64,000 nt of DNA, from NCBI RefSeq assembly GCF_006539925.1, contig NZ_BJNY01000001.1, positions 124,001 through 188,000 on the forward strand. The letters are read 5' to 3'. Origin of the DNA: Glutamicibacter uratoxydans (GTDB lineage: Bacteria > Actinomycetota > Actinomycetes > Actinomycetales > Micrococcaceae). The notes under the pieces are model-generated. The model was not told the origin of the DNA and did no database searches. It was given only the letters and a program-made list of their open reading frames with translations. A program made the translations under genes and the position numbers. Each line of letters starts with the position of its first letter. Positions within the stretch are counted from its first letter, which is position 1. Shown here piece by piece: positions 1-64,000 of the stretch.

Positions 1-1
1 C

Positions 2-199
2 CCCAGCGGCTTCAATCTGGGGATGAATCAGGGCGAGTCCGGGGGAGCCGGCATCGCGGCCCACCTGCACCAGCATGTGGTGCCGCGTTGGGGCGGCGAC
101 GGGAACTTCTTCCCGATCATCGCCCAGACCAAGGCCATCCCGCAGACCCTCTCCGAGGTGCGCGAGACCATCGCCGAGGTCTGGGACGAAGTTGAGTAG
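2..199 (+). CDS. HIT-family hydrolase/phosphorylase, C-terminal part only
   Basis: Only the last 65 codons lie in the window; the gene starts upstream. The fragment contains HLHQHVVPRW, the histidine-triad HxHxH active site whose central His attacks the alpha-phosphate of a nucleotide substrate. The residues after it (GDGNFFPII, then a helix ending WDEVE) fit the Ap4A phosphorylase-like HIT branch common in actinobacteria. Substrate cannot be judged from the fragment. It ends in TAG and is followed at once by a strong hairpin terminator, so it is separate from the biotin genes. Confidence 0.8.
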   Translation, partial: PSGFNLGMNQGESGGAGIAAHLHQHVVPRWGGDGNFFPIIAQTKAIPQTLSEVRETIAEVWDEVE

Positions 200-246
200 C
201 CCCGCTCTTTCGCCGCTTCAGCACGGCTGACGCACAGGAGGCTCAA

Positions 247-291
247 GCGCGCCGCCGACCGGTATCACTACCGGCCGGCGGCGCGCTTTTT
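247..291 (+). terminator. Intrinsic terminator after the HIT gene
   Basis: An 18-bp GC-rich stem with one A/C mismatch (247-264 pairing with 269-286) and a TCAC loop, followed by TTTTT. It ends the HIT transcript and insulates the biotin operon. Confidence 0.85.
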
Positions 292-566
292 GCTGCCCAA
301 AAACCATGGGCCAGGTGATCAGCGCAGGCTGGAGGGGTGATTGCCCCGCGCCACTGGCTCCTTGCGCTGGTAAGTGCCGCGGCACCAATCAACCCGGGTT
401 CGGCGGGTCCAGCATCTGCCTCTCAAGCCGCGTGCAACGGCTCGAATTTTTCCCGACATGCTGGGGATTCTAGGCGAGTTCAGCGCCGATGGCAGCCGCC
501 TGCCTGGCGACGGCCGTGCCTAGCGCTGATTTCCCGGGCTGGCAAGAGTGGCTTCCGGACACGCGC
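292..566. other. Non-coding stretch before the biotin promoter
   Basis: About 275 bases between the HIT terminator and the first biotin operator. Short open frames exist here, but none has a credible ribosome-binding site or recognisable protein. No conserved RNA structure was recognised. Confidence 0.5.
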
Positions 567-581
567 TTGAACAGTGTTCAA
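567..581. promoter_or_regulatory. Upstream biotin operator, TTGAAC-N3-GTTCAA (BioQ-type)
   Basis: TTGAACAGTGTTCAA is an inverted repeat with 6-bp arms. It resembles the TGAAC-N3-GTT palindrome bound by the TetR-family biotin repressor BioQ in corynebacteria. A second copy lies 56 bp downstream (centre to centre), and the two flank the likely bioB promoter. That this is a biotin operator is inference from motif and position. Confidence 0.65.
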
Positions 582-609
582 AAATGGCCTGAGATGGGTG
601 TACTGTCTG

Positions 610-615
610 TAAACA
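610..615 (+). promoter_or_regulatory. Candidate -10 box of the bioB promoter
   Basis: TAAACA fits the actinobacterial TAnnnT -10 pattern. If used, transcription would start near 622, placing the downstream operator on the start site and the upstream operator at about -55 to -41. No convincing -35 hexamer is visible. Confidence 0.35.
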
Positions 616-622
616 ACATACA

Positions 623-637
623 TTGAACACCGTTCAA
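623..637. promoter_or_regulatory. Downstream biotin operator, TTGAAC-N3-GTTCAA
   Basis: TTGAACACCGTTCAA has the same 6-bp arms as the copy at 567-581 with a different 3-bp centre, which argues for selection on the arms. It lies 74 bp upstream of the bioB ATG, at or just after the likely transcription start, a position suited to repression. Confidence 0.65.
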
Positions 638-710
638 GAACTTCTGGCAGCCAGATTCAACTGCGCACAGAAGGTCTTGGCAACGGCGTCCCAGTTGGAA
701 AGGCACACCC

Positions 711-1925
711 ATGACCTTGAACATCGCAGCCGCCGCCGAATCCTCCTCGGCGGCCCCCGTCAACGCCGAAGAGCTCGCCGCCAAGGTGCTGGAAGGCCAC
801 AAGCTCACCGAAGCTGAAGCACTGGGAATCCTGGCCACCCCCGACTACGCCACCCTGCCGCTGGTCGGCGCCGCCGGCACCCTGCGCCGCAAGTACTTCG
901 GCAATAGCGTCAAGGTCAACTACCTGGTCAACCTGAAATCGGGCCTCTGCCCCGAAGACTGCACCTACTGCTCCCAGCGCCTGGGCTCCACGGCCGAGAT
1001 CCTCAAGTACACCTGGCTCAAGGCAGATGAAGCTGTAGCCCAGGCCGGGTACGGCATCGCCGGGGGCGCCTCCCGAGTCTGCATGGTGGCCTCCGGCAAG
1101 GGGCCGACGGACCGCGATGTGGACCGCGTGGCCACCATGGTCGAACAGCTCAAGGAAGAGCACCCGCAGGTCGAGGTCTGCGCCTGTCTGGGCATCCTCA
1201 AGGACGGGCAGGCCGCCCGACTCAAGGACGCCGGAGCCGACGCCTACAACCACAATCTGAACACCTCCGAATCTCTCTACCCCGAAATCTGCACCTCGCA
1301 CAGCTACCAGGACCGCGTCAACACCGTGCAGCAGGCCCAAGCCGCCGGGCTTTCCTCCTGCTCCGGCCTGATCGTCGGGCTTGGCGAAACCCCCGAGCAG
1401 CTGGTGGAGGCGGTCTTCGCGCTGCGCGAGCTGGGCTCGGAGTCCATCCCGGTGAACTTCCTCATGCCATTTGACGGCACCCCCATGGAAGGCACCTGGC
1501 TGCTGACCCCACTGGCCTGCCTGCGCATCCTCGCCCTAGTGCGCATGGCCTGCCCTGACAAGGAGCTGCGTATCGCCGGAGGACGCGAAATGCACCTGCG
1601 CTCGCTGCAGTCCACCGCGCTGGAAGTTGCCAATTCGATCTTCCTGGGCGACTACCTGACCAGCGAAGGCCAGGGTGCCAAGAAGGATCTGGAGATGATC
1701 GCCGACGCAGGCTTCGTGGTGCTGGGGCAGGAAGCTTCCAGCCCGGCCGAGGTGGCCCGCCGCTTGCAGGAAGCCGCCCATGCCGCAGGCCACCAGGAAG
1801 CTGCTCCCGACGCAGCGGGCGGAGGCTGCGGCACCGGCTGCTCCACCGGGTGCGGATCCGGCGCCCAGCGCGAGCCCGTGCTGCGCCGCCGCGGGGCCGG
1901 CACCAAGGAAGACCCGAACGCATGA
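711..1925 (+). CDS. bioB: Biotin synthase with a Cys-rich C-terminal tail
   Basis: Radical-SAM enzyme inserting sulfur into dethiobiotin, the last step of biotin synthesis (404 aa). The SAM-cluster motif CPEDCTYC gives C80, C84 and C87. Counterparts of the [2Fe-2S] ligands of E. coli BioB are C124 (RVCMVASG), C157 (EVCACLG), C217 ([10 protein letters not shown]) and R292 (GGREMHLR), so this is the classical type. Beyond the normal end of the family lies an Ala/Gly-rich tail with C373, C377 and C381 in a CxxxCxxxC array, then a basic end; its role is unknown. The ATG follows GGAAAGG. First gene of the operon; its TGA overlaps the bioA start by 4 bp. Confidence 0.95.
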
Positions 1926-3292
1926 AAACCGCAGCAGAATCCCTGCTGGACAGGGATGCGGGGCTGCTCTGGCACCCCTACGCATCGTTGGATTCGGGCG
2001 CACTGTATGCGGTGGCCCAGGCCCAGGGCGCAGAGCTGCTGCTGCAGGACGCGCACGGCGGCGAACACCGGGTCGTTGACGGCATGGCCTCGTGGTGGTC
2101 CATGGTGCACGGCTATTGCAACCCGGCATTGGACGCCGCGGCCCATGCCCAGATCGAAAAGTTCAGCCACGTCATGTTCGGCGGGCTGACCCACCAGCCG
2201 GCAGTAGAACTGGCCGAACGGCTGGTGGCCATGGCCCCGCCGAGCCTGCGGCACGTCTTCCTCGCCGATTCCGGTTCGATCAGCGTGGAGGTGGCGCTCA
2301 AGCTCGCCCTGCAGTACCAGGACGCCAAGGGCCGCCCGGAACGCCAGCGCTTCCTGGCCCTGCGCGGCGGATACCACGGAGACACCTTCGCAGCGATGAG
2401 CGTCTGCGACCCGGTGGACGGCATGCATTCGGCCTTCGCGCCGCTGTGCAGCCAGCAGGTCTTCGCCCCGCGCCCTCCCGCCGCCGAGCATACCGTCGGC
2501 GGCGATTGGCTCTATGACGAAGAGGAGCTGGAGATCTGGGAGGCCCAGACCCGGCGCCTGGCCGCCGAACATGCAGGCTCCCTGGCGGGAATCATCGCCG
2601 AGCCGGTGCTGCAGGGCGCCGGCGGCATGTTCATCTACCCGCCGCGCGTGCTGAGGGTGCTGCGCGAGATTGCCGACGAGCACGCGCTGCTGCTGATCGC
2701 CGACGAAATCGCCACCGGCTTCGGGCGCACCGGAAAGCTCTTCGCCGTGCAGCATGCAGGCATAGAGCCTGACATCATGTGCGTGGGCAAGGCGCTGACC
2801 GGCGGCTATCTCTCGCTGGCCGCCATGCTCTGCATCGCCGGCGTAGCCCAGGCGCTGCGCACCGGGACAGGGAGCGCCCCGTCGGCGCTGCTGCACGGCC
2901 CGACCTTCATGGGCAACCCGCTGGCCTGCGCCATTGCCTGCGCTTCGCTGGACCTGCTCACCGGCTCAGGCGGCGCGGGCATCGAACCTGCACAGGCCCC
3001 TTGGCAGGTGCAGGTAGCGCGGCTGGAACGCGGGCTGCGCAGCTCGCTGGCCCCGGCCCGCGCCCTTGACGCGGTGCGGGAAGTGCGGGTGCTCGGCGGC
3101 GTCGGAGTCATCGCCCTGCATGAACCGGCAGGCGTCGCCCAGCTGAGCGCCGCGGCGGTTGAACGCGGCGCATGGGTGCGGCCCTTCAGGAATCTGGTCT
3201 ACGTGATGCCACCATATATCTGCACCGATGCCCAGCTCCAGCAGCTCGGCGCCGCGATGACCGGAGCCGTCAACCAGGTCTATGGAGGCTGA
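1922..3292 (+). CDS. bioA: Adenosylmethionine-8-amino-7-oxononanoate (DAPA) aminotransferase
   Basis: PLP-dependent class III aminotransferase that converts KAPA to 7,8-diaminopelargonate with SAM as amino donor (456 aa). The start at 1922 overlaps the bioB stop (ATGA); an upstream in-frame start inside bioB was rejected. Visible motifs are WHPYAS near the N-terminus, DGMASWWS, the [14 protein letters not shown] helix, the PLP aspartate in [12 protein letters not shown], and the Schiff-base lysine K290 in [10 protein letters not shown]. Length and motif order are normal for BioA. It ends one base before the bioF start, with the bioF Shine-Dalgarno GGAGG inside its last codons. Confidence 0.96.
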
Positions 3293-3293
3293 G

Positions 3294-4478
3294 ATGACAA
3301 CGCTTGCCACGACCAATCCAGCCTGGGAGCGCTGGCTGTCCACCCGCTCCACGGTGCGCGCCGCGCGGGACATGCAGCGCGTGGACACCTCGCGGGAAAC
3401 CCTGTTCGATCTGGCCTCCAACGACTATCTGGGGCTGGGCAGCCATCCGCAGGTCCGCCACGGCGCGATCAACGCGGTGTGCAGCGCGGGGGCCGGGGCC
3501 GGAGCCAGCCGGGTGGCCGGCGGGACCTGGCAGGTCCACCGAGAGCTGGAAGCCGCGCTGGCTGGCTACACCGGGCGCAGCCAGGCGTTGGTGTTCTCCA
3601 GCGGGTACACCGCCAATCTGGGCGTGCTCGGAGCGTTGGGCGGGCCGGGCAGCCTGATGCTGCTCGATGCCCACGCCCATGCCAGTTTGATCGACGGCGC
3701 GAAGCTCTCCGGCGCCGCCGTGCAGTACTTCGAGCACAACAACCTCGACGCGCTGCGCACGCTGCTGGCGGCCAACGCTACAAGCGCCGCGCCGAAGCCC
3801 CGGGTGCTGGTGGCGGCCGAATCCATCTATTCGGTGCTCGGCGACGCCGCGCCGCTGCGCGAACTGGCGGTGCTGTGCGCGCAGTTCGACGCGCTGCTGC
3901 TGGTGGACGAGGCGCACTCGCTGGCGGCGGTGCCCGGCGGGTCTGCGCTCAAGTCCGCCGGGCTGGCCCAGGCCGGCCACGTGCTGGCCACCGCCACGCT
4001 GTCCAAGGCGCTGGGATCCCAGGGCGGTGCAGTGCTCTTGGGCGGAGCCGGTGCGCCGCTGTGGCGCGAGCACCTGCTGAACACCGCGCGCACCTTCATC
4101 TTCGACACCGCCTTGGCACCTGCCACGGCGGCCGCGGCCCATGCGGCGCTGGACCTGGCCACCGAGGCGCGCATCGGCCAGCTGGCGGCCAATGCGCAGC
4201 TGATCCGCACGGTGCTCGGCGCTCAGGATCAGCTCGCTTCCCGGATCCAGGCAGACGCCGGGGCCGTGCAATCGGTGCTCATGCAATCCGCGCAGCAGGC
4301 GGTGCAGGCGGCGGCCGAACTGCGCGAGCAGGGGATCGCTGTCAGCTGCTTCAGGCCGCCGAGCGTCCCGGACGGGATCTCGCGGCTGCGCCTGACGGCC
4401 CACGCCGGCCATGAGCAGGACGAACTTGCCTCCGCGCTGGCGGCGGTGGCCCGCACCATCAGGAAGGTTGAAGCATGA
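3294..4478 (+). CDS. bioF: 8-amino-7-oxononanoate synthase
   Basis: PLP enzyme of the alpha-oxoamine synthase family. It condenses a pimeloyl thioester with L-alanine to KAPA, the first ring-building step (394 aa). ATG 3294 was chosen because GGAGG at 3284-3288 sits 5 bases upstream; an in-frame ATG at 3282 lies inside bioA. Motifs are LASNDYLGLGSHP, GAGASRVAGGTWQVHRELE (substrate glycine loop), the PLP-contacting DEAHSLA, and K238 in TLSKALGSQGG. Its stop overlaps the P450 start by 4 bp, so the P450 is translated from the same message that supplies its presumed customer. Confidence 0.95.
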   Translation: MTTLATTNPAWERWLSTRSTVRAARDMQRVDTSRETLFDLASNDYLGLGSHPQVRHGAINAVCSAGAGAGASRVAGGTWQVHRELEAALAGYTGRSQALVFSSGYTANLGVLGALGGPGSLMLLDAHAHASLIDGAKLSGAAVQYFEHNNLDALRTLLAANATSAAPKPRVLVAAESIYSVLGDAAPLRELAVLCAQFDALLLVDEAHSLAAVPGGSALKSAGLAQAGHVLATATLSKALGSQGGAVLLGGAGAPLWREHLLNTARTFIFDTALAPATAAAAHAALDLATEARIGQLAANAQLIRTVLGAQDQLASRIQADAGAVQSVLMQSAQQAVQAAAELREQGIAVSCFRPPSVPDGISRLRLTAHAGHEQDELASALAAVARTIRKVEA

Positions 4479-5671
4479 GCTGTCCCTATGCCGGCACGCT
4501 GGCTCCCGAAGAGCTTTCGGGCATCGCCGGCGCCCCCTTGGCCCAGCCGCTGGAACAGGCCTTCCCCGATGTGGTCAACCAGCGCTACAGCAGCATTGAA
4601 GCCCCGGAGATGGTCCGCGAAATCCTGCGCAGGGCCCAGGAATTCACCCCGGCCAATGCGCTGCATGCCGCGGTGGGCCTCGCACCGGCGACCCTGCGCA
4701 TCCTCGCCCGCGGCCGGTTCGCCCTGCCGCCGGTGCTTGCCAGCGCCTCCGGGCCCGAGCACCTGGCGGTGCGCCGCATCGTCGCAGGGTTCTTCAGCCC
4801 TGCCAAGGTCCAGGCGCAGAGCGGATTCATTGCGCGCCGCACCAGCGAACTGTGTGAGCAGCTGCGCGAACGGCTCGCGAACGGGGAGCAGCTGGACCTC
4901 GCCGTTGAGCTGGCGGCGCCCATCCCGCCCGAGGTCATGGCCCGGATGACCAATACGCCTGCCCCGCCCACTGAGCAGCTGAAAGCCTGGAGCAGGGATT
5001 CGCTGGAGCTCTTCTGGGGCTGGCCCGACGAACAGCGCCAGCAGGTGCTGGCCCGCAGCGCGGTGCAGTACCACGCCTGGCTGCGCGGCAGCGTGGATCA
5101 GGCGCTGCAACGCGGGGACGAAAACCTCTATACGGCCCTGCACCGCGGCGGGGTGGACCGGGCAAGGATCGTGTCCCTTGCCTACTTCCTGGGCATCGCC
5201 GGGCAGGAAACCACCACCATGCTCATCCAGAGCGCGCTGCTTTCAGCCCTGCACGACGGCCGCTGGGCCGACTGCGCGGCGGCGGAAACCGGCAGGGACA
5301 GCAGCCAAGAGGTGGTGGCGCAGGTGCTGCTGAACGCCTCGTCCGTCCCGACCTGGCGGCGCATCGCCCAAGAGGACGCCAAGGTGCTTGGCCGCCGTTT
5401 CAGCCGGGGCGAAGAACTGGTGCTCCGGCTCTCCGGCGGGCAGAACGCAGAACTGGGGGACGACTCGCTGGTCTTCGGCTTCGGCCTGCACCGCTGCCTG
5501 GGCGCCAAACTCGCCCGCATGGAAACCGAGATGGTGCTGCATGCGGCGGCCGCGGCGCTGCCGGACATCGAGCTGGTCTACCGCGCCCCTGGCTGGCGGC
5601 ACCTGGTTTCATTCCAAACACCGGACCGTGTACTCGTTCGGTCACAACCATCGGGAGGGAACAACTCATGA
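4475..5671 (+). CDS. Cytochrome P450 of the biotin operon, BioI-like by position, lacking ExxR
   Basis: 398-aa soluble bacterial-type P450. It has the C-helix GPEHLAVRRIVAGFF, an I-helix AGQETTT (residues 242-248, with E245/T246 as the oxygen-activating acid/alcohol pair), and the heme loop FGFGLHRCLGAKLA with axial C341. The K-helix ExxR is missing: the aligned stretch AQVLLNASSV has Q283 and L286 where Glu and Arg are expected, while the following RRIAQED strand is normal. It overlaps bioF and bioD by 4 bp each. In Bacillus, the P450 BioI makes the pimeloyl precursor by cleaving acyl-ACP; a similar role is inferred from position only, since no bioC, bioH or bioW is in the window. Confidence 0.85.
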   Translation: MSCPYAGTLAPEELSGIAGAPLAQPLEQAFPDVVNQRYSSIEAPEMVREILRRAQEFTPANALHAAVGLAPATLRILARGRFALPPVLASASGPEHLAVRRIVAGFFSPAKVQAQSGFIARRTSELCEQLRERLANGEQLDLAVELAAPIPPEVMARMTNTPAPPTEQLKAWSRDSLELFWGWPDEQRQQVLARSAVQYHAWLRGSVDQALQRGDENLYTALHRGGVDRARIVSLAYFLGIAGQETTTMLIQSALLSALHDGRWADCAAAETGRDSSQEVVAQVLLNASSVPTWRRIAQEDAKVLGRRFSRGEELVLRLSGGQNAELGDDSLVFGFGLHRCLGAKLARMETEMVLHAAAAALPDIELVYRAPGWRHLVSFQTPDRVLVRSQPSGGNNS

Positions 5672-6384
5672 TCTACGTCATTACCGGCACCGATACCGAT
5701 GTCGGCAAGACCGTGGCCACCGCAGCCTTGGTGGCCCGCGAGCTGAATTCCGGCCACAGCACCGCTGTCTACAAGCCCACCCAGACGGGGGTGTCCGGCG
5801 GCGAGTTCGGCGACGCGCAGAATATCGCCGCGTGGTTGGGAGGTCCCGAAAAACTCAGCATCGCGGAAGGCGTGAGGCTGCGTGAACCGATGGCCCCGGT
5901 GGACGCGGCCCTGGCCGCCGGCGGCATGGACGCGGTCCGTGCGCTTCCAACGCTTGCACAACATCTGGCGCGCATCCGAGAATTGGCGGTGGCCCATGAC
6001 ACGGTCTTCGTAGAAGGCGCCGGCGGACTGCTGGTCAAGCTGACCGCTGCAGGGGAGACGATCGCAGATCTGGCGGCGGCGCTGGATGCTGCGCTGGTCG
6101 TGGTCACCCGCCCGGATCTGGGAACGCTGAACCATACCGCCCTGACCCTGGAAGCCACGGCCAGCCGGGGCTTCACCAGCGGCTCGCTTATCCTGGGCAG
6201 CTATCCGAAGAATCCCACTCTCCTGCATCGCAGCAACCTGGGAAACCTGAAAGAACTTGCAGAAGCCCAGCACTGGCACTTCGCCGGCGCGCTTCCCGCC
6301 GGCCTGGCAACCGTAAACTGTGCAGAGCGCCTGGTGAAGGCGGGGTTGTCGCTCTCGGCAGTCAACGCCGCGGCGCACGCTTAA
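5668..6384 (+). CDS. bioD: ATP-dependent dethiobiotin synthetase
   Basis: Closes the ureido ring of dethiobiotin from DAPA, CO2 and ATP (238 aa). The N-terminal P-loop TGTDTDVGKT (K14) is diagnostic. YKPTQTGV and VEGAGGLLVKL match the substrate-carbamate and Mg2+ loops. The ATG follows GGGAGGGAAC and overlaps the P450 stop by 4 bp. It is the last gene of the operon, so the pathway from KAPA to biotin is complete here (bioF, bioA, bioD, bioB). Confidence 0.95.
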   Translation: MIYVITGTDTDVGKTVATAALVARELNSGHSTAVYKPTQTGVSGGEFGDAQNIAAWLGGPEKLSIAEGVRLREPMAPVDAALAAGGMDAVRALPTLAQHLARIRELAVAHDTVFVEGAGGLLVKLTAAGETIADLAAALDAALVVVTRPDLGTLNHTALTLEATASRGFTSGSLILGSYPKNPTLLHRSNLGNLKELAEAQHWHFAGALPAGLATVNCAERLVKAGLSLSAVNAAAHA

Positions 6385-6444
6385 ACCGGGTTTTTGCAGC
6401 CGGCCAGGGCGGGCTGAAACTCTTCGGAAAAATCCATTGCCAAC

Positions 6445-6472
6445 GGCTATACAGCGGAGTAGCCTCCTATAC
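6445..6472. promoter_or_regulatory. Repeats in front of the TetR gene
   Basis: CTATAC occurs at 6447-6452 and 6467-6472, 20 bp apart. An inverted repeat GGCTA (6445-6449) / TAGCC (6460-6464) overlaps the first copy. The spacing of about two helical turns and the position directly before the regulator start suggest an autoregulatory operator, but the arms are short. It does not resemble the biotin operator. Confidence 0.3.
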
Positions 6473-7144
6473 GTGAGTACAGCCGAGCAGGATTTAACAG
6501 GACGGGCCAGGTTGCGCGACGCCGCAATCGAGGCCTTCGCCGCGCAGGGATTTGATGTTTCCCTGCGGGCGATCGCCGCCCGCGCCGGCGTCACCGCGGG
6601 GCTGGTGCGCCACCACTTCGGCTCCAAAGAAGCGCTGCGCGCAGAGTGTGACGCGACGGTGCTGGAGCGCTACCGCCGCATGAAGGAAGACTCCCTGGAG
6701 GCCAGCCCCCAGCAGGTCTTCAACCACCTGCCCAGCTCCCGCGAGGGCGGAGTGCTGATCCTGTATATCCTGCGTTCGGTGCGCGACGGCGCCCAGGCAG
6801 GCACGCAATTCACCGAGCAGCTGATCGAAGAAGCGCTCAACCTATTGGACCGGTCCGTTCAACGCGGGCTGATCGTCCCGAGCCGCAATGAACCGGCCCG
6901 GGCACGCTTTCTGGTTTTGCAGTCCCTCGGCGCGCTGGTGCTGCACTTCGCGCTGAACCCGCCGCAGGACCCGGAAGACTTCGCCACCGTGATGCAGGAA
7001 TACTACGCACAAGTTGCCCTGCCCACCCTGGAGCTTTTCTCCGAAGGGCTGTTCACCGACCCGGCCTATCTCAACGAGTACCTGGCCGCCGGCACAGCCG
7101 ATGTCCCGCCCGCGGGATCCGCGGGAACTGCCGAATCTCGGTAA
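6473..7144 (+). CDS. TetR/AcrR-family regulator next to an ABC exporter
   Basis: 223-aa one-domain repressor. The N-terminal helix-turn-helix is typical: [20 protein letters not shown], followed by [10 protein letters not shown]. The remaining all-helical part would bind the inducer. GTG 6473 was chosen because the family N-terminus begins about here; a TTG at 6437 is possible, and neither has a well-placed Shine-Dalgarno sequence. It ends 11 bp before the ABC ATPase, so it most likely controls that exporter. It could instead be the biotin regulator (BioQ is a TetR protein), but no TTGAAC-N3-GTTCAA site lies before it. Confidence 0.8.
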
Positions 7145-7155
7145 AGGAGTACGCC

Positions 7156-8088
7156 ATGGCCACCACCATTCCGGCCATTGAAGTGAGCGGACTGCACAAG
7201 AACTTTGGGCGCACCGCCGCCCTGTCGGGTTTGGACCTGCGGGTTGAATCCGGCCAAGTCGCCGGGTTCCTCGGACCGAACGGCGCAGGAAAATCCACCA
7301 CCATCCGCATCCTGCTCGGCCTGCTGAAGGCCGACGGGGGACACGCCCGGATGCTCGGCGCCGACCCCTGGGCCGATGCTGTGGCCCTGCACCGGCGCGT
7401 CGCCTACGTCCCCGGCGAGGTGAACCTCTGGCCCAACCTCACCGGCGGACAGGCCATCAGCATCCTGTCCAAGCTGCATGGCCAGGTCGACGAACAGCGC
7501 CGCAGCCAGCTGCTTGAACGCTTCGACCTCGACCCCTCCAAGAAGGCACGCAGCTACTCCAAGGGCAACCGCCAAAAGGTCGCCCTGGTCGCGGCGCTCT
7601 CCTCCCGCGCCGAATTGCTGCTGTTGGACGAGCCGACCTCCGGTTTGGACCCGCTGATGGAGCAGGTCTTCACCTCCTGCATCCGCGAGGCCGCCGACGA
7701 GGGGCGCAGCGTGCTGCTCTCCAGCCACATCTTCGCCGAGGTGGAGAAGCTGTGCGATACGGTGACCATCATTCGCGACGGGCAGACCGTTGAGGCGGGC
7801 CGCTTGACCGATCTGCGCCACCTGCAGCGCACCCAGATCACGGTAGAAGTATCGACAGACCCCTACGAGCTGTCCGCTGTTGCAGGCATCGAGGACCTGA
7901 AGGTCTCCGGCGCCGTCGCAAGCTTCAGCGTCGACCCGGCCCAGCTTCCCGCGGTGCTGGCCGCCCTGGCCAGCCATGCGCCGCGCAACCTGGTCAGCGC
8001 CCCTCCGTCGCTGGAGGACCTTTTCCTGCGCCATTACTCAGATGAGGCTCGCACCCCTGTCACTGCCCGGGGAGGCGAACTGCGATGA
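7156..8088 (+). CDS. ABC transporter ATP-binding protein (drug-exporter type)
   Basis: 310-aa nucleotide-binding subunit. Visible are Walker [10 protein letters not shown] (about residue 40), a Q-loop region, the signature YSKGNRQKV (a variant of LSGGQ, as in DrrA-like exporters), Walker [14 protein letters not shown] and the switch [13 protein letters not shown]. The C-terminal extension of about 80 residues is typical of DrrA/CcmA ATPases paired with an ABC-2 permease. The start follows AAAGGAG. Its TGA overlaps the permease ATG by 4 bp. The substrate is unknown. Confidence 0.9.
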
Positions 8089-9749
8089 GCACCGGCACCA
8101 CGCATGGACGGCATGTACTGGCAGAGAAGACCCTGCCCTCGGCAGCCGCAGCCGGCCGTACCGGAACGCTCACCGGCCTCGGCACCGCGGCCCGGTTCAT
8201 TCTTCGCCGCAATTGGCTGAGGCTGGCCATTTGGGCCCTGGTGCTGGCCTCGATGATTCCCATCGTCTTTGATTCGCAGCAGCAGGCATTCCCTACGCAG
8301 GCAGATCGTGACGCTTATGCACAGGTGGCGAACACCCCGGCAGTGGCGGCCATGACGGGCCTGCCCTATGCCGCCGGCTCGCTGGGCGGCATCCTGGTCA
8401 TCAAGATCTGGATGACGCTCGCGGTCGCCCTGGCCTTTGCCGTCGTCTTCTTGATTACGCGCAATGGGCGCGCCGATGAAGAGACCGGACGTACCGAGTT
8501 GCTGCGCTCCACTGCCTTGGGCCGCCACGCTTACTCGGCGGCGAACTACCTCGTGTCAGCTGGGCTCTGCGTGGTCACGGGACTCATGATCAGTCTGCTG
8601 TGCCTGTCGGTGAACCTGCCCAGCAACGGCAGCTGGGTCATGGGCGCCTCCATCGCTGGCACTGGCCTGGCCTTCGTCGGCCTAGCGGCTATCTGCGGGC
8701 AGCTGGCTTCTACCAGCCGCGGAGCAAATTCGCTGGGCGTGGCGCTGATCGGGCTGTTCTACTTCATCCGCGCCGGAGCCGACCTGCAGGCCGACGGCGC
8801 GAATCCCAGCGCACTGAGCTGGCTGTCGCCGATCGGCTGGGCGCTGAACATGCGAGCCTTCGGCGAGGACAACTGGTGGCCGCTGCTGGCCTTGCTCGCC
8901 TTGTCCGCCGCTGGATGCCTGTTGGCCCTGCGCCTTGAAAGCACACGTGACCTCGGCGCCGGCATGCTCCCAGAACGTCGCGGACCGGCCGCCGCAGGAA
9001 AGTTCACCGCCACAACGCTGGGGCTAACCCTGCGACTGCAGCGCTCCTCGCTAATAGGCTGGTTTGTCGGCGCCACGGTTTCCGGACTGTTCTTTGGCTC
9101 GGTGGCCCAGTCGATGAGCTCTTTGCTGGATCCGAACAATCCCTTTGCCCGAAATTTCGTCGGCACCGGACACAGCATGCTTGACGGCGTGCTGGGAATC
9201 TTCATGCTGTTCAACGCCCTGCTGGCTGGAGCCTTCGCCATCCAGTGCCTGGGCGCGGCGCGCAGCGAAGAAGAAAGCGGACGTCTGGAACAGCAGCTGG
9301 CCGGTTCGCTGTCCCGCAGTTCCTGGCTCGGTGCGCATCTGGCGGTCGCAGTGCTGGGTTCTGGGCTGATGCTGCTGCTTGCCGGCTATCTCACCGGACT
9401 GTCTTCCCAAGGATCGGCGGATCCCGGCCAGTTGGCAGGTGCATGCCTGGCCTACTGGCCGGCGGTGCTGCTGATGCTCGGCGTACAGCTGCTGGCCTTC
9501 GGCTATGTTCCGCGGTTCTCCACGGTTCTCACGTGGGCAGTGTACGGCTTGTCGATGATGGCGGCGATGTTCGGCGGGCTCTTCTCGCTCTCGGACGACG
9601 TCATCCGCGCCACCCCATTTGGCGCCATTCCCCGCGTGCCGGCGGAAGAGTTCAGTTGGACCCCATTGGCGGTTCTGCTGTTGCTCTCTCTGGTATTTGC
9701 TGCAGCCGGCATGGCGCGGTTCAGCCGGCGTGATGTGCTGGCGGACTAG
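8085..9749 (+). CDS. ABC-2 type exporter permease (polyketide antibiotic exporter-like)
   Basis: 554-aa membrane protein with about a dozen hydrophobic segments in two similar halves. The first half begins after a soluble N-terminus of about 45 residues ([18 protein letters not shown]). The second starts near residue 325 ([19 protein letters not shown]). This duplicated layout is that of the large actinobacterial ABC-2 permeases annotated as polyketide antibiotic exporters. It forms a pump with the upstream ATPase, probably inducible through the adjacent TetR protein. Export of a toxic amphiphile is inference. Confidence 0.82.
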
Positions 9750-9774
9750 GTTCACAGGTTCTCAACGACGGCTG

Positions 9775-9810
9775 TGGGACGGCGAAACACCGGCAAGTTT
9801 CGCCGCCCCA
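9775..9810 (+). terminator. Hairpin after the exporter operon
   Basis: A 14-bp stem with one mismatch (9775-9788 with 9797-9810) and an 8-base loop. No T-run follows, so it may be a weak or assisted terminator. Confidence 0.5.
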
Positions 9811-9915
9811 TTGCTGTGGGCAGTTCACGGCGCAGATCCTTCGCTGCACGGTGCTGACTTCTATTGGGCTAGCGTGTTTACTTAAAGCATTGATGCGACG
9901 TTCATGGAGGACACG

Positions 9916-10578
9916 ATGGCAACGAGATATCCGCTTCCCGGAATTTCACTCTGCGCAGTCATTGCCTTGGGCCTCTGCTCCTGCAGCAGCAGCCAGCCCA
10001 CCGCCGAACCCAGCGCAACTCCAACTGTCACAGTGACCGCCACAGAAACAGTCAAGGCCACCGAGTCACCGGAAGCCCAATCCAGCCAGGCGCCAGCTGC
10101 AACTCCAAGCCTCACCTCAAAGCCGAGCAAAACCTCGGCTGAGCCGGCCTGCGGAACAGCACTGGGGGACTCGGACTTCGAGGTGCTGACGCGAAAGATG
10201 CCGCCAGCCAGGGATTCCTCAGGCACTGTCATGGGTTGGGAGTGGGATGCCGACTACGCGGACACTGCCACCTACGATCCCTGCGCGGCTCTTTCATGGG
10301 TCACCTATCCGATCGAAGGCGCCACCGGCTCCTCGCCGTTCATCATTGCACTCTTCCACGAAGGAAAGTACATCGGCGTTGCCACGCGGGTGACTTTTGG
10401 TTTCTTCCCGAAGGTGCAGCGCATCAATGACAGCACCTTGAAGGTGACCTATACGTATAACAGGGGAGCCGAGAGCAACGCGGACGCCTCAGGGCGCGCG
10501 GTGTCGACCTACAGCTGGGACTCCGGCGCAGGAAAGGTAGTTCACAAGGGGAATTTCCCTCCGGGGTACAACTACTAG
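9916..10578 (+). CDS. LppP/LprE-like secreted lipoprotein
   Basis: 220 aa. ATG 9916 was chosen because GGAGG (9906-9910) lies 5 bases upstream; an ATG at 9904 precedes that site. A short signal peptide leads to a lipobox (LCSC, lipidated C23), then a Ser/Thr/Pro/Glu-rich linker to about residue 75. The C-terminal domain, with two Cys (in ACGTALGD and YDPCAALSWV), SPFIIALFHEGKYIG and a Tyr-rich end, looks like the LppP/LprE lipoproteins of mycobacteria, which lack a clear biochemical function. It stands alone with its own upstream region. Confidence 0.65.
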   Translation: MATRYPLPGISLCAVIALGLCSCSSSQPTAEPSATPTVTVTATETVKATESPEAQSSQAPAATPSLTSKPSKTSAEPACGTALGDSDFEVLTRKMPPARDSSGTVMGWEWDADYADTATYDPCAALSWVTYPIEGATGSSPFIIALFHEGKYIGVATRVTFGFFPKVQRINDSTLKVTYTYNRGAESNADASGRAVSTYSWDSGAGKVVHKGNFPPGYNY

Positions 10579-10625
10579 CATTTGCCGTGATTACCGGATC
10601 TGATTAGGTAAAACGCTTTACAGTG

Positions 10626-10716
10626 AATGTTACGCAGAATTGGTCAATTAGAGGACTAATCCACTATCGCAACAATGTTACGACACACATGAGGTAACAA
10701 AGTAGGCAGATCCTAC
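10626..10716. promoter_or_regulatory. Repeat-rich control region before pdxS
   Basis: AATGTTACG occurs exactly twice (10626-10634 and 10674-10682, 48 bp apart). An inverted copy GTAACA lies at 10694-10699, so the last two face each other across 12 bp. A further inverted repeat, GTAGG-N5-CCTAC, spans 10702-10716 and overlaps a possible -10 TACGAT (10713-10718). Just upstream, GTAAA-N4-TTTAC lies at 10608-10621. These look like binding sites for a regulator of vitamin B6 synthesis; PdxR controls pdxST in corynebacteria, but the match to its sites is unverified. Confidence 0.45.
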
Positions 10717-10815
10717 GATTATTGAGTACTACCTCGCCGCCAACCGGCACTGCATCAACGTAGGCCGGGGTTCATGGCGGCAATTATGCTGTGTCGAAAG
10801 GAAACCAGTTCTCCC

Positions 10816-11715
10816 ATGTCTAACTCCCAGAACTCCGTCGTCGGTTCGGATCGCGTCAAGCGCGGAATGGCCGAAATGCTTAAGGGCGGCGTCATCATGG
10901 ACGTGGTCACTCCTGAGCAGGCCCGCATCGCCGAAGACGCCGGCGCCGTTGCAGTGATGGCTCTGGAGCGTGTTCCTGCAGACATCCGCGCACAGGGCGG
11001 CGTTTCGCGCATGAGCGACCCAGACATGATCGACGGCATCATCAACGAGGTCTCGATCCCAGTCATGGCCAAGGCCCGCATCGGCCACTTCGTTGAGGCG
11101 CAGATCCTGCAGTCCCTGGGCGTCGACTACATCGACGAGTCCGAGGTTCTGTCCCCAGCTGACTACGAGAACCACATCGACAAGCAGCCATTCACCGTTC
11201 CATTCGTCTGCGGCGCCACCAACCTGGGCGAAGCCCTGCGCCGCATCAACGAAGGCGCCGCAATGATCCGCTCGAAGGGCGAGGCAGGCACCGGCGACGT
11301 TTCGAACGCTACCGGCCACATGCGCAAGATCCGCGCTGAAATCGCTAAGCTGTCCGCACTTCCAGAAGACGAGCTGTACGTAGCCGCCAAGGAACTGCAG
11401 GCTCCTTACGAACTAGTCAAGGAAGTTGCCGCAACCGGCAAGCTGCCAGTAGTACTGTTCACCGCCGGCGGCATCGCCACCCCAGCCGACGCTGCAATGA
11501 TGATGCAGCTGGGCGCCGACGGCGTCTTCGTCGGTTCCGGCATCTTCAAGTCCGGCAACCCTGTGCAGCGCGCAGAAGCCATCGTGAAGGCAACCACCTT
11601 CTTCGACAACCCAGACGAGCTGGCCAAGATCTCCCGCGGTCTGGGCGAAGCCATGGTCGGCATCAACGTCACCGACGTTCCAGTGCCTCACCGCCTGGCA
11701 GAGCGCGGCTGGTAA
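10816..11715 (+). CDS. pdxS: Pyridoxal 5'-phosphate synthase, PdxS (Pdx1) subunit
   Basis: Synthase subunit that builds PLP from ribose 5-phosphate, glyceraldehyde 3-phosphate and ammonia supplied by PdxT (299 aa). Very strongly conserved: [51 protein letters not shown] (ribose-binding Lys), [12 protein letters not shown] (phosphate loop) and [10 protein letters not shown]. Start 10816 gives the usual short N-terminus and follows GAAAGGAAA; an upstream ATG at 10774 is less likely. Its partner pdxT is about 8.3 kb away instead of adjacent or nearly so. PLP is also the cofactor of BioA and BioF encoded upstream. Confidence 0.96.
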
Positions 11716-11737
11716 GCCCTAGGCTCTAAGCAAAGCT

Positions 11738-11771
11738 GGCCCCACGCCACCGATTTCGGAGGCGTGGGGCC
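11738..11771 (+). terminator. Hairpin terminator after pdxS
   Basis: Perfect 11-bp stem GGCCCCACGCC / GGCGTGGGGCC (11738-11748 with 11761-11771). The loop forms a further CCGA/TCGG mini-stem. No T-run follows, but the stem is very stable and placed right after the stop. It suggests pdxS is transcribed alone. Confidence 0.65.
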
Positions 11772-11798
11772 ATTGCTGTCGCTAGCAAAAATAGCCAG

Positions 11799-11819
11799 CT
11801 AGAACTTGAATTGTTCTAG
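11799..11819. repeat. Inverted repeat CTAGAAC-N7-GTTCTAG
   Basis: Perfect 7-bp arms with a 7-bp spacer. It lies between the pdxS terminator and the decayed toxin-antitoxin remnant, at the downstream edge of that remnant on the minus strand. It could be a weak terminator or an old operator. Confidence 0.4.
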
Positions 11820-12232
11820 TCACTTCGTTTCGTTCGGATGGCTAGCGTGCACGTGCTCCAGGTAGATGGTGCGGTGATCTACACAGAGCCAGATCCGTGC
11901 AGTGCCAGATCGGCACCGCCAAGGCCTGCCGCAAGAGCTGAAGCGGTTTCTTTCCATGACGTCAACGCTGCGATAGATAGATGTGGCTGGTTGGTTGTAA
12001 ATGATGAGCGTGCTGCATCGACAAGCTCTTCCGCGCAGGACTCACGATCGGCGGGTGATAACCCCAGCATCCAAGGATAGGTCCTGGTCATACGTTCGGC
12101 TAGCGATCATCGAGTGTTACCGTGATCAACTGCGCCGCGAATTTCAACAAGAGTGTGCGTCCCTCCGCCTCGCGCTGTGACATCAAAACCAGGGCTTCGC
12201 CACCTCGGCGGGTTTAAGTAACAGGGTGTTCT
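11820..12232 (-). pseudogene. Decayed toxin-antitoxin-like remnant
   Basis: Read on the minus strand, a frame open from 12232 gives FDVTARGGG, then LVEIRGAVDHGNTR, a TGA stop (12107-12109), then directly in frame SLAERMTRTYPWMLGLSPAD. This follows the pattern of HicB-like antitoxins interrupted by one stop. The frame goes on with SIAALTSWKETASALAAGLG, reminiscent of the C-terminus of actinobacterial prevent-host-death antitoxins. An overlapping -1 frame ends at 11820 with RIWLCVDHRTIYLEHVHASH, which resembles the tail of a RelE-like toxin. Family assignments are by eye. The broken frames and lack of start sites argue for a pseudogene, possibly a fusion of two modules by deletion. Confidence 0.42.
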
Positions 12233-12453
12233 TCAGCTTCCGCAAAAACCTTGGCCGAGTGCTTGCTCAGGTCAGAGGAACGACGTATCCGCGTTTGGGG
12301 TTCAGACGTTGCAAGCATGCCTCAAATTTATTCGGAACGTATTCGGCAGTCCATCAAGTGGGCGTCGAATTATTTATGGACAACGCACTTGTTGAAGTCT
12401 GTCGTTGTGCCTATGTTGGACAAACAGCACGGATACGGTCGGCGTAAAGAGGA
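12233..12453. other. Non-coding or degenerate stretch before the amidotransferase gene
   Basis: About 220 bases, less GC-rich than the core genes. Two overlapping plus-strand frames of about 70 codons are open, but neither has a ribosome-binding site nor resembles a family I know. It probably holds the promoter of the next gene. Confidence 0.4.
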
Positions 12454-12456
12454 ATG

Positions 12457-13338
12457 ATGTGCAGATGGCTTGCCTACTTGGGTTCTCCGATCGAGATCGC
12501 AGACATTCTGGTGCGCCCGAACCATTCTTTGATTGACCAAAGCCTGCATGCACGCGAGCTCTACCTGCCGCGTGACCCAATGGCTTCGCAATTTGCCCAC
12601 CATGCATTCCCTACCAATGGAGACGGGTTCGGCATGGCGTGGGCCGGAACCAAGGGAACATTGGGCCAGTATCGGCAGACCGGTCCCGCCTGGGACAGCC
12701 AAAATTTGCGCCATCTTGCCGCCCAGATTGAATCTGGCTGCATTCTCGCCCACGTTCGCGCAGCTCCAGGCGGAACTATCGCTGAGCAGAACTGCCATCC
12801 CTTCGTAGATCGAGGCTGGATGTTTCAACACAATGGAACTGTTCCGGACTTCGCGAAGATCAAAAGAGAACTGACCTTCGAAGTAGCCGAAGACCTCTAT
12901 CCAAACATTCTGGGCAATGCCGACACCGAAGTCTGCTTCTACCTAGCCTTGACCTATGGACTGGCCCAAGACCCTGTCGCGGCACTATCCAAGATGGTAG
13001 CCAGGATCGAACACTCTAGGACAGAGCACCGGATCGATGCTCCATTCAGGGCAACGATCTGTGCGTCAGATGGCCACCAACTGGTGGTTTTGCGCTGGGT
13101 CAGCCCAGATGTCGAGGGTGCTGAAGCGCCCAGCCTCTACCATGCTGCCGGGCCTACAATCCTGTCTACTGTCGACGGTGAAAATGACACGCTGCCCGGC
13201 GACGCACAATTAGTGGTCTCTGAGCCCTTGGAACTTCATTGGAGCAGGCATACGTGGATCGAAATTCCGACTGGAAGCATCGGCATCATGCGCACGGGAG
13301 AGCCGCCGGTCTTCACCCCGGTCAACCTACATCTCTAA
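12457..13338 (+). CDS. Class II glutamine amidotransferase (EgtC/YafJ-like)
   Basis: 293 aa. Two ATGs are adjacent; the second (12457) is preferred because it gives MCRW, leaving Cys2 as the N-terminal nucleophile after Met removal, which the Ntn fold needs. Other Ntn-glutaminase features are the GDGFGMAW glycine loop, HVRAAPGG (substrate-binding Arg) and CHPFVDRGWMFQHNG. The family hydrolyses amide bonds; EgtC acts in ergothioneine synthesis, but no egt genes are nearby, so the substrate is open. RBS AGAGGA. It is followed 20 bp later by a reductase-like gene, probably on the same transcript. Confidence 0.82.
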   Translation: MCRWLAYLGSPIEIADILVRPNHSLIDQSLHARELYLPRDPMASQFAHHAFPTNGDGFGMAWAGTKGTLGQYRQTGPAWDSQNLRHLAAQIESGCILAHVRAAPGGTIAEQNCHPFVDRGWMFQHNGTVPDFAKIKRELTFEVAEDLYPNILGNADTEVCFYLALTYGLAQDPVAALSKMVARIEHSRTEHRIDAPFRATICASDGHQLVVLRWVSPDVEGAEAPSLYHAAGPTILSTVDGENDTLPGDAQLVVSEPLELHWSRHTWIEIPTGSIGIMRTGEPPVFTPVNLHL

Positions 13339-13358
13339 GGACACATTAGGCTGTATTC

Positions 13359-13913
13359 ATGGGAGAGATCATTTTCGATGCGGCGGTCACGATCAACGGC
13401 TATCTGGCCGATGAAAAGCACAGCCTTGCTTGGCTATTCGAGGTTCCAGGAGCGGCTGAGCCTGATCCAGACTTGCTGCCGGCCAACGTCGGCGTCCACG
13501 TCGAGGGATCGAATACCTATCAGTGGCTTCTGGAAAATGAAGACTTGCTGGCGCACCCGGAAAAATGGCAGGAATTCTACCCAGGCATCGTCACCTATGT
13601 GTTCACCACCCGCGATTTGCCGGTTCCCGATGGGGCAGACGTGCGTTTCGTCTCTGGAGATATCTCAACGGTGCTTCCGCAGATCCGCGAAGCTGCCGGG
13701 GATAAAAATATCTGGGTCCTGGGCGGCGGGGAACTTCTTGGCCAGTTCTTAGACCATGGGGCGCTCGATACTCTGGCCCTGACCATTGCGCCGGCCGCAC
13801 TGGCCGGGGGAGCAGCGCTGCTTCCGCGGAACATCGGTAGCGAGCAACTGGAATTGATCCAAGCGAAACAGGCTGGCCCCTTCGCCCGATTGGTCTATCG
13901 GGTCAAACACTGA
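13359..13913 (+). CDS. Dihydrofolate reductase / RibD C-terminal-like protein
   Basis: 184 aa, short single-domain fold of the RibD-C/DHFR superfamily. The N-terminus IIFDAAVTINGYLAD is the typical first strand and loop. YVFTTRDLP and IWVLGGGELLGQFLDHGALD form the NADPH-binding strand and Gly-rich turn, and the protein ends with LVYRVKH. Many such stand-alone proteins are uncharacterised reductases that accumulate in accessory regions. No close Shine-Dalgarno is visible. It ends at a hairpin facing the convergent acetyltransferase gene. Confidence 0.78.
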   Translation: MGEIIFDAAVTINGYLADEKHSLAWLFEVPGAAEPDPDLLPANVGVHVEGSNTYQWLLENEDLLAHPEKWQEFYPGIVTYVFTTRDLPVPDGADVRFVSGDISTVLPQIREAAGDKNIWVLGGGELLGQFLDHGALDTLALTIAPAALAGGAALLPRNIGSEQLELIQAKQAGPFARLVYRVKH

Positions 13914-13921
13914 GTTTTAAC

Positions 13922-13961
13922 GTGCGCTGCCGGGACTGAAAGACCAGCCCCGGCAGCGCAC
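13922..13961. terminator. Hairpin between convergent genes
   Basis: Perfect 13-bp stem GTGCGCTGCCGGG / CCCGGCAGCGCAC with a 14-base loop. It lies between the stop codons of the plus-strand reductase-like gene and the minus-strand acetyltransferase gene, so it can serve both. Neither side has a strong T-run. Confidence 0.6.
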
Positions 13962-13973
13962 ATGTCTAGTTGT

Positions 13974-14738
13974 CTATGGCTTCCAGGAGCGAAGCACCAT
14001 ATGACGTCCGCGACCCAGCAGCTTCAAGCCGTTGGCGCTGAAGAACTCGGCGCTCGAAGGAGTCGCCGCCGCCAGAAGCTCTGGCACAACCTCTTCATCG
14101 GGAGCCAGCGGGTTCACCATCGAACGGGACAATCCGTGCAGCAACGCGGTGCCGATTCCCTGGCGGCGGTAATCACGGCCTACGGCTAGGGCATGGATCA
14201 TCAACTGGCCGCCCAAACCCTGCTGGGCAAAGCCTCGGCCAACGATGTCTCCGTCGTCCGTCCGCGCTACAGCATGTTCCACCCGGCGCAGCGCAGGGTG
14301 GCCGCTGGAGAGCGGAGTATCCACTTCGCGCCACAAATTCGTCACTGCCAGCTCGGCGGCATCGGCGCCGACGGCCTCCGGCACATTGTTGCCCAAGCGG
14401 ATCTTTCCATCCCAGCGGTCCATCGGAATCGCCAGCGGACCGGCGTGCCAGGATACTTGGGCGTTGTCGCTGAAGCCCACTGCCTTGAGCTCCGAGGCGT
14501 TCGCGCCCGAGTTTACCCAGGCTTCCACCCTGCGGGCGCCCAAACGCATGCCCTCAGCCAAGGCGGGCCTGAGCCCGGCAGCTTCAGCATGCTCGGGGAA
14601 GAGCAGGACTAGCCGCTTGCGCACCGGCTGCCAGGCCCACGAGCAGCCATGGGTAGTAAAGATCTTGCCGCCGGTGGCAACGGCAAGCGCCTGATGCCAG
14701 TGGCTAAGTGCTTCCTGTGCGGAGGCAATCGTCGTCAT
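13974..14738 (-). CDS. GNAT-family N-acetyltransferase
   Basis: 254 aa. The C-terminal half has the acetyl-CoA pyrophosphate loop HALAVGRDYRRQGIGTALLHGL (motif A, Q/RxxGxG/A) and a final strand ending GRGRHMVLRSWKP. The N-terminal half, with CSWAWQPVRKRLVLLFPEH, is divergent and may be a degenerate second GNAT fold. Its ATG shares a base with the stop of the upstream peptidase (TAATG), so the two are translationally coupled. The acceptor is unknown; coupling to an oligopeptidase makes an amino acid or peptide possible. Confidence 0.8.
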   Translation of the reverse strand: MTTIASAQEALSHWHQALAVATGGKIFTTHGCSWAWQPVRKRLVLLFPEHAEAAGLRPALAEGMRLGARRVEAWVNSGANASELKAVGFSDNAQVSWHAGPLAIPMDRWDGKIRLGNNVPEAVGADAAELAVTNLWREVDTPLSSGHPALRRVEHAVARTDDGDIVGRGFAQQGLGGQLMIHALAVGRDYRRQGIGTALLHGLSRSMVNPLAPDEEVVPELLAAATPSSAEFFSANGLKLLGRGRHMVLRSWKP

Positions 14739-16744
14739 TATTCTGCGTTCACCAATCCTCGACGGCGCAGCAGAGGCTCAACCTCAGCGGTGCGGCCGCG
14801 GAATATCTTGTAGGACTCCAAAGGATCGCGCGTATTTCCGCGCGAGAGCAGCTCCTCGCGGAACCGATTACCATTTTCCCGCATGAGGCCCCCATTTTCG
14901 GCGAACCACTGCACAGTGTCGGCGTCCAGCACTTCGCTCCAGATGTAAGAGTAGTAGCCAGCGGAGTATCCGTTGGCAAAAATGTGCTGGAAATAGCCGG
15001 TGCGGTAGCGTGGCGCGATCAGCGCAGGATCGAATCCTGACTGCACCAGAACCTGCTGCTCAAAGGCCGCAGGATCATCAATCTGAGTCCCCGCGTCCAA
15101 GGTGTGCCAAGCCCAGTCCAGCACGCTGGCTGCCAGGTATTCGGTCGTCGCAAATCCCTGACCCCACAACTCGGCATCGCGGATGCTGTCGAGCACCTGG
15201 GGATCCAATGGCTCGCCCGTCAGGTGATGCTTGGCGTAGCCAGGGACGACGTCTTCATGCAGCGCCCACATTTCATTGACCTGTGAAGGGAATTCGACGA
15301 AGTCGCGGGGGACTGAGGTTCCAGCCAGAGATGCATACTTGCCGTTGGCGAACATGCCATGTAGCGCATGCCCGAATTCATGGAACACGGTGTTGGTTTC
15401 ATCCAAGGTCAGCAAGACCGGCTGGCCAGGGGCAGGCGGAGCAATATTCAACGTGTTGGTCACGATCGGACGCTCGTTCAAGAAGGAAGCGCCGTCGCGC
15501 AGCGAAGTCATCCATGCGCCTCCCTTCTTGGTGGGACGCGCCAGGTAGTCGCCGGTGAACAAAGCCATCGCCGTGCCATCCGCGTCGAAGACTTCCCAAA
15601 CTCGCACCTCTGGGTGGTAGGTAGGAAAATCGAAGCGTTCCTCGAAGGTGATTCCGTAGAGCTTGGTCGCCGTAGCAAAAACGCCGTTGATCAGTACGCT
15701 GTCCAGTTCAAAATATTCACGTACTGCGGCGGAGTCCACCGCGAATTTCTCCTGCAGAACTTTCTGCGAGTAGTACTGCCAATCCCAAGGATTGATAGAG
15801 GTTCCAGCAAGCTCACGCAGCGTTTCTGCTTCGGCCAGTGCATTGCGTACAGCTGGCCTCGTCAGCTCAGCTAATCGATCTGCAACCGCTTGGGTATTGG
15901 GTGCGGTGGCATCGGCAAGCACGGACTCAGCGTGGTTCGCGTACCCTAAGACCTTTGCACGCTCAGCGCGCAGCGCAGCCATTTTGGCAGCGATCTCTAC
16001 GGTTGAATCCAAGCCACGGGTGACGGAAGCTTCATAGACCTTGCGGCGCGATTCACTGCGGGCCAATTGGGACAGCACCGGCTGCTGCGTTGGGGAAACC
16101 AGGGTTAACAGGAAGCCGGAGGCATGCCCCGCTTCCAAAGCTGCACGGGCGGCAGAGGCCACGGCAGATTCGTCGAGGCCTTCCAGCTCATCTGCGTTTT
16201 CGAAGTACACGGCGTGGGCATTCTGGTTTTCCAGTGCCCTGTTTGAGAACTGACTCGACAGATCCGAGAGCTCTTCATTGAGCTGGGAAAGCTTTGCCTT
16301 GGACTCGGAGTCCAGCGCCGCTCCTGCAAGTTCAAAATTGATGAGCGTCTGCTCGGCAAGACGTGCATCCTCGCCTTCCAGACCGCTGGTATCAACCTCT
16401 TGTAAACGAGAGTACAAGGTTTCATTTAGGTAGATTGCGTCTTCTTGCCGGGTCATGATCGCCGACATTTCGCTCTGGATTTCACGCAAATCTTCAGTGC
16501 CGTGTGCCGACAAGACCGAGAAATACGTCATGAGTGCTCGACGAAGCAACTGTCCTGAAGCTTCTAGAGCCAGGAAGGTGTTCTCGAATGATGCGGAATC
16601 TGCATTGCTGGCGATTACCTCGATCTCGGTCAGCTGGTCGGACGCTCCCTGGCGGGCGGCTGATAGGTAGTGCTCGGCTGTGATCTGGTCAAAGGCTGGC
16701 CATTGATAAGGCTTGGTGCTGGGGGAGAAAAGAGGGTTCGACAT
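14738..16744 (-). CDS. dcp: M3-family peptidyl-dipeptidase (Dcp-like)
   Basis: 668-aa cytosolic zinc peptidase of the thimet oligopeptidase/Dcp family, which removes C-terminal dipeptides from oligopeptides. The zinc site is HEFGHALHG, with the third ligand Glu downstream in DFVEFPSQVNEMW. The C-terminal YFQHIFANGYSAGYYSYIWSEVLDAD is the family's substrate-binding region with the conserved Tyr/His residues. Length fits Dcp. It is divergent from the CapA-like lipoprotein gene and probably shares the 96-bp intergenic region with it. It is followed by the coupled acetyltransferase. Confidence 0.92.
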   Translation of the reverse strand: MSNPLFSPSTKPYQWPAFDQITAEHYLSAARQGASDQLTEIEVIASNADSASFENTFLALEASGQLLRRALMTYFSVLSAHGTEDLREIQSEMSAIMTRQEDAIYLNETLYSRLQEVDTSGLEGEDARLAEQTLINFELAGAALDSESKAKLSQLNEELSDLSSQFSNRALENQNAHAVYFENADELEGLDESAVASAARAALEAGHASGFLLTLVSPTQQPVLSQLARSESRRKVYEASVTRGLDSTVEIAAKMAALRAERAKVLGYANHAESVLADATAPNTQAVADRLAELTRPAVRNALAEAETLRELAGTSINPWDWQYYSQKVLQEKFAVDSAAVREYFELDSVLINGVFATATKLYGITFEERFDFPTYHPEVRVWEVFDADGTAMALFTGDYLARPTKKGGAWMTSLRDGASFLNERPIVTNTLNIAPPAPGQPVLLTLDETNTVFHEFGHALHGMFANGKYASLAGTSVPRDFVEFPSQVNEMWALHEDVVPGYAKHHLTGEPLDPQVLDSIRDAELWGQGFATTEYLAASVLDWAWHTLDAGTQIDDPAAFEQQVLVQSGFDPALIAPRYRTGYFQHIFANGYSAGYYSYIWSEVLDADTVQWFAENGGLMRENGNRFREELLSRGNTRDPLESYKIFRGRTAEVEPLLRRRGLVNAE

Positions 16745-16840
16745 GTGACTAGGTTCCCATAGTCAACGTGACCTATCTTGCATTTGCTTCAATCTCTCGC
16801 CAAGGGCGAACCGCCGAGGATGGACTGTAGGCTGGTGAAT

Positions 16841-18049
16841 ATGACTCATCGCCGCATGCCGCGACTAACCGCTTTAGCTGCATCTGTACTTCTGCCTGCG
16901 ACTTTTCTCGTTGGATGCAGCACCACCGACACACCAAATCCTGAGCCGTCTAAGACTACGCCTGCATCATCGGAAGCTTCAGTATCGAAATCGTCGGCAT
17001 CAGCCGAGCCTTCGATTGCTGACCCGTCAGCTCAGAGCTCAGAGTTTTCACTCATGGTTAGCGGCGATGTTCTGCTGCACCCGCAGCTGCTAGATGAGGC
17101 AGCTGCCGCTGCGCAAAAATCCGGTGGCAACGGTAAAGACTTTGACTTCCAACCGCTCCTGAAGGGCTTGAAGCCTTACGTGCAGGATGCCGATGTGGCG
17201 CTGTGCAATATGGAAACACCTATTGGCAAGCCTCCGTATTCCGGGTATCCAATATTTACGGTCCCAGCGCAAATTGCCAACGACCTTGCTGTGATCGGAT
17301 ATGACGGCTGTACCACGGCGTCCAACCACACAATGGATGATGGTACGCAAGGGGCTGTTCGAACCCTGGACGCCCTGCAAAGCAATGACTTGTTCACCAC
17401 GGGAAGTTACCGAAGCAAATCCGAACAGCAGGCTCCGCCAATTCTTGACTCCCACGGGGTGAAGCTTGGCATTATCGCCAGTACCTACTCACTCAACGGG
17501 ATGAAGGCAGATGCTGATTGGCGTGTTGATACCGGTGTCAACGCGGATCGACTCATCCAAAGAGCTAAGCAGGCCAGAAATGCTGGTGCGGATATCGTCG
17601 TTGCGGCCGTGCATAATGGCTCGGAATATTCCACTCGTCCCACCGCTTCACAACGCAAGCTGGGCCGCACCTTGGCCGCATCAGGCGCCTTTGACTTCAT
17701 CTATATGCACCACACCCATTCCGTCTTGCCGATTGAAAAGTACGAGGGAAAGTGGATCGTATACGGCGTCGGTAATTCCGTGGCGAAACATGCCACCCCG
17801 ACAATCTTGAATCGTGAAGGTATCAGCGTCAAAGCAACGTTCAAACAAGGCGATGAGGGATGGTCCGTTTCAAAGCTGCAGTATGTTCCTCATCAGCTAA
17901 GCAAGGCGCCAGTCAAATGGTGCGAAGTTGCTACGGAACCTACCTGCGTGCCTACAAAAGATGCGAAGGCATCACTCAAGAGGACTCAAGAAACTGTCAA
18001 TGCTTTTGGTGCTTTTGAAGACGGGCTCACTTCATGGCAACTTCCATAG
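16841..18049 (+). CDS. CapA-family metallophosphatase-like lipoprotein
   Basis: 402 aa. ATG 16841 gives a clean lipoprotein signal peptide (MTHRRMPRLTALAAS..., lipobox LVGC with C26); upstream in-frame starts only add residues. A Ser/Thr/Pro linker follows. The CapA/PgsA-like domain shows LMVSGDVLLHP, CNMETPIG, TTASNHTMDDG, VVAAVHNGSEYS and YMHHTHSVLP, the metal-binding Asp/Asn/His pattern of calcineurin-like poly-gamma-glutamate proteins. No pgsB or pgsC genes are near, so capsule synthesis should not be assumed; a surface role is likely. Confidence 0.82.
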   Translation: MTHRRMPRLTALAASVLLPATFLVGCSTTDTPNPEPSKTTPASSEASVSKSSASAEPSIADPSAQSSEFSLMVSGDVLLHPQLLDEAAAAAQKSGGNGKDFDFQPLLKGLKPYVQDADVALCNMETPIGKPPYSGYPIFTVPAQIANDLAVIGYDGCTTASNHTMDDGTQGAVRTLDALQSNDLFTTGSYRSKSEQQAPPILDSHGVKLGIIASTYSLNGMKADADWRVDTGVNADRLIQRAKQARNAGADIVVAAVHNGSEYSTRPTASQRKLGRTLAASGAFDFIYMHHTHSVLPIEKYEGKWIVYGVGNSVAKHATPTILNREGISVKATFKQGDEGWSVSKLQYVPHQLSKAPVKWCEVATEPTCVPTKDAKASLKRTQETVNAFGAFEDGLTSWQLP

Positions 18050-18070
18050 CTCTTGCTGCTAATGCTAAAT

Positions 18071-18967
18071 CTAGTCGGTTGCAATAAGTTCTTTCTTTGT
18101 GCGCCAGACATCCATCACACTCGGTTCACTTGGGACTGACGCTTGACCTGGAATTGGTTCCCAAGGACCTCCGTCGACACTGAATTCCCCACGGTAGAGG
18201 GTCGTCACAACGACTTGGAATTTGCCGGTTTCTTGGTACACATGACTGGTATCAGTTTTATCATGCAACGTGTGCTCGGGCGCTGGTTCTCCCGGGTAGT
18301 TCAATCGTCTGGTCGTGCCGTCACCATAGTTCCAGATCCATTGGACAGGAATGGCCCGAATGGAAACTTTCGATTCAGCGATATCTACTTTAAAGTACTG
18401 CTTGTTCGAAGAAGCCCAAAAATGCGTGAACCCGTTTCTGAGAGAGAAATTTGAAGGGTCGCTATTAACGCGCGAAGCCTTCAGAGGAAAAGACCTAAAT
18501 TGCTCAGTGGTGATTCTGATTACATCTACGACTTTGGTATTATTTGGAAGCTCAGTTTTCGGATCCTCCGGGCAAACGGAGAATGAACGAAGAACTGAGT
18601 CATCTTTTGCATTGATGACCTGCCGAATAATTGGCAGCGACTGATCCTTGCAAGGCTTGATGTCGGGATTCGAGTTGCACCCTGCAACTTTCTCGAATCC
18701 TGTCCTACAGGTATCGTAGTCCCTAATTTTTACTTTTTTCGGATCATTCGTGCGTTTAACTTTTTCGTCGGAAATAAAGAACGAATCGGCTTTTGGACCT
18801 CCGTCCTTGTTGCATAGCGCCCATGCGATATCAACCGATCGATGCCCGGAACTCTTTTTCTGGAAACATACGCTTTCTGCAGCTGGTTGCAACATAACTT
18901 CATTGGTCTGCGTGCCATTGTTCACGAGCATGAGACCTACGATAAATAAGGCATGGATCGTCCTCAT
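18071..18967 (-). CDS. Secreted PKD-like protein of unknown function
   Basis: 298 aa with a short N-terminal hydrophobic stretch (ALFIVGLMLVNN) that can act as a signal or anchor. The middle has six or more Cys (in ESVCFQKK, ALCNKDG, DTCRTG, GCNSN, KPCKDQ, VCPED), consistent with disulfides outside the cell. The C-terminal part reads like a PKD/Ig-type beta-sandwich (WIWNYGDGTT, then HVYQETGKFQVVVTTLYRGE). It overlaps the upstream lipoprotein gene by 4 bp, so the two are co-translated. Base composition is clearly less GC-rich than the core genes, with many AT-rich codons, suggesting acquisition. I do not recognise a named function. Confidence 0.7.
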   Translation of the reverse strand: MRTIHALFIVGLMLVNNGTQTNEVMLQPAAESVCFQKKSSGHRSVDIAWALCNKDGGPKADSFFISDEKVKRTNDPKKVKIRDYDTCRTGFEKVAGCNSNPDIKPCKDQSLPIIRQVINAKDDSVLRSFSVCPEDPKTELPNNTKVVDVIRITTEQFRSFPLKASRVNSDPSNFSLRNGFTHFWASSNKQYFKVDIAESKVSIRAIPVQWIWNYGDGTTRRLNYPGEPAPEHTLHDKTDTSHVYQETGKFQVVVTTLYRGEFSVDGGPWEPIPGQASVPSEPSVMDVWRTKKELIATD

Positions 18968-19617
18968 GACTTATTGTCCGTAACTAAAAATTCTGTCACC
19001 TTCCAACCATCATTGAACCTGACTTGGAATGTTCCATACGTTGGCGAAACTTTGGAATATTCACCAATGACCTCTTTGGGATTCTGGTAAGTCCTAAATG
19101 GTGTTGAGGTGAAAATTGTTGTTATGATTACATTTGATTTCTCGGGCTGATAGGTATCAATTATGGTGAATTTGTATTTTCCACCTACCTGCCACTCGTT
19201 GATCTTCTTACTATAATCAGCTGGATCGATGATCGAGATGGCACACTCTTTGCAGTGTCTTGATGTAACTTTCTTGATTTCCTTCGTGTCGTTGGTTTCG
19301 GACACGTAGTTGATTAAATCGACGTAGTACTTTACGAAAGCTTCAGCACCGGATGGAGAGTTCTTTTTTGCTTCATCTGGCATCTTCGGTAACGGAACGT
19401 TCTCCGCAGGGCCCTTTTCATCAGCCGGACGATATTTTGGCTTATCCTCAGTTTTCGTAGTCCCGTCTGATGATGCTGCAATCCCTGATGAAGCTGTGGG
19501 AGGCGTCGTGCTGCTTGTAGACGACGGATCTGACTCGCTCGATCCTAGAGTGCAACCTGCAAGGGCAATTGAAAAGGCTGCTACCAGTACAACATTGACA
19601 AACTTTCGGGTGTTCAT
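18964..19617 (-). CDS. DUF6318-like lipoprotein
   Basis: 217 aa. Signal peptide with lipobox LAGC (C22), then a Ser/Thr-rich low-complexity linker to about residue 60. The conserved part begins at ENVPLPKMPDEAKKN and continues with AEAFVKYYVDLINYVSETND, two Cys in SRHCKECA, and an NTF2-like alternation of strands ending GWKVTEFLVTD. This fits the actinobacterial lipoprotein family DUF6318, by recall. AT-rich like its downstream partner. The pair is probably a surface unit in which the lipoprotein anchors or cooperates with the PKD-like protein; that is inference. Confidence 0.68.
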   Translation of the reverse strand: MNTRKFVNVVLVAAFSIALAGCTLGSSESDPSSTSSTTPPTASSGIAASSDGTTKTEDKPKYRPADEKGPAENVPLPKMPDEAKKNSPSGAEAFVKYYVDLINYVSETNDTKEIKKVTSRHCKECAISIIDPADYSKKINEWQVGGKYKFTIIDTYQPEKSNVIITTIFTSTPFRTYQNPKEVIGEYSKVSPTYGTFQVRFNDGWKVTEFLVTDNKS

Positions 19618-19996
19618 TTGAACTCTCCGTCAAAGTGGGGGATGTCGTCGTTGGCGCCATCCTATGCCCGTCTTCTAGTTAATGGCAGAGGTTTATCGGA
19701 ATCTGTGGATAAGTGGCAGGCCGTCCTATATGAGTTCTAGGTCCGACGACGGCATTTCATTCGATCGACCCCAAATTGAAGTCACGTGACAGCTGGCCTA
19801 CGGGCCGAGTCATTACTGACGAGAACCTTGAAGCAAATGTTTGCGACACACCGGGTAATAAATCCGCGCTGAACTTCTTGGCGGGAATAACGTTATTCCG
19901 GCGCTTCATGCATAGTCAGAGCGTCTTCCTGCCGCAGACATGGACTATGTAAATCCTTCTGCGCAGGCAATTGACAACGATAGTGAAGGTAGAAGA
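19618..19996. other. Control region before pdxT
   Basis: About 380 bases between the start of the divergent lipoprotein gene and pdxT. GGAATAACGTTATTCC at 19884-19899 is a perfect 16-bp palindrome about 100 bp before the pdxT ATG and a candidate operator. No gene was recognised. Because pdxS is 8 kb away behind a hairpin, pdxT needs its own promoter here. Confidence 0.5.
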
Positions 19997-20608
19997 ATGT
20001 CGCTCTTTGGCGTCCTAGCCCTACAGGGGGATTTCCGCGAACACTTGGCTTCGCTCAACGAGCTTGGCAAAGTAGCGATAGCAGTGAGGACTCCAGAAGA
20101 ATTAGCCCGTGTCGACGCGCTGATCATCCCCGGCGGCGAGTCGTCGGTCATCGACCGGCTCTCCCGAAACTATGGGCTGGCCGAACCCATCAAGGAGCGC
20201 ATCGCTGCCGGTATGCCAACCTATGGTTCGTGTGCCGGAATGATCATGCTCGCAGATCGCCTTGAGAATCCGGCAGTTGCCCGCGATGGCGCGGTCCAGC
20301 AGACCTTCGGCGGCATCGATATGACGGTGCGCCGCAACGCATTCGGACGCCAAGTTGATTCCTTCGAGAACCACTTGGACTTCAATGGCGTGAACCTTGA
20401 AGCAGTCTTTATTCGCGCGCCTGAAGCCATTGAAGTGGGCCCGCAGGTTGAGGTGATCAGCAGGGTACCCGGCGTAGAGGGCGATGCACAAGGTAGAATT
20501 GTTGCAGTACGCCAAGGAAATTTGCTGGCAACCAGCTTTCACCCGGAAGTCTCCGGCAATGCTGCAATCCACGAATTTTTCATCAATATCACGCGAGGAG
20601 ACGCTTAA
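19997..20608 (+). CDS. pdxT: Pyridoxal 5'-phosphate synthase glutaminase subunit
   Basis: Glutamine-hydrolysing class I amidotransferase that feeds ammonia to PdxS (203 aa). Features are GVLALQGDFREHLASL, PGGESSVIDRL, the nucleophile in YGSCAGMIMLA, FGRQVDSFE and the catalytic His/Glu in SFHPEVSGN. ATG 19997 gives the standard N-terminus (MSLFGVLALQG) after a GAAGGTAGAAG Shine-Dalgarno region; an ATG at 19940 only adds an unconserved leader. YebC follows after 3 bp, the usual actinobacterial neighbour, so it is pdxS that is displaced. Confidence 0.95.
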   Translation: MSLFGVLALQGDFREHLASLNELGKVAIAVRTPEELARVDALIIPGGESSVIDRLSRNYGLAEPIKERIAAGMPTYGSCAGMIMLADRLENPAVARDGAVQQTFGGIDMTVRRNAFGRQVDSFENHLDFNGVNLEAVFIRAPEAIEVGPQVEVISRVPGVEGDAQGRIVAVRQGNLLATSFHPEVSGNAAIHEFFINITRGDA

Positions 20609-20611
20609 AGC

Positions 20612-21370
20612 ATGTCAGGCCACTCCAAATGGGCAACTACTAAGCACAAGAAGGCAGCCATTGACGCCAAGCGCGCCAAGGCCTTCGCGAAATTCATCAA
20701 GGGCATTGAAGTCGCAGCACGCGCAGGCGGTGCAGACCTCTCCGGCAACCCAGCACTTGAACTGGCAGTTAGCAAGGCCAAGAAGAACTCTGTGCCTGTT
20801 AACAACATCGACCGCGCCATCAAGCGCGGCGCCGGCCTGACCGGTGAAGTCGTCGACTACACCGAAATCATCTACGAAGCACGCGGCCCGCAGGGCTCGG
20901 CACTGCTGATCGAGTGCTTGACCGATAACAAGAATCGCGCCGCTTCCGAGGTCCGCGTAGGCATCACCCGCAATGGCGGCTCTGTGGCAGACCCGGGTTC
21001 GGTGAGCTACCTGTTCAACCGCCAGGGCGTTGTCCGCCTGCCAAAGGGCGAGCTGACTGAAGACGACCTGCTGATGGTCGTTCTTGATGCAGGTGCAGAT
21101 GAAATCCTGGACGAGGGCGATAACTTTGCCATCGTCTGCGAGCCAACCGACCTGCGCGCTGTAGCTAGCGCGCTGGACGAAGCCGAGATCGCCTACGAGT
21201 CGGATGAAATGGAATTCCTGCCTTCGATGAAGGTGGAGCTGGACGTCGAAGGCGCCCGCAAGTTCCTCAAGCTCTTCGACGCGCTGGAAGAACTGGACGA
21301 CGTGCAGAACGTCTACACCAACGCTGACCTGTCCGAAGAGGTCATGGCAGCCTTGGAAGGGGAGAACTAG
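20612..21370 (+). CDS. yebC: YebC/TACO1-family protein
   Basis: 252-aa member of the YebC/PmpR family, long annotated as transcriptional regulators and more recently linked to ribosome function at difficult proline stretches. The N-terminus [22 protein letters not shown] is invariant in the family. [32 protein letters not shown] and [17 protein letters not shown] follow. The acidic C-terminus ([14 protein letters not shown]) is normal. It overlaps nothing: 3 bp after pdxT and 4 bp before the TTG start of ruvC, so pdxT-yebC-ruvC form a transcript. Confidence 0.95.
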
Positions 21371-21374
21371 GGGT

Positions 21375-21974
21375 TTGTCCCTTCGTGTCGTGGGCGTCGA
21401 CCCCGGCCTGACCCGATGTGGTCTTGCCGTGGTCGACGTCGCTGCAAACCGCCAAGTTTCACTGGTCGACGTCACCGTCGCCGGAACCCCGCCGGGAACA
21501 CCTTTGGATGCGCGGCTGCTGACCATCGCCAACGCCATTGACGCCTGGCTCGACCAACACAAGCCGGATGTCCTGGCGCTTGAACGGGTCTTCGCCCAAG
21601 TCAACGTCTCCACTGTCATCGGCACCGCCCAGGTGACTGGAATTGTCATCACCGCAGCGGCCCGCCGAGGAATCCCGGTGGCATTGCATACTCCCACCGA
21701 GGTGAAGGCGGCGGTCACCGGCTCCGGACAGGCCACCAAGAACGCCATCGGCAAGATGGTTGCCAAGATCTGCCGGCTCGATGAGCCGCCAAAGCCAGCA
21801 GACGCCGCCGACGCGGTGGCGCTGGCAATCGCCCACGCATGGCGAGGAGCCGCGGCAGGATCCAATGCTTCGGCTTCGGCAGCCACATCTGGGGGAGCAG
21901 GACAGCTCACCGCAGCGCAACAGGCCTGGATCGCAGCTGAAGCCTCAGCAAAACACCGCGCAGCCCGACGATAA
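21375..21974 (+). CDS. ruvC: Crossover junction endodeoxyribonuclease RuvC
   Basis: Holliday-junction resolvase (199 aa). The RNase H-like active-site acidic residues are visible: Asp in [12 protein letters not shown], Glu in [10 protein letters not shown], and the Asp pair in [19 protein letters not shown] 21375 is the only start that retains the conserved [10 protein letters not shown] strand, with AGGGG just upstream. After about residue 160 there is an Ala/Ser-rich, probably disordered tail. RuvA and RuvB follow in the classical order. Confidence 0.94.
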
Positions 21975-22059
21975 CGCCGCGTCTCGGTCAGGGTTCATCG
22001 AAATTCGTAGTTATCTTCGATAGACTGGGCATGATCGAACATATTTCCCAAGGAGTGGC

Positions 22060-22677
22060 ATGATCAGCTCATTGACCGGCATCGTCCAAGCAGTGTCCCT
22101 GAATACCGCAGTCATCAACGTCAACGGATTCGGCATGCTGGTCAACGCCACGCCCGCCACGCTGTCGCATCTCTTCGAAGGGCGCGAAGCGACGGTCTAC
22201 ACCTCAATGGTGGTCCGTGAAGATTCGATGACGCTGTTCGGATTCGCCAGTGTCGACGAGCGGGACGTCTTCGAGGTGCTCATCGGCGTCTCGGGGATCG
22301 GACCGCGTACCGGTCTGGCGATCTTGGCCGTGCACACCCCCGAAGAGGTGCGCATTGCCGCCAACACCAAGGACACCGCGGCGTTCACCAAAGTTTCAGG
22401 CATCGGCCCGAAGGGCGCCAGCCGGATCGTGCTTGAGCTCAACGGCAAGCTGGTCCCTACCGGCGCTCCAAGTGCCAGCTCCGCCTCCAGCCCGACGTCC
22501 GTGTGGGAGCCTCAGGTCATCGAGGCGCTGACGGGCCTTGGCTGGAGCGAGAAGGACGCCACTTCAACGCTCAAGGCCCTGGAAAAGGCCGACCCGGATG
22601 TGGTGGCCACCGGCAACGTCGCGGATATCCTGCGTGCGGCCCTGCGCAGCATGTCCAGCGCCAATCGCGCCCGATAG
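22060..22677 (+). CDS. ruvA: Holliday junction DNA helicase subunit RuvA
   Basis: 205 aa. The N-terminal OB-fold starts MISSLTGIVQAVSLNTAVINVNG. The two helix-hairpin-helix motifs are GVSGIGPRTGLAIL and KVSGIGPKGASRIVLEL. After a flexible Ser/Ala/Pro linker (about residues 137-148) comes domain III (EALTGLGWSEKDATSTLKAL), which binds RuvB. The start follows AAGGAG. The 85-bp gap after ruvC may hold an internal promoter; no clear LexA box was found there. Confidence 0.95.
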   Translation: MISSLTGIVQAVSLNTAVINVNGFGMLVNATPATLSHLFEGREATVYTSMVVREDSMTLFGFASVDERDVFEVLIGVSGIGPRTGLAILAVHTPEEVRIAANTKDTAAFTKVSGIGPKGASRIVLELNGKLVPTGAPSASSASSPTSVWEPQVIEALTGLGWSEKDATSTLKALEKADPDVVATGNVADILRAALRSMSSANRAR

Positions 22678-22686
22678 GATTGCACC

Positions 22687-23736
22687 GTGTCTGATTCCAC
22701 CAAACTGACCCACGCCGGCAGCGAGCCGGAAGAACGCGCGCTGGAAGCCGCGCTGCGCCCGCGAAACCTTGATGACTTCGTCGGCCAGTCGCGTGTGCGC
22801 CAGCAGCTGGGCCTAGTTCTCGAGGCCGCGAAGATCCGCGAACGCAGCGCCGACCACGTATTGCTCTCGGGCCCTCCGGGGCTGGGAAAAACTACCCTGT
22901 CGATGATCATCGCAGCGGAGATGAACGCTCCGCTGCGCATTTCCTCCGGCCCCGCGATCCAGCATGCCGGCGACCTGGCGGCCATTCTCTCATCGCTGAC
23001 CGAGGGCGAGGTGCTCTTCCTCGATGAGATCCACCGCATGTCCCGGCCCGCCGAGGAAATGCTCTACATGGCCATGGAAGACTTCCGCGTGGATATCGTC
23101 GTGGGCAAGGGCGCAGGCGCGACAGCAATTCCGCTGGATCTGCCGCCCTTTACACTCGTCGGCGCCACCACTCGCGCCGGCCTGCTGCCCGGCCCGTTGC
23201 GCGACCGCTTCGGATTCACCGGCCACCTGGAGTTCTACACGGTTCAGGAACTTGAACTGGTGCTGCGGCGTTCAGCCATGATGCTGGACCTGCGCGTCAC
23301 CTCCGCAGCATTCACCGAAATCGCGGGACGCTCGCGGGGCACCCCGCGTATTGCCAACCGACTGCTGCGCCGTGTGCGGGACTGGGCCTTGGTGCACAAG
23401 CTTGAAGAAATCGACGACCAGTCAGCGGCCGCCGCATTGGACATGTACGAGGTTGACGCCCGCGGCCTGGACCGCCTTGACCGTTCGGTGCTTGAAGCAC
23501 TCTGTCTGAAGTTCGGTGGGGGACCGGTAGGCCTGTCAACCCTCGCCATCGCGGTGGGAGAAGAGACCGAAACCGTCGAAACCGTCGCTGAACCGTACCT
23601 GGTTCGCGAAGGACTGATGGGGCGCACCCCGCGCGGGCGAATTGCGATGCCCAGTGCTTGGCAGCACCTGGGACTGGCAATGCCCAAGGATGCGATCTTC
23701 GCCAGCGCACAAAGCTATGAAAACGATGAGGATTAG
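22687..23736 (+). CDS. ruvB: Holliday junction DNA helicase ATPase RuvB
   Basis: 349-aa AAA+ motor that drives branch migration with RuvA. Motifs are [19 protein letters not shown], Walker [10 protein letters not shown], Walker [10 protein letters not shown], sensor 1 [18 protein letters not shown] (including the arginine finger) and sensor 2 [15 protein letters not shown], then the C-terminal winged helix ending [16 protein letters not shown] start, 9 bp after ruvA. A terminator follows about 60 bp after the stop, closing the ruv transcript. Confidence 0.96.
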
Positions 23737-23797
23737 GAAAGCAATCCTTCACTTCTTGCGAAAATAGTTCGCCTGCGCACCGGTAGCCATTAGACTG

Positions 23798-23852
23798 AAG
23801 ACGCCTGACCTCTGCCCGATATTGGGTGGAAACAGGCGTCTTTGCTGTTTTC
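23798..23852 (+). terminator. Terminator after ruvB
   Basis: 10-bp stem AAGACGCCTG / CAGGCGTCTT (23798-23807 with 23833-23842) around an inner GCCC/GGGT hairpin, followed by TTGCTGTTTT. Confidence 0.65.
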
Positions 23853-23919
23853 ACGCGCTTTTTGCGCGCGCAGCATCCGAATTTTTGGCAATCGCAACAA
23901 ATTGTTAGCAGGTAATTAC

Positions 23920-24342
23920 GTGAACTTCCCCGTGATCGCACAGGCCGCCGGCGGTGGCTTCAACCCTTCACTGATCTTGATGGTTGCGCTGTTCGCAGTG
24001 CTCATCCTCATGATGTTCCGCGGCCGCAAGAAGCAGGCAGCACAGCAGGAAAAGTTGAAGACCAACACCGTTCCGGGCGCCAAGGTGATGACCAACTCGG
24101 GCATCTTCGGCACCGTTGTGGGCATCGACGCTGAAGATCGCGTTCAGGTAGAGGTCGCCAACGGCGTAGTCCTCACCCTGCACCGCCAGGCAATCTCCAC
24201 CTTCCTGGACAACGAAGCGAGCGCCGCGCCTGCAGCAGCCAGCGACGCAGCAGCCCCAGCAACCGAAACTCCTGCGGGCGAAACCGCTGAAGAGACTCTT
24301 CGCCGTCTGAACGACGAGGGCAAGGACGATCGCAACGCCTAA
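23920..24342 (+). CDS. yajC: Preprotein translocase accessory subunit YajC
   Basis: 140-aa single-span membrane protein of the Sec holotranslocon. GTG 23920 gives the usual short periplasm-facing N-terminus before the transmembrane helix (SLILMVALFAVLILMMFRG, about residues 13-31). It is followed by basic RKKQ, then the conserved cytosolic fold with VMTNSGIFGTVVGI. The Ala/Glu-rich C-terminal tail is typical of actinobacteria. An upstream ATG at 23842 falls in the terminator region and was rejected. secD and secF follow. Confidence 0.9.
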   Translation: MNFPVIAQAAGGGFNPSLILMVALFAVLILMMFRGRKKQAAQQEKLKTNTVPGAKVMTNSGIFGTVVGIDAEDRVQVEVANGVVLTLHRQAISTFLDNEASAAPAAASDAAAPATETPAGETAEETLRRLNDEGKDDRNA

Positions 24343-24400
24343 ATCAGGCAGAATCGCGGCGGCCGCTACCACGGACCGCCTAGACGAGAAAGCACATTAG

Positions 24401-26140
24401 ATGTCATCAATCAGACCTGTTAAGCAGGCACGCAAAGCGCTGCTGTGGCTGCTCGTGGTCGTCATCATCGCATCGGGCGTGTTGGTCGGCGGTGTCATGG
24501 CAAGCAAAACCAGCTTCGCACCGAAGCTGGCGCTTGACCTCGAAGGCGGCACCCAGATGATTCTGGCTCCGCGCGTTCAGGGCAACGAGTCGATCACCCA
24601 GGAACAGCTCGACCAAGCGGTGGAAATCATCCGCCAGCGCGTCGACGGCGCAGGCGTGACCGAATCCGAGATCACCACCCAGTCCGGACGCAACGTTGTG
24701 GTCTCCATGCCAGGCGTGCCGTCCCAGGAAACCCGCGACCTGATCCAGGCCTCCGCAAATATGGAATTCCGCCCGGTGCTGATCGCCGGTCCATACGACG
24801 CAGTGCCCAAGGACCAGCGCACTCCCGAGAAGGACGTTCCGAAGCCGACCGCCAAGCCGGACAACCCTTCGGACACCAACTGGATCACCCCGGAGCTGTA
24901 CAAGCAGTTCGAGGCTTATGACTGCACCGCGGAGGAGAAGGACACTTCTTCTACCGACCACGACCCGGCCAAGCCGATGATCTCCTGCGACAAGCGCGTC
25001 GGTGCCAAGTACATCCTCGGCCCACGCGAAATCCCGGGCGACCAGATTTCCAACGCCTACGCCCAGCTGGCGCGAGGCGTCAACGGATCGGTCACCGGCG
25101 AATGGGTAGTCGTGATCGAGTTCGATTCCGAAGGCAGCAAGACCTTCGCGAACACCACCCAGCGCCTGATCTCGCTGCAGGGTTCGCGCAACCAGTTCGC
25201 CATCGTACTGGATGGAAAGACCATTTCCGCGCCGACCACCAACGCGGTGATCTCCGACGGCCGTCCGCAGATCTCCGGCGGCTTCACTCAGGAAAGCGCC
25301 CAGGCGCTGGCCGAACAGCTGAAGTACGGCGCACTGCCGATCAGCTTCGACATCCAGTCCGAACAGCAGGTTTCGGCAACCCTTGGCGCCGACCAGCTCA
25401 AGGCCGGCCTGATCGCAGGCCTCATCGGTCTGATCGCGGTGTTCATCTACTCGATCTTCCAGTACCGCGCACTGGGCTTTGTCACCATCGCCTCGCTGAT
25501 CGCCTCCGGATTCCTGACCTACCTGGCCCTCGTGCTGCTGGGCTGGGGCATGAACTACCGATTGTCGCTGGCAGGCGTGGCAGGTCTGATTGTTTCAATT
25601 GGCCTGATCGCCGACTCCTTCATCGTGTACTTCGAACGCGTGCGCGATGAGCTGCGCGACGGCCGGCCGCTGGCCAGCGCCATCGACGTGGGCTGGAGCC
25701 GCGCCAAGCGCACCATTCTGGCGTCCAAGGCAGTGAACCTGCTGGCCGCCATCGTGCTGTACATCGTGGCTGTGGGCAACGTCCGCGGCTTCGCCTTCAC
25801 CCTGGGCCTGACCGCAATCATCGACTTGATCGTCGTCTACGGCCTGACCCACCCGACCCTGGTGATGCTTTCGCGCACCCGCTTCTTCGCCGACGGCCAC
25901 CGCTTCTCCGGCCTTGACCCGTCGCTGCTCGGCGCGGTGCCGCTGTACCGCGGCGCAGGACGCGTCCGCCACTTCAACGAAAACGCTGAAGTGAACCGCG
26001 GCAAGAAGAACCAGAAGGCCAGCGGCGAAGCTGCCAAGCGCATGACCATTGCCGAGCGCCGGCGCGCCGAAGCCCAGGCATCGTCGCATGCTGGATCGAC
26101 TGCAGCGAAGGACTCGGCATCGAAGGAGAGCAATGAATAA
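24401..26140 (+). CDS. secD: Protein translocase subunit SecD
   Basis: 579-aa RND-family membrane protein that uses the proton gradient to pull exported proteins across the membrane. First transmembrane helix at about residues 12-32, then LDLEGGTQMIL, the SecD signature. A large extracytoplasmic domain (with an actinobacterial Pro/Lys/Asp-rich insert around residues 135-170) runs to about 335. Five further helices begin at GLIAGLIGLIAVFIYSIFQYR. The cytosolic tail (from about 530) is basic and Ala-rich. The secF start overlaps its end by 8 bp. Confidence 0.95.
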   Translation: MSSIRPVKQARKALLWLLVVVIIASGVLVGGVMASKTSFAPKLALDLEGGTQMILAPRVQGNESITQEQLDQAVEIIRQRVDGAGVTESEITTQSGRNVVVSMPGVPSQETRDLIQASANMEFRPVLIAGPYDAVPKDQRTPEKDVPKPTAKPDNPSDTNWITPELYKQFEAYDCTAEEKDTSSTDHDPAKPMISCDKRVGAKYILGPREIPGDQISNAYAQLARGVNGSVTGEWVVVIEFDSEGSKTFANTTQRLISLQGSRNQFAIVLDGKTISAPTTNAVISDGRPQISGGFTQESAQALAEQLKYGALPISFDIQSEQQVSATLGADQLKAGLIAGLIGLIAVFIYSIFQYRALGFVTIASLIASGFLTYLALVLLGWGMNYRLSLAGVAGLIVSIGLIADSFIVYFERVRDELRDGRPLASAIDVGWSRAKRTILASKAVNLLAAIVLYIVAVGNVRGFAFTLGLTAIIDLIVVYGLTHPTLVMLSRTRFFADGHRFSGLDPSLLGAVPLYRGAGRVRHFNENAEVNRGKKNQKASGEAAKRMTIAERRRAEAQASSHAGSTAAKDSASKESNE

Positions 26141-27107
26141 GCTTGCGCAGTGGGGCAACGAGCTCTACACGGGCAAACGCTCCTACCCATTCACCGGCAA
26201 GCACCGGCTGTGGTTCACCCTGGCCGGCATCCTTGTGGTGCTCTCCATCCTGGTTCCCGTTGTCAAGGGCGGCTTCAACCTCGGCATCGACTTCCGCGGC
26301 GGATCCGAGTTCACCGTCTCCAACACCGCTCACACCGATTCCTCCACCGGCGAGCAGGCGGTCAAGGCAGTGGCGCCGGAAGCCCAGGCGACCGTCACCA
26401 ACATCGCTCCGGGCACCATGCGCGTCCAGACCGAGCGCCTGTCCGATGACCAGACCCTGTCCATCGCCAAGTCCCTGGCCGAAGGCTATGGGGTCAGCAA
26501 GGACGAGGTAACCAGCAACTTCATCGGCCCCACCTGGGGCCAGGATGTTTCCCGCCAGGCACTGGTCGGCCTGCTGGTCTTCATCGTGCTGGTCGGCCTG
26601 CTGATGGCAGCCTACTTCCGCACCTGGAAGATGTCGCTGGCCGCCATCATGGGGCTGGCCGCGGTGATCGTGATTACCGCGGGCATCTACTCGCTGTCGG
26701 GCTTCGAGATCACCCCTTCGGCGATCATCGGCTTCCTGACGATTCTGAGCTACTCGCTGTATGACACGGTGGTGGTCTTCGACAAGGTCCGTGAAAACAC
26801 CAAGGACTTCGCCCTGGGCCATGACCGCACCTTCGAACAGCAGGTGAACCTCGCGGTGAACCAGACTCTGGTGCGCTCGATCAACACCTCGGTGGTGGCG
26901 GTGCTCCCGGTGGCAGCGATTCTGTTCATCGGCTCCTACCTGCTGGGCGCCGGTACGCTCAAGGACCTGTCGCTGGCGTTGTTTGTCGGCATCATCGTCT
27001 CCGCGCTGTCCACCCTGTTCGTTGCAGCTCCGCTGTACAACTGGCTGCGCCGCAACGAGCCTGAAATTGTCGCACACACCAAGAAGCTGGAAATGGCATC
27101 CTCCTAG
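26133..27107 (+). CDS. secF: Protein translocase subunit SecF
   Basis: 324 aa. ATG 26133 was chosen because GAAGGAGAG lies just upstream and the N-terminus then reads MNKLAQWGNELYTG; longer in-frame readings fall inside secD. Features are the first helix LWFTLAGILVVLSILVPVV, the SecF signature LGIDFRGGSEFTV, and five C-terminal helices including IIGFLTILSYSLYDTVVVFDKVREN. It works with SecD as a heterodimer; the 8-bp gene overlap supports coupled synthesis. Confidence 0.95.
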   Translation: MNKLAQWGNELYTGKRSYPFTGKHRLWFTLAGILVVLSILVPVVKGGFNLGIDFRGGSEFTVSNTAHTDSSTGEQAVKAVAPEAQATVTNIAPGTMRVQTERLSDDQTLSIAKSLAEGYGVSKDEVTSNFIGPTWGQDVSRQALVGLLVFIVLVGLLMAAYFRTWKMSLAAIMGLAAVIVITAGIYSLSGFEITPSAIIGFLTILSYSLYDTVVVFDKVRENTKDFALGHDRTFEQQVNLAVNQTLVRSINTSVVAVLPVAAILFIGSYLLGAGTLKDLSLALFVGIIVSALSTLFVAAPLYNWLRRNEPEIVAHTKKLEMASS

Positions 27108-27137
27108 GACCCATTTCCGAACTCTCTGCGATGCCTG

Positions 27138-27175
27138 ATCGGCGTCCGCCGCACCTGCCGGCGGGCGCCGATTTC
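27138..27175 (+). terminator. Terminator after secF
   Basis: 14-bp stem with one G/T wobble (27138-27151 with 27159-27172), a 7-base loop, then a short TTT. It separates the sec and rel transcripts. Confidence 0.65.
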
Positions 27176-27385
27176 GCTTAAGCATGACAGCGGTCAATTA
27201 GTAGACACCGCGTTCACGTGCTATAACGAATGAACTGGAGAACGTGTAAAAATTGAAGCCGCGGCAGTTTTGGCGCGGCGGCACCAATCCCGTCCGAACG
27301 CACTGACCGGCGTCGGCTCCCGGCAGAAACCCTGCCAGGTGCGACGCCGTTCTTCGTTGGATGGCGAACGTGGAAGGAGCGGGGC

Positions 27386-29653
27386 ATGGCCAACACGCCA
27401 AACCTGAACAACTCAAAACGACGCTCGATCTCACGTTTGGTGCGCTTTGCCGGCCGCGGGAGCACGCCCAGCACGTCGCCGACGCTCGAACCGCTGCTGC
27501 GCACTGTCAAGTCCAAGCACCCCAAGGCGGATCTGGACCTGCTGGTCCATGCCTATGAGGTCGCCGAAAAATACCACGAGGGCCAGAAGCGCAAGAGCGG
27601 CGACCCGTACATCACCCACCCGGTGGCGGTGGCCACCATCCTCGCGGAAATGGGCATGACCGGTTCCATCCTGGCCGCCGCGCTGCTGCACGACACCGTG
27701 GAGGACACCGAGTATTCGCTGGAAGCGGTGACCAAGGAGTTCTCCGAAGAAATAGCCATGCTGGTTGACGGCGTCACCAAGCTGGACAAGGTCACCTACG
27801 GCGATGCGGCCCCGGCCGAAACCGTGCGCAAAATGGTTGTGGCGATGTCCCGCGATATCCGCGTGCTGCTGATCAAGCTCGCGGACCGCCTGCACAACGC
27901 CCGCACCTGGCGCTACGTCTCTCCGGAGTCCAGCTCGCGCAAGGCCAAGGAAACTCTGGAGATCTTCGCGCCGCTGGCCCACCGCCTGGGCATGAACACC
28001 GTCAAGTGGGAGCTGGAGGACCTTTCCTTCGCCGCATTGCACCCCAAGGTGTACCAGGAGATCGTGCGCATGGTGGGGGACCGCACCCCCGAGCGCGAGA
28101 AGTACCTGGCAAGCCTGCGCGAAACCCTGAACAAGGACCTGCGCGACGTGGACATCGCCGCCACGGTCTCCGGGCGCCCCAAGCACTACTATTCGATCTA
28201 CCAGAAGATGATCGTGCGCGGCAAAGACTTCGACGACATCCACGACCTGATGGGCGTGCGCGTCCTGGTGGACACGGTGAAGGACTGCTACGGCGCGCTG
28301 GGCGTGGTCCATGCCCAGTGGAACCCGCTGCCCAACCGCTTCAAGGACTACATCGCGATCCCGAAGCTGAACCTCTACCAGTCCCTGCACACCACCGTGA
28401 TGGGCCCCGAGGGTAAGCCGGTGGAGATCCAGATCCGCACCCATGACATGCACGTGCGCGCCGAATACGGCGTGGCAGCGCACTTCCAGTACAAGCACGG
28501 GGCGAACGCCAACTCCATGCTCTCCCCGGAGCAGAACATGGACTGGCTGCGCTCCCTGATGGAATGGCAGGCGGATGCGACGGACTCCGAGGAGTTCCTC
28601 GACGGTCTGCGCTACACCATCAGCTCCGCCGAGGTCTACGTCTTCACCCCCAAGGGCGACATCATGTCCCTGCCGGTGGGCGCCACCCCGGTGGACTTCG
28701 CCTACTCCATCCACACCGACGTCGGACACCGCACCATCGGCTCGCGCGTCAACGGCAAGCTCGTTCCGCTGCACACCGAGCTCAAGCAGGGCGACGTCGT
28801 GGAGGTGTTCACCTCCAAGGCAGAAGGCGCGGGCCCGTCCCAGGACTGGCAGAACTTCGTCAAGTCCCCGCGCGCCAAGGCAAAGATCCGCGGATACTTC
28901 TCCAAGGAGCGCCGCGAGGAGTCCATCGAGAAGGGCAAGGAGCAGCTCACCAAGGAGCTGCGCCGCAACCAGCTGCCGCTGCAGAAGCTGATGACCCACG
29001 ACCTGCTGGCCGCGGTGGCCAGCGAACTGCACCACTCGGACATCTCAGCGCTCTACCAGTCGGTGGGCGACGGGCACACCAGCGCACAGAATGTCATCGA
29101 GCACCTGACGGCGCTCATCGAGCCGGAAGAGCCTGCAGCCGATGCCGAAGAGCCGGAGGTCAAGGTCAATGCGCCGACCCAACGCACCGGCAACGATGCG
29201 GGCGTCATCGTGGAGGGCATCGGTGACGTACTGGTCAAACTGGCCCGCTGCTGCACCCCGGTGCCGCCCGATGAGATCCAGGGCTTCGTCACCCGCGGCG
29301 CCGGCGTCTCGGTGCACCGCACCGACTGCCTGAACCTCGCCCAGCTGGCCGAGCAAGCTGACCGCATCGTCAACGTCTCCTGGGCCGCCAAGCACAACGG
29401 CGTGTTCCTGGTGGAAATCCAGGTGGAGGCGCTGGACCGCAAGTCCCTGCTCTCGGATGTGACCCGCATCCTCTCGGAGAACCACCTGAACATCCTCTCC
29501 GCCTCGGTGCAGACCAGCAAGGAGCGCGTTGCGCTCTCCCGTTTCTCCTTCGAGATGGGCGATCCGAAGTTCCTGAACCACGTGTTGAACCAGGTGCGCA
29601 GGATCGACGGGGTCTATGACGTGTACCGCACCACCGCGGGAAGCCGCCGCTAG
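27386..29653 (+). CDS. rel: Bifunctional (p)ppGpp synthetase/hydrolase Rel
   Basis: 755-aa stringent-response enzyme. N-terminal HD hydrolase: [25 protein letters not shown] and [12 protein letters not shown]. Synthetase: [36 protein letters not shown] and [10 protein letters not shown]. Then TGS ([14 protein letters not shown]), a zinc-finger-like segment ([20 protein letters not shown]) and a C-terminal ACT domain ([16 protein letters not shown]). With both catalytic halves intact it should make and degrade (p)ppGpp. The ATG is preceded by GGAAGGAG. It stands alone between the sec operon and a convergent gene. Confidence 0.96.
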
Positions 29654-29685
29654 GGCGCACAGGCCGGCTGGCCGCTCCAGCGTGG

Positions 29686-30327
29686 CTAGGCGGCGCGCGG
29701 ATAGTGTTCGTCCGCCGCCTGCTGGCTGAAGGAGCCGACGAGGCGAAGCGCCCTGCTCACCTCGGGCTGCGGGGGATAGGCCTCCAGGGCCTGGGCAATC
29801 ATTCCCAGCTGCAGTTCGGGGTCCCTGCGCCTCACCACTTCCGACAGCACCCCGCTTGCCGTGGGCAGCGGGTCGAAGGCCGCGCAGTCGCATACGGTGC
29901 GCAGCTCGCTGGTGACCTTGACCCGATGCCGGGTCACCACCTCGTCCTTGGACAGCTGCAGTTGCGTGAAGCTCACCTGCAGCCCGTTGCCCGGCCGGTA
30001 GGGACGCCGGTAGCCCGGGCTGGCGATGCACAGCGCCAGGGTGAAGGGCAACAGCCCGTGGACCCACGCGGCAGTCTCCCGGCAGATCACATCCTGCCGC
30101 TGCAGTTGCCTGCCTGAAACAAAGGCGGCGATCCGCGCCCGCACGGCGGCGTCGTAGCTGAAGAATGCGGGAACAAAGCAGTTGCCCATGGCCTCGCGGA
30201 CCAGTCCCCGCCCGGCCATGGCGCCGAGCTCATTGCGGCTGAACATCTCGCCGGCAATCAACAAATCCTCCGGAATACGCAACGCGGCGGCGCGCCGTCC
30301 GGCAGCCTGTGTATGAATCGTGTCCAT
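29686..30327 (-). CDS. AbiEi-like antitoxin/nucleotidyltransferase-associated protein
   Basis: 213 aa. The layout matches the many actinobacterial AbiEi-type proteins: an N-terminal winged-helix-like segment (LLIAGEMFSRNELGAMAGRGLVREA) and a C-terminal part with VICRETAAWVHGLLPFT, a VTRHRVKVTSELRTVCDCAAF strand/helix and an LSEVVRRRD helix. In true AbiE systems this is the antitoxin of an AbiEii nucleotidyltransferase, but no such partner lies on either side, so it is an orphan or works otherwise. It follows the DUF349 gene on the same strand after a 69-bp gap. Confidence 0.65.
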   Translation of the reverse strand: MDTIHTQAAGRRAAALRIPEDLLIAGEMFSRNELGAMAGRGLVREAMGNCFVPAFFSYDAAVRARIAAFVSGRQLQRQDVICRETAAWVHGLLPFTLALCIASPGYRRPYRPGNGLQVSFTQLQLSKDEVVTRHRVKVTSELRTVCDCAAFDPLPTASGVLSEVVRRRDPELQLGMIAQALEAYPPQPEVSRALRLVGSFSQQAADEHYPRAA

Positions 30328-30396
30328 AAGGCTACTGAACCAGCATGCGCCGCCGCGTTGGCGGTGTTCTGGCGAACTGTGGATTACTCCAGTTGT

Positions 30397-31755
30397 TTAC
30401 TCGAAGTCGGCTGCCGACTTTTCAAGGGTGCTCAGCCACATGCGGCGGGCATCCAGTGCTTCCTGCGCGGCCGCGATCTGCTTGGCGTTGCCCTTGGCTT
30501 CGGCCGCTTTCAGATCGTCTTCCAGCGCTGCAATGGTGTCCTGCAGCTGGGAGAGCATCGAGTTCGAACGGGCCTTGGTCTCCGGGTTGGAACGGCGCCA
30601 CTGCTCGTCCTCGGCGCCCTTCACGGCGTCGGCCACCTGGCGCAACGCGGACTCGATGCGCTGCAGGTCCCCGCGCGGCACCTTGCCGGCGGCTTCCCAG
30701 CGGTCGCGGATGGAGTCCAGCTTGGCCTTGGCGGTGGCCAGGTCCTGGATCGGCAGCAGGGCGCGGGCTTCTTCCAGCAGCGCCTCCTTCACGACCAGGT
30801 TGGCGGCGAACTCTTCGTCGATCTTGGCGTTGGCCGCGGCGCGGGCCTGGAAGAACACGTCCTGGGCGGCGCGGAAGCGGCCCCAGAGCTGGTCGTCGTC
30901 CTTGCGCGAGGCGCGGCGGGATTTCTTCCACTCGTCCATGAGCTTGCGGTACTCGGCGGCGGTAGCTGCCCAGTCGGTAGAGGTCTGCAGTGCCTCGGCG
31001 CGGGCGATCAGCTCTTCCTTCACTGCCTTGGCGGCGGCGTTGGTGGAATCCAGCTGCGAGAAGTAGGCGCGGCGGTGGCGGTCGAAGGTGGTGCGGGCCG
31101 CGCGGAAGCGCTTCCACAGGGCATCTTCGGTGGCGCGCGGCAGGCGGACCGAGGAGCGCTGGGTGCTCTTCCAGTTCTCGAACAGCTCGTTCATCGCAGC
31201 GGAAGCTGTCTTCCACTGGATCTGCTCCGGGCGCTTGGCGGCCATGGCTTCGGCCTGCTCGACGATCGACTCGCGCAGCGCCAGCTGCTCGGCGCGGGCG
31301 GCCTCGTTGGCCTTGCGCTGGTCGGCGGCCAGGTTCTGCGCGGCGGCGCGCACGGTCTCTAGGCGGGACTCGAGCAGCGCAATGTCGCCGACCATGTGGC
31401 GTTCGGTGACCAGGGCGGCCAACGCGTCGATGTTCTTCCCCATCTCGCCGGCCGGGGCCTTGGCGGCGACGCGCTGTTCAAGCAGCAGCAGCTGGGAGAA
31501 GGCGTCGTCATACTTGCGCACAAAGTAGGCCAGGGCCTCTTCCTGGCTGGCATCCGGGTACTGGCCGACTGGGTGCTCGGCGCCGTCGATGATCACGAAG
31601 ACGTGGCCGTCCTCGGTGACGCGGGCGAACTTCGCCGCTTCTTCCAGGGGAGTGGTGTGTGCGACGGTCTGCGCCGCGACCGGCTTGGCGGCAGGCTTTA
31701 CGGCCTGCGGCGAAGGGGTCTTCTGGCTGTCGTCGGATTGCTGACTGGTGGTCAC
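30397..31755 (-). CDS. DUF349-repeat protein
   Basis: 452 aa, almost wholly helical and highly charged. After a disordered Ser/Pro/Ala N-terminus (about 35 residues) and a small domain with FVIIDGAEHPVGQYPD, several DUF349 repeats follow, each with a W and an LWxRF-type core: NELFENWKSTQRS / ALWKRFRAARTTFDRHR, then LMDEWKKSRRASRKDDDQLWGRFRAAQDVFF, then DSIRDRWEAAGKVPRGD. The C-terminus is a predicted coiled coil (LQDTIAALEDDLKAAEAKG). It starts at GTG and is divergent from hisS. Such proteins are common in actinobacteria; function unknown. Confidence 0.85.
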   Translation of the reverse strand: MTTSQQSDDSQKTPSPQAVKPAAKPVAAQTVAHTTPLEEAAKFARVTEDGHVFVIIDGAEHPVGQYPDASQEEALAYFVRKYDDAFSQLLLLEQRVAAKAPAGEMGKNIDALAALVTERHMVGDIALLESRLETVRAAAQNLAADQRKANEAARAEQLALRESIVEQAEAMAAKRPEQIQWKTASAAMNELFENWKSTQRSSVRLPRATEDALWKRFRAARTTFDRHRRAYFSQLDSTNAAAKAVKEELIARAEALQTSTDWAATAAEYRKLMDEWKKSRRASRKDDDQLWGRFRAAQDVFFQARAAANAKIDEEFAANLVVKEALLEEARALLPIQDLATAKAKLDSIRDRWEAAGKVPRGDLQRIESALRQVADAVKGAEDEQWRRSNPETKARSNSMLSQLQDTIAALEDDLKAAEAKGNAKQIAAAQEALDARRMWLSTLEKSAADFE

Positions 31756-31930
31756 CGCTGAAACTCTTTCACTTAACGCTTCACTTGCTAAGAGGTAACT
31801 CTACCTTTGAGCTCGGCTTCTTTGTAAGCCGACGTGCGCAGGTTTCTTTCGCACAGCGCTATAAGATGGATGGGCGGCGTGTTTTTCCGCCGCCAAAAGC
31901 ACCGAAGTTTTTCCGCGTTCAAGGAGTTTC

Positions 31931-33253
31931 ATGGCACGCAAGGCCTCCCTTTCAGGTTTCCCCGAATGGCTTCCCGCCGAGCGGGTGGTCGAGCAGCATG
32001 TGCTTGACACCTTGCGCCGCACCTTTGAACTGCACGGCTTCGCGAATATTGAGACCCGCGCCGTGGAAACCCGGGCGCAGCTGCTGCGCAAGGGCGAGAT
32101 TGACAAGGAAGTCTACGGCCTGTCCCGTCTGTCCGCCGAGGATGACAAGAACGATCCCAACGCCCTGGCCCTGCACTTCGATCTGACCGTGCCCTTCGCC
32201 CGCTATGTGGTGGAGAACGCCGGGCACCTTGCCTTCCCGTTCCGCCGCTACCAGATGCAGAAGGTCTGGCGTGGCGAACGCCCGCAGGACGGCCGCTTCC
32301 GCGAGTTCACCCAGGCCGACATCGACGTGGTGGGCGACGGCACCCTGCCGTTCAGCTACGACGTGGAGCTGGCGCTGACCATCGCCGACGCCCTTTCCGC
32401 ACTGCCCATCGGGGACTTCTGCCTGCGCGTGAACAACCGCAAGCTGGCCGAGGGCTTCTACCGCGGCCTGGGCCTCGAGGACCCGGATGCGGTGCTGCGC
32501 GCCATCGACAAGCTGGAGAAGATCGGCGACGAGGCCGTCGCCAAGATCCTGGTTGAGGAGGTCGGCGCTACTGCTGACCAGGCGGCCGCCGCCCTGGCGC
32601 TGGCAAAGATCCGCACCCTTGACACCAGCTTCGTCGAAGAAGTCCGTGCGCTGGGCGTTGAGCACGAACTGCTGGACACCGGCCTGGACGAGCTCTCGCA
32701 GGTCATCGCCGCCGCTTCCAAGCGCGCCCCAGGCAAGGTCATGGCAGACCTGTCCATCGCCCGCGGCCTGGACTACTACACCGGAACCGTCTACGAGACC
32801 GTGCTGGTGGGTCACGAGTCGCTGGGCTCCATCTGCTCGGGCGGGCGCTACGAGTCGCTGGCTTCCAAGGGCAAGAAGAACTACCCGGGCGTGGGCTTGT
32901 CCATCGGCGTGACCCGCCTGGTCTCCCGCATCTTGGCCGAGGAGCTGGTCACTGCGGCGCGCAGCGTGCCGTCGGTGGTTTATGTCACCCTGGCGCACGA
33001 TGATTCCTGGCACGAGGCGCAGGATGTTGCCTCCGCTTTGCGCGAGCGCGGCATCGCCTGCGAGGTGGCATCCAGCGCAGAGAAGTTCGGCAAGCAGATT
33101 AAGTACGCAGATCGCCGCGGAATTCCGTTCGTTTGGTTCACCCACGACGACGGCACCCACGAGGTTAAGGACATCCGCTCCGGCGAGCAGGTTTCCGCGG
33201 ATCCTGCCAGCTGGGCACCGCCTGCATCGGACCTGCACAACACAGTCGCTTAA
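31931..33253 (+). CDS. hisS: Histidyl-tRNA synthetase
   Basis: 440-aa class II synthetase. Motif 2 and the histidine loops are visible: FDLTVPFARYV, RRYQMQKVWRGERPQDGRFREF and IARGLDYYTGTVYE (HisA motif). The C-terminal anticodon-binding domain begins near VVYVTLAHDDSWHEAQDVA. The start follows AAGGAG. The actinobacterial form is slightly longer than the E. coli enzyme. It is separated from aspS by 76 bp that hold a possible promoter. Confidence 0.95.
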   Translation: MARKASLSGFPEWLPAERVVEQHVLDTLRRTFELHGFANIETRAVETRAQLLRKGEIDKEVYGLSRLSAEDDKNDPNALALHFDLTVPFARYVVENAGHLAFPFRRYQMQKVWRGERPQDGRFREFTQADIDVVGDGTLPFSYDVELALTIADALSALPIGDFCLRVNNRKLAEGFYRGLGLEDPDAVLRAIDKLEKIGDEAVAKILVEEVGATADQAAAALALAKIRTLDTSFVEEVRALGVEHELLDTGLDELSQVIAAASKRAPGKVMADLSIARGLDYYTGTVYETVLVGHESLGSICSGGRYESLASKGKKNYPGVGLSIGVTRLVSRILAEELVTAARSVPSVVYVTLAHDDSWHEAQDVASALRERGIACEVASSAEKFGKQIKYADRRGIPFVWFTHDDGTHEVKDIRSGEQVSADPASWAPPASDLHNTVA

Positions 33254-33275
33254 AACAGCACCGGCTTTGGTGCAC

Positions 33276-33308
33276 TAAACTTTGTGGGTAGATCAACCCA
33301 TATTTTTT
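33276..33308 (+). promoter_or_regulatory. Candidate aspS promoter and short leader hairpin
   Basis: TAAACT at 33276-33281 matches the -10 pattern seen before rpsD, efp and the HAAS gene in this window. Just after it, TGGGT-N6-ACCCA followed by TATTTTTT (33285-33308) could act as a weak terminator for hisS read-through. Confidence 0.35.
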
Positions 33309-33329
33309 CGATCGACCGAAAGGATCGTA

Positions 33330-35132
33330 GTGCTACGCACTCATCAGCTGGGCGTGCTAAACGCCGAGCACATTGGACAGCAGGTCACCCTCACCGGTTG
33401 GGTAGCCCGTCGCCGCGACCACGGAGGCGTTGCCTTCCTCGACCTGCGCGATGCCTCCGGCGTTGCCCAGGTTGTTGTCCGCGATGAAGAGGACTTCCAC
33501 CCGCTGCGCAATGAGTTCGTGCTGCAGATCAAGGGCACCGTTGAGCGCCGCCCGGAAGGCAACGAGAACCCGAACCTGCCTACCGGCGAGATTGAGGTGA
33601 TCGCCGATGAGGTCATCGTGCTGAACACCGCAGCCCCGCTGCCTTTCCAGGTCGATGAGCACGTCGAGGTCGGCGAGGAGGCGCGCCTGCGCCACCGCTA
33701 CCTGGACCTGCGCCGCCCGACCCCTGCGCGCAACATCCGCCTGCGCTCCGAGGCCAACCGCGTGGCACGCAACCTGCTGCACGATCAGGGCTACATCGAG
33801 ATCGAGACTCCGACGCTGACCCGCTCCACCCCGGAAGGCGCCCGCGACTTCGTCGTGCCTGCACGCCTGACCCCGGGCAGCTGGTACGCGCTGCCGCAGT
33901 CCCCGCAGCTGTTCAAGCAGCTGCTGCAGGTCGGCGGCTTCGAGAAGTACTACCAGATCGCCCGCTGCTACCGCGATGAGGACTTCCGCGCCGACCGCCA
34001 GCCTGAGTTCACCCAGCTGGACATCGAGGCGTCGTTCGTTGAGGAAGACGACATCATCGAGCTCGGCGAAAAGCTGGTCAAGGAACTCTGGGCGCTGATC
34101 GACGTCCAGGTCCCGACCCCGATCCGCCGCATGTCCTACGCAGAGGCCATGTCCAAGTACGGTTCGGACAAGCCGGACCTGCGCTTCGGCCTCGAGCTGA
34201 CCGAGATGACCGAGTACTTCGCCAACACCTCCTTCAAGGTGTTCCAGGCCGAATACGTCGGGGCAGTGGTCATGCCCGGCGGCGCGTCGCAGCCTCGCCG
34301 CACCCTGGATGCCTGGCAGGAATTCGCCAAGCAGCGCGGCGCCAAGGGCCTTGCCTACGTGCTGATCAAGGAAGACGGCGAGCTGGCCGGCCCAGTCGCC
34401 AAGAACCTCTCCGACGAGGAGAAGGCAGGCCTTGCCGCCGCCACCGGCGCCCAGGCTGGGGACTGCATCTTCTTCTCCGCCGGCGCTAAGGGCGAGTCCC
34501 GTGCACTGCTCGGCTCGGTCCGCGTGGAAATCGGCCACCGCACCGGCTTGATCAAGGAAGGCGACTGGGCCTTCGTCTGGGTTGTCGATGCACCGATGTT
34601 CGAGGCCGCCTCGGCCGCCGTTGCCTCCGGCGACGTGGCAGTGGGCGCCGGCGCATGGACCGCAGTGCACCACGCATTCACCAGCCCGAAGCCTGAGTTC
34701 ATGGACACCTTCGACACTGATCCTGCCTCGGCGCTGTCCTACGCCTATGACATCGTCTGCAACGGCAATGAGATCGGCGGCGGTTCGATCCGTATCCACC
34801 AGCGCGATGTACAGGAACGCGTCTTCAAGGTCATGGGCGTGACCCAGGAGCAGGCCGACACCCAGTTCGGCTTCCTGCTCGAGGGCTTCAAGTACGGCGC
34901 ACCTCCTCACGGCGGCATCGCCCTGGGCTGGGACCGCGTGCTTCAGCTGCTGACCGGTTCCGAGTCTATCCGCGACGTCATCGCCTTCCCGAAGACCGGC
35001 GGCGGCTTCGACCCGCTGACCCAGGCTCCTGCACCGATCACCCCGCAGCAGCGCAAGGAAGCCGGCATCGACTTCAAGCCTGAAAAGAAGAAGGCCGAAG
35101 AGAACGACAAGGCCGAGGCAGAAGCCAAGTAG
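33330..35132 (+). CDS. aspS: Aspartyl-tRNA synthetase (bacterial type)
   Basis: 600-aa class IIb synthetase. GTG 33330 gives the standard MLRTHQLG N-terminus with AAAGGAT upstream; the earlier in-frame ATG at 33282 adds an unconserved leader. An OB-fold anticodon domain ([21 protein letters not shown]) is followed by the catalytic core ([29 protein letters not shown], motif 2), the bacterial GAD insertion and motif 3 ([27 protein letters not shown]). The C-terminal Lys/Glu/Ala tail is common in this group. It may be non-discriminating if gatCAB is present elsewhere. Confidence 0.96.
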
Positions 35133-35155
35133 CATCTGACCCATCCTTCGCCAGA

Positions 35156-35196
35156 GGGCCGGGAACACTCCCATCACGGAGAGTTCCCGGCCCTTT
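35156..35196 (+). terminator. Terminator after aspS
   Basis: 16-bp stem with one mismatch (35156-35171 with 35178-35193), loop of 6, followed by TTT. Confidence 0.75.
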
Positions 35197-35394
35197 CGCA
35201 TCCCTTGGCTCGCCTCCGCCAATCTGCTGGCCCAGCACACAGGATTGGATATGCCGGGTTTCCGGCGTGTTCGTGCCCTGCCAGTATGCAACAACGAGCT
35301 TGAACCACATTTTGAGTTCGCTAAGCGGTATCAACTTGCTGCGTATCCAATATTCCACGCCGGGCCCGGTGTTTTATTGCATTGCCTCAAAAAA
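35197..35394. other. Non-coding stretch upstream of the HAAS/PadR module
   Basis: About 200 bases, part of a 311-bp gene-free interval, without a credible gene. AT content rises toward 35370-35400, where the promoter of the next gene probably lies. Confidence 0.45.
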
Positions 35395-35420
35395 TAAACT
35401 AGGTTGAAAACTGACCTAGT
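35395..35420. promoter_or_regulatory. Promoter with overlapping operator before the HAAS gene
   Basis: TAAACT at 35395-35400 is a good actinobacterial -10. An inverted repeat ACTAGGT-N9-ACCTAGT (35398-35420) overlaps it and covers the expected start site, so a bound protein would block transcription. The PadR regulator encoded downstream is the obvious candidate. Confidence 0.5.
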
Positions 35421-35443
35421 AACGCAATGCGAGGGAACACCCA

Positions 35444-36583
35444 ATGAGCGCACATCAGGACACCAGCGCATCAGCTCGGATCATCAACGCCTATTCACCC
35501 GACGATCGTGACTGGGCGGAGCAGTTTCATGCAGCGCTCATATTGGCCAATGCCTCCGAGGAACAGTGCGCTCGAGAATTGTCTACGCAGCTCGAAACCA
35601 TTCAGGCCAGCGGGCAGGGTGCCGAGGAGCTGCTGGGCAGCGGCTGGCTCTTTGGCAAGCAGCGAGTGCGTGAAATCAAAAGTCCAGAGCAGCTTGCGCT
35701 TGATGAATTGCCGGTAGACAGCTTCCGCACCCTGGTTCAAGGCTTCGGGCTCCTCATGGGCGCCATGGCGCTCGGTTTCGGCCTCTGGATTGCCATCAGG
35801 GATGGGTGGATGCATCAGAGCTGGTTGTACTGGCAGCTGGCCTGCTTCATCGCCGGCGGGTCCATTGCCCTGATTGGCACGGGTTTCGTCTACCTGCGCA
35901 TGGCATCTCGCTTCAGCCACGCGTGGCGGTTGTTGTTGATCGGCCTTCCTGTCACGGCGTTCGTTGTGGCGCCGATCCTCATGGTGGCAGGGGAAGATGA
36001 AGTAATCCCCATGTGGAACTTCGTGGCTCCGCTGCTGGGCCTTGTCCTTGCTGTCGGCGTGTTTTTTCTGCCCGAAACGGGAAATGCGTCGGCCGCCAAA
36101 GGAGGTAATGCAGCTGAGTACCGAGATCCACTGCAGTGGTTTGCTCAAGCGCGAAGAATTCTGCGCGGCCGCTATGGGTTCAGTCGGAGAGAGGCAGACA
36201 GTGCGCTTGCAGATGCCAAGGGGGACTGGCAGGCCGCTGAAGCCGCCGGGCAATCGATGGGCATCACCTCAGAACTTGGAACCCCCAATGAATTTTCCAT
36301 CCAGCTAGCCCCGACTAATACCGCGGCCATGCGGCGGCGGAGAATCATGGTGAACGGCGCCTTCATAGTGCTTTTCGGTTTCTACCTGGTCGGACGCGTC
36401 GAACTGCTGCTGACCGACGGGTTCTCCTGGTGGGACACCGGCCTGGGCATCCTGTGCCTGCTGCTGATCGTTTACTATGCGACCAGGCTTCTTCCGTCGA
36501 AACTTGACGCGCAAGTCCAGGAAAAGCAGTTGGTCCTGCAGCAATCCGCGGACGCAGTAGCATCAATGCAGGACAATATCTAA
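35444..36583 (+). CDS. HAAS-domain-like multi-pass membrane protein partnered with PadR
   Basis: 379 aa. The soluble N-terminus (about 1-90) is helical, with DWAEQFHAALILANASEEQCARELSTQLE and GAEELLGSGWLFGKQRV. This is the pattern of HAAS signalling domains, which sit in membrane proteins encoded beside PadR regulators. Four hydrophobic helices follow (about 96-210), then a second soluble helical segment (RREADSALADAKGDWQAAEAAGQS) that may repeat the HAAS fold, and two more helices (about 303-350). The PadR gene begins 53 bp downstream, with an inverted repeat between. It may sense membrane state or sequester the regulator; this is inference. Confidence 0.65.
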   Translation: MSAHQDTSASARIINAYSPDDRDWAEQFHAALILANASEEQCARELSTQLETIQASGQGAEELLGSGWLFGKQRVREIKSPEQLALDELPVDSFRTLVQGFGLLMGAMALGFGLWIAIRDGWMHQSWLYWQLACFIAGGSIALIGTGFVYLRMASRFSHAWRLLLIGLPVTAFVVAPILMVAGEDEVIPMWNFVAPLLGLVLAVGVFFLPETGNASAAKGGNAAEYRDPLQWFAQARRILRGRYGFSRREADSALADAKGDWQAAEAAGQSMGITSELGTPNEFSIQLAPTNTAAMRRRRIMVNGAFIVLFGFYLVGRVELLLTDGFSWWDTGLGILCLLLIVYYATRLLPSKLDAQVQEKQLVLQQSADAVASMQDNI

Positions 36584-36584
36584 T

Positions 36585-36606
36585 GCTTGTAGAACGTTTT
36601 ACAAGC
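36585..36606. promoter_or_regulatory. Inverted repeat GCTTGTA-N8-TACAAGC, likely PadR operator
   Basis: Perfect 7-bp arms, 30 bp upstream of the padR-like ATG and 2 bp after the HAAS gene stop. A third half-site TTTACAAGG follows at 36613-36621. No T-run, so an operator is more likely than a terminator. The arms differ from those at 35398-35420, so only one of the two may be the PadR site. Confidence 0.5.
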
Positions 36607-36635
36607 TTTGACTTTACAAGGCTGGAAAGCTGAGC

Positions 36636-36956
36636 ATGACTGAAAAACCACGGTTTCCGGCCAGCTGGCAGCGCGCTGTGCTGCCGTTGTTGCTGCTTGA
36701 CCAACTCGCAGCCGGCCCCGCCCATGGATATGCCATTGCCAAGGCACTTGAGAGCAGGGGATTTGACCCGTTCAAGGGAGCGACGCTGTACCCGGCCCTG
36801 GCCAAGCTCGAGTCGTCGGGGGCGGTGAGCACGACCTGGGAGGAGGGCCAGGGCGGGCCCGGACGCAAGGTCTATGAGTTGACCAGCTCTGGACGCGCAG
36901 AACTTGCCGACCACAAGCGGCTTTTCAGTGACTTCGCGAAACTGGCCGGTAGCTAA
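36636..36956 (+). CDS. PadR-family transcriptional regulator
   Basis: 106 aa, a compact winged helix of the short PadR type. LPLLLLDQLAAGPAHGYAIAKALE is the typical first part (LLxxLxxGPxHGYxI). GATLYPALAKLESSGAVSTTWEEG is the recognition helix and wing, and GPGRKVYELTSSGRAEL the second strand. The C-terminal dimerisation helix is short. It usually represses a neighbouring membrane or transport gene; here the HAAS-like membrane protein upstream is its probable target or partner. Confidence 0.88.
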   Translation: MTEKPRFPASWQRAVLPLLLLDQLAAGPAHGYAIAKALESRGFDPFKGATLYPALAKLESSGAVSTTWEEGQGGPGRKVYELTSSGRAELADHKRLFSDFAKLAGS

Positions 36957-36974
36957 GTCCTGCGCCCGTTCCGG

Positions 36975-37412
36975 CTATGCCAAGTCTGCTGAATCCACGA
37001 TCAACGTCATCGGTCCGGAGTTGACCAAGTGGACCTCCATCATCGCGCCGAAGCGCCCGGTTTCAACATGCGCTCCAAGCTCGCGCAGGTAGGAGACGAA
37101 GTACTCGTAGAGCGGTTCGCTCACCGGACCCGGCGCGGCATTGGACCAGGACGGGCGCCGGCCCTTGCGCACGGAGCCATAGAGGGTGAACTGGCTGATC
37201 ACCAGCAGGGGAGAAGCGGTGGATTCGGCACTGGCTTCATCCTCCAGAATCCGCAGGCGCCAGATCTTCTCAGCCACCTTGCGCGCGGCCGCTTCATCGT
37301 CGTCATGGGTGACGCCCAGCAGGATCACCAGGCCCGGCGAGGGCAGCTCGCCGACGATGTGCTCCTCGACCTCGACGTGGGCGGTGGACGCAACCTGAAC
37401 TACTGCGCGCAT
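36975..37412 (-). CDS. dtd: D-aminoacyl-tRNA deacylase
   Basis: 145-aa homodimeric proofreading enzyme that removes D-amino acids (and glycine from tRNA-Ala) from mischarged tRNAs. Diagnostic motifs are MRAVVQVASTAHVEV, SQFTLYGSVRKGRRPSW and the second active-site loop NSGPMTLIVDS (GP cis-peptide; the usual Val is Met here). ATG 37412 gives the family start, with GAAGG upstream; a TTG 12 bases earlier is in frame. It runs opposite to its neighbours and ends 18 bp from the padR stop. Confidence 0.93.
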   Translation of the reverse strand: MRAVVQVASTAHVEVEEHIVGELPSPGLVILLGVTHDDDEAAARKVAEKIWRLRILEDEASAESTASPLLVISQFTLYGSVRKGRRPSWSNAAPGPVSEPLYEYFVSYLRELGAHVETGRFGAMMEVHLVNSGPMTLIVDSADLA

Positions 37413-37490
37413 GGGATCCTTCAACTAAGCCTGTGACGAACGGGACGCGCAGAACGCGCCCGGCATCCAGACTATCGCTAGGCTGGATGG

Positions 37491-38894
37491 GTGAGCGATT
37501 TGTTCGATGCCCTGGATGACGATGACTTTGCCTCCGCGCGCAGCGGAGGTTCCATCAACCGCCCGCGCCCTCCGCTGGCCGTGCGTATGCGTCCGCGCAC
37601 CCTGGACGAGCTGGTGGGCCAGCAGCACCTGCTCGGGCCGGGATCCCCGCTGCGCCAGCTGGCCGAACACCCGGAGACCGGGCCCGCCGGTCCTGCCAGC
37701 GTGATCCTCTACGGTCCGCCGGGCATCGGCAAAACCACCATCGCGCATGTCATCGCCCGGGCCACCGACCGCAAATTCGTGGAGCTCTCCGCCATCACCG
37801 CCGGCGTCAAGGACGTTCGCCGAGTCATTGAGCAGGCCAAGGACGACCGCGATCTGCGCGGGGTGACCACGGTGCTGTTCCTCGACGAGATCCACCGCTT
37901 CAACAAGGCCCAGCAGGACGCGCTGCTGCCCGGGGTGGAGAACCGCGTGGTGGTGCTCGTGGCGGCCACCACCGAAAATCCGTCCTTCTCCGTGATCTCG
38001 CCGCTGCTTTCGCGCTCCCTGCTGCTCACCCTGCGCCCGCTCACCGACGGGGACCTGGCGCAGCTGCTGGACCGTGCGGTGGACGACGAGCGCGGCTTTA
38101 ATGCCCAAGTCCAGCTCGACGCCGAGCAGCGCGACGCCATCGTCCGCCTGGCGCAGGGCGATGCCCGCCGTTCGCTGACCGTCCTGGAGGCCGCCGGCGC
38201 GGTGGCCTGGAACGCCGCTGGAAAAGACGTCGAACCGCCGGTGAAAATCACTGCCGAGCACGTCCAGCTGGCCATGGACCAGGCGGTGCAGCGCTATGAC
38301 AAGGACGGCGACCAGCACTACGACATCATCTCCGCGTTCATCAAATCCATCCGCGGCTCCGACGTGGACGCGGCCCTGCACTACCTGGCCCGCATGCTCG
38401 CGGCAGGGGAGGACCCGCGCTTCATCGCCCGCCGGCTGATGATCAGCGCGAGCGAAGACGTGGGCATGGCTGATCCCACCGCACTGCCGCTGGCGGTCGC
38501 CGCCGCCCAGTCCGTCGCACTGACCGGGATGCCGGAGGCACGGATCATGCTCGGACAGGCCACCGTGCATCTTGCCACCGCGCCCAAATCCAACGCCTCC
38601 TATATGGCCATCAACGCGGCCTTGGCCGACGTCGCCGAAGGCAAGGGATCCCTGGTTCCCGACCACCTGCGCGATGCCCACTACCCGGGCGCCAAACAGC
38701 TAGGCCACGGCATCGGCTATATCTACGCCCACGATGCGCCACATTCCATCGCCGCCCAGCAGTACCTGCCCGACGACCTGGTCGGCACCAACTACTACAC
38801 GCCCACCGCCAACGGGGCGGAGAAGACCATCGGCTCCCGGCTGGCGCGGCTGCGCGAAATCATCCGCGCCAAGGATCCGCGGCGCAAACGCTAG
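37491..38894 (+). CDS. rarA: Replication-associated recombination AAA ATPase RarA (MgsA)
   Basis: 467-aa clamp-loader-like ATPase acting at stalled replication forks. Motifs are [23 protein letters not shown], Walker [12 protein letters not shown], Walker [21 protein letters not shown], sensor 1 [20 protein letters not shown], and the C-terminal MgsA domain ([19 protein letters not shown]). GTG start. It is divergent from dtd, with 78 bp between. Confidence 0.94.
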
Positions 38895-38937
38895 AGCATG
38901 TGGGCTAAACCTCACACAGCATGGCGGCTGATTCGTG

Positions 38938-38943
38938 TAAACT
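38938..38943 (+). promoter_or_regulatory. Candidate rpsD promoter (-10 TAAACT)
   Basis: TAAACT preceded by TG-rich sequence (GTG just before it), about 120 bp upstream of the rpsD ATG. No clear -35. The long leader may carry an S4 autoregulatory structure, but I could not recognise one. Confidence 0.35.
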
Positions 38944-39064
38944 TGAAACTTGGCTGGCAAGCCGTGCTCGTTCACGGTTGCAGTGATTAGCGGGACGCGA
39001 CGCCCACACACTCTCCGACCTGGAGGCCAGTAGATACCCGTCGCTAAACGAAAAGGACACATCA

Positions 39065-39688
39065 ATGGCTAACGCCCGTGCCCGCCGTACCGTACGCCTT
39101 TCGCGTGCCCTCGGCCTTGCCCTGACTCCAAAAGCTGAAAAGTACATGGAGCGCCGCCCATACGGTCCAGGCCAGCATGGCCGCGCCCGCAAGAAGCAGG
39201 ACAGCGACTACGCTGTGCGTCTGCGCGAAAAGCAGCGTCTGCGCGCCCAGTACGGCATCCGCGAAGTTCAGATGCTGAACGCTTTCAAGGAAGCCAAGCG
39301 CCTTGGCGGCCAGACCGGTGACAACCTGCTGGCTCTGCTCGAGTCCCGCCTGGATGCACTTGTTCTGCGCGCCGGCTTCGCCCGCACCATCCAGCAGGCT
39401 CGCCAGCTGGTTGTGCACCGTCACATCCTGGTCAACGGCCAGCGTGTTGACCGCCCATCGTTCCGCGTGAAGCCGGGTCAGCTGATCCACGTTCACGAGA
39501 AGAGCGAGAAGATGGTTCCATTCCAGATGGCAGCAGCCGGCGAGCACGCACAGGTGCTGCCAGCCGTTCCAGCCTACCTGGACGTGAAGCTGGAATCCCT
39601 GCAGGCAACCTTCCTGCGTGCACCAGAGCGTGCTGAGATCCCAGTGACCTGCGAAGAGAACCTCGTGGTCGAGTACTACGCACGCTAA
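39065..39688 (+). CDS. rpsD: 30S ribosomal protein S4
   Basis: 207 aa. RRTVRLSRALGLALTPKAEKYMERRPYGPGQHGRARKKQDSDYAVRLREKQ is the S4 N-terminal domain. The S4 RNA-binding domain follows: ESRLDALVLRAGFARTIQQARQLVVHRHILVNGQRVD. No zinc-binding Cys tetrad is present in the N-terminus, so this is the zinc-free form. As in many actinobacteria it stands apart from the ribosomal protein operons, with its own leader and terminator. Confidence 0.96.
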   Translation: MANARARRTVRLSRALGLALTPKAEKYMERRPYGPGQHGRARKKQDSDYAVRLREKQRLRAQYGIREVQMLNAFKEAKRLGGQTGDNLLALLESRLDALVLRAGFARTIQQARQLVVHRHILVNGQRVDRPSFRVKPGQLIHVHEKSEKMVPFQMAAAGEHAQVLPAVPAYLDVKLESLQATFLRAPERAEIPVTCEENLVVEYYAR

Positions 39689-39701
39689 ACCGTGCGCTAG
39701 C

Positions 39702-39736
39702 AAAGGCCCGCAACCGGCACACGGTTGCGGGCCTTT
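39702..39736 (+). terminator. Terminator after rpsD
   Basis: Perfect 15-bp stem AAAGGCCCGCAACCG / CGGTTGCGGGCCTTT with a 5-base loop; the AAA/TTT ends make it usable in both directions. Confidence 0.88.
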
Positions 39737-39811
39737 GGCTTAACTACCTGTCGGAGCGAAGATTTCGATAAGGTGGACTGGCACCAAAAACCCAAGCAGA
39801 AGAGGAAGCAC

Positions 39812-40183
39812 ATGTCGGGTTCGGATATCGCAGGGCTTATCGCCGCAGGAGCATTTGTCATCTTGGTGGCATTCCTCGCGGTGCCCATCATCAAGCTGGG
39901 CAAGGTGTTCGACGAGCTGCGCGGCTCCATCAAGGACCTGGCCGACGGCACCACCCCGTTGATCGGCGAGGTGACCAACACCGTGGCCACCACCAACGAC
40001 CAGCTCAAGAAGGTGGATGCCATCACCACCAACGTCTCCGACGCCACCGCCAATGTCTCGGCGCTGTCCTCTCTTGTCGCCGCCACTGTCGGCAAGCCGC
40101 TGATCAAGGTCGCCGCCTTCACCGAAGGCGTGAAGTCGGCGATGAACTCCAAGCCATCGGGCAAGGCGCGCCGCAGCCGCTGA
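39812..40183 (+). CDS. DUF948-like small membrane protein
   Basis: 123 aa. ATG 39812 after AGAGGAAG gives an N-terminal transmembrane helix (DIAGLIAAGAFVILVAFLAVPII, about residues 4-26), then a long amphipathic helix with heptad character (LGKVFDELRGSIKDLADGTTPLIGEV, VATTNDQLKKVDAITTNVSDAT), as in DUF948 proteins. Basic C-terminus. The gene and its small downstream neighbour always seem to sit before alaS in this group; function unknown. Confidence 0.82.
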   Translation: MSGSDIAGLIAAGAFVILVAFLAVPIIKLGKVFDELRGSIKDLADGTTPLIGEVTNTVATTNDQLKKVDAITTNVSDATANVSALSSLVAATVGKPLIKVAAFTEGVKSAMNSKPSGKARRSR

Positions 40184-40270
40184 TCCAAGCGGGCTGTGCG
40201 GAAACTGGCACCAAACTGCCATGTTGGCCAACGGCTAATTAGTTCATGAACTTAGGGCGAGGAGACTAGA

Positions 40271-40480
40271 ATGAAAAAGCTCTTGTGGGTATCGATCGGC
40301 GTCGGCATTGGCGTGCTGGCATCCAAGAAGTACACCGAAGTTTCATCCGGGGCGGCGCTGAACCGCCAGGTCGGTAAATATGCCGACCGCGCCGCGGAAA
40401 TTGCGGACGCATTCCGAACCGGAATGCGCACCCGCGAAGAAGAATTGCGTTCCGCCCTCGGCGTGAACGACACCAAGTGA
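40271..40480 (+). CDS. Small membrane-anchored protein before alaS
   Basis: 69 aa with a short hydrophobic N-terminal helix (KLLWVSIGVGIGVLASKKY) followed by a charged helix (ADRAAEIADAFRTGMRTREEELRSALG). The Shine-Dalgarno GGCGAGGAG is good and alaS starts 19 bp after its stop, so it is co-transcribed. It is like YtxH-type envelope proteins in size and layout but with no named function. Confidence 0.75.
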   Translation: MKKLLWVSIGVGIGVLASKKYTEVSSGAALNRQVGKYADRAAEIADAFRTGMRTREEELRSALGVNDTK

Positions 40481-40499
40481 AGGGATCATCCGTAACACG

Positions 40500-43182
<2,683 letters not shown>

Positions 43183-43190
<8 letters not shown>

Positions 43191-43656
43191 TATCGCCTTC
43201 GGCGTCGACGTGGGCCTGGCCCGCGTCGGCGTCGCCGTGTCCGACCCTTCAGGCATCCTCGCCACCCCGGTCATGACCCTGCGGCGGGATGCCAAAAAGA
43301 ATTCGGACCGCCGCATGCTGCTGCGCATGATCAGCGACCGCGGCGTCGAAGAAGTGTATATCGGCGAGCCTAAATCCCTGGCCGGCAACACCACCGATTC
43401 CACCAGGATGGCCCGCGACTACGCGATCGCCCTGGCAGAGGAAGCCGGCGCCGCCGGCATCGAGGTGGAGATCTTCCTCGTCGACGAGCGGCTGAGCACG
43501 GTCCACGCCCACCGTGCGCTGCACGCCTCCGGCAGAAAGATGCAGGACCACCGGCAGGTGGTCGACCAGGTGGCCGCCACCGAAATCCTGCAGCAGGTCC
43601 TGGAAATGCGCCGCAACAATGTGCGCATCCAGGCTCAACGCGTGGTGCTGAAGTAA
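43183..43656 (+). CDS. ruvX: Putative pre-16S rRNA nuclease / Holliday junction resolvase YqgF
   Basis: 157-aa RNase H-like fold of the YqgF family, thought to act in pre-16S rRNA maturation. Motifs are GVDVGLARVGVAVSDPSGILATPV, a VEEVYIGEPKSLAGNTT strand, and FLVDERLSTVHAHRALHASG with the catalytic Glu/Asp. ATG 43183 overlaps the alaS end by 8 bp and gives the family N-terminus; a longer reading inside alaS was rejected. mltG follows, the usual actinobacterial order. Confidence 0.93.
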
Positions 43657-43698
43657 CCACTGACGCACCGCCGGCAAGTACCCGAGAAATGAGTGTTA

Positions 43699-45162
43699 AT
43701 GCGAGATGAAGACCGCGCCGACAAGCAGCGCGCCAGGCGCCAGGCGCTCTACGAACGGTTCGCCGCTCGCCAGGGCGGCCCTGCCGTCGAGCCTTCATCC
43801 CCTGAAATTTCAGGTCTCGGGTACTACCAGCTGCAGCCGCAGGACGCCGATCCCGCCGGCGGCGACGCCCACACCCAGTTCCTTCCGCAGATCCAGCACG
43901 AACAGCCTGGTGGCCAGGCTTCCGTCCCGGCGGCTACCGCGCAGGCAGCCGATGCGGCACATCCAGCAGCACCTGAGCAGGAGCAGCCCGGCGAGGACGC
44001 CGCCGCGTTCCCCTCGGCCACCGCAGCCGTCGACTCGGCGGCGCTGTTTGAGCCTGAGGACCTGGCCGACGATGTCGTGAACAAAAAGCAGCGCCGCAAA
44101 CGCAGCAAGCGCAGGCGGAACTGGGTCATGCTCGCCGTGGTCTTGGTCTTCGCCCTGGTCGTTGGCGGCTCGGTGCTCACCGTGCAGTCCCTGCTCAAGC
44201 AGTTCAGCCCCGACGACTACCCGGGCCCCGGCGGGGCCACCGTCGAGTTCACCGTGGAGGACGGCTGGGGCGTTAAGGTCATCTCGCGCAAGCTCGAAGA
44301 GGCAGACATCGTCTCCGACGACAAGCTCTTCTCGAAGGCGGTGGAGGATTCTACCTCCGCCAGCAAGGTCATCCACCCCGGCACCTACCTGCTGCGCCAG
44401 CAGATGCCAGCGGCCGACGCCGCGGACGAGCTCATGAACAACCGCCCCGACAAGGTGTTCTACGTGGCACTGAAGGCGAATCTGCGCATCGACGCGGCGC
44501 TGAAGGAAATTTCCAACGGCTCCGGGCTCAAGCTCGAGGAGCTGACCAAGCTGGCCAACGACCCGAAGAAGTTCGGCCTGCCCAGCGAGGTCAAGAACCT
44601 TGAAGGCTGGCTGCACCCGGGCGAATACCGCTTCGCGCTGAACACCAGCGCCCAAGAAGTGCTCAAGACCCTGGTCGACGCCACCAAGAAGTCGCTCAAG
44701 GATGCAGGCCAGAGCGATTTGAAGCAGGGCTACCGCGCGCTGAAGATCGCCTCGATCATGCAGGCGGAAGCTACCCCGAACGACTACGCCACCGTGGCCG
44801 GCGCCATTGAGAACCGCCTGCACCCGAGCAACAAGGAAACCGGCGGCCGCCTAGAGGTCGACTCCTCGGTGATCTACGGCCTTGAGCGCTACACCCTGCA
44901 GTTCAGCTCCGCCGAGCGCAAGGACAAGTCCAATGCGTACAACACCTACGTGCATGCCGGCCTGCCGCCCACCCCGATCGGCTCGCCCAGCGACGACGCC
45001 GTCAAGGCCGCGGTGAACCCGGAGTCGAACAACTACTACTACTGGGTCACCGTCAATACCCAGACCGGCGAGACGAAGTTCGCTTCCACCTACGCCGAGC
45101 ACCAGAAGAACCAGGCGCAGTTCCGCTCGTGGTGCGAGCAGAACGCCGATGTGTGCAAGTAA
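43699..45162 (+). CDS. mltG: Endolytic murein transglycosylase MltG (YceG-like)
   Basis: 487 aa. A long cytosolic N-terminus (about 130 residues, Ala/Pro/Gln-rich with a basic cluster KKQRRKRSKRRR) precedes one membrane helix (NWVMLAVVLVFALVVGGSVL). The LysM-like and catalytic domain outside has IASIMQAEATPNDYATVAGAIENRL (catalytic Glu), LEVDSSVIYGL and YNTYVHAGLPPTPIGSPS. It cleaves nascent glycan strands and sets their length. GTG 43693, two codons earlier, is an equal start candidate. It lies between ruvX and the shikimate genes. Confidence 0.92.
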   Translation: MRDEDRADKQRARRQALYERFAARQGGPAVEPSSPEISGLGYYQLQPQDADPAGGDAHTQFLPQIQHEQPGGQASVPAATAQAADAAHPAAPEQEQPGEDAAAFPSATAAVDSAALFEPEDLADDVVNKKQRRKRSKRRRNWVMLAVVLVFALVVGGSVLTVQSLLKQFSPDDYPGPGGATVEFTVEDGWGVKVISRKLEEADIVSDDKLFSKAVEDSTSASKVIHPGTYLLRQQMPAADAADELMNNRPDKVFYVALKANLRIDAALKEISNGSGLKLEELTKLANDPKKFGLPSEVKNLEGWLHPGEYRFALNTSAQEVLKTLVDATKKSLKDAGQSDLKQGYRALKIASIMQAEATPNDYATVAGAIENRLHPSNKETGGRLEVDSSVIYGLERYTLQFSSAERKDKSNAYNTYVHAGLPPTPIGSPSDDAVKAAVNPESNNYYYWVTVNTQTGETKFASTYAEHQKNQAQFRSWCEQNADVCK

Positions 45163-45221
45163 CCACGTCAATCACGCGCAGGCTGCCAGCGGCGCCGCGC
45201 AGTAGGGAAAGCTAGATCACC

Positions 45222-46058
45222 ATGTTGCAGGCGGCAGTACTGGGCAAGCCCATCGGCCACTCAAAATCCCCGGTGCTGCACCGCGCCGCCTACCAGCTGC
45301 TCGACGCGCCGATCAGCTACCAGGCCATTGAGCTCGACCCTTCCCAGGCTCCCGAGCATGCCCAGCGGCTGCGCGACGGATCCTGGGCCGGGTGCTCGGT
45401 GACCATGCCGCTCAAGGACGTCTTCGTCCCGTTGATGGATCAGGTCTCCGAGCGGGTGCAGCGCCTGGGCGCGCTGAACACCATCGTGGTGCGCCAGGAC
45501 GGAAGCCTGTTCGGGGAGAACACCGACGTCGCCGGCCTGGTGGGCGCGCTGCATGACTTTTCAGTGCGGCAGGTCCTGGAACCCACAGTGCTCGGCTCGG
45601 GCAATACCGCGCTGGCCGCCATCGAAGCCTGTGCAGCCCTGGGCGCACGCGGGGTGAAGCTGATTGTGCGCGACGCCTCCCGCAGCGCCCGCGCCGTACA
45701 GCTCGCCGCCGCGCTGGGCCTTGAAGCCAGCGTCGTGCAGATCGACCAGCTTTTGGCCGAACGCGATCCGCTGGCCGGTCAGCAGTTGGTCTTCTCCACC
45801 CTGCCGCCGCGCGCCGCCGACTCCTGGGTCCAAGCGCTCGGCCCCTGCGAAGGCGTGCTGCTGGACGTGGCCTACGACCCTTGGCCCTCGGCCTTGGCCG
45901 CCGCATGGCAGGGCCCGGTCGTCTCCGGGCTGCACATGCTGGTGCACCAGGCGGTGGAGCAGGCCCGCCTGTTCACCGGGATCGACTTCGATGCCGACAC
46001 GCGCGAAAACGTCACAAATGCGATGTATAACTCCTTGGGGCTTCATCGACACGGTTAA
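45222..46058 (+). CDS. aroE: Shikimate dehydrogenase (NADP+)
   Basis: 278 aa, fourth enzyme of the shikimate pathway. The substrate domain has [18 protein letters not shown] and [12 protein letters not shown] (catalytic Lys). Asp in GENTDVAGL completes the catalytic pair. The cofactor domain has a slightly altered glycine loop, LGSGNTALA, in place of the common GAGGAAxA, so coenzyme preference should not be assumed. The C-terminus [18 protein letters not shown] matches. aroC follows almost directly. Confidence 0.92.
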
Positions 46059-46087
46059 TGCGTGCAGGTCATGGCAAAATGGGGGAC

Positions 46088-47287
46088 ATGTTGCGTTGGT
46101 TGACCGCGGGCGAATCACATGGCCCGGCTCTCGTTGGAATTCTTGAAGGACTACCCGCCGGTGTTTCGGTGGATAGCGAAGCAGTGCGCGATGCGCTGGC
46201 ACGGCGCCGCCTGGGCTATGGCCGCGGCGCGCGAATGAAGTTTGAAAAGGACCAGGTCACCTTCCTGGGCGGCGTCCGCCACGGCAAGACCCAGGGCGGT
46301 CCTGTCGCCATTGAAATCGGGAACACCGAATGGCCCAAGTGGGAGCGCGTCATGAACGCCGACCCGGTGGACCTCGACGAGCTCGCCTCGCTGGCGCGCA
46401 ATGCGCCGCTGACCCGGCCGCGCCCCGGACACGCAGACTTCACCGGCATGCAGAAGTACGGCTTCGACGACGCCCGTCCGGTGCTCGAGCGCGCCAGCGC
46501 CCGCGAAACCGCGGCCCGCGTTGCGCTGGGTGCGGTGGCCTCCCGCTTCCTGAATGACCTGGGCATCACCTTGGTCTCCCACACCACCGCCGTCGGCGCC
46601 GTGGCGGCACCCGCCGACGCGCCGCTGCCCACCGCTGAGGATGTTCAGGCGCTGGACGCCGACCCGCTGCGCTGCTTCCACAAGGAAACGTCCGAGGCCA
46701 TGGTTGCGGAGGTCGACGACGCGCACAAGGCAGGGGAGACGCTGGGCGGCGTGGTCGAGGTCCTCGCCTACAACCTGCCTCCGGGCATCGGCTCCTACGT
46801 GCACTGGGACCGCCGCCTCGACGCACGCCTAGCCGCCGCCCTGATGGGCATCCAGGCCATCAAGGGCGTGGAAGTCGGCGACGGCTTCGCCACCGCCGCC
46901 CGCCGCGGCTCGGCGGCCCACGATGAGATCGTCCATGCTGAGGACGGCACCATTAAGCGCTCCTCGAACCGCGCCGGCGGCATCGAAGGCGGCATGAGCA
47001 TCGGCGAGGTGCTGCGCGTGCGCGCCGCGATGAAGCCGATCGCCACCGTCCCGCGCGCCCTGCGCACCGTGGACACCGCCACCGGCGAGGACACCACCGC
47101 GCACCACCAGCGCTCGGATGTCTGTGCCGTGCCGGCCGCCGGCGTGGTCGCAGAAGCCATGGTCGCCCTGGTGCTGGCACAGTCGCTGCTGGAGAAGTTC
47201 GGCGGCGATTCGGTCGCCGAGACCAAGCGCAACATCGAAACCTACCTGGCTAACATCCCTGCCAGCCTGGAATCAACCGGCGTCTAG
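46088..47287 (+). CDS. aroC: Chorismate synthase
   Basis: 399 aa, final step of the shikimate pathway; needs reduced FMN. The N-terminus [26 protein letters not shown] contains the first conserved His. Further signatures are [59 protein letters not shown] and [17 protein letters not shown] 46088 with GGGGG just upstream was chosen over the ATG at 46058, which overlaps the end of aroE. Confidence 0.96.
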
Positions 47288-47313
47288 GCACCGGGGGAAA
47301 GAACACCACCTCA

Positions 47314-47802
47314 ATGATTTATCTCATTGGCCCGATGGCCAGTGGCAAGTCCACCGTGGGCAAGTCACTGGCCACTGTGCTGTCCATGAACTTTTACGAC
47401 ACCGACGCGCTGGTTGTGGCCGAACACGGCTCCATCGCCTCGATCTTCGCCGCCCATGGCGAAGCGCGCTTCCGCGATCTGGAGCAGCAGACCCTGGCCT
47501 CGGTGCCGCAGGGAGTCATCGCCACCGGCGGCGGTGCGGTGCTGCGCGAGGAGAACTGCAAGGTGCTGCGCACCGGCACCGTCGTCTATCTGGAAATGAG
47601 CGAGGCCACTGCCGCATCGCGGCTCAAGGGGGACAACAGCCGCCCGCTGCTGGCAGGTGACGCAGCCCTCACTTCCTGGATCTCGCTGTACCGGAAGCGG
47701 CGTGCCATCTACGAATCCCTTGCTGACGTGCGCATTTCGGTGGACCAAAAGAGCGTTCTACAAATTGTCGAAGAAATCCTGCCACAGCTGCCGGCAATGT
47801 GA
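47314..47802 (+). CDS. aroK: Shikimate kinase
   Basis: 162 aa, phosphorylates shikimate at O3. P-loop LIGPMASGKSTVGK, shikimate-binding FYDTDALV and EARFRDLEQQTL, GGGAVL (Walker B-like), and the lid SRLKGDNSRPLLAG. The start codon has only a distant Shine-Dalgarno (GGGGGAAAG about 15 bases upstream), so translation may depend on aroC. The downstream aroB is separated by 79 bp. Confidence 0.94.
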   Translation: MIYLIGPMASGKSTVGKSLATVLSMNFYDTDALVVAEHGSIASIFAAHGEARFRDLEQQTLASVPQGVIATGGGAVLREENCKVLRTGTVVYLEMSEATAASRLKGDNSRPLLAGDAALTSWISLYRKRRAIYESLADVRISVDQKSVLQIVEEILPQLPAM

Positions 47803-47881
47803 TTAGTGCCACGAGATAAGGTTTCTGGGCTAACTCACAGCTACGCTGGAAAAATCAGCACCATCAGGAGGAATCAATCTG

Positions 47882-48973
47882 ATGCCCTTGGCACCAACCA
47901 CACTTCAGGTCACTGGAAACACTCCGGAACAGTCCTACCCGGTCTTGGTAGGCAACGGACTGCTCGGCCAACTTCCCGAACTGCTCTCAGCGACTGTCAA
48001 GAAGGTTCTGGTCATCCATCCGCGTGCACTGCGCGCCACCGGCGATCTGGTCCGCGACGACCTGGCCGGTGCAGGGTTCGAGGCGCTCACCGCCGAAATC
48101 CCCGACGCTGAAGAAGGCAAGCACATCCAGGTGGCATCCTTCTGCTGGGAGGTGCTGGGCAAGAACGACTTCACCCGCACCGACGCCATCGTCGCTGTGG
48201 GCGGCGGAGCCGTCACCGACCTTGCAGGCTTCGTCGCCGCCACCTGGCTGCGCGGCGTGAAGGTTATCCACATTCCCACTTCGCTGCTGGCCATGGTCGA
48301 CGCCGCAGTGGGCGGTAAGACCGGCATCAACACCGCCGAAGGCAAGAACCTGGTCGGCGCCTTCCACCCGCCGGCAGCAGTGCTGGTGGATCTGGACGCG
48401 CTGGCCACCCTGCCGAAGAACGAGCTGATCAACGGCATGGCAGAGGTCGTCAAGACCGGCTTCATCGCCGACGAGCGCATCCTTGAGCTGATCGAAGAGG
48501 ATCCGGCCGACGCGATCGACCCGTCCGGCGCACGCCTGCGCGAGCTGGTCGAGCGCACCATCGCCGTCAAGGTCGGGGTGGTATCCCGCGACCTGAAGGA
48601 ATCGGGCGAACGCGAATTCCTGAATTACGGCCACACCCTGGCCCATGCAATCGAACTGGCGGAGCGCTACCAGATGCGCCACGGGGCCGCGGTGGCCATC
48701 GGCCTGAGCTTCGCAGCTGAGCTGGGACGCTCGGTGGGCTACACCTCGGATGAGGTGGCCGAACGCCACCAGAGCATCCTGAAGTCCCTGGGCCTGCCCA
48801 CCACCTACCGCAACGACCGCTGGGCGGCCCTGCTGGATGGCATGAAGCGCGACAAGAAGTCCCGTGGCGGCCAGCTGCGCTTCGTGGTGCTGGAAGAAAT
48901 CGGCAAGCCGCGCATCTACGAGGTGCCTGACAACTCGCTGCTCTTCGCCGCCTACCAGGAGATCGGGGAGTAG
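47882..48973 (+). CDS. aroB: 3-dehydroquinate synthase
   Basis: 363 aa, second enzyme of the shikimate pathway; NAD+ and a divalent metal are required. Motifs are [21 protein letters not shown] (nucleotide and metal site), [51 protein letters not shown] and [17 protein letters not shown]. Strong Shine-Dalgarno AGGAGG. With aroE, aroC and aroK this gives four of the seven steps in one block. Confidence 0.96.
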
Positions 48974-48975
48974 GC

Positions 48976-49506
48976 ATGAGCAATTACACCACCTACGCCA
49001 TCGATGTCGCCTCGGTCAACCGCGAAGGCGTCGGCACCTCCATCCAGGGCGTGCTGATCGACCCGACCACGCTCAAGCCATATATCGCCGACGATGCTGC
49101 CGCCAGCCACCAGATGCAGGTGGGCTCGCCCACCGACCAGGTGGCGATCCTGCTGGCCCGCGGCGAACTGGCCCAGGCCGGCGAGCTGATCGCCGAGTCG
49201 CGCTTCACCGACCCGACCAATGCCTACCTGCGCGTACTGGACACCGAGCTGACCCGCATGCAGGGCGACTTCGACCAGGCAATCAACCGCCTGCGCAAGC
49301 TTGCCGAAGAGTTCGCAGGCACCGAGTTCGAACCGCTGATGCACCACCACCTGGGCTTCAGCTTCTTCGCCAAGGGCGACTTCAAGGCGGCGGCAACCCG
49401 CTTCCGCAAGGCCATGGAACAGCGCATCGCGATGGACGACGACGCCTACCTGATCAACGCCTCGAGCGTCTGCCTGCAGATTGCCGAAGAACGCGCCAAC
49501 GCCTGA
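48976..49506 (+). CDS. Tetratricopeptide-repeat protein between aroB and efp
   Basis: 176 aa, soluble. The first 50 residues (YAIDVASVNREGVGTSIQGVLIDPTTL) form no known domain. From about residue 50 there are three TPR-like helix pairs: AILLARGELAQAGELIAESRFTDPTN, LRVLDTELTRMQGDFDQAINRLRKL and HHHLGFSFFAKGDFKAAATRFRKAME. It starts 2 bp after the aroB stop with GGGGAG, so it is translated with the shikimate genes. Function unknown; a protein-protein adaptor role is the usual inference for TPR. Confidence 0.8.
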   Translation: MSNYTTYAIDVASVNREGVGTSIQGVLIDPTTLKPYIADDAAASHQMQVGSPTDQVAILLARGELAQAGELIAESRFTDPTNAYLRVLDTELTRMQGDFDQAINRLRKLAEEFAGTEFEPLMHHHLGFSFFAKGDFKAAATRFRKAMEQRIAMDDDAYLINASSVCLQIAEERANA

Positions 49507-49578
49507 AGCACCACCCCGGCAGCCGGCACGTAACGCGCGCCACCTGCAAAACCCTGCCGCCGCATGGCGGCCATAGGG

Positions 49579-49624
49579 TAAACTGATAGATGGATTTTTG
49601 ATAATGCCCGCATTAAGCGCGGGC
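49579..49624 (+). promoter_or_regulatory. Candidate efp promoter and leader hairpin
   Basis: TAAACT at 49579-49584 is a candidate -10. It is followed in the leader by GCCCGC-N7-GCGGGC (49606-49624), which ends 22 bases before the GTG and could influence translation of efp. A GCCGCC/GGCGGC mini-hairpin just upstream (about 49556-49570) may end the preceding transcript. Confidence 0.35.
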
Positions 49625-49646
49625 GAAAATAGAGGATTGAGGAACC

Positions 49647-50207
49647 GTGGCGGATACAACCGACATTAAAAACGGCCAGGTCATCAAGATCGACGGCCAG
49701 CTGTGGACCATCATCGAATTCCAGCACGTGAAGCCAGGCAAGGGCGGCGCCTTCGTCCGCACCAAGATGCGCAACGTGATCAGCGGCAAGGTGCTTGACA
49801 AGACCTACAACGCCGGCACCAAGATCGAGCTGGCCACCGTCGACCGCCGCGACTACCAGTACCTCTACCAGGACGGCGAAGACTACGTCTTCATGAACCT
49901 GGACGACTACGACCAGATCACCGTTTCCGGCACCACCGTCGGCGATGCAGCCGGCTACATGCTGGAAAACCAGGAGCTGACCATCGCCATGTACGACGGC
50001 AGCCCGCTGTACCTGGAACTGCCTGCATCCGTGGTTCTGGAAATCACCTACACCGAGCCGGGCCTGCAGGGCGACCGCTCCTCGGCCGGCACCAAGCCGG
50101 CAACCCTGGAGACCGGCAAGGAAATCCAGGTGCCGCTGTTCGTTGAGCAGAACACCAAGGTCAAGGTCGACACCCGCACCGGCGACTACCTGGGTCGTGT
50201 CAACTAG
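49647..50207 (+). CDS. efp: Elongation factor P
   Basis: 186-aa three-domain factor that relieves ribosome stalling at polyproline. Domain I carries the tip loop [19 protein letters not shown], whose Lys in PGKGG enters the peptidyl-transferase centre. No epmA-type genes are nearby, and in actinobacteria the loop is thought to work unmodified. Domains II and III are normal ([34 protein letters not shown] at the end). GTG start after TTGAGGAA. It shares one base with the nusB start (TAGTG). Confidence 0.95.
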
Positions 50208-50617
50208 TGCGAGCCCGAGCCAAAGCCCGTCGTCGCGCCCTCGAATTCCTCTTCGAGGCTGAGGCCCGCGATGTCAATCCGGTAAAAGTTGCCATTGCAC
50301 GCCGAGAGAACTCGGACATCGTGCTCAATGAGTATTCGATGACCCTCATCGAAGGCGTCATGGCGCATCTGGATCGCATCGACGAGGTCCTGGAAAGCTA
50401 TGTGAAGGACTGGACCATCGACCGCATGCCGGCCGTTGACCGTGCAGCCTTGCGCATCGGCGTATGGGAACTGCTCTACAACGACGATGTGCCGGATGCT
50501 GTTGCAGTCTCCGAAGCAGTCATCAACGTTCGCGAGCTGTCCACCGATGAATCACCTGAATTCGTCAACGGCGTTCTGGGCCGCATCCAGAGCGTGAAGG
50601 ACACCCTAGTCGACTAG
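50207..50617 (+). CDS. nusB: Transcription antitermination factor NusB
   Basis: 136 aa, all helical. ARRRALEFLFEAEARDVNPVKV is the N-terminal RNA-binding part (boxA with S10). LIEGVMAHLDRIDEVLESYVKDWTIDRMPAVDRAALRIGVWELLYNDDVPDAVAVSEAVINVRELSTDESPEFVNGVLG is highly conserved. GTG start overlaps the efp stop by one base. It is the last gene before a strong terminator. Confidence 0.95.
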   Translation: MRARAKARRRALEFLFEAEARDVNPVKVAIARRENSDIVLNEYSMTLIEGVMAHLDRIDEVLESYVKDWTIDRMPAVDRAALRIGVWELLYNDDVPDAVAVSEAVINVRELSTDESPEFVNGVLGRIQSVKDTLVD

Positions 50618-50632
50618 CCTCGATTCGCAGCT

Positions 50633-50676
50633 AAGCCGCAGCTTGGAACCACCCGGTTCTGATCTGCGGCTTTTTT
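50633..50676 (+). terminator. Terminator after nusB
   Basis: AAGCCGCAG / CTGCGGCTT (50633-50641 with 50664-50672) enclosing an inner GAACC/GGTTC hairpin, then TTTTTT. Classic intrinsic terminator. Confidence 0.88.
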
Positions 50677-51011
50677 GCCGCCCTCGATCCACCTGCTGCA
50701 ATCCCCGCCGGCCGCCAGCAGGGCGGGGGAGCATGCATAAATACACGCAGGGGCCCATGGTTCCTCGGGCACGCTCATACCACCGCTACCTGCCCGCAGC
50801 GCTCAAAAGAGGATGTGGCAAAGCCAACAGGACGCAGAAACTGCAAGCCCTGCGGCGATTTATCGCGGGTTCATGCGGAAATTCCCCGCGGCCGGCAGCG
50901 ACGCCGCGGCAGCCAGTGAGCTAAAACACTCAGTATTCATGGTGATGCATAGGTTCTCGCTAGGAATCCTGTCAGGCCCGTGATAATTTGAAGTAGCAAT
51001 ATTCCTTTAAT
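50677..51011. other. Leader/promoter region of the pyrimidine operon
   Basis: About 335 bases with no credible gene; a 94-codon open frame at 50643-50924 starts inside the terminator and was rejected. CCGCGGC-N-GCCGCGG hairpins occur near 50885-50912. TAATTT at 50984-50989 is a possible -10, which would leave a leader of about 50 nt before pyrR. Confidence 0.4.
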
Positions 51012-51037
51012 TCCCGTCCAGTGAGGCGGAGAAGGGA
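51012..51037 (+). promoter_or_regulatory. PyrR-binding hairpin at the pyrR ribosome-binding site
   Basis: TCCAGTGAGGC (51017-51027) matches 10 of 11 bases of the PyrR-binding loop consensus TCCAGAGAGGC and is closed by TCCC/GGGA (51012-51015 with 51034-51037). The right side of the hairpin contains GGAGAAGGG, the Shine-Dalgarno region of pyrR. PyrR-UMP binding would thus hide the ribosome-binding site. This is the translational-repression arrangement reported for mycobacterial PyrR, not the Bacillus terminator mechanism. Confidence 0.7.
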
Positions 51038-51040
51038 CTG

Positions 51041-51619
51041 GTGTGCATCATGAGTGAAACTTCTGTGCCCGATGGCGCCCGCACGGTTCTGACCGGCGAG
51101 GACATCGAGCGCGTACTGACTCGCATAGCCTTCGAAATTATTGAAGCCAACAAGGGCGTTGACGACCTTGTTCTCCTTGGCATTCCGCGCCGCGGCTTCC
51201 CACTGGCGCAGCGTCTGGCGGCCCGCATCGCCGCAGCCGCAGACGCCCCCATCGACCCGACCGCTCTGGTTGGCCAGCTCGATATCACCATGTACCGCGA
51301 CGACCTGCGGCATTCAACCACCCGGACACCTGAGCCGACCAAGCTGCCAGCAGGCGGCATCGACGGCAAGGTCGTGGTGCTCGTGGACGACGTCCTGTAC
51401 TCGGGCCGCACCATCCGCGCCGCATTGGACGCCCTGTCCGACTGGGGCCGCCCGCGCATCGTGCGCCTGGCGGTGCTGGTAGACCGCGGCCACCGCGAAC
51501 TGCCGATCCGCGCAGACCACGTAGGAAAGAACCTGCCCACCGCCAAGAGCGAGAAAGTGCGCGTGCACGTGGCAGAGATCGATGGAATCAACGAAGTAAA
51601 AATCGAGGCAGGTGAATGA
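51041..51619 (+). CDS. pyrR: Pyrimidine operon regulator PyrR / uracil phosphoribosyltransferase
   Basis: 192-aa RNA-binding regulator with a phosphoribosyltransferase fold. [22 protein letters not shown] and the PRPP loop [22 protein letters not shown] are diagnostic; DITMYRDDL matches the flexible loop. GTG 51041 sits 5 bases after AAGG, whereas ATG 51050 (MSETSVPDG) is 12-13 bases away; either is possible. It overlaps pyrB by 4 bp. It probably represses its own operon through the hairpin in its leader. Confidence 0.93.
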
Positions 51620-52578
51620 AACACCTGTTGTCCACTGCCGACCTGAGCCGCGAAGAAGCGATCCAGATCCTGGATATCGCCGGGGAAATGCGCGAAACCG
51701 GCACCCGCGTGGTCAAGAAGCTTCCGGCGCTGCGCGGCCGCACCGTGGTGAACCTGTTCTTTGAGGACTCCACCCGCACCCGCATCTCCTTCGAAGCGGC
51801 AGCCAAGCGCCTGAGCGCGGATGTCATCAACTTCTCCGCCAAGGGCTCCTCGGTGTCCAAGGGCGAGTCGCTGAAGGACACCGCCCAGACCCTGCTGGCC
51901 ATCGGCGCCGACGCCGTAGTCATCCGCCACCCGGACTCCGGCGCGCCGGCCCGCCTGGCGGCCACCGACTGGATCGACCTGCCGATCATCAACGCCGGCG
52001 ACGGCACCCACGAGCACCCCACCCAGGCGCTGCTCGATGCCTTCACCCTGCGCCGCCAGCTGGCGCTGCGCAACGGCACCGCACCGACCGGACTGGGCCT
52101 GGACGGGCTGAAGGTCGCCATCGTCGGCGACATCCTGCACAGCCGCGTGGCGCGCTCAAACCTCTGGCTGCTGAACACCCTGGGCGCCGAGGTCACCATG
52201 GTGGCCCCACCGACCCTGCTGCCGGTAGGCGCAGGCTCCTGGCCGTGCAAGATCAGCTACGACCTGGACGCGGTCATCGAAGAAGGCGTCGACGCGCTGA
52301 TGATGCTGCGCGTGCAGGGCGAACGCATGAAGGCCGCCTACTTCCCGAACCCGCGCGAATACTCACGCTACTGGGGACTGGACGACGCACGCCTGGGCGC
52401 GCTGGATGCCGCCGGGGCCGAAACCCTGATCATGCACCCGGGCCCGATGAACCGCGGCCTGGAAATCTCCTCGGCCGCCGCGGACTCGCCGCGCTCCACC
52501 GTGCTGGACCAGGTCACCAATGGCGTGGCAGTGCGAATGGCCAGCTTGTACATGCTCCTGTCCGGCGACCTGATCTAA
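51616..52578 (+). CDS. pyrB: Aspartate carbamoyltransferase catalytic subunit
   Basis: 320 aa, condenses carbamoyl phosphate with aspartate. The carbamoyl-phosphate loop is [37 protein letters not shown], the [12 protein letters not shown] strand and [10 protein letters not shown] are typical. No pyrI regulatory subunit is encoded, as usual in actinobacteria, where PyrB often works with dihydroorotase. pyrC follows after 13 bp. Confidence 0.96.
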
Positions 52579-52591
52579 GGAAGAACCCTTC

Positions 52592-53896
52592 ATGAACTAC
52601 CTCATCAAACAGGCCTCCATCCTGGGCGGCGACAAGCAGGACGTGCTGATCAAAGACGGCGTCATCGCCCAGATCGGCGCCGTTGAAGCCGCCGAGGGCG
52701 TGCAGGTCATCGACGCGGCGAACCTGGTGCTGCTGCCAGGCCTGGTCGACACCCACACCCACCTGCGCGAACCGGGCCGCGAAGACGCCGAGACCGTGGA
52801 GACCGGCACCCGCGCCGCCGCCAAGGGCGGCTACACCGCGGTGCACGCAATGGCCAACTCCACCCCGGTGGCAGACACCGCCGGCGTGGTGGAGCAGGTC
52901 TACGAGCTGGGCCGCCAGGCTGGCTGGGTGGACGTCCGCCCGGTGGGCGCGGTCACCGTGGGCCTGGCCGGCAAGCAGCTGAGCGAAATCGGCGCCATGG
53001 CAGACTCCCGCGCAGCGGTGAAGATGTTCTCCGACGACGGCATCTGCGTCTTCGACCCGCTGCTGATGCGCCGCGCGCTGGAGTACGTGAAGGCCTTCGA
53101 CGGCGTCATCGCCCAGCACGCGCAGGAGCCGCGCCTGACCGAGGGCGCCCAGATGAACGAGGGCGAAGTCTCCTCGATCCTGGGCCTGCCGGGCTGGCCG
53201 GCTGTGGCCGAAGAATCGATCATCGCCCGCGACGTGCTGCTGGCAGAACACGTCGGCGCCCGCCTGCACGTGTGCCACGTATCCACCGCGGGCTCGGTGG
53301 AGATCATCCGCTGGGCCAAGGCCCGCGGCATCCAGGTCACCGCCGAGGTCACCCCGCACCACCTGCTGCTCACCGATGAAAAGGTGCGCACCTTCGACCC
53401 TGTCTTCAAGGTCAACCCGCCGCTGCGCCGCGAGGAAGACGTCATGGCGCTGCGCGCCGGCGTAGCCGACGGCACCATCGACGTGATCGGCACCGACCAC
53501 GCGCCGCACCCTTCCGAGGCGAAGGAGTGCGAATGGGGCGCGGCGGCCATGGGCATGACCGGCCTCGAAACCGCGCTGTCCATCGTGCAGCACACCCTGG
53601 TCGACACCGGCCTGCTGGGTTGGGAGGACGTCGCCCGCATCACCTCCACCGTGCCGGCGCAGATTGGCCGCGTGGCCGATCAGGGCCGCCCGATCGCCGT
53701 GGGAGAGCCTGCCAACCTGACCCTTCTCGACCCGGCCGCGCGCTGGATTGTGGACCCGTCGGCGATGGCCACCAAGGGCCGCAACTCGCCGTTCGCCGGC
53801 ATGGAGCTGCCGGGCTCGGTGCGCGCCACCTTCTTCCACGGCCACCCCACGGTGCTCGACGGCGAACTTGCCACTCCGAGGCGCGTGGATGCCTAG
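52592..53896 (+). CDS. pyrC: Dihydroorotase (type I)
   Basis: 434-aa amidohydrolase that closes the dihydroorotate ring. Metal ligands are LVDTHTHLREPGRED (HxH), RLHVCHVSTAGS, TPHHLLL and the catalytic Asp in GTDHAPHPSEAK; the fold ends with a typical GNPANLTLLDP-like segment (GEPANLTLLDPAARW). This is the longer class I form that can pair with PyrB. Its stop overlaps the next gene start by 8 bp. Confidence 0.96.
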   Translation: MNYLIKQASILGGDKQDVLIKDGVIAQIGAVEAAEGVQVIDAANLVLLPGLVDTHTHLREPGREDAETVETGTRAAAKGGYTAVHAMANSTPVADTAGVVEQVYELGRQAGWVDVRPVGAVTVGLAGKQLSEIGAMADSRAAVKMFSDDGICVFDPLLMRRALEYVKAFDGVIAQHAQEPRLTEGAQMNEGEVSSILGLPGWPAVAEESIIARDVLLAEHVGARLHVCHVSTAGSVEIIRWAKARGIQVTAEVTPHHLLLTDEKVRTFDPVFKVNPPLRREEDVMALRAGVADGTIDVIGTDHAPHPSEAKECEWGAAAMGMTGLETALSIVQHTLVDTGLLGWEDVARITSTVPAQIGRVADQGRPIAVGEPANLTLLDPAARWIVDPSAMATKGRNSPFAGMELPGSVRATFFHGHPTVLDGELATPRRVDA

Positions 53897-54401
53897 GGAA
53901 GCCATCCTCCCGGTGATCATCACGATTCTCGTGGTCATCGCCGGGTGTGCAGCAATATTCATCGGCTGGCGCAACCTCAAAGCACGGCAGTCGGACATCC
54001 CGGAGCCTTTCGAACCCTTCGAGGATTCGATCGGGCCCAGCTATCCGGGCATGTACGTGGCCACCACAAAGTTCGAAGACTGGCTGGACCGGATCGCCGT
54101 GCACGACCTGGGCGTCCGCAGCAATGCCAGTTTGGAAGTAGGGGAGCAGGGGCTGCATATTCTGCGCCCAGGCACCCGGGATGTGCACATCCCCTGGACC
54201 GCGTTTGAGCGCGTGGTCCGCTCCAGCGGCATGATCGGCAAGTTCGTGGAAAAGAACGGCCTGATCGTCGTCAGCTGGGAGAAGGACGGCTTCACCTTCG
54301 ACACCGGATTCCGTCCGCGCTTCGCAGCGGACACACCCAAGATCTATGAGTTGCTCGCGTCGCATCAGGGCGGCGCGGCTGAGCAGGAGACAAACAAGTG
54401 A
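53889..54401 (+). CDS. PH-domain-like membrane protein inside the pyr operon
   Basis: 170 aa. One N-terminal membrane helix ([23 protein letters not shown], about residues 4-26), then a soluble beta-rich domain: [57 protein letters not shown] and [26 protein letters not shown]. The strand pattern resembles the small bacterial PH-like proteins. It overlaps pyrC by 8 bp and carA by 4 bp, so it is firmly locked into the operon. Its role in pyrimidine synthesis, if any, is unknown; a membrane tether or a regulator is possible. Confidence 0.78.
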
Positions 54402-55575
54402 ATTCCTTGAGCAACCTTCCGGCCGTATTGGTCCTCGAAGATGGCCGCATCTTCCGAGGCCGCAGCTACGGCAAGGTCGGCACCACCCTGGGCGAGGCAG
54501 TATTCACCACCGGCATGACCGGCTACCAGGAAACCCTCTCCGACCCCTCCTACGCCCACCAGATCATCACCCAGACCTTCCCGCATGTGGGCAACACCGG
54601 CGTGAACGACGAGGATGCCGAGTCCACCCGCATGTGGGCCGCCGGCTACGTCGTGCGCGACGCCAGCCGCCGCCCCAGCAACTGGCGCAGCCAGCGCACG
54701 CTGGAAGACGACCTGATCTCCAACGACATCGTCGGCATCCGCGGGGTCGACACCCGTGCGCTGACCCGCCACCTGCGCGACGCAGGCGCCATGAAGGCAG
54801 GCATCTTCTCCGGCGACGACGCCGCGGCCTCCGACGAGCAGCTCATCGCCGCCGTCAATGCCCAGCCGTCCATGGAAGGCCGCAACATCTCCGCCGAGGT
54901 TTCGGTGGACGAGGCCTACATCGTCGAGCCTGCAGAGCACGGCTACGAGGGCGAAATCAAGTACACCGTGGCCGCCATCGACCTAGGCATGAAGTCGATG
55001 ACCCCGCACCGCTTGGCCGAACGCGGCCTGCGCGTGCACGTGCTGCCGTACAACGCCACCCTGGCGGACATCAAGGCCACCGGCGCCGACGGCGTGTTCT
55101 TCTCCAACGGCCCGGGCGATCCTGCCACCGCCACCACCCAGGTGGAACTGGTGCGCTCGGTGCTGGACGCCGGCATCCCATACTTCGGCATCTGCTTCGG
55201 CAACCAGATCCTGGGCCGCGCCCTGGGCCTGGACACCTACAAGCTGCGCTTCGGCCACCGCGGCATCAACCAGCCGGTGTTGGATAAGGCCACCGGCAAG
55301 GTGGAAATCACCAGCCAGAACCACGGCTTCGCCGTCGACGCCCCGCTGGATGGAACCTTCACCGCGCCTGAGGCGCGCTTCGGTTCCGTCGAGGTCTCGC
55401 ACTTCTCGCTGAACGACAAGGTGGTCGAGGGCCTTTCCTGCCTGGACATCCCGGCCTTCTCCGTCCAGTACCACCCTGAGGCAGCCTCCGGCCCGCACGA
55501 TGCCGCCTACCTCTTCGACCGTTTCGTCACCGCCATGGACAACGCCGCCCAGTCCGCAGAAAAGGATGCCAAGTA

Positions 55576-55576
<1 letters not shown>
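54398..55576 (+). CDS. carA: Carbamoyl-phosphate synthase small (glutaminase) subunit
   Basis: 392 aa. The N-terminal domain ([42 protein letters not shown]) is followed by a class I glutaminase: [12 protein letters not shown], the nucleophile in [17 protein letters not shown], the NHGFAVD strand and the catalytic His/Glu in [14 protein letters not shown]. It supplies ammonia to CarB for both pyrimidines and arginine. GTG start overlapping the upstream stop (GTGA); its stop overlaps carB (TAATG). Confidence 0.96.
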
Positions 55577-58849
<3,273 letters not shown>

Positions 58850-58857
<8 letters not shown>

Positions 58858-59695
58858 GCCTGTGGACTTCGGCACCCGACTGCGCTCCGCGATGGATGCT
58901 TCCGGCCCGCTGTGCGTGGGAATCGACCCCCACCCGGCCCTGCTGGAAGCCTGGGGCCTGCCAAATTCGGCCGATGGCGTGCGATCTTTCTCACTGACCG
59001 TGGTGGAAGCCATGACTGGCGCCGCAGCAATCCTCAAGCCCCAGGTGGCGCTGTTTGAGCGCTTCGGCTCGGCAGGATTCGCGGCGTTGGAGGAAACCCT
59101 GGCTGCGGCCAGGGCCGCCGGCCTGCTCACCCTGGCCGACGCGAAGCGCGGCGACATCGGCTCGACGATGGCCGCCTACGCCACCGCCTGGCTCGACGAC
59201 TCCTCGCCGCTGGCGTCCGACGCTGTGACCCTGAGCCCATACCTGGGCTACGAGTCGCTGCGCCCTGCCATCGACCTTGCAGCGTCTACCGGCAGGGGAG
59301 TGTTCGTCCTCGGGCTGACTTCCAACCCGGAAGGTCCCTCGGTACAGCATGTCGGCGGAAGTAATTCAGTTGCCAAATCAATCATTGACCAGGTCACAGC
59401 GGATAATGTAGCTGCCATAGATTTGGGTCATGTTGGTTTGGTCGTCGGCGCAACCATCGGCGACGCCCCGGAGAAACTCGGGATTGACCTGACCGCTTCC
59501 AAGGCTCCGCTGCTGACTCCGGGCCTCGGTGCCCAGGGCGCGACCGCACAGGACATCGCTGAATCCTTCGCATCGAGCTACGGCCAGGTGCTTGGAACCA
59601 GCAGCCGCGATATCCTGCGCGCCGGACCGAGCGTACAGGCGCTGCGTGACAAGGCCCTGAGCGTTCGCGATGAATTGCTCGCAGCCAAGCAGTAG
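58850..59695 (+). CDS. pyrF: Orotidine 5'-phosphate decarboxylase (type 2)
   Basis: 281 aa, last step to [20 protein letters not shown] and the catalytic core [18 protein letters not shown] (Asp-Lys-Arg-Gly-Asp) identify the type 2 OMP decarboxylase common in actinobacteria. [25 protein letters not shown] and [10 protein letters not shown] follow. ATG 58850 was chosen; a longer in-frame reading begins inside carB. Orotate steps pyrD and pyrE are not in this window. Confidence 0.95.
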
Positions 59696-59713
59696 CAACT
59701 AAATTAGTGACAG

Positions 59714-59758
59714 AATCGCGTTGTGGCTATTAGTGTTTCTAGTAGCCACAACGCGATT
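59714..59758. repeat. Long hairpin between pyrF and mihF
   Basis: A perfect 16-bp inverted repeat (59714-59729 with 59743-59758) extends inward by four more pairs, one of them a G/T wobble, to leave a 5-base loop (20-bp stem in all). It begins 19 bases after the pyrF stop. No T-run follows in either direction, so a Rho-assisted terminator or a processing/stability structure is possible. A 10-bp perfect palindrome AACGCGCGTT follows at 59769-59778. Confidence 0.6.
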
Positions 59759-59835
59759 AGTCTTGCCAAACGCGCGTTAGATGGTTATGTTCTGTTCATA
59801 GCCTTAGTCCACTACACATGAAGGATGGCTGAACG

Positions 59836-60171
59836 ATGGTTCTGCGAGAACTCTCTGACGAAGACCGCATCCGGGCACGCGCCAAGGCACTTGCCGCCCG
59901 CACCCGTCGTGCTGAAATCAAGGCCCAGTTCAGTGCCGGCAAAATTACTATCACCGAAGTACTAGACTTGGTATACGAAGACGAAGCCGTGGGACGCATG
60001 CGTGTCATGGATCTTCTGGAATCGGTGCCGGGCGTCGGTGAAGTACGTGCGGCAAACTTGCTCGAACGCCTTGGAATTTCCCCATCCCGCCGCTTGCGCG
60101 GACTTGGGCGCAAACAGCGTACGGCAATCACCGAACACTTCAAGCAAAGCCCGCCCAAAACGAAAGTGTAG
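59836..60171 (+). CDS. mihF: Actinobacterial integration host factor (mIHF type)
   Basis: 111-aa DNA-binding nucleoid protein, unrelated in fold to E. coli IHF. A basic N-terminal helix (RIRARAKALAARTRRAEIKAQF) precedes a helix-two-turn-helix core (ITITEVLDLVYEDEAVGRMRVMDLLESVPGVGEVRAANLLERLGI) with SPSRRLRGLGRKQRTAI at the DNA-facing side, matching mycobacterial and Streptomyces sIHF. It sits just before gmk and rpoZ, its standard neighbours. Confidence 0.94.
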   Translation: MVLRELSDEDRIRARAKALAARTRRAEIKAQFSAGKITITEVLDLVYEDEAVGRMRVMDLLESVPGVGEVRAANLLERLGISPSRRLRGLGRKQRTAITEHFKQSPPKTKV

Positions 60172-60174
60172 TCA

Positions 60175-60738
60175 ATGACCGTTGCGTCGGTAACTGTTCT
60201 AGCCGGCCCCACGGCTGTAGGTAAAGGCACTGTCTCCACCTACATCCGCGACAATTATCCAGATGTTTGGCTCTCTGTTTCGGCCACCACTCGCGACCCT
60301 CGGCCAGGGGAACAAGACGGCGTCCACTATTTCTTTGTGGGCTCCGAAAAGTTCCATCAGCTGGTCGAGGCAGGCCAAATGCTTGAATGGGCAGTGGTTC
60401 ACGGCCAGAACAGCTACGGAACGATCCGTTCAACGGTTGAGGACGCTGTAGCCAACGGCAAAGAGGTTCTTCTGGAAATCGACCTGCAAGGTGCACGACA
60501 GGTCAAGGAGTCGATGCCTGACGCAAAGTTCGTCTTCTTGGCTCCGCCATCGTGGGACGAATTGGTGCGCAGGCTGATCGGCCGCGGCACCGAATCGCCG
60601 GAAGAACAGCAGCGCCGCCTGGAAACCGCTAAACTAGAACTTGCGGCGGAATCAGAATTCGACGTGACCATCGTTAATGACGATGTGGCACGTGCCGCCG
60701 AAGAGCTTGTGGCCCTCATGGGGCTGAAAAATGACTAA
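60175..60738 (+). CDS. gmk: Guanylate kinase
   Basis: 187 aa, phosphorylates GMP to GDP. P-loop [18 protein letters not shown]-binding [21 protein letters not shown] and [33 protein letters not shown], then the lid and [11 protein letters not shown] near the C-terminus. It starts 3 bp after mihF. The distal end lies just upstream of the rpoZ Shine-Dalgarno. Confidence 0.95.
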
Positions 60739-60748
60739 AGGGAGTCTT

Positions 60749-61009
60749 GTGTCCAACCTAGAGGGAATCATTAACCCATCGATCGACTCGTTGCTTGAGA
60801 CGAACGACTCGAAGTACGCCATCGTACTGAATTCGGCCAAGCGTGCCCGCCAGATCAACGCCTACTACGCACAGCTGAACGAAGGCCTGTTCGAGTACGT
60901 TGGCCCGCTGGTGGAAACCAAGCTGAACGAGAAGCCGCTGACCATCGCACTGCGCGAACTGGACGAAGGTCTCTTGAAGGTCACCCCAGCAGAGGTCACC
61001 GAGGACTAG
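60749..61009 (+). CDS. rpoZ: DNA-directed RNA polymerase omega subunit
   Basis: 86 aa. GTG 60749 follows AAAGGGAG at 60737-60744 and yields the family N-terminus ([42 protein letters not shown]). An ATG at 60731 overlapping gmk would place the Shine-Dalgarno inside the gene. Omega stabilises the beta' subunit and in many bacteria contributes to (p)ppGpp response; Rel is encoded earlier in the window. Confidence 0.93.
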
Positions 61010-61013
61010 TTGA

Positions 61014-61053
61014 AGAAGACGGCGCCCCATCTGCGGGCGCCTTCTTTTTCTTT
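61014..61053 (+). terminator. Terminator after rpoZ
   Basis: GGCGCCC / GGGCGCC (61021-61027 with 61035-61041) extended by AAG/CTT-type pairing, followed by a T-rich run (TTCTTTTTCTTT). Confidence 0.8.
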
Positions 61054-61143
61054 AAACACCCAAATCCGCCGATTTCGGGCCTCGTATCGGCCGATGCGGT
61101 GAACATCACTTTGCCGGATCAAGCACACTAAAGGAACCACCGC

Positions 61144-62367
61144 GTGAAGCGTATCGTCTTGGGCGTCTCAGCTGGGATCGCCGCCTACAAATCAGTTCTC
61201 CTTCTGCGGCTCTTGCGCGAGGCAGGACACCACGTTGATGTCATCCCCACGGGCAACGTCGTAAACTTCGTAGGCAACGCCACCTGGGAAGCGCTCTCCG
61301 GAAACCCGGTGACATCCAATGTCTTCGACGCAGTAGACACCGTCAACCACGTGCGCCTGGGACAACAGGCAGATTTGGTGCTTGTCGTGCCCGCCACCGC
61401 CGATATCCTGGCGCGCGCGGCTGCAGGGCTGGCCAATGACCTGCTGACCGGAACGCTGCTGGCGACGCGCGCGCCAGTGGTGATGGCACCGGCAATGCAC
61501 ACCGAAATGTGGCAGCACCCTTCAACTGCTGCCAACGTCGCGACCTTGCGGAACCGCGGAGTTCGCGTGATCGAGCCGGCATCGGGACGATTGACCGGCA
61601 AGGATTCGGGCCCAGGCCGCCTGCCGGAACCGGAAGAGATCTTCGCCGCCATCCAAGACCTGCTGGGCGAACCCGTTCTCGCCGGCCGCAAGGTGGTCAT
61701 TACCGCCGGTGGCACCCGTGAGCCCTTGGACCCGGTGCGGTTCCTCGGAAACCGGTCCTCGGGACGCCAGGGCGTGGCACTGGCCCAGGCCGCCAGGGAT
61801 GCAGGAGCCGAAGTCACGTTGATCGCCACCCACTTGGAAGTTCCTGTGCCCCACGGCGTCAATGTCATCCATGCATCCAGCGCCTTGGAACTGCGCGACG
61901 CAGTATTCGAGCATGCGCCGGGCCACGATGCGCTGATCATGAACGCGGCCGTTGCCGACTTCCGGCCGGCCTCCGTCGAAAACTCAAAGATCAAGAAGCG
62001 CGATGAGCATTCAGCGCCGGTCATCGAGCTGGTGCGAAACCCAGACATCTTGGCCGAACTGGTGCAGGCAAGGCGAAGCAATGAACAGCTGCCGGGCGTC
62101 ATCGTGGGATTCGCCGCTGAAACCGGCGATGAGCAGGGAACCGTTCTTGAATACGGCCAGGCAAAGCTCGCGCGCAAGGGCTGTGAAATGCTCGTAGTGA
62201 ACGAGGTAGGCGCCTCGCTGACCTTTGGCCAGGACACCAACACCATCCAGGTGCTCTTCGCAGACGGCAGGCCCAGCGCAACCGCCTCCGGAAGTAAAAT
62301 TGACGTGGCGCGCGTCGTCATCCAAGAACTTGCGGCCGAAATAAACGGTCACACCACCGACGCATAG
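61144..62367 (+). CDS. coaBC: Bifunctional phosphopantothenoylcysteine decarboxylase/synthetase
   Basis: 407-aa fusion for coenzyme A synthesis. The N-terminal flavoprotein CoaC has VSAGIAAYKSVLLLRLLREAGH, the PXMNxxMW-type motif as APAMHTEMWQHP, and PASGRLTGKDSGPGRL. The C-terminal CoaB has VVITAGGTREPLDPVRFLGNRSSGRQG, MNAAVADFRP and KIKKRDE. GTG start. Upstream is the rpoZ terminator; 80 bp downstream is metK. Confidence 0.95.
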   Translation: MKRIVLGVSAGIAAYKSVLLLRLLREAGHHVDVIPTGNVVNFVGNATWEALSGNPVTSNVFDAVDTVNHVRLGQQADLVLVVPATADILARAAAGLANDLLTGTLLATRAPVVMAPAMHTEMWQHPSTAANVATLRNRGVRVIEPASGRLTGKDSGPGRLPEPEEIFAAIQDLLGEPVLAGRKVVITAGGTREPLDPVRFLGNRSSGRQGVALAQAARDAGAEVTLIATHLEVPVPHGVNVIHASSALELRDAVFEHAPGHDALIMNAAVADFRPASVENSKIKKRDEHSAPVIELVRNPDILAELVQARRSNEQLPGVIVGFAAETGDEQGTVLEYGQAKLARKGCEMLVVNEVGASLTFGQDTNTIQVLFADGRPSATASGSKIDVARVVIQELAAEINGHTTDA

Positions 62368-62447
62368 TGAGCTGCGCCACGAAGGTGCAGGTCACGAACC
62401 GTCTCAAGAACTGCCAAACGGTCGTTGCGACCAGATAGAGTACTAAG

Positions 62448-63653
62448 GTGACTTCAACAACCCCTGAACTACGTCTTTTCACCTCGGAATCGGTTACCGA
62501 GGGCCATCCAGACAAGATCTGCGACCAGATTTCGGACGCCATTCTCGATGCCATGCTGGAGCAGGATCCAGACTCCAAGGTGGCAGTGGAAACCCTGACC
62601 ACCACCGGCCTGGTCCACGTCGCCGGCGAGGTGACCACCAACGGCTACGTGGAAATCCCCGAGATCGTGCGCCGCACCATCCTGGACATCGGCTACGATT
62701 CCTCCGCCAACGGCTTTGACGGCGCACGCTGCGGCGTCTCGGTGTCCATCGGCCAGCAGTCTCAGGAAATCCACGACGGCGTCTTCAACTCCCTGGAGTC
62801 GCGCGAAGGCACCGCGAAGGACCAGCGCGACCTGCAGGGCGCCGGCGACCAGGGCCTGATGTTCGGCTACGCCTCCAATGAGACCGCGTCGCTGATGCCG
62901 ACCCCGATCTTCCTGGCGCACCGCCTCTCCGAACGCCTGACCCAGATGCGCAAGAACGGCCGCATGCCGCTGCTGCGCCCGGACGGCAAGACCCAGGTCA
63001 CCATCGGCTATGACGGCGACAAGCCGGTCTCCGTCGACACCGTCGTGGTTTCCAGCCAGCACGCCGCCGAATACGAGCTGGCGACGCTGAAGGCCGACCT
63101 GCTCGAAGAGGTCGTCACCCCGATCCTTGAACGCTCCGAACTAGATACCTCGAAGACCAAGGTCATCTTGAACCCATCGGGCCCGTTCATCATCGGCGGC
63201 CCAGTTGGCGACGCCGGCCTGACCGGGCGCAAGATCATCGTCGACACCTACGGCGGCTTCGCCCGCCACGGCGGCGGCGCCTTCTCCGGCAAGGACCCAT
63301 CGAAGGTGGACCGTTCGGCAGCCTACGCAATGCGCTGGGTGGCCAAGAACGTCGTCGCAGCTGGTTTGGCCAGCCGCGCCGAGGTGCAGGTTGCCTACGC
63401 CATCGGCGTCGCCCGCCCGGTGGGCCTGTATGTGGAGACCTTCGGCACCGAGACCGTTGACCCGGCCAAGATCACCGCCGCCATCAACGAGGTCTTCGAC
63501 CTGCGCCCGCTGGGCATCATCGAAGACCTGGACCTCAAGCGCCCAATCTACCGCAAAACTGCGGCGCACGGGCACTTCGGCCGCGAGGACAACGACTTCA
63601 CCTGGGAGAAGCTGGACCGCGTGGACGCGCTGCGCAGCTGGTTCAACGCCTAG
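62448..63653 (+). CDS. metK: S-adenosylmethionine synthetase
   Basis: 401 aa, makes SAM from methionine and [29 protein letters not shown] (ATP/metal), [16 protein letters not shown] (methionine adenosyl loop) and [22 protein letters not shown], then [27 protein letters not shown] (P-loop-like GGGAFSGKD). GTG start. No SAM riboswitch was recognised in the 80-bp leader. SAM is also used by BioA and BioB encoded at the start of the window. Confidence 0.97.
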
Positions 63654-63665
63654 GAACTGCTCAGC

Positions 63666-64000
63666 GTGCAGCAAGATGCCCTGATTTCAGCACCCGAGCC
63701 GGCCCGCCTCAAGCGGGTTGCCCGGGTGCTGATTGATTCTTCAGTCCCTCATCTGGACCGGCTCTTCGACTACGAGGTCCCCGCATCGATGATGGACGAT
63801 GCCGCCGTCGGCGTGCGCGTCAAGGTGCCGTTCGGCGCCCAGCAGCTGGCAGGATTCATCATCGAGCTGCTCGACGACTACCTGCCGAGCAGAAAGCTGC
63901 GCCCGCTGGGCAAAGTCGTCAGCTCCCAGGTGGTGCTGCATCCGCCGGTATACCGGGCAGCCGAGCTGGTCGCCGCACGCTATGCCGGGACCATCTGGGA
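63666..64000 (+). CDS. priA: Primosomal protein N' (PriA), N-terminal part
   Basis: 111 codons and the gene runs off the window. The visible part is the PriA 3' DNA-binding domain: RVARVLIDSSVPHLDRLFDYEVPASM, VGVRVKVPFGAQQLAGFII, and VLHPPVYRAAELVAARYAGT. GTG 63666 lies 12 bp after metK. In many actinobacteria PriA has lost part of the helicase signature; that region is outside the window. Confidence 0.85.
   Translation, partial: MQQDALISAPEPARLKRVARVLIDSSVPHLDRLFDYEVPASMMDDAAVGVRVKVPFGAQQLAGFIIELLDDYLPSRKLRPLGKVVSSQVVLHPPVYRAAELVAARYAGTIW

Follow-up and report, generated by a model that had tools for sequence, protein, structure and literature searches.

We find that the biotin operon of Glutamicibacter uratoxydans encodes, between bioF and bioD, a cytochrome P450 that has neither the ExxR motif of the K helix nor the meander, and that ExxR-less P450s of this kind, found in the biotin operons of many soil actinobacteria, probably cut fatty acids to the seven-carbon precursor of biotin. 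Our preferred reading, to which we give a probability of roughly 0.6, is that biotin operons of actinobacteria gained this P450 in a recruitment separate from that of BioI in Bacillus, and that it would make the pimeloyl thioester for BioF. The link of the P450 to the biotin operon is firmer than this function; heme binding, substrate and C-C cleavage are properties that we infer for the protein from its sequence.

The window (the whole stretch of DNA analysed, 64 kb) belongs to a genome of 3.79 Mb, and its operon runs bioB-bioA-bioF-P450-bioD from 711 to 6384 with every gene on the + strand. Its features, together with the P450 segments discussed below, are as follows.

568-580, + strand: BioQ box 1, perfect (TGAACNNNGTTCA); the motif used for scanning is that given in a passage of PMC3398298
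624-636, + strand: BioQ box 2, perfect, same motif (TGAACNNNGTTCA)
711-1925, + strand: bioB, biotin synthase (TIGR00433, 382.6 bits; cut-off 225)
1922-3292, + strand: bioA, DAPA aminotransferase (TIGR00508, 509.8 bits; cut-off 405)
3294-4478, + strand: bioF (best model TIGR00858, 321.1 bits, below the curated cut-off of 426.45)
4475-4478, + strand: ATGA, 4-bp overlap of bioF and the P450 gene (the bioF stop TGA is 4476-4478)
4475-5671, + strand: cytochrome P450 of the biotin operon, 398 aa, lacking ExxR and meander (open reading frame, profiles, alignment, AlphaFold)
5006-5026, + strand: ELFWGWP, residues 178-184, family signature at the F-G loop (conservation in the orthologue alignment)
5198-5212, + strand: AGQET, residues 242-246, with the I-helix acid-alcohol pair E245/T246 (87 of 87 orthologues)
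5291-5338, + strand: K helix, residues 273-288, with Q283 and L286 at the ExxR columns (alignment, AlphaFold)
5339-5362, + strand: SSVPTWRR, residues 289-296 (mean top-residue frequency 0.96), which we take to be substrate site 5 (SRS5) plus the propionate-arginine region
5432-5467, + strand: linker at the meander position, residues 320-331 (NRD in 0 of 87 orthologues; mean top-residue frequency 0.48)
5495-5497, + strand: C341, heme thiolate ligand, within FGFGLHRCLG (87 of 87 orthologues)
5668-5671, + strand: ATGA, 4-bp overlap of the P450 gene and bioD (the bioD ATG is 5668-5670)
5668-6384, + strand: bioD, dethiobiotin synthase (TIGR00347, 112.3 bits; cut-off 83.3)

The two ATGA junctions confirm the 4-bp overlaps with bioF and bioD that the earlier note had described, and the boxes at 568-580 and 624-636 are the sole perfect BioQ boxes within the 64-kb window. 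On the 3' side of bioD, positions 6473-9749 hold TetR regulator and ABC exporter genes; among the 80 relatives' loci introduced below, a TetR match at this position was seen in G. soli and G. protophormiae only.

Among 58 related genomes, 26 show some match and 17 (the window genome included) encode an orthologue with 43% identity or more. When named genomes were scanned, 136 relatives were confirmed and 80 of them kept, chosen by P450 sequence alone; in every one of these 80, bioF and/or bioD adjoin the P450 on the same strand, which bears out the proposed tie to the biotin operon. The nearest P450s in named genomes, those of G. soli and G. protophormiae, are 72-73% identical to that of the window, and the 80 hosts are mostly Arthrobacter, Glutamicibacter, Paeniglutamicibacter and other Micrococcaceae, with Ornithinimicrobium, Knoellia, Salinibacterium, Cryobacterium and Propioniferax further afield. 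Two layouts account for nearly all loci, bioF-P450-bioD (51) and bioF-bioD-P450 (27); of the remaining two, L054 is cut before bioF and L082 has bioF and lacks a bioD match. The P450 gene overlaps its upstream gene by exactly 4 bp in 47 of 78 scored relatives, and bioD by exactly 4 bp in 44 of the 50 scored relatives with the first layout; gene starts in relatives were picked automatically, and odd overlaps (such as -1245) are artefacts of starts or of long open frames. The 1.54 Mb of the 80 loci contain 66 perfect BioQ boxes, 65 of them no more than 350 bp upstream of a bioB or bioA gene, where boxes are present in 47 loci; none of the 27 bioF-bioD-P450 loci has a perfect box. Loci of this second layout (L065, L075, L078, L081 and others) carry a different type of bioB, about 35% identical, and one Glutamicibacter (G007, L161; also L077) has bioA-bioF-P450-bioD as a unit with bioB elsewhere. 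Crude clustering of open reading frames within 10 kb in the 80 loci recognised no conserved ferredoxin or reductase neighbour; the larger clusters fall on bio genes, some antisense and probably shadow frames, and the recurrent neighbours among Pfam-checked clusters were TetR (17 loci), Vsr (9) and MFS (8), along with a 633-aa frame without Pfam match in 12. We found no report of a biotin-operon P450 in Actinobacteria in the open-access literature searched, outside which most subscription journals lie.

Much of the P450 active site is invariant in the orthologues (97 sequences, 88 distinct, 87 read with L071 left out): C341, H339 of HxC, the C-helix residues H96 and R100, AGQETT and WRR (294-296) occur in 87 of 87, and all 87 satisfy both the Cys-ligand loop pattern FGxGxHxCxG and the I-helix pattern AGx(D/E)T, in keeping with the heme cysteine and AGQET first noticed in the window protein. 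Mean top-residue frequency, 0.60 overall, reaches 0.96 in SRS5, 0.94 in SRS6, 0.89 in the I helix, 0.88 in the heme loop, 0.85 at F-G and 0.73 in SRS1, and stands at 0.59 in the K helix and 0.48 at the meander position; the SRS names are our presumptive labels, positioned via the alignment. The AlphaFold model of the window P450 has a mean pLDDT of 93.1 (91-92 in the linker) and a pTM of 0.92, and all 50 fold matches listed by Foldseek for it are P450s. Against Pfam PF00067 the protein scores 21.7 bits, below the gathering cut-off of 22.8, and 83 of 86 family members match this profile at E <= 0.001 (alignment A2, with L062 left out, has 86 rows). Since loss of ExxR is tolerated in the superfamily, as in CYP157, we file the window protein as a P450 by its fold and Cys loop.

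These invariant residues also bear on whether the gene still encodes an enzyme. The missing ExxR was long considered invariant, and its absence could signal decay toward a pseudogene, yet dN/dS is 0.07-0.40 in 12 of 12 orthologue pairs tried, which indicates purifying selection, none of 17 close matches has internal stops and the active site is unchanged; we reject decay as highly improbable, and the P450 is under selection and seemingly heme-competent. A noncatalytic P450 fold, which might bind acyl-ACP and present it to BioF or activate a neighbour, would accommodate the loss of ExxR and meander and could be read from the faint match to TIGR04515, the P450-derived glycosyltransferase activators (38.4 bits, far under the cut-off of 343). 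Heme-contact and oxygen-activating residues unchanged in 87 of 87 orthologues argue against it, however, as do 14 genomes of the order that have bioAFD and do without the P450, so that such a turn of the fold to another task, which the earlier note had entertained, now appears improbable.

At the ExxR columns, E and R are found in 12 of 12 canonical P450 controls (six of them close CreJ-like kin of one another) and Q283 and L286 in the window protein, the same register as had been assigned to them before the alignment. We looked for the pair elsewhere in the K helix and rejected a shifted ExxR, as residues 276-290 of the window protein contain no E..R string; among the 87 orthologues, 13 have such a string somewhere within 276-290, but it is in register in just three. 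In the family the loss of ExxR is widespread yet not total, the Glu being retained in 13 of 87 orthologues, the Arg in 4 and both in 3 (L051, L076, L095). E283 occurs with R287 in 8 of 87 orthologues, an i/i+4 pair that is a possible stand-in for ExxR; the window protein does not have this pair. Position 286 is mostly Ala and in no orthologue Trp. CYP157 of Streptomyces stands as a precedent, its K helix being without the Arg (EVLW, EQSLW) in the part of PMC3599690 that treats it; compared through this published motif alone, CYP157 has exchanged Arg for Trp and kept Glu, whereas in the window's family Arg is mostly Ala, Glu is variable and the meander is gone.

Loss of the meander is a feature absent from the earlier note and found here. 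Its hallmark NRD occurs in 0 of 87 orthologues versus 12 of 12 controls, and a stricter meander string in 0 of 87 versus 10 of 12, although that string overlooks two controls as well as L179 and L181, whose meander region aligns full-length. From L319 to C341 the window protein has 22 residues, versus 35-36 in the controls; across orthologues this stretch ranges from 18 to 43 residues, being shorter than in controls in 67 of 87 and longer but motif-free in the other 20. We found no P450 with joint loss of ExxR and meander in the open-access literature searched, which excludes most subscription journals. One reading that fits the meander loss is that the P450 makes the pimeloyl unit as an H2O2-driven peroxygenase with no need of a redox partner: no conserved redox-partner gene was recognised in or near the operon, linker length is anywhere between 18 and 43 residues, and an excerpt of PMC3224734 names the insertion that follows the meander as a proposed reductase-contact site. 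On the other hand, the O2-activating pair E245/T246 is present in 87 of 87 orthologues. The P450 peroxygenases known to us have this acid-alcohol pair altered, and its retention here argues for ordinary O2 activation, making the H2O2-driven alternative unlikely.

To place the P450 we drew a 47-row maximum-likelihood tree with BioI as outgroup. Thirty biotin-locus P450s together with L177 and L178 form one group (support 100/100) beside CreJ, CYP116B and their kin, while BioI, with weak support (55/81), joins a canonical P450 that is not part of this clade. Profile scores agree, with 205.8 bits for CreJ, 172-179 for CYP116B proteins and 118.4 for BioI; orthology with BioI is rejected on both counts, and the independence from BioI that the earlier note had suggested is upheld. 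CreJ, the nearest solved relative, also ranks first by Foldseek (TM 0.80, 26% identity), followed by CYP116B proteins; both types keep ExxR and meander, unlike the window P450. CYP116B proteins have fused reductase domains, which the window P450, 398 aa long and ending at bioD, does not. A class-wide sample gave matches at E <= 1e-60 in 13 of 296 genomes, some of them merely CreJ-like.

Distant members of the clade (L176, L179, L180, L181) have ExxR and, by alignment, a full-length meander region, and in L175, which is sister to the Micrococcales group (97/93), the ExxR position reads QVLR and the meander is missing. These rows suggest that both elements were lost inside the biotin-locus clade, most simply with the meander going first; in the nested Micrococcus and Kocuria rows ExxR may have been retained or regained. 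Adjacency to bio genes varies at this depth: L176, L175 and L185 directly adjoin them, L179 adjoins bioB-bioA with no bioF match within 18 kb, and in L180 and L181 other genes intervene between the P450 and nearby bio genes. L177 and L178, clade members with no bio genes nearby, read AGQST, with Ser in place of the acidic I-helix residue (L177:9183-10325, L178:8862-10226).

Like the window P450, P450BioI (CYP107H1) of Bacillus subtilis is encoded in a biotin operon and has a proposed pimeloyl thioester product, and the two share an overall fold (TM 0.73, 20% identity; the BioI acyl-ACP complex is at Foldseek rank 10). BioI nevertheless belongs to another P450 branch, and its ExxR (EECLR) and meander are both intact. 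According to passages of PMC12915131 and PMC11089781, BioI cleaves acyl chains to a pimeloyl thioester, B. subtilis BioF accepts pimeloyl-CoA only and BioI is redundant in that organism, whereas the window-type P450 goes with bioF in its family; an introduction in this pair (PMC12915131/PMC11089781) calls BioI unique to B. subtilis. BioE, as outlined in a section of PMC12915131, is a diiron acyl-chain-cleaving oxygenase that leads into biotin synthesis by breaking the C7-C8 bond oxidatively, with a pimeloyl thioester as product; this resembles what we propose, but BioE is a non-heme ferritin-like enzyme unrelated to P450s. MkpG, encoded in the mkp cluster of Streptomyces, is a BioI-like P450 that a portion of PMC13336041 proposes to supply a BioF-like enzyme by cleaving an acyl chain; compared by description alone, it differs from the window P450 in serving secondary metabolism and a methylated pimelate. 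By analogy with MkpG the window P450 might oxidise something else, for instance for a modified pimelate or a biotin analogue, and the clade members L177 and L178 do lie outside bio operons; we think this doubtful, since a plain bioBAFD operon with BioQ boxes recurs across many genera and the P450 goes with bioF in the window's family.

That association was followed in the 58 related genomes, of which 28 have bioB above cut-off, including all 17 with the P450, and bioF lies next to the P450 in 17 of 17. Within the window's family, P450 and operon bioF are concordant in 26 of 26 bioB genomes (17 both, 9 neither). The nine are among the 11 other bioB genomes, and in the 19 kb read bioF, bioD and a convincing bioA are all absent from them (one has an aminotransferase match, 28% identical, 8 kb from bioB); a whole-genome bioF search gave no match in one of the nine and a single match elsewhere in eight, which we take for a paralogue also present in P450 genomes. 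These bioB-only relatives (L150-L158, that is G001, G004, G009, G010, G011, G018, G025, G033 and G034) look as if dependent on scavenged dethiobiotin, compare a passage of PMC9561691. The remaining two bioB genomes without the P450 are G040, with bioAFD, and G046, with bioF-D. In G046 a bioA-like aminotransferase gene is also followed by the gene of a canonical P450 that has both ExxR and meander, truncated by the contig end (L205:2-1003, - strand), perhaps another separate link between a P450 and biotin.

In an order-wide sample of 297 genomes, bioA is above cut-off in 26 and a P450 of at least 523 bits is present in 8, all within those 26; three (G528, G539, G559) have a gap of 1.1-1.3 kb between bioA and the P450, a size fitting a bioF. 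The 18 bioA genomes without the P450 include G040 and the partly read G046; the loci read in the other sixteen comprise 13 with bioF and 3 where bioA-bioD stand alone with bioF missing, all of them free of any P450 match. Overall, of 12 genomes in which bioB or bioA/D is present but bioF is not nearby, none has the P450, while 14 genomes of the order (loci L159, L190, L192 and L194-L204) have bioAFD and no P450 match in the 17-19 kb read, so bioF does not depend on the P450. As the sampled genomes are related, these co-occurrence counts are not independent events.

The same 14 genomes temper what can be drawn from missing pimeloyl genes. The earlier note had seen no bioC, bioH or bioW in the window: bioW indeed has no match in the 58 genomes (with positive B. 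subtilis and M. jannaschii controls), and neither bioC nor bioH is above its curated cut-off in any of them, but just 1 of 14 controls passes for each and sub-cut-off matches abound, so divergent BioC or BioH could be missed. A bioG search is uninformative, as it picked up none of its controls. In the P450-less bio operons, frames were listed for 10 loci, with nothing passing the filter in L193, and ten Pfam-checked proteins from six such loci included no known pimeloyl gene; the types present were GalT, galactokinase, FMN reductase, ASL, MFS, GNAT and DUF4282. Two genomes of one genus have an NADPH-dependent FMN reductase gene between bioB and bioA (L200:6841-7539, L202:6773-7327). Something else can therefore serve pimeloyl supply in bioAFD genomes without the P450, either a novel route or the use of pimelate, and absence of bioC, bioH and bioW counts only weakly toward a role of the P450. 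A FabH match just below its cut-off (286.5 versus 292.1 bits) suggests FAS-II.

The pathway has one step left open, that which supplies the pimeloyl thioester, and a P450 that is under selection, is seemingly heme-competent and accompanies bioF fits this step. Under our preferred reading, the P450 would oxidise C7 and C8 of an acyl chain bound to ACP (or CoA), the C7-C8 bond would be broken to leave a pimeloyl thioester, and the neighbouring BioF would condense this with alanine. Electrons would presumably come from a ferredoxin encoded elsewhere, and other contacts may substitute for the ExxR/meander scaffold. Branched fatty acids are typical of these bacteria, and a C7-C8 cut, which works whatever the far end of the chain, would suit them.

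The pimeloyl carbon source is the step at which biotin pathways differ most, and we found no assignment of it for Micrococcaceae. Micrococcus luteus is listed with an incomplete biotin operon in a portion of PMC12642757, and the P450 gene is present in two other Micrococcus species (L051, L076). Its association with bioF makes the P450 a directly testable candidate for pimeloyl supply in Micrococcaceae. Loss of ExxR was already known from CYP157; its joint loss with the meander in a biotin-operon P450 appears to be new, and the clade offers a natural series, with both elements present, partly lost and lost, for probing their role in P450s. It is about an even bet that this lineage of P450s, dedicated to biotin and present in several families of actinobacteria, represents a further, so far unnamed route to the pimeloyl unit in which ExxR and meander have been dismantled around a strongly selected active site, and that its members would be the first P450s shown to function without either.
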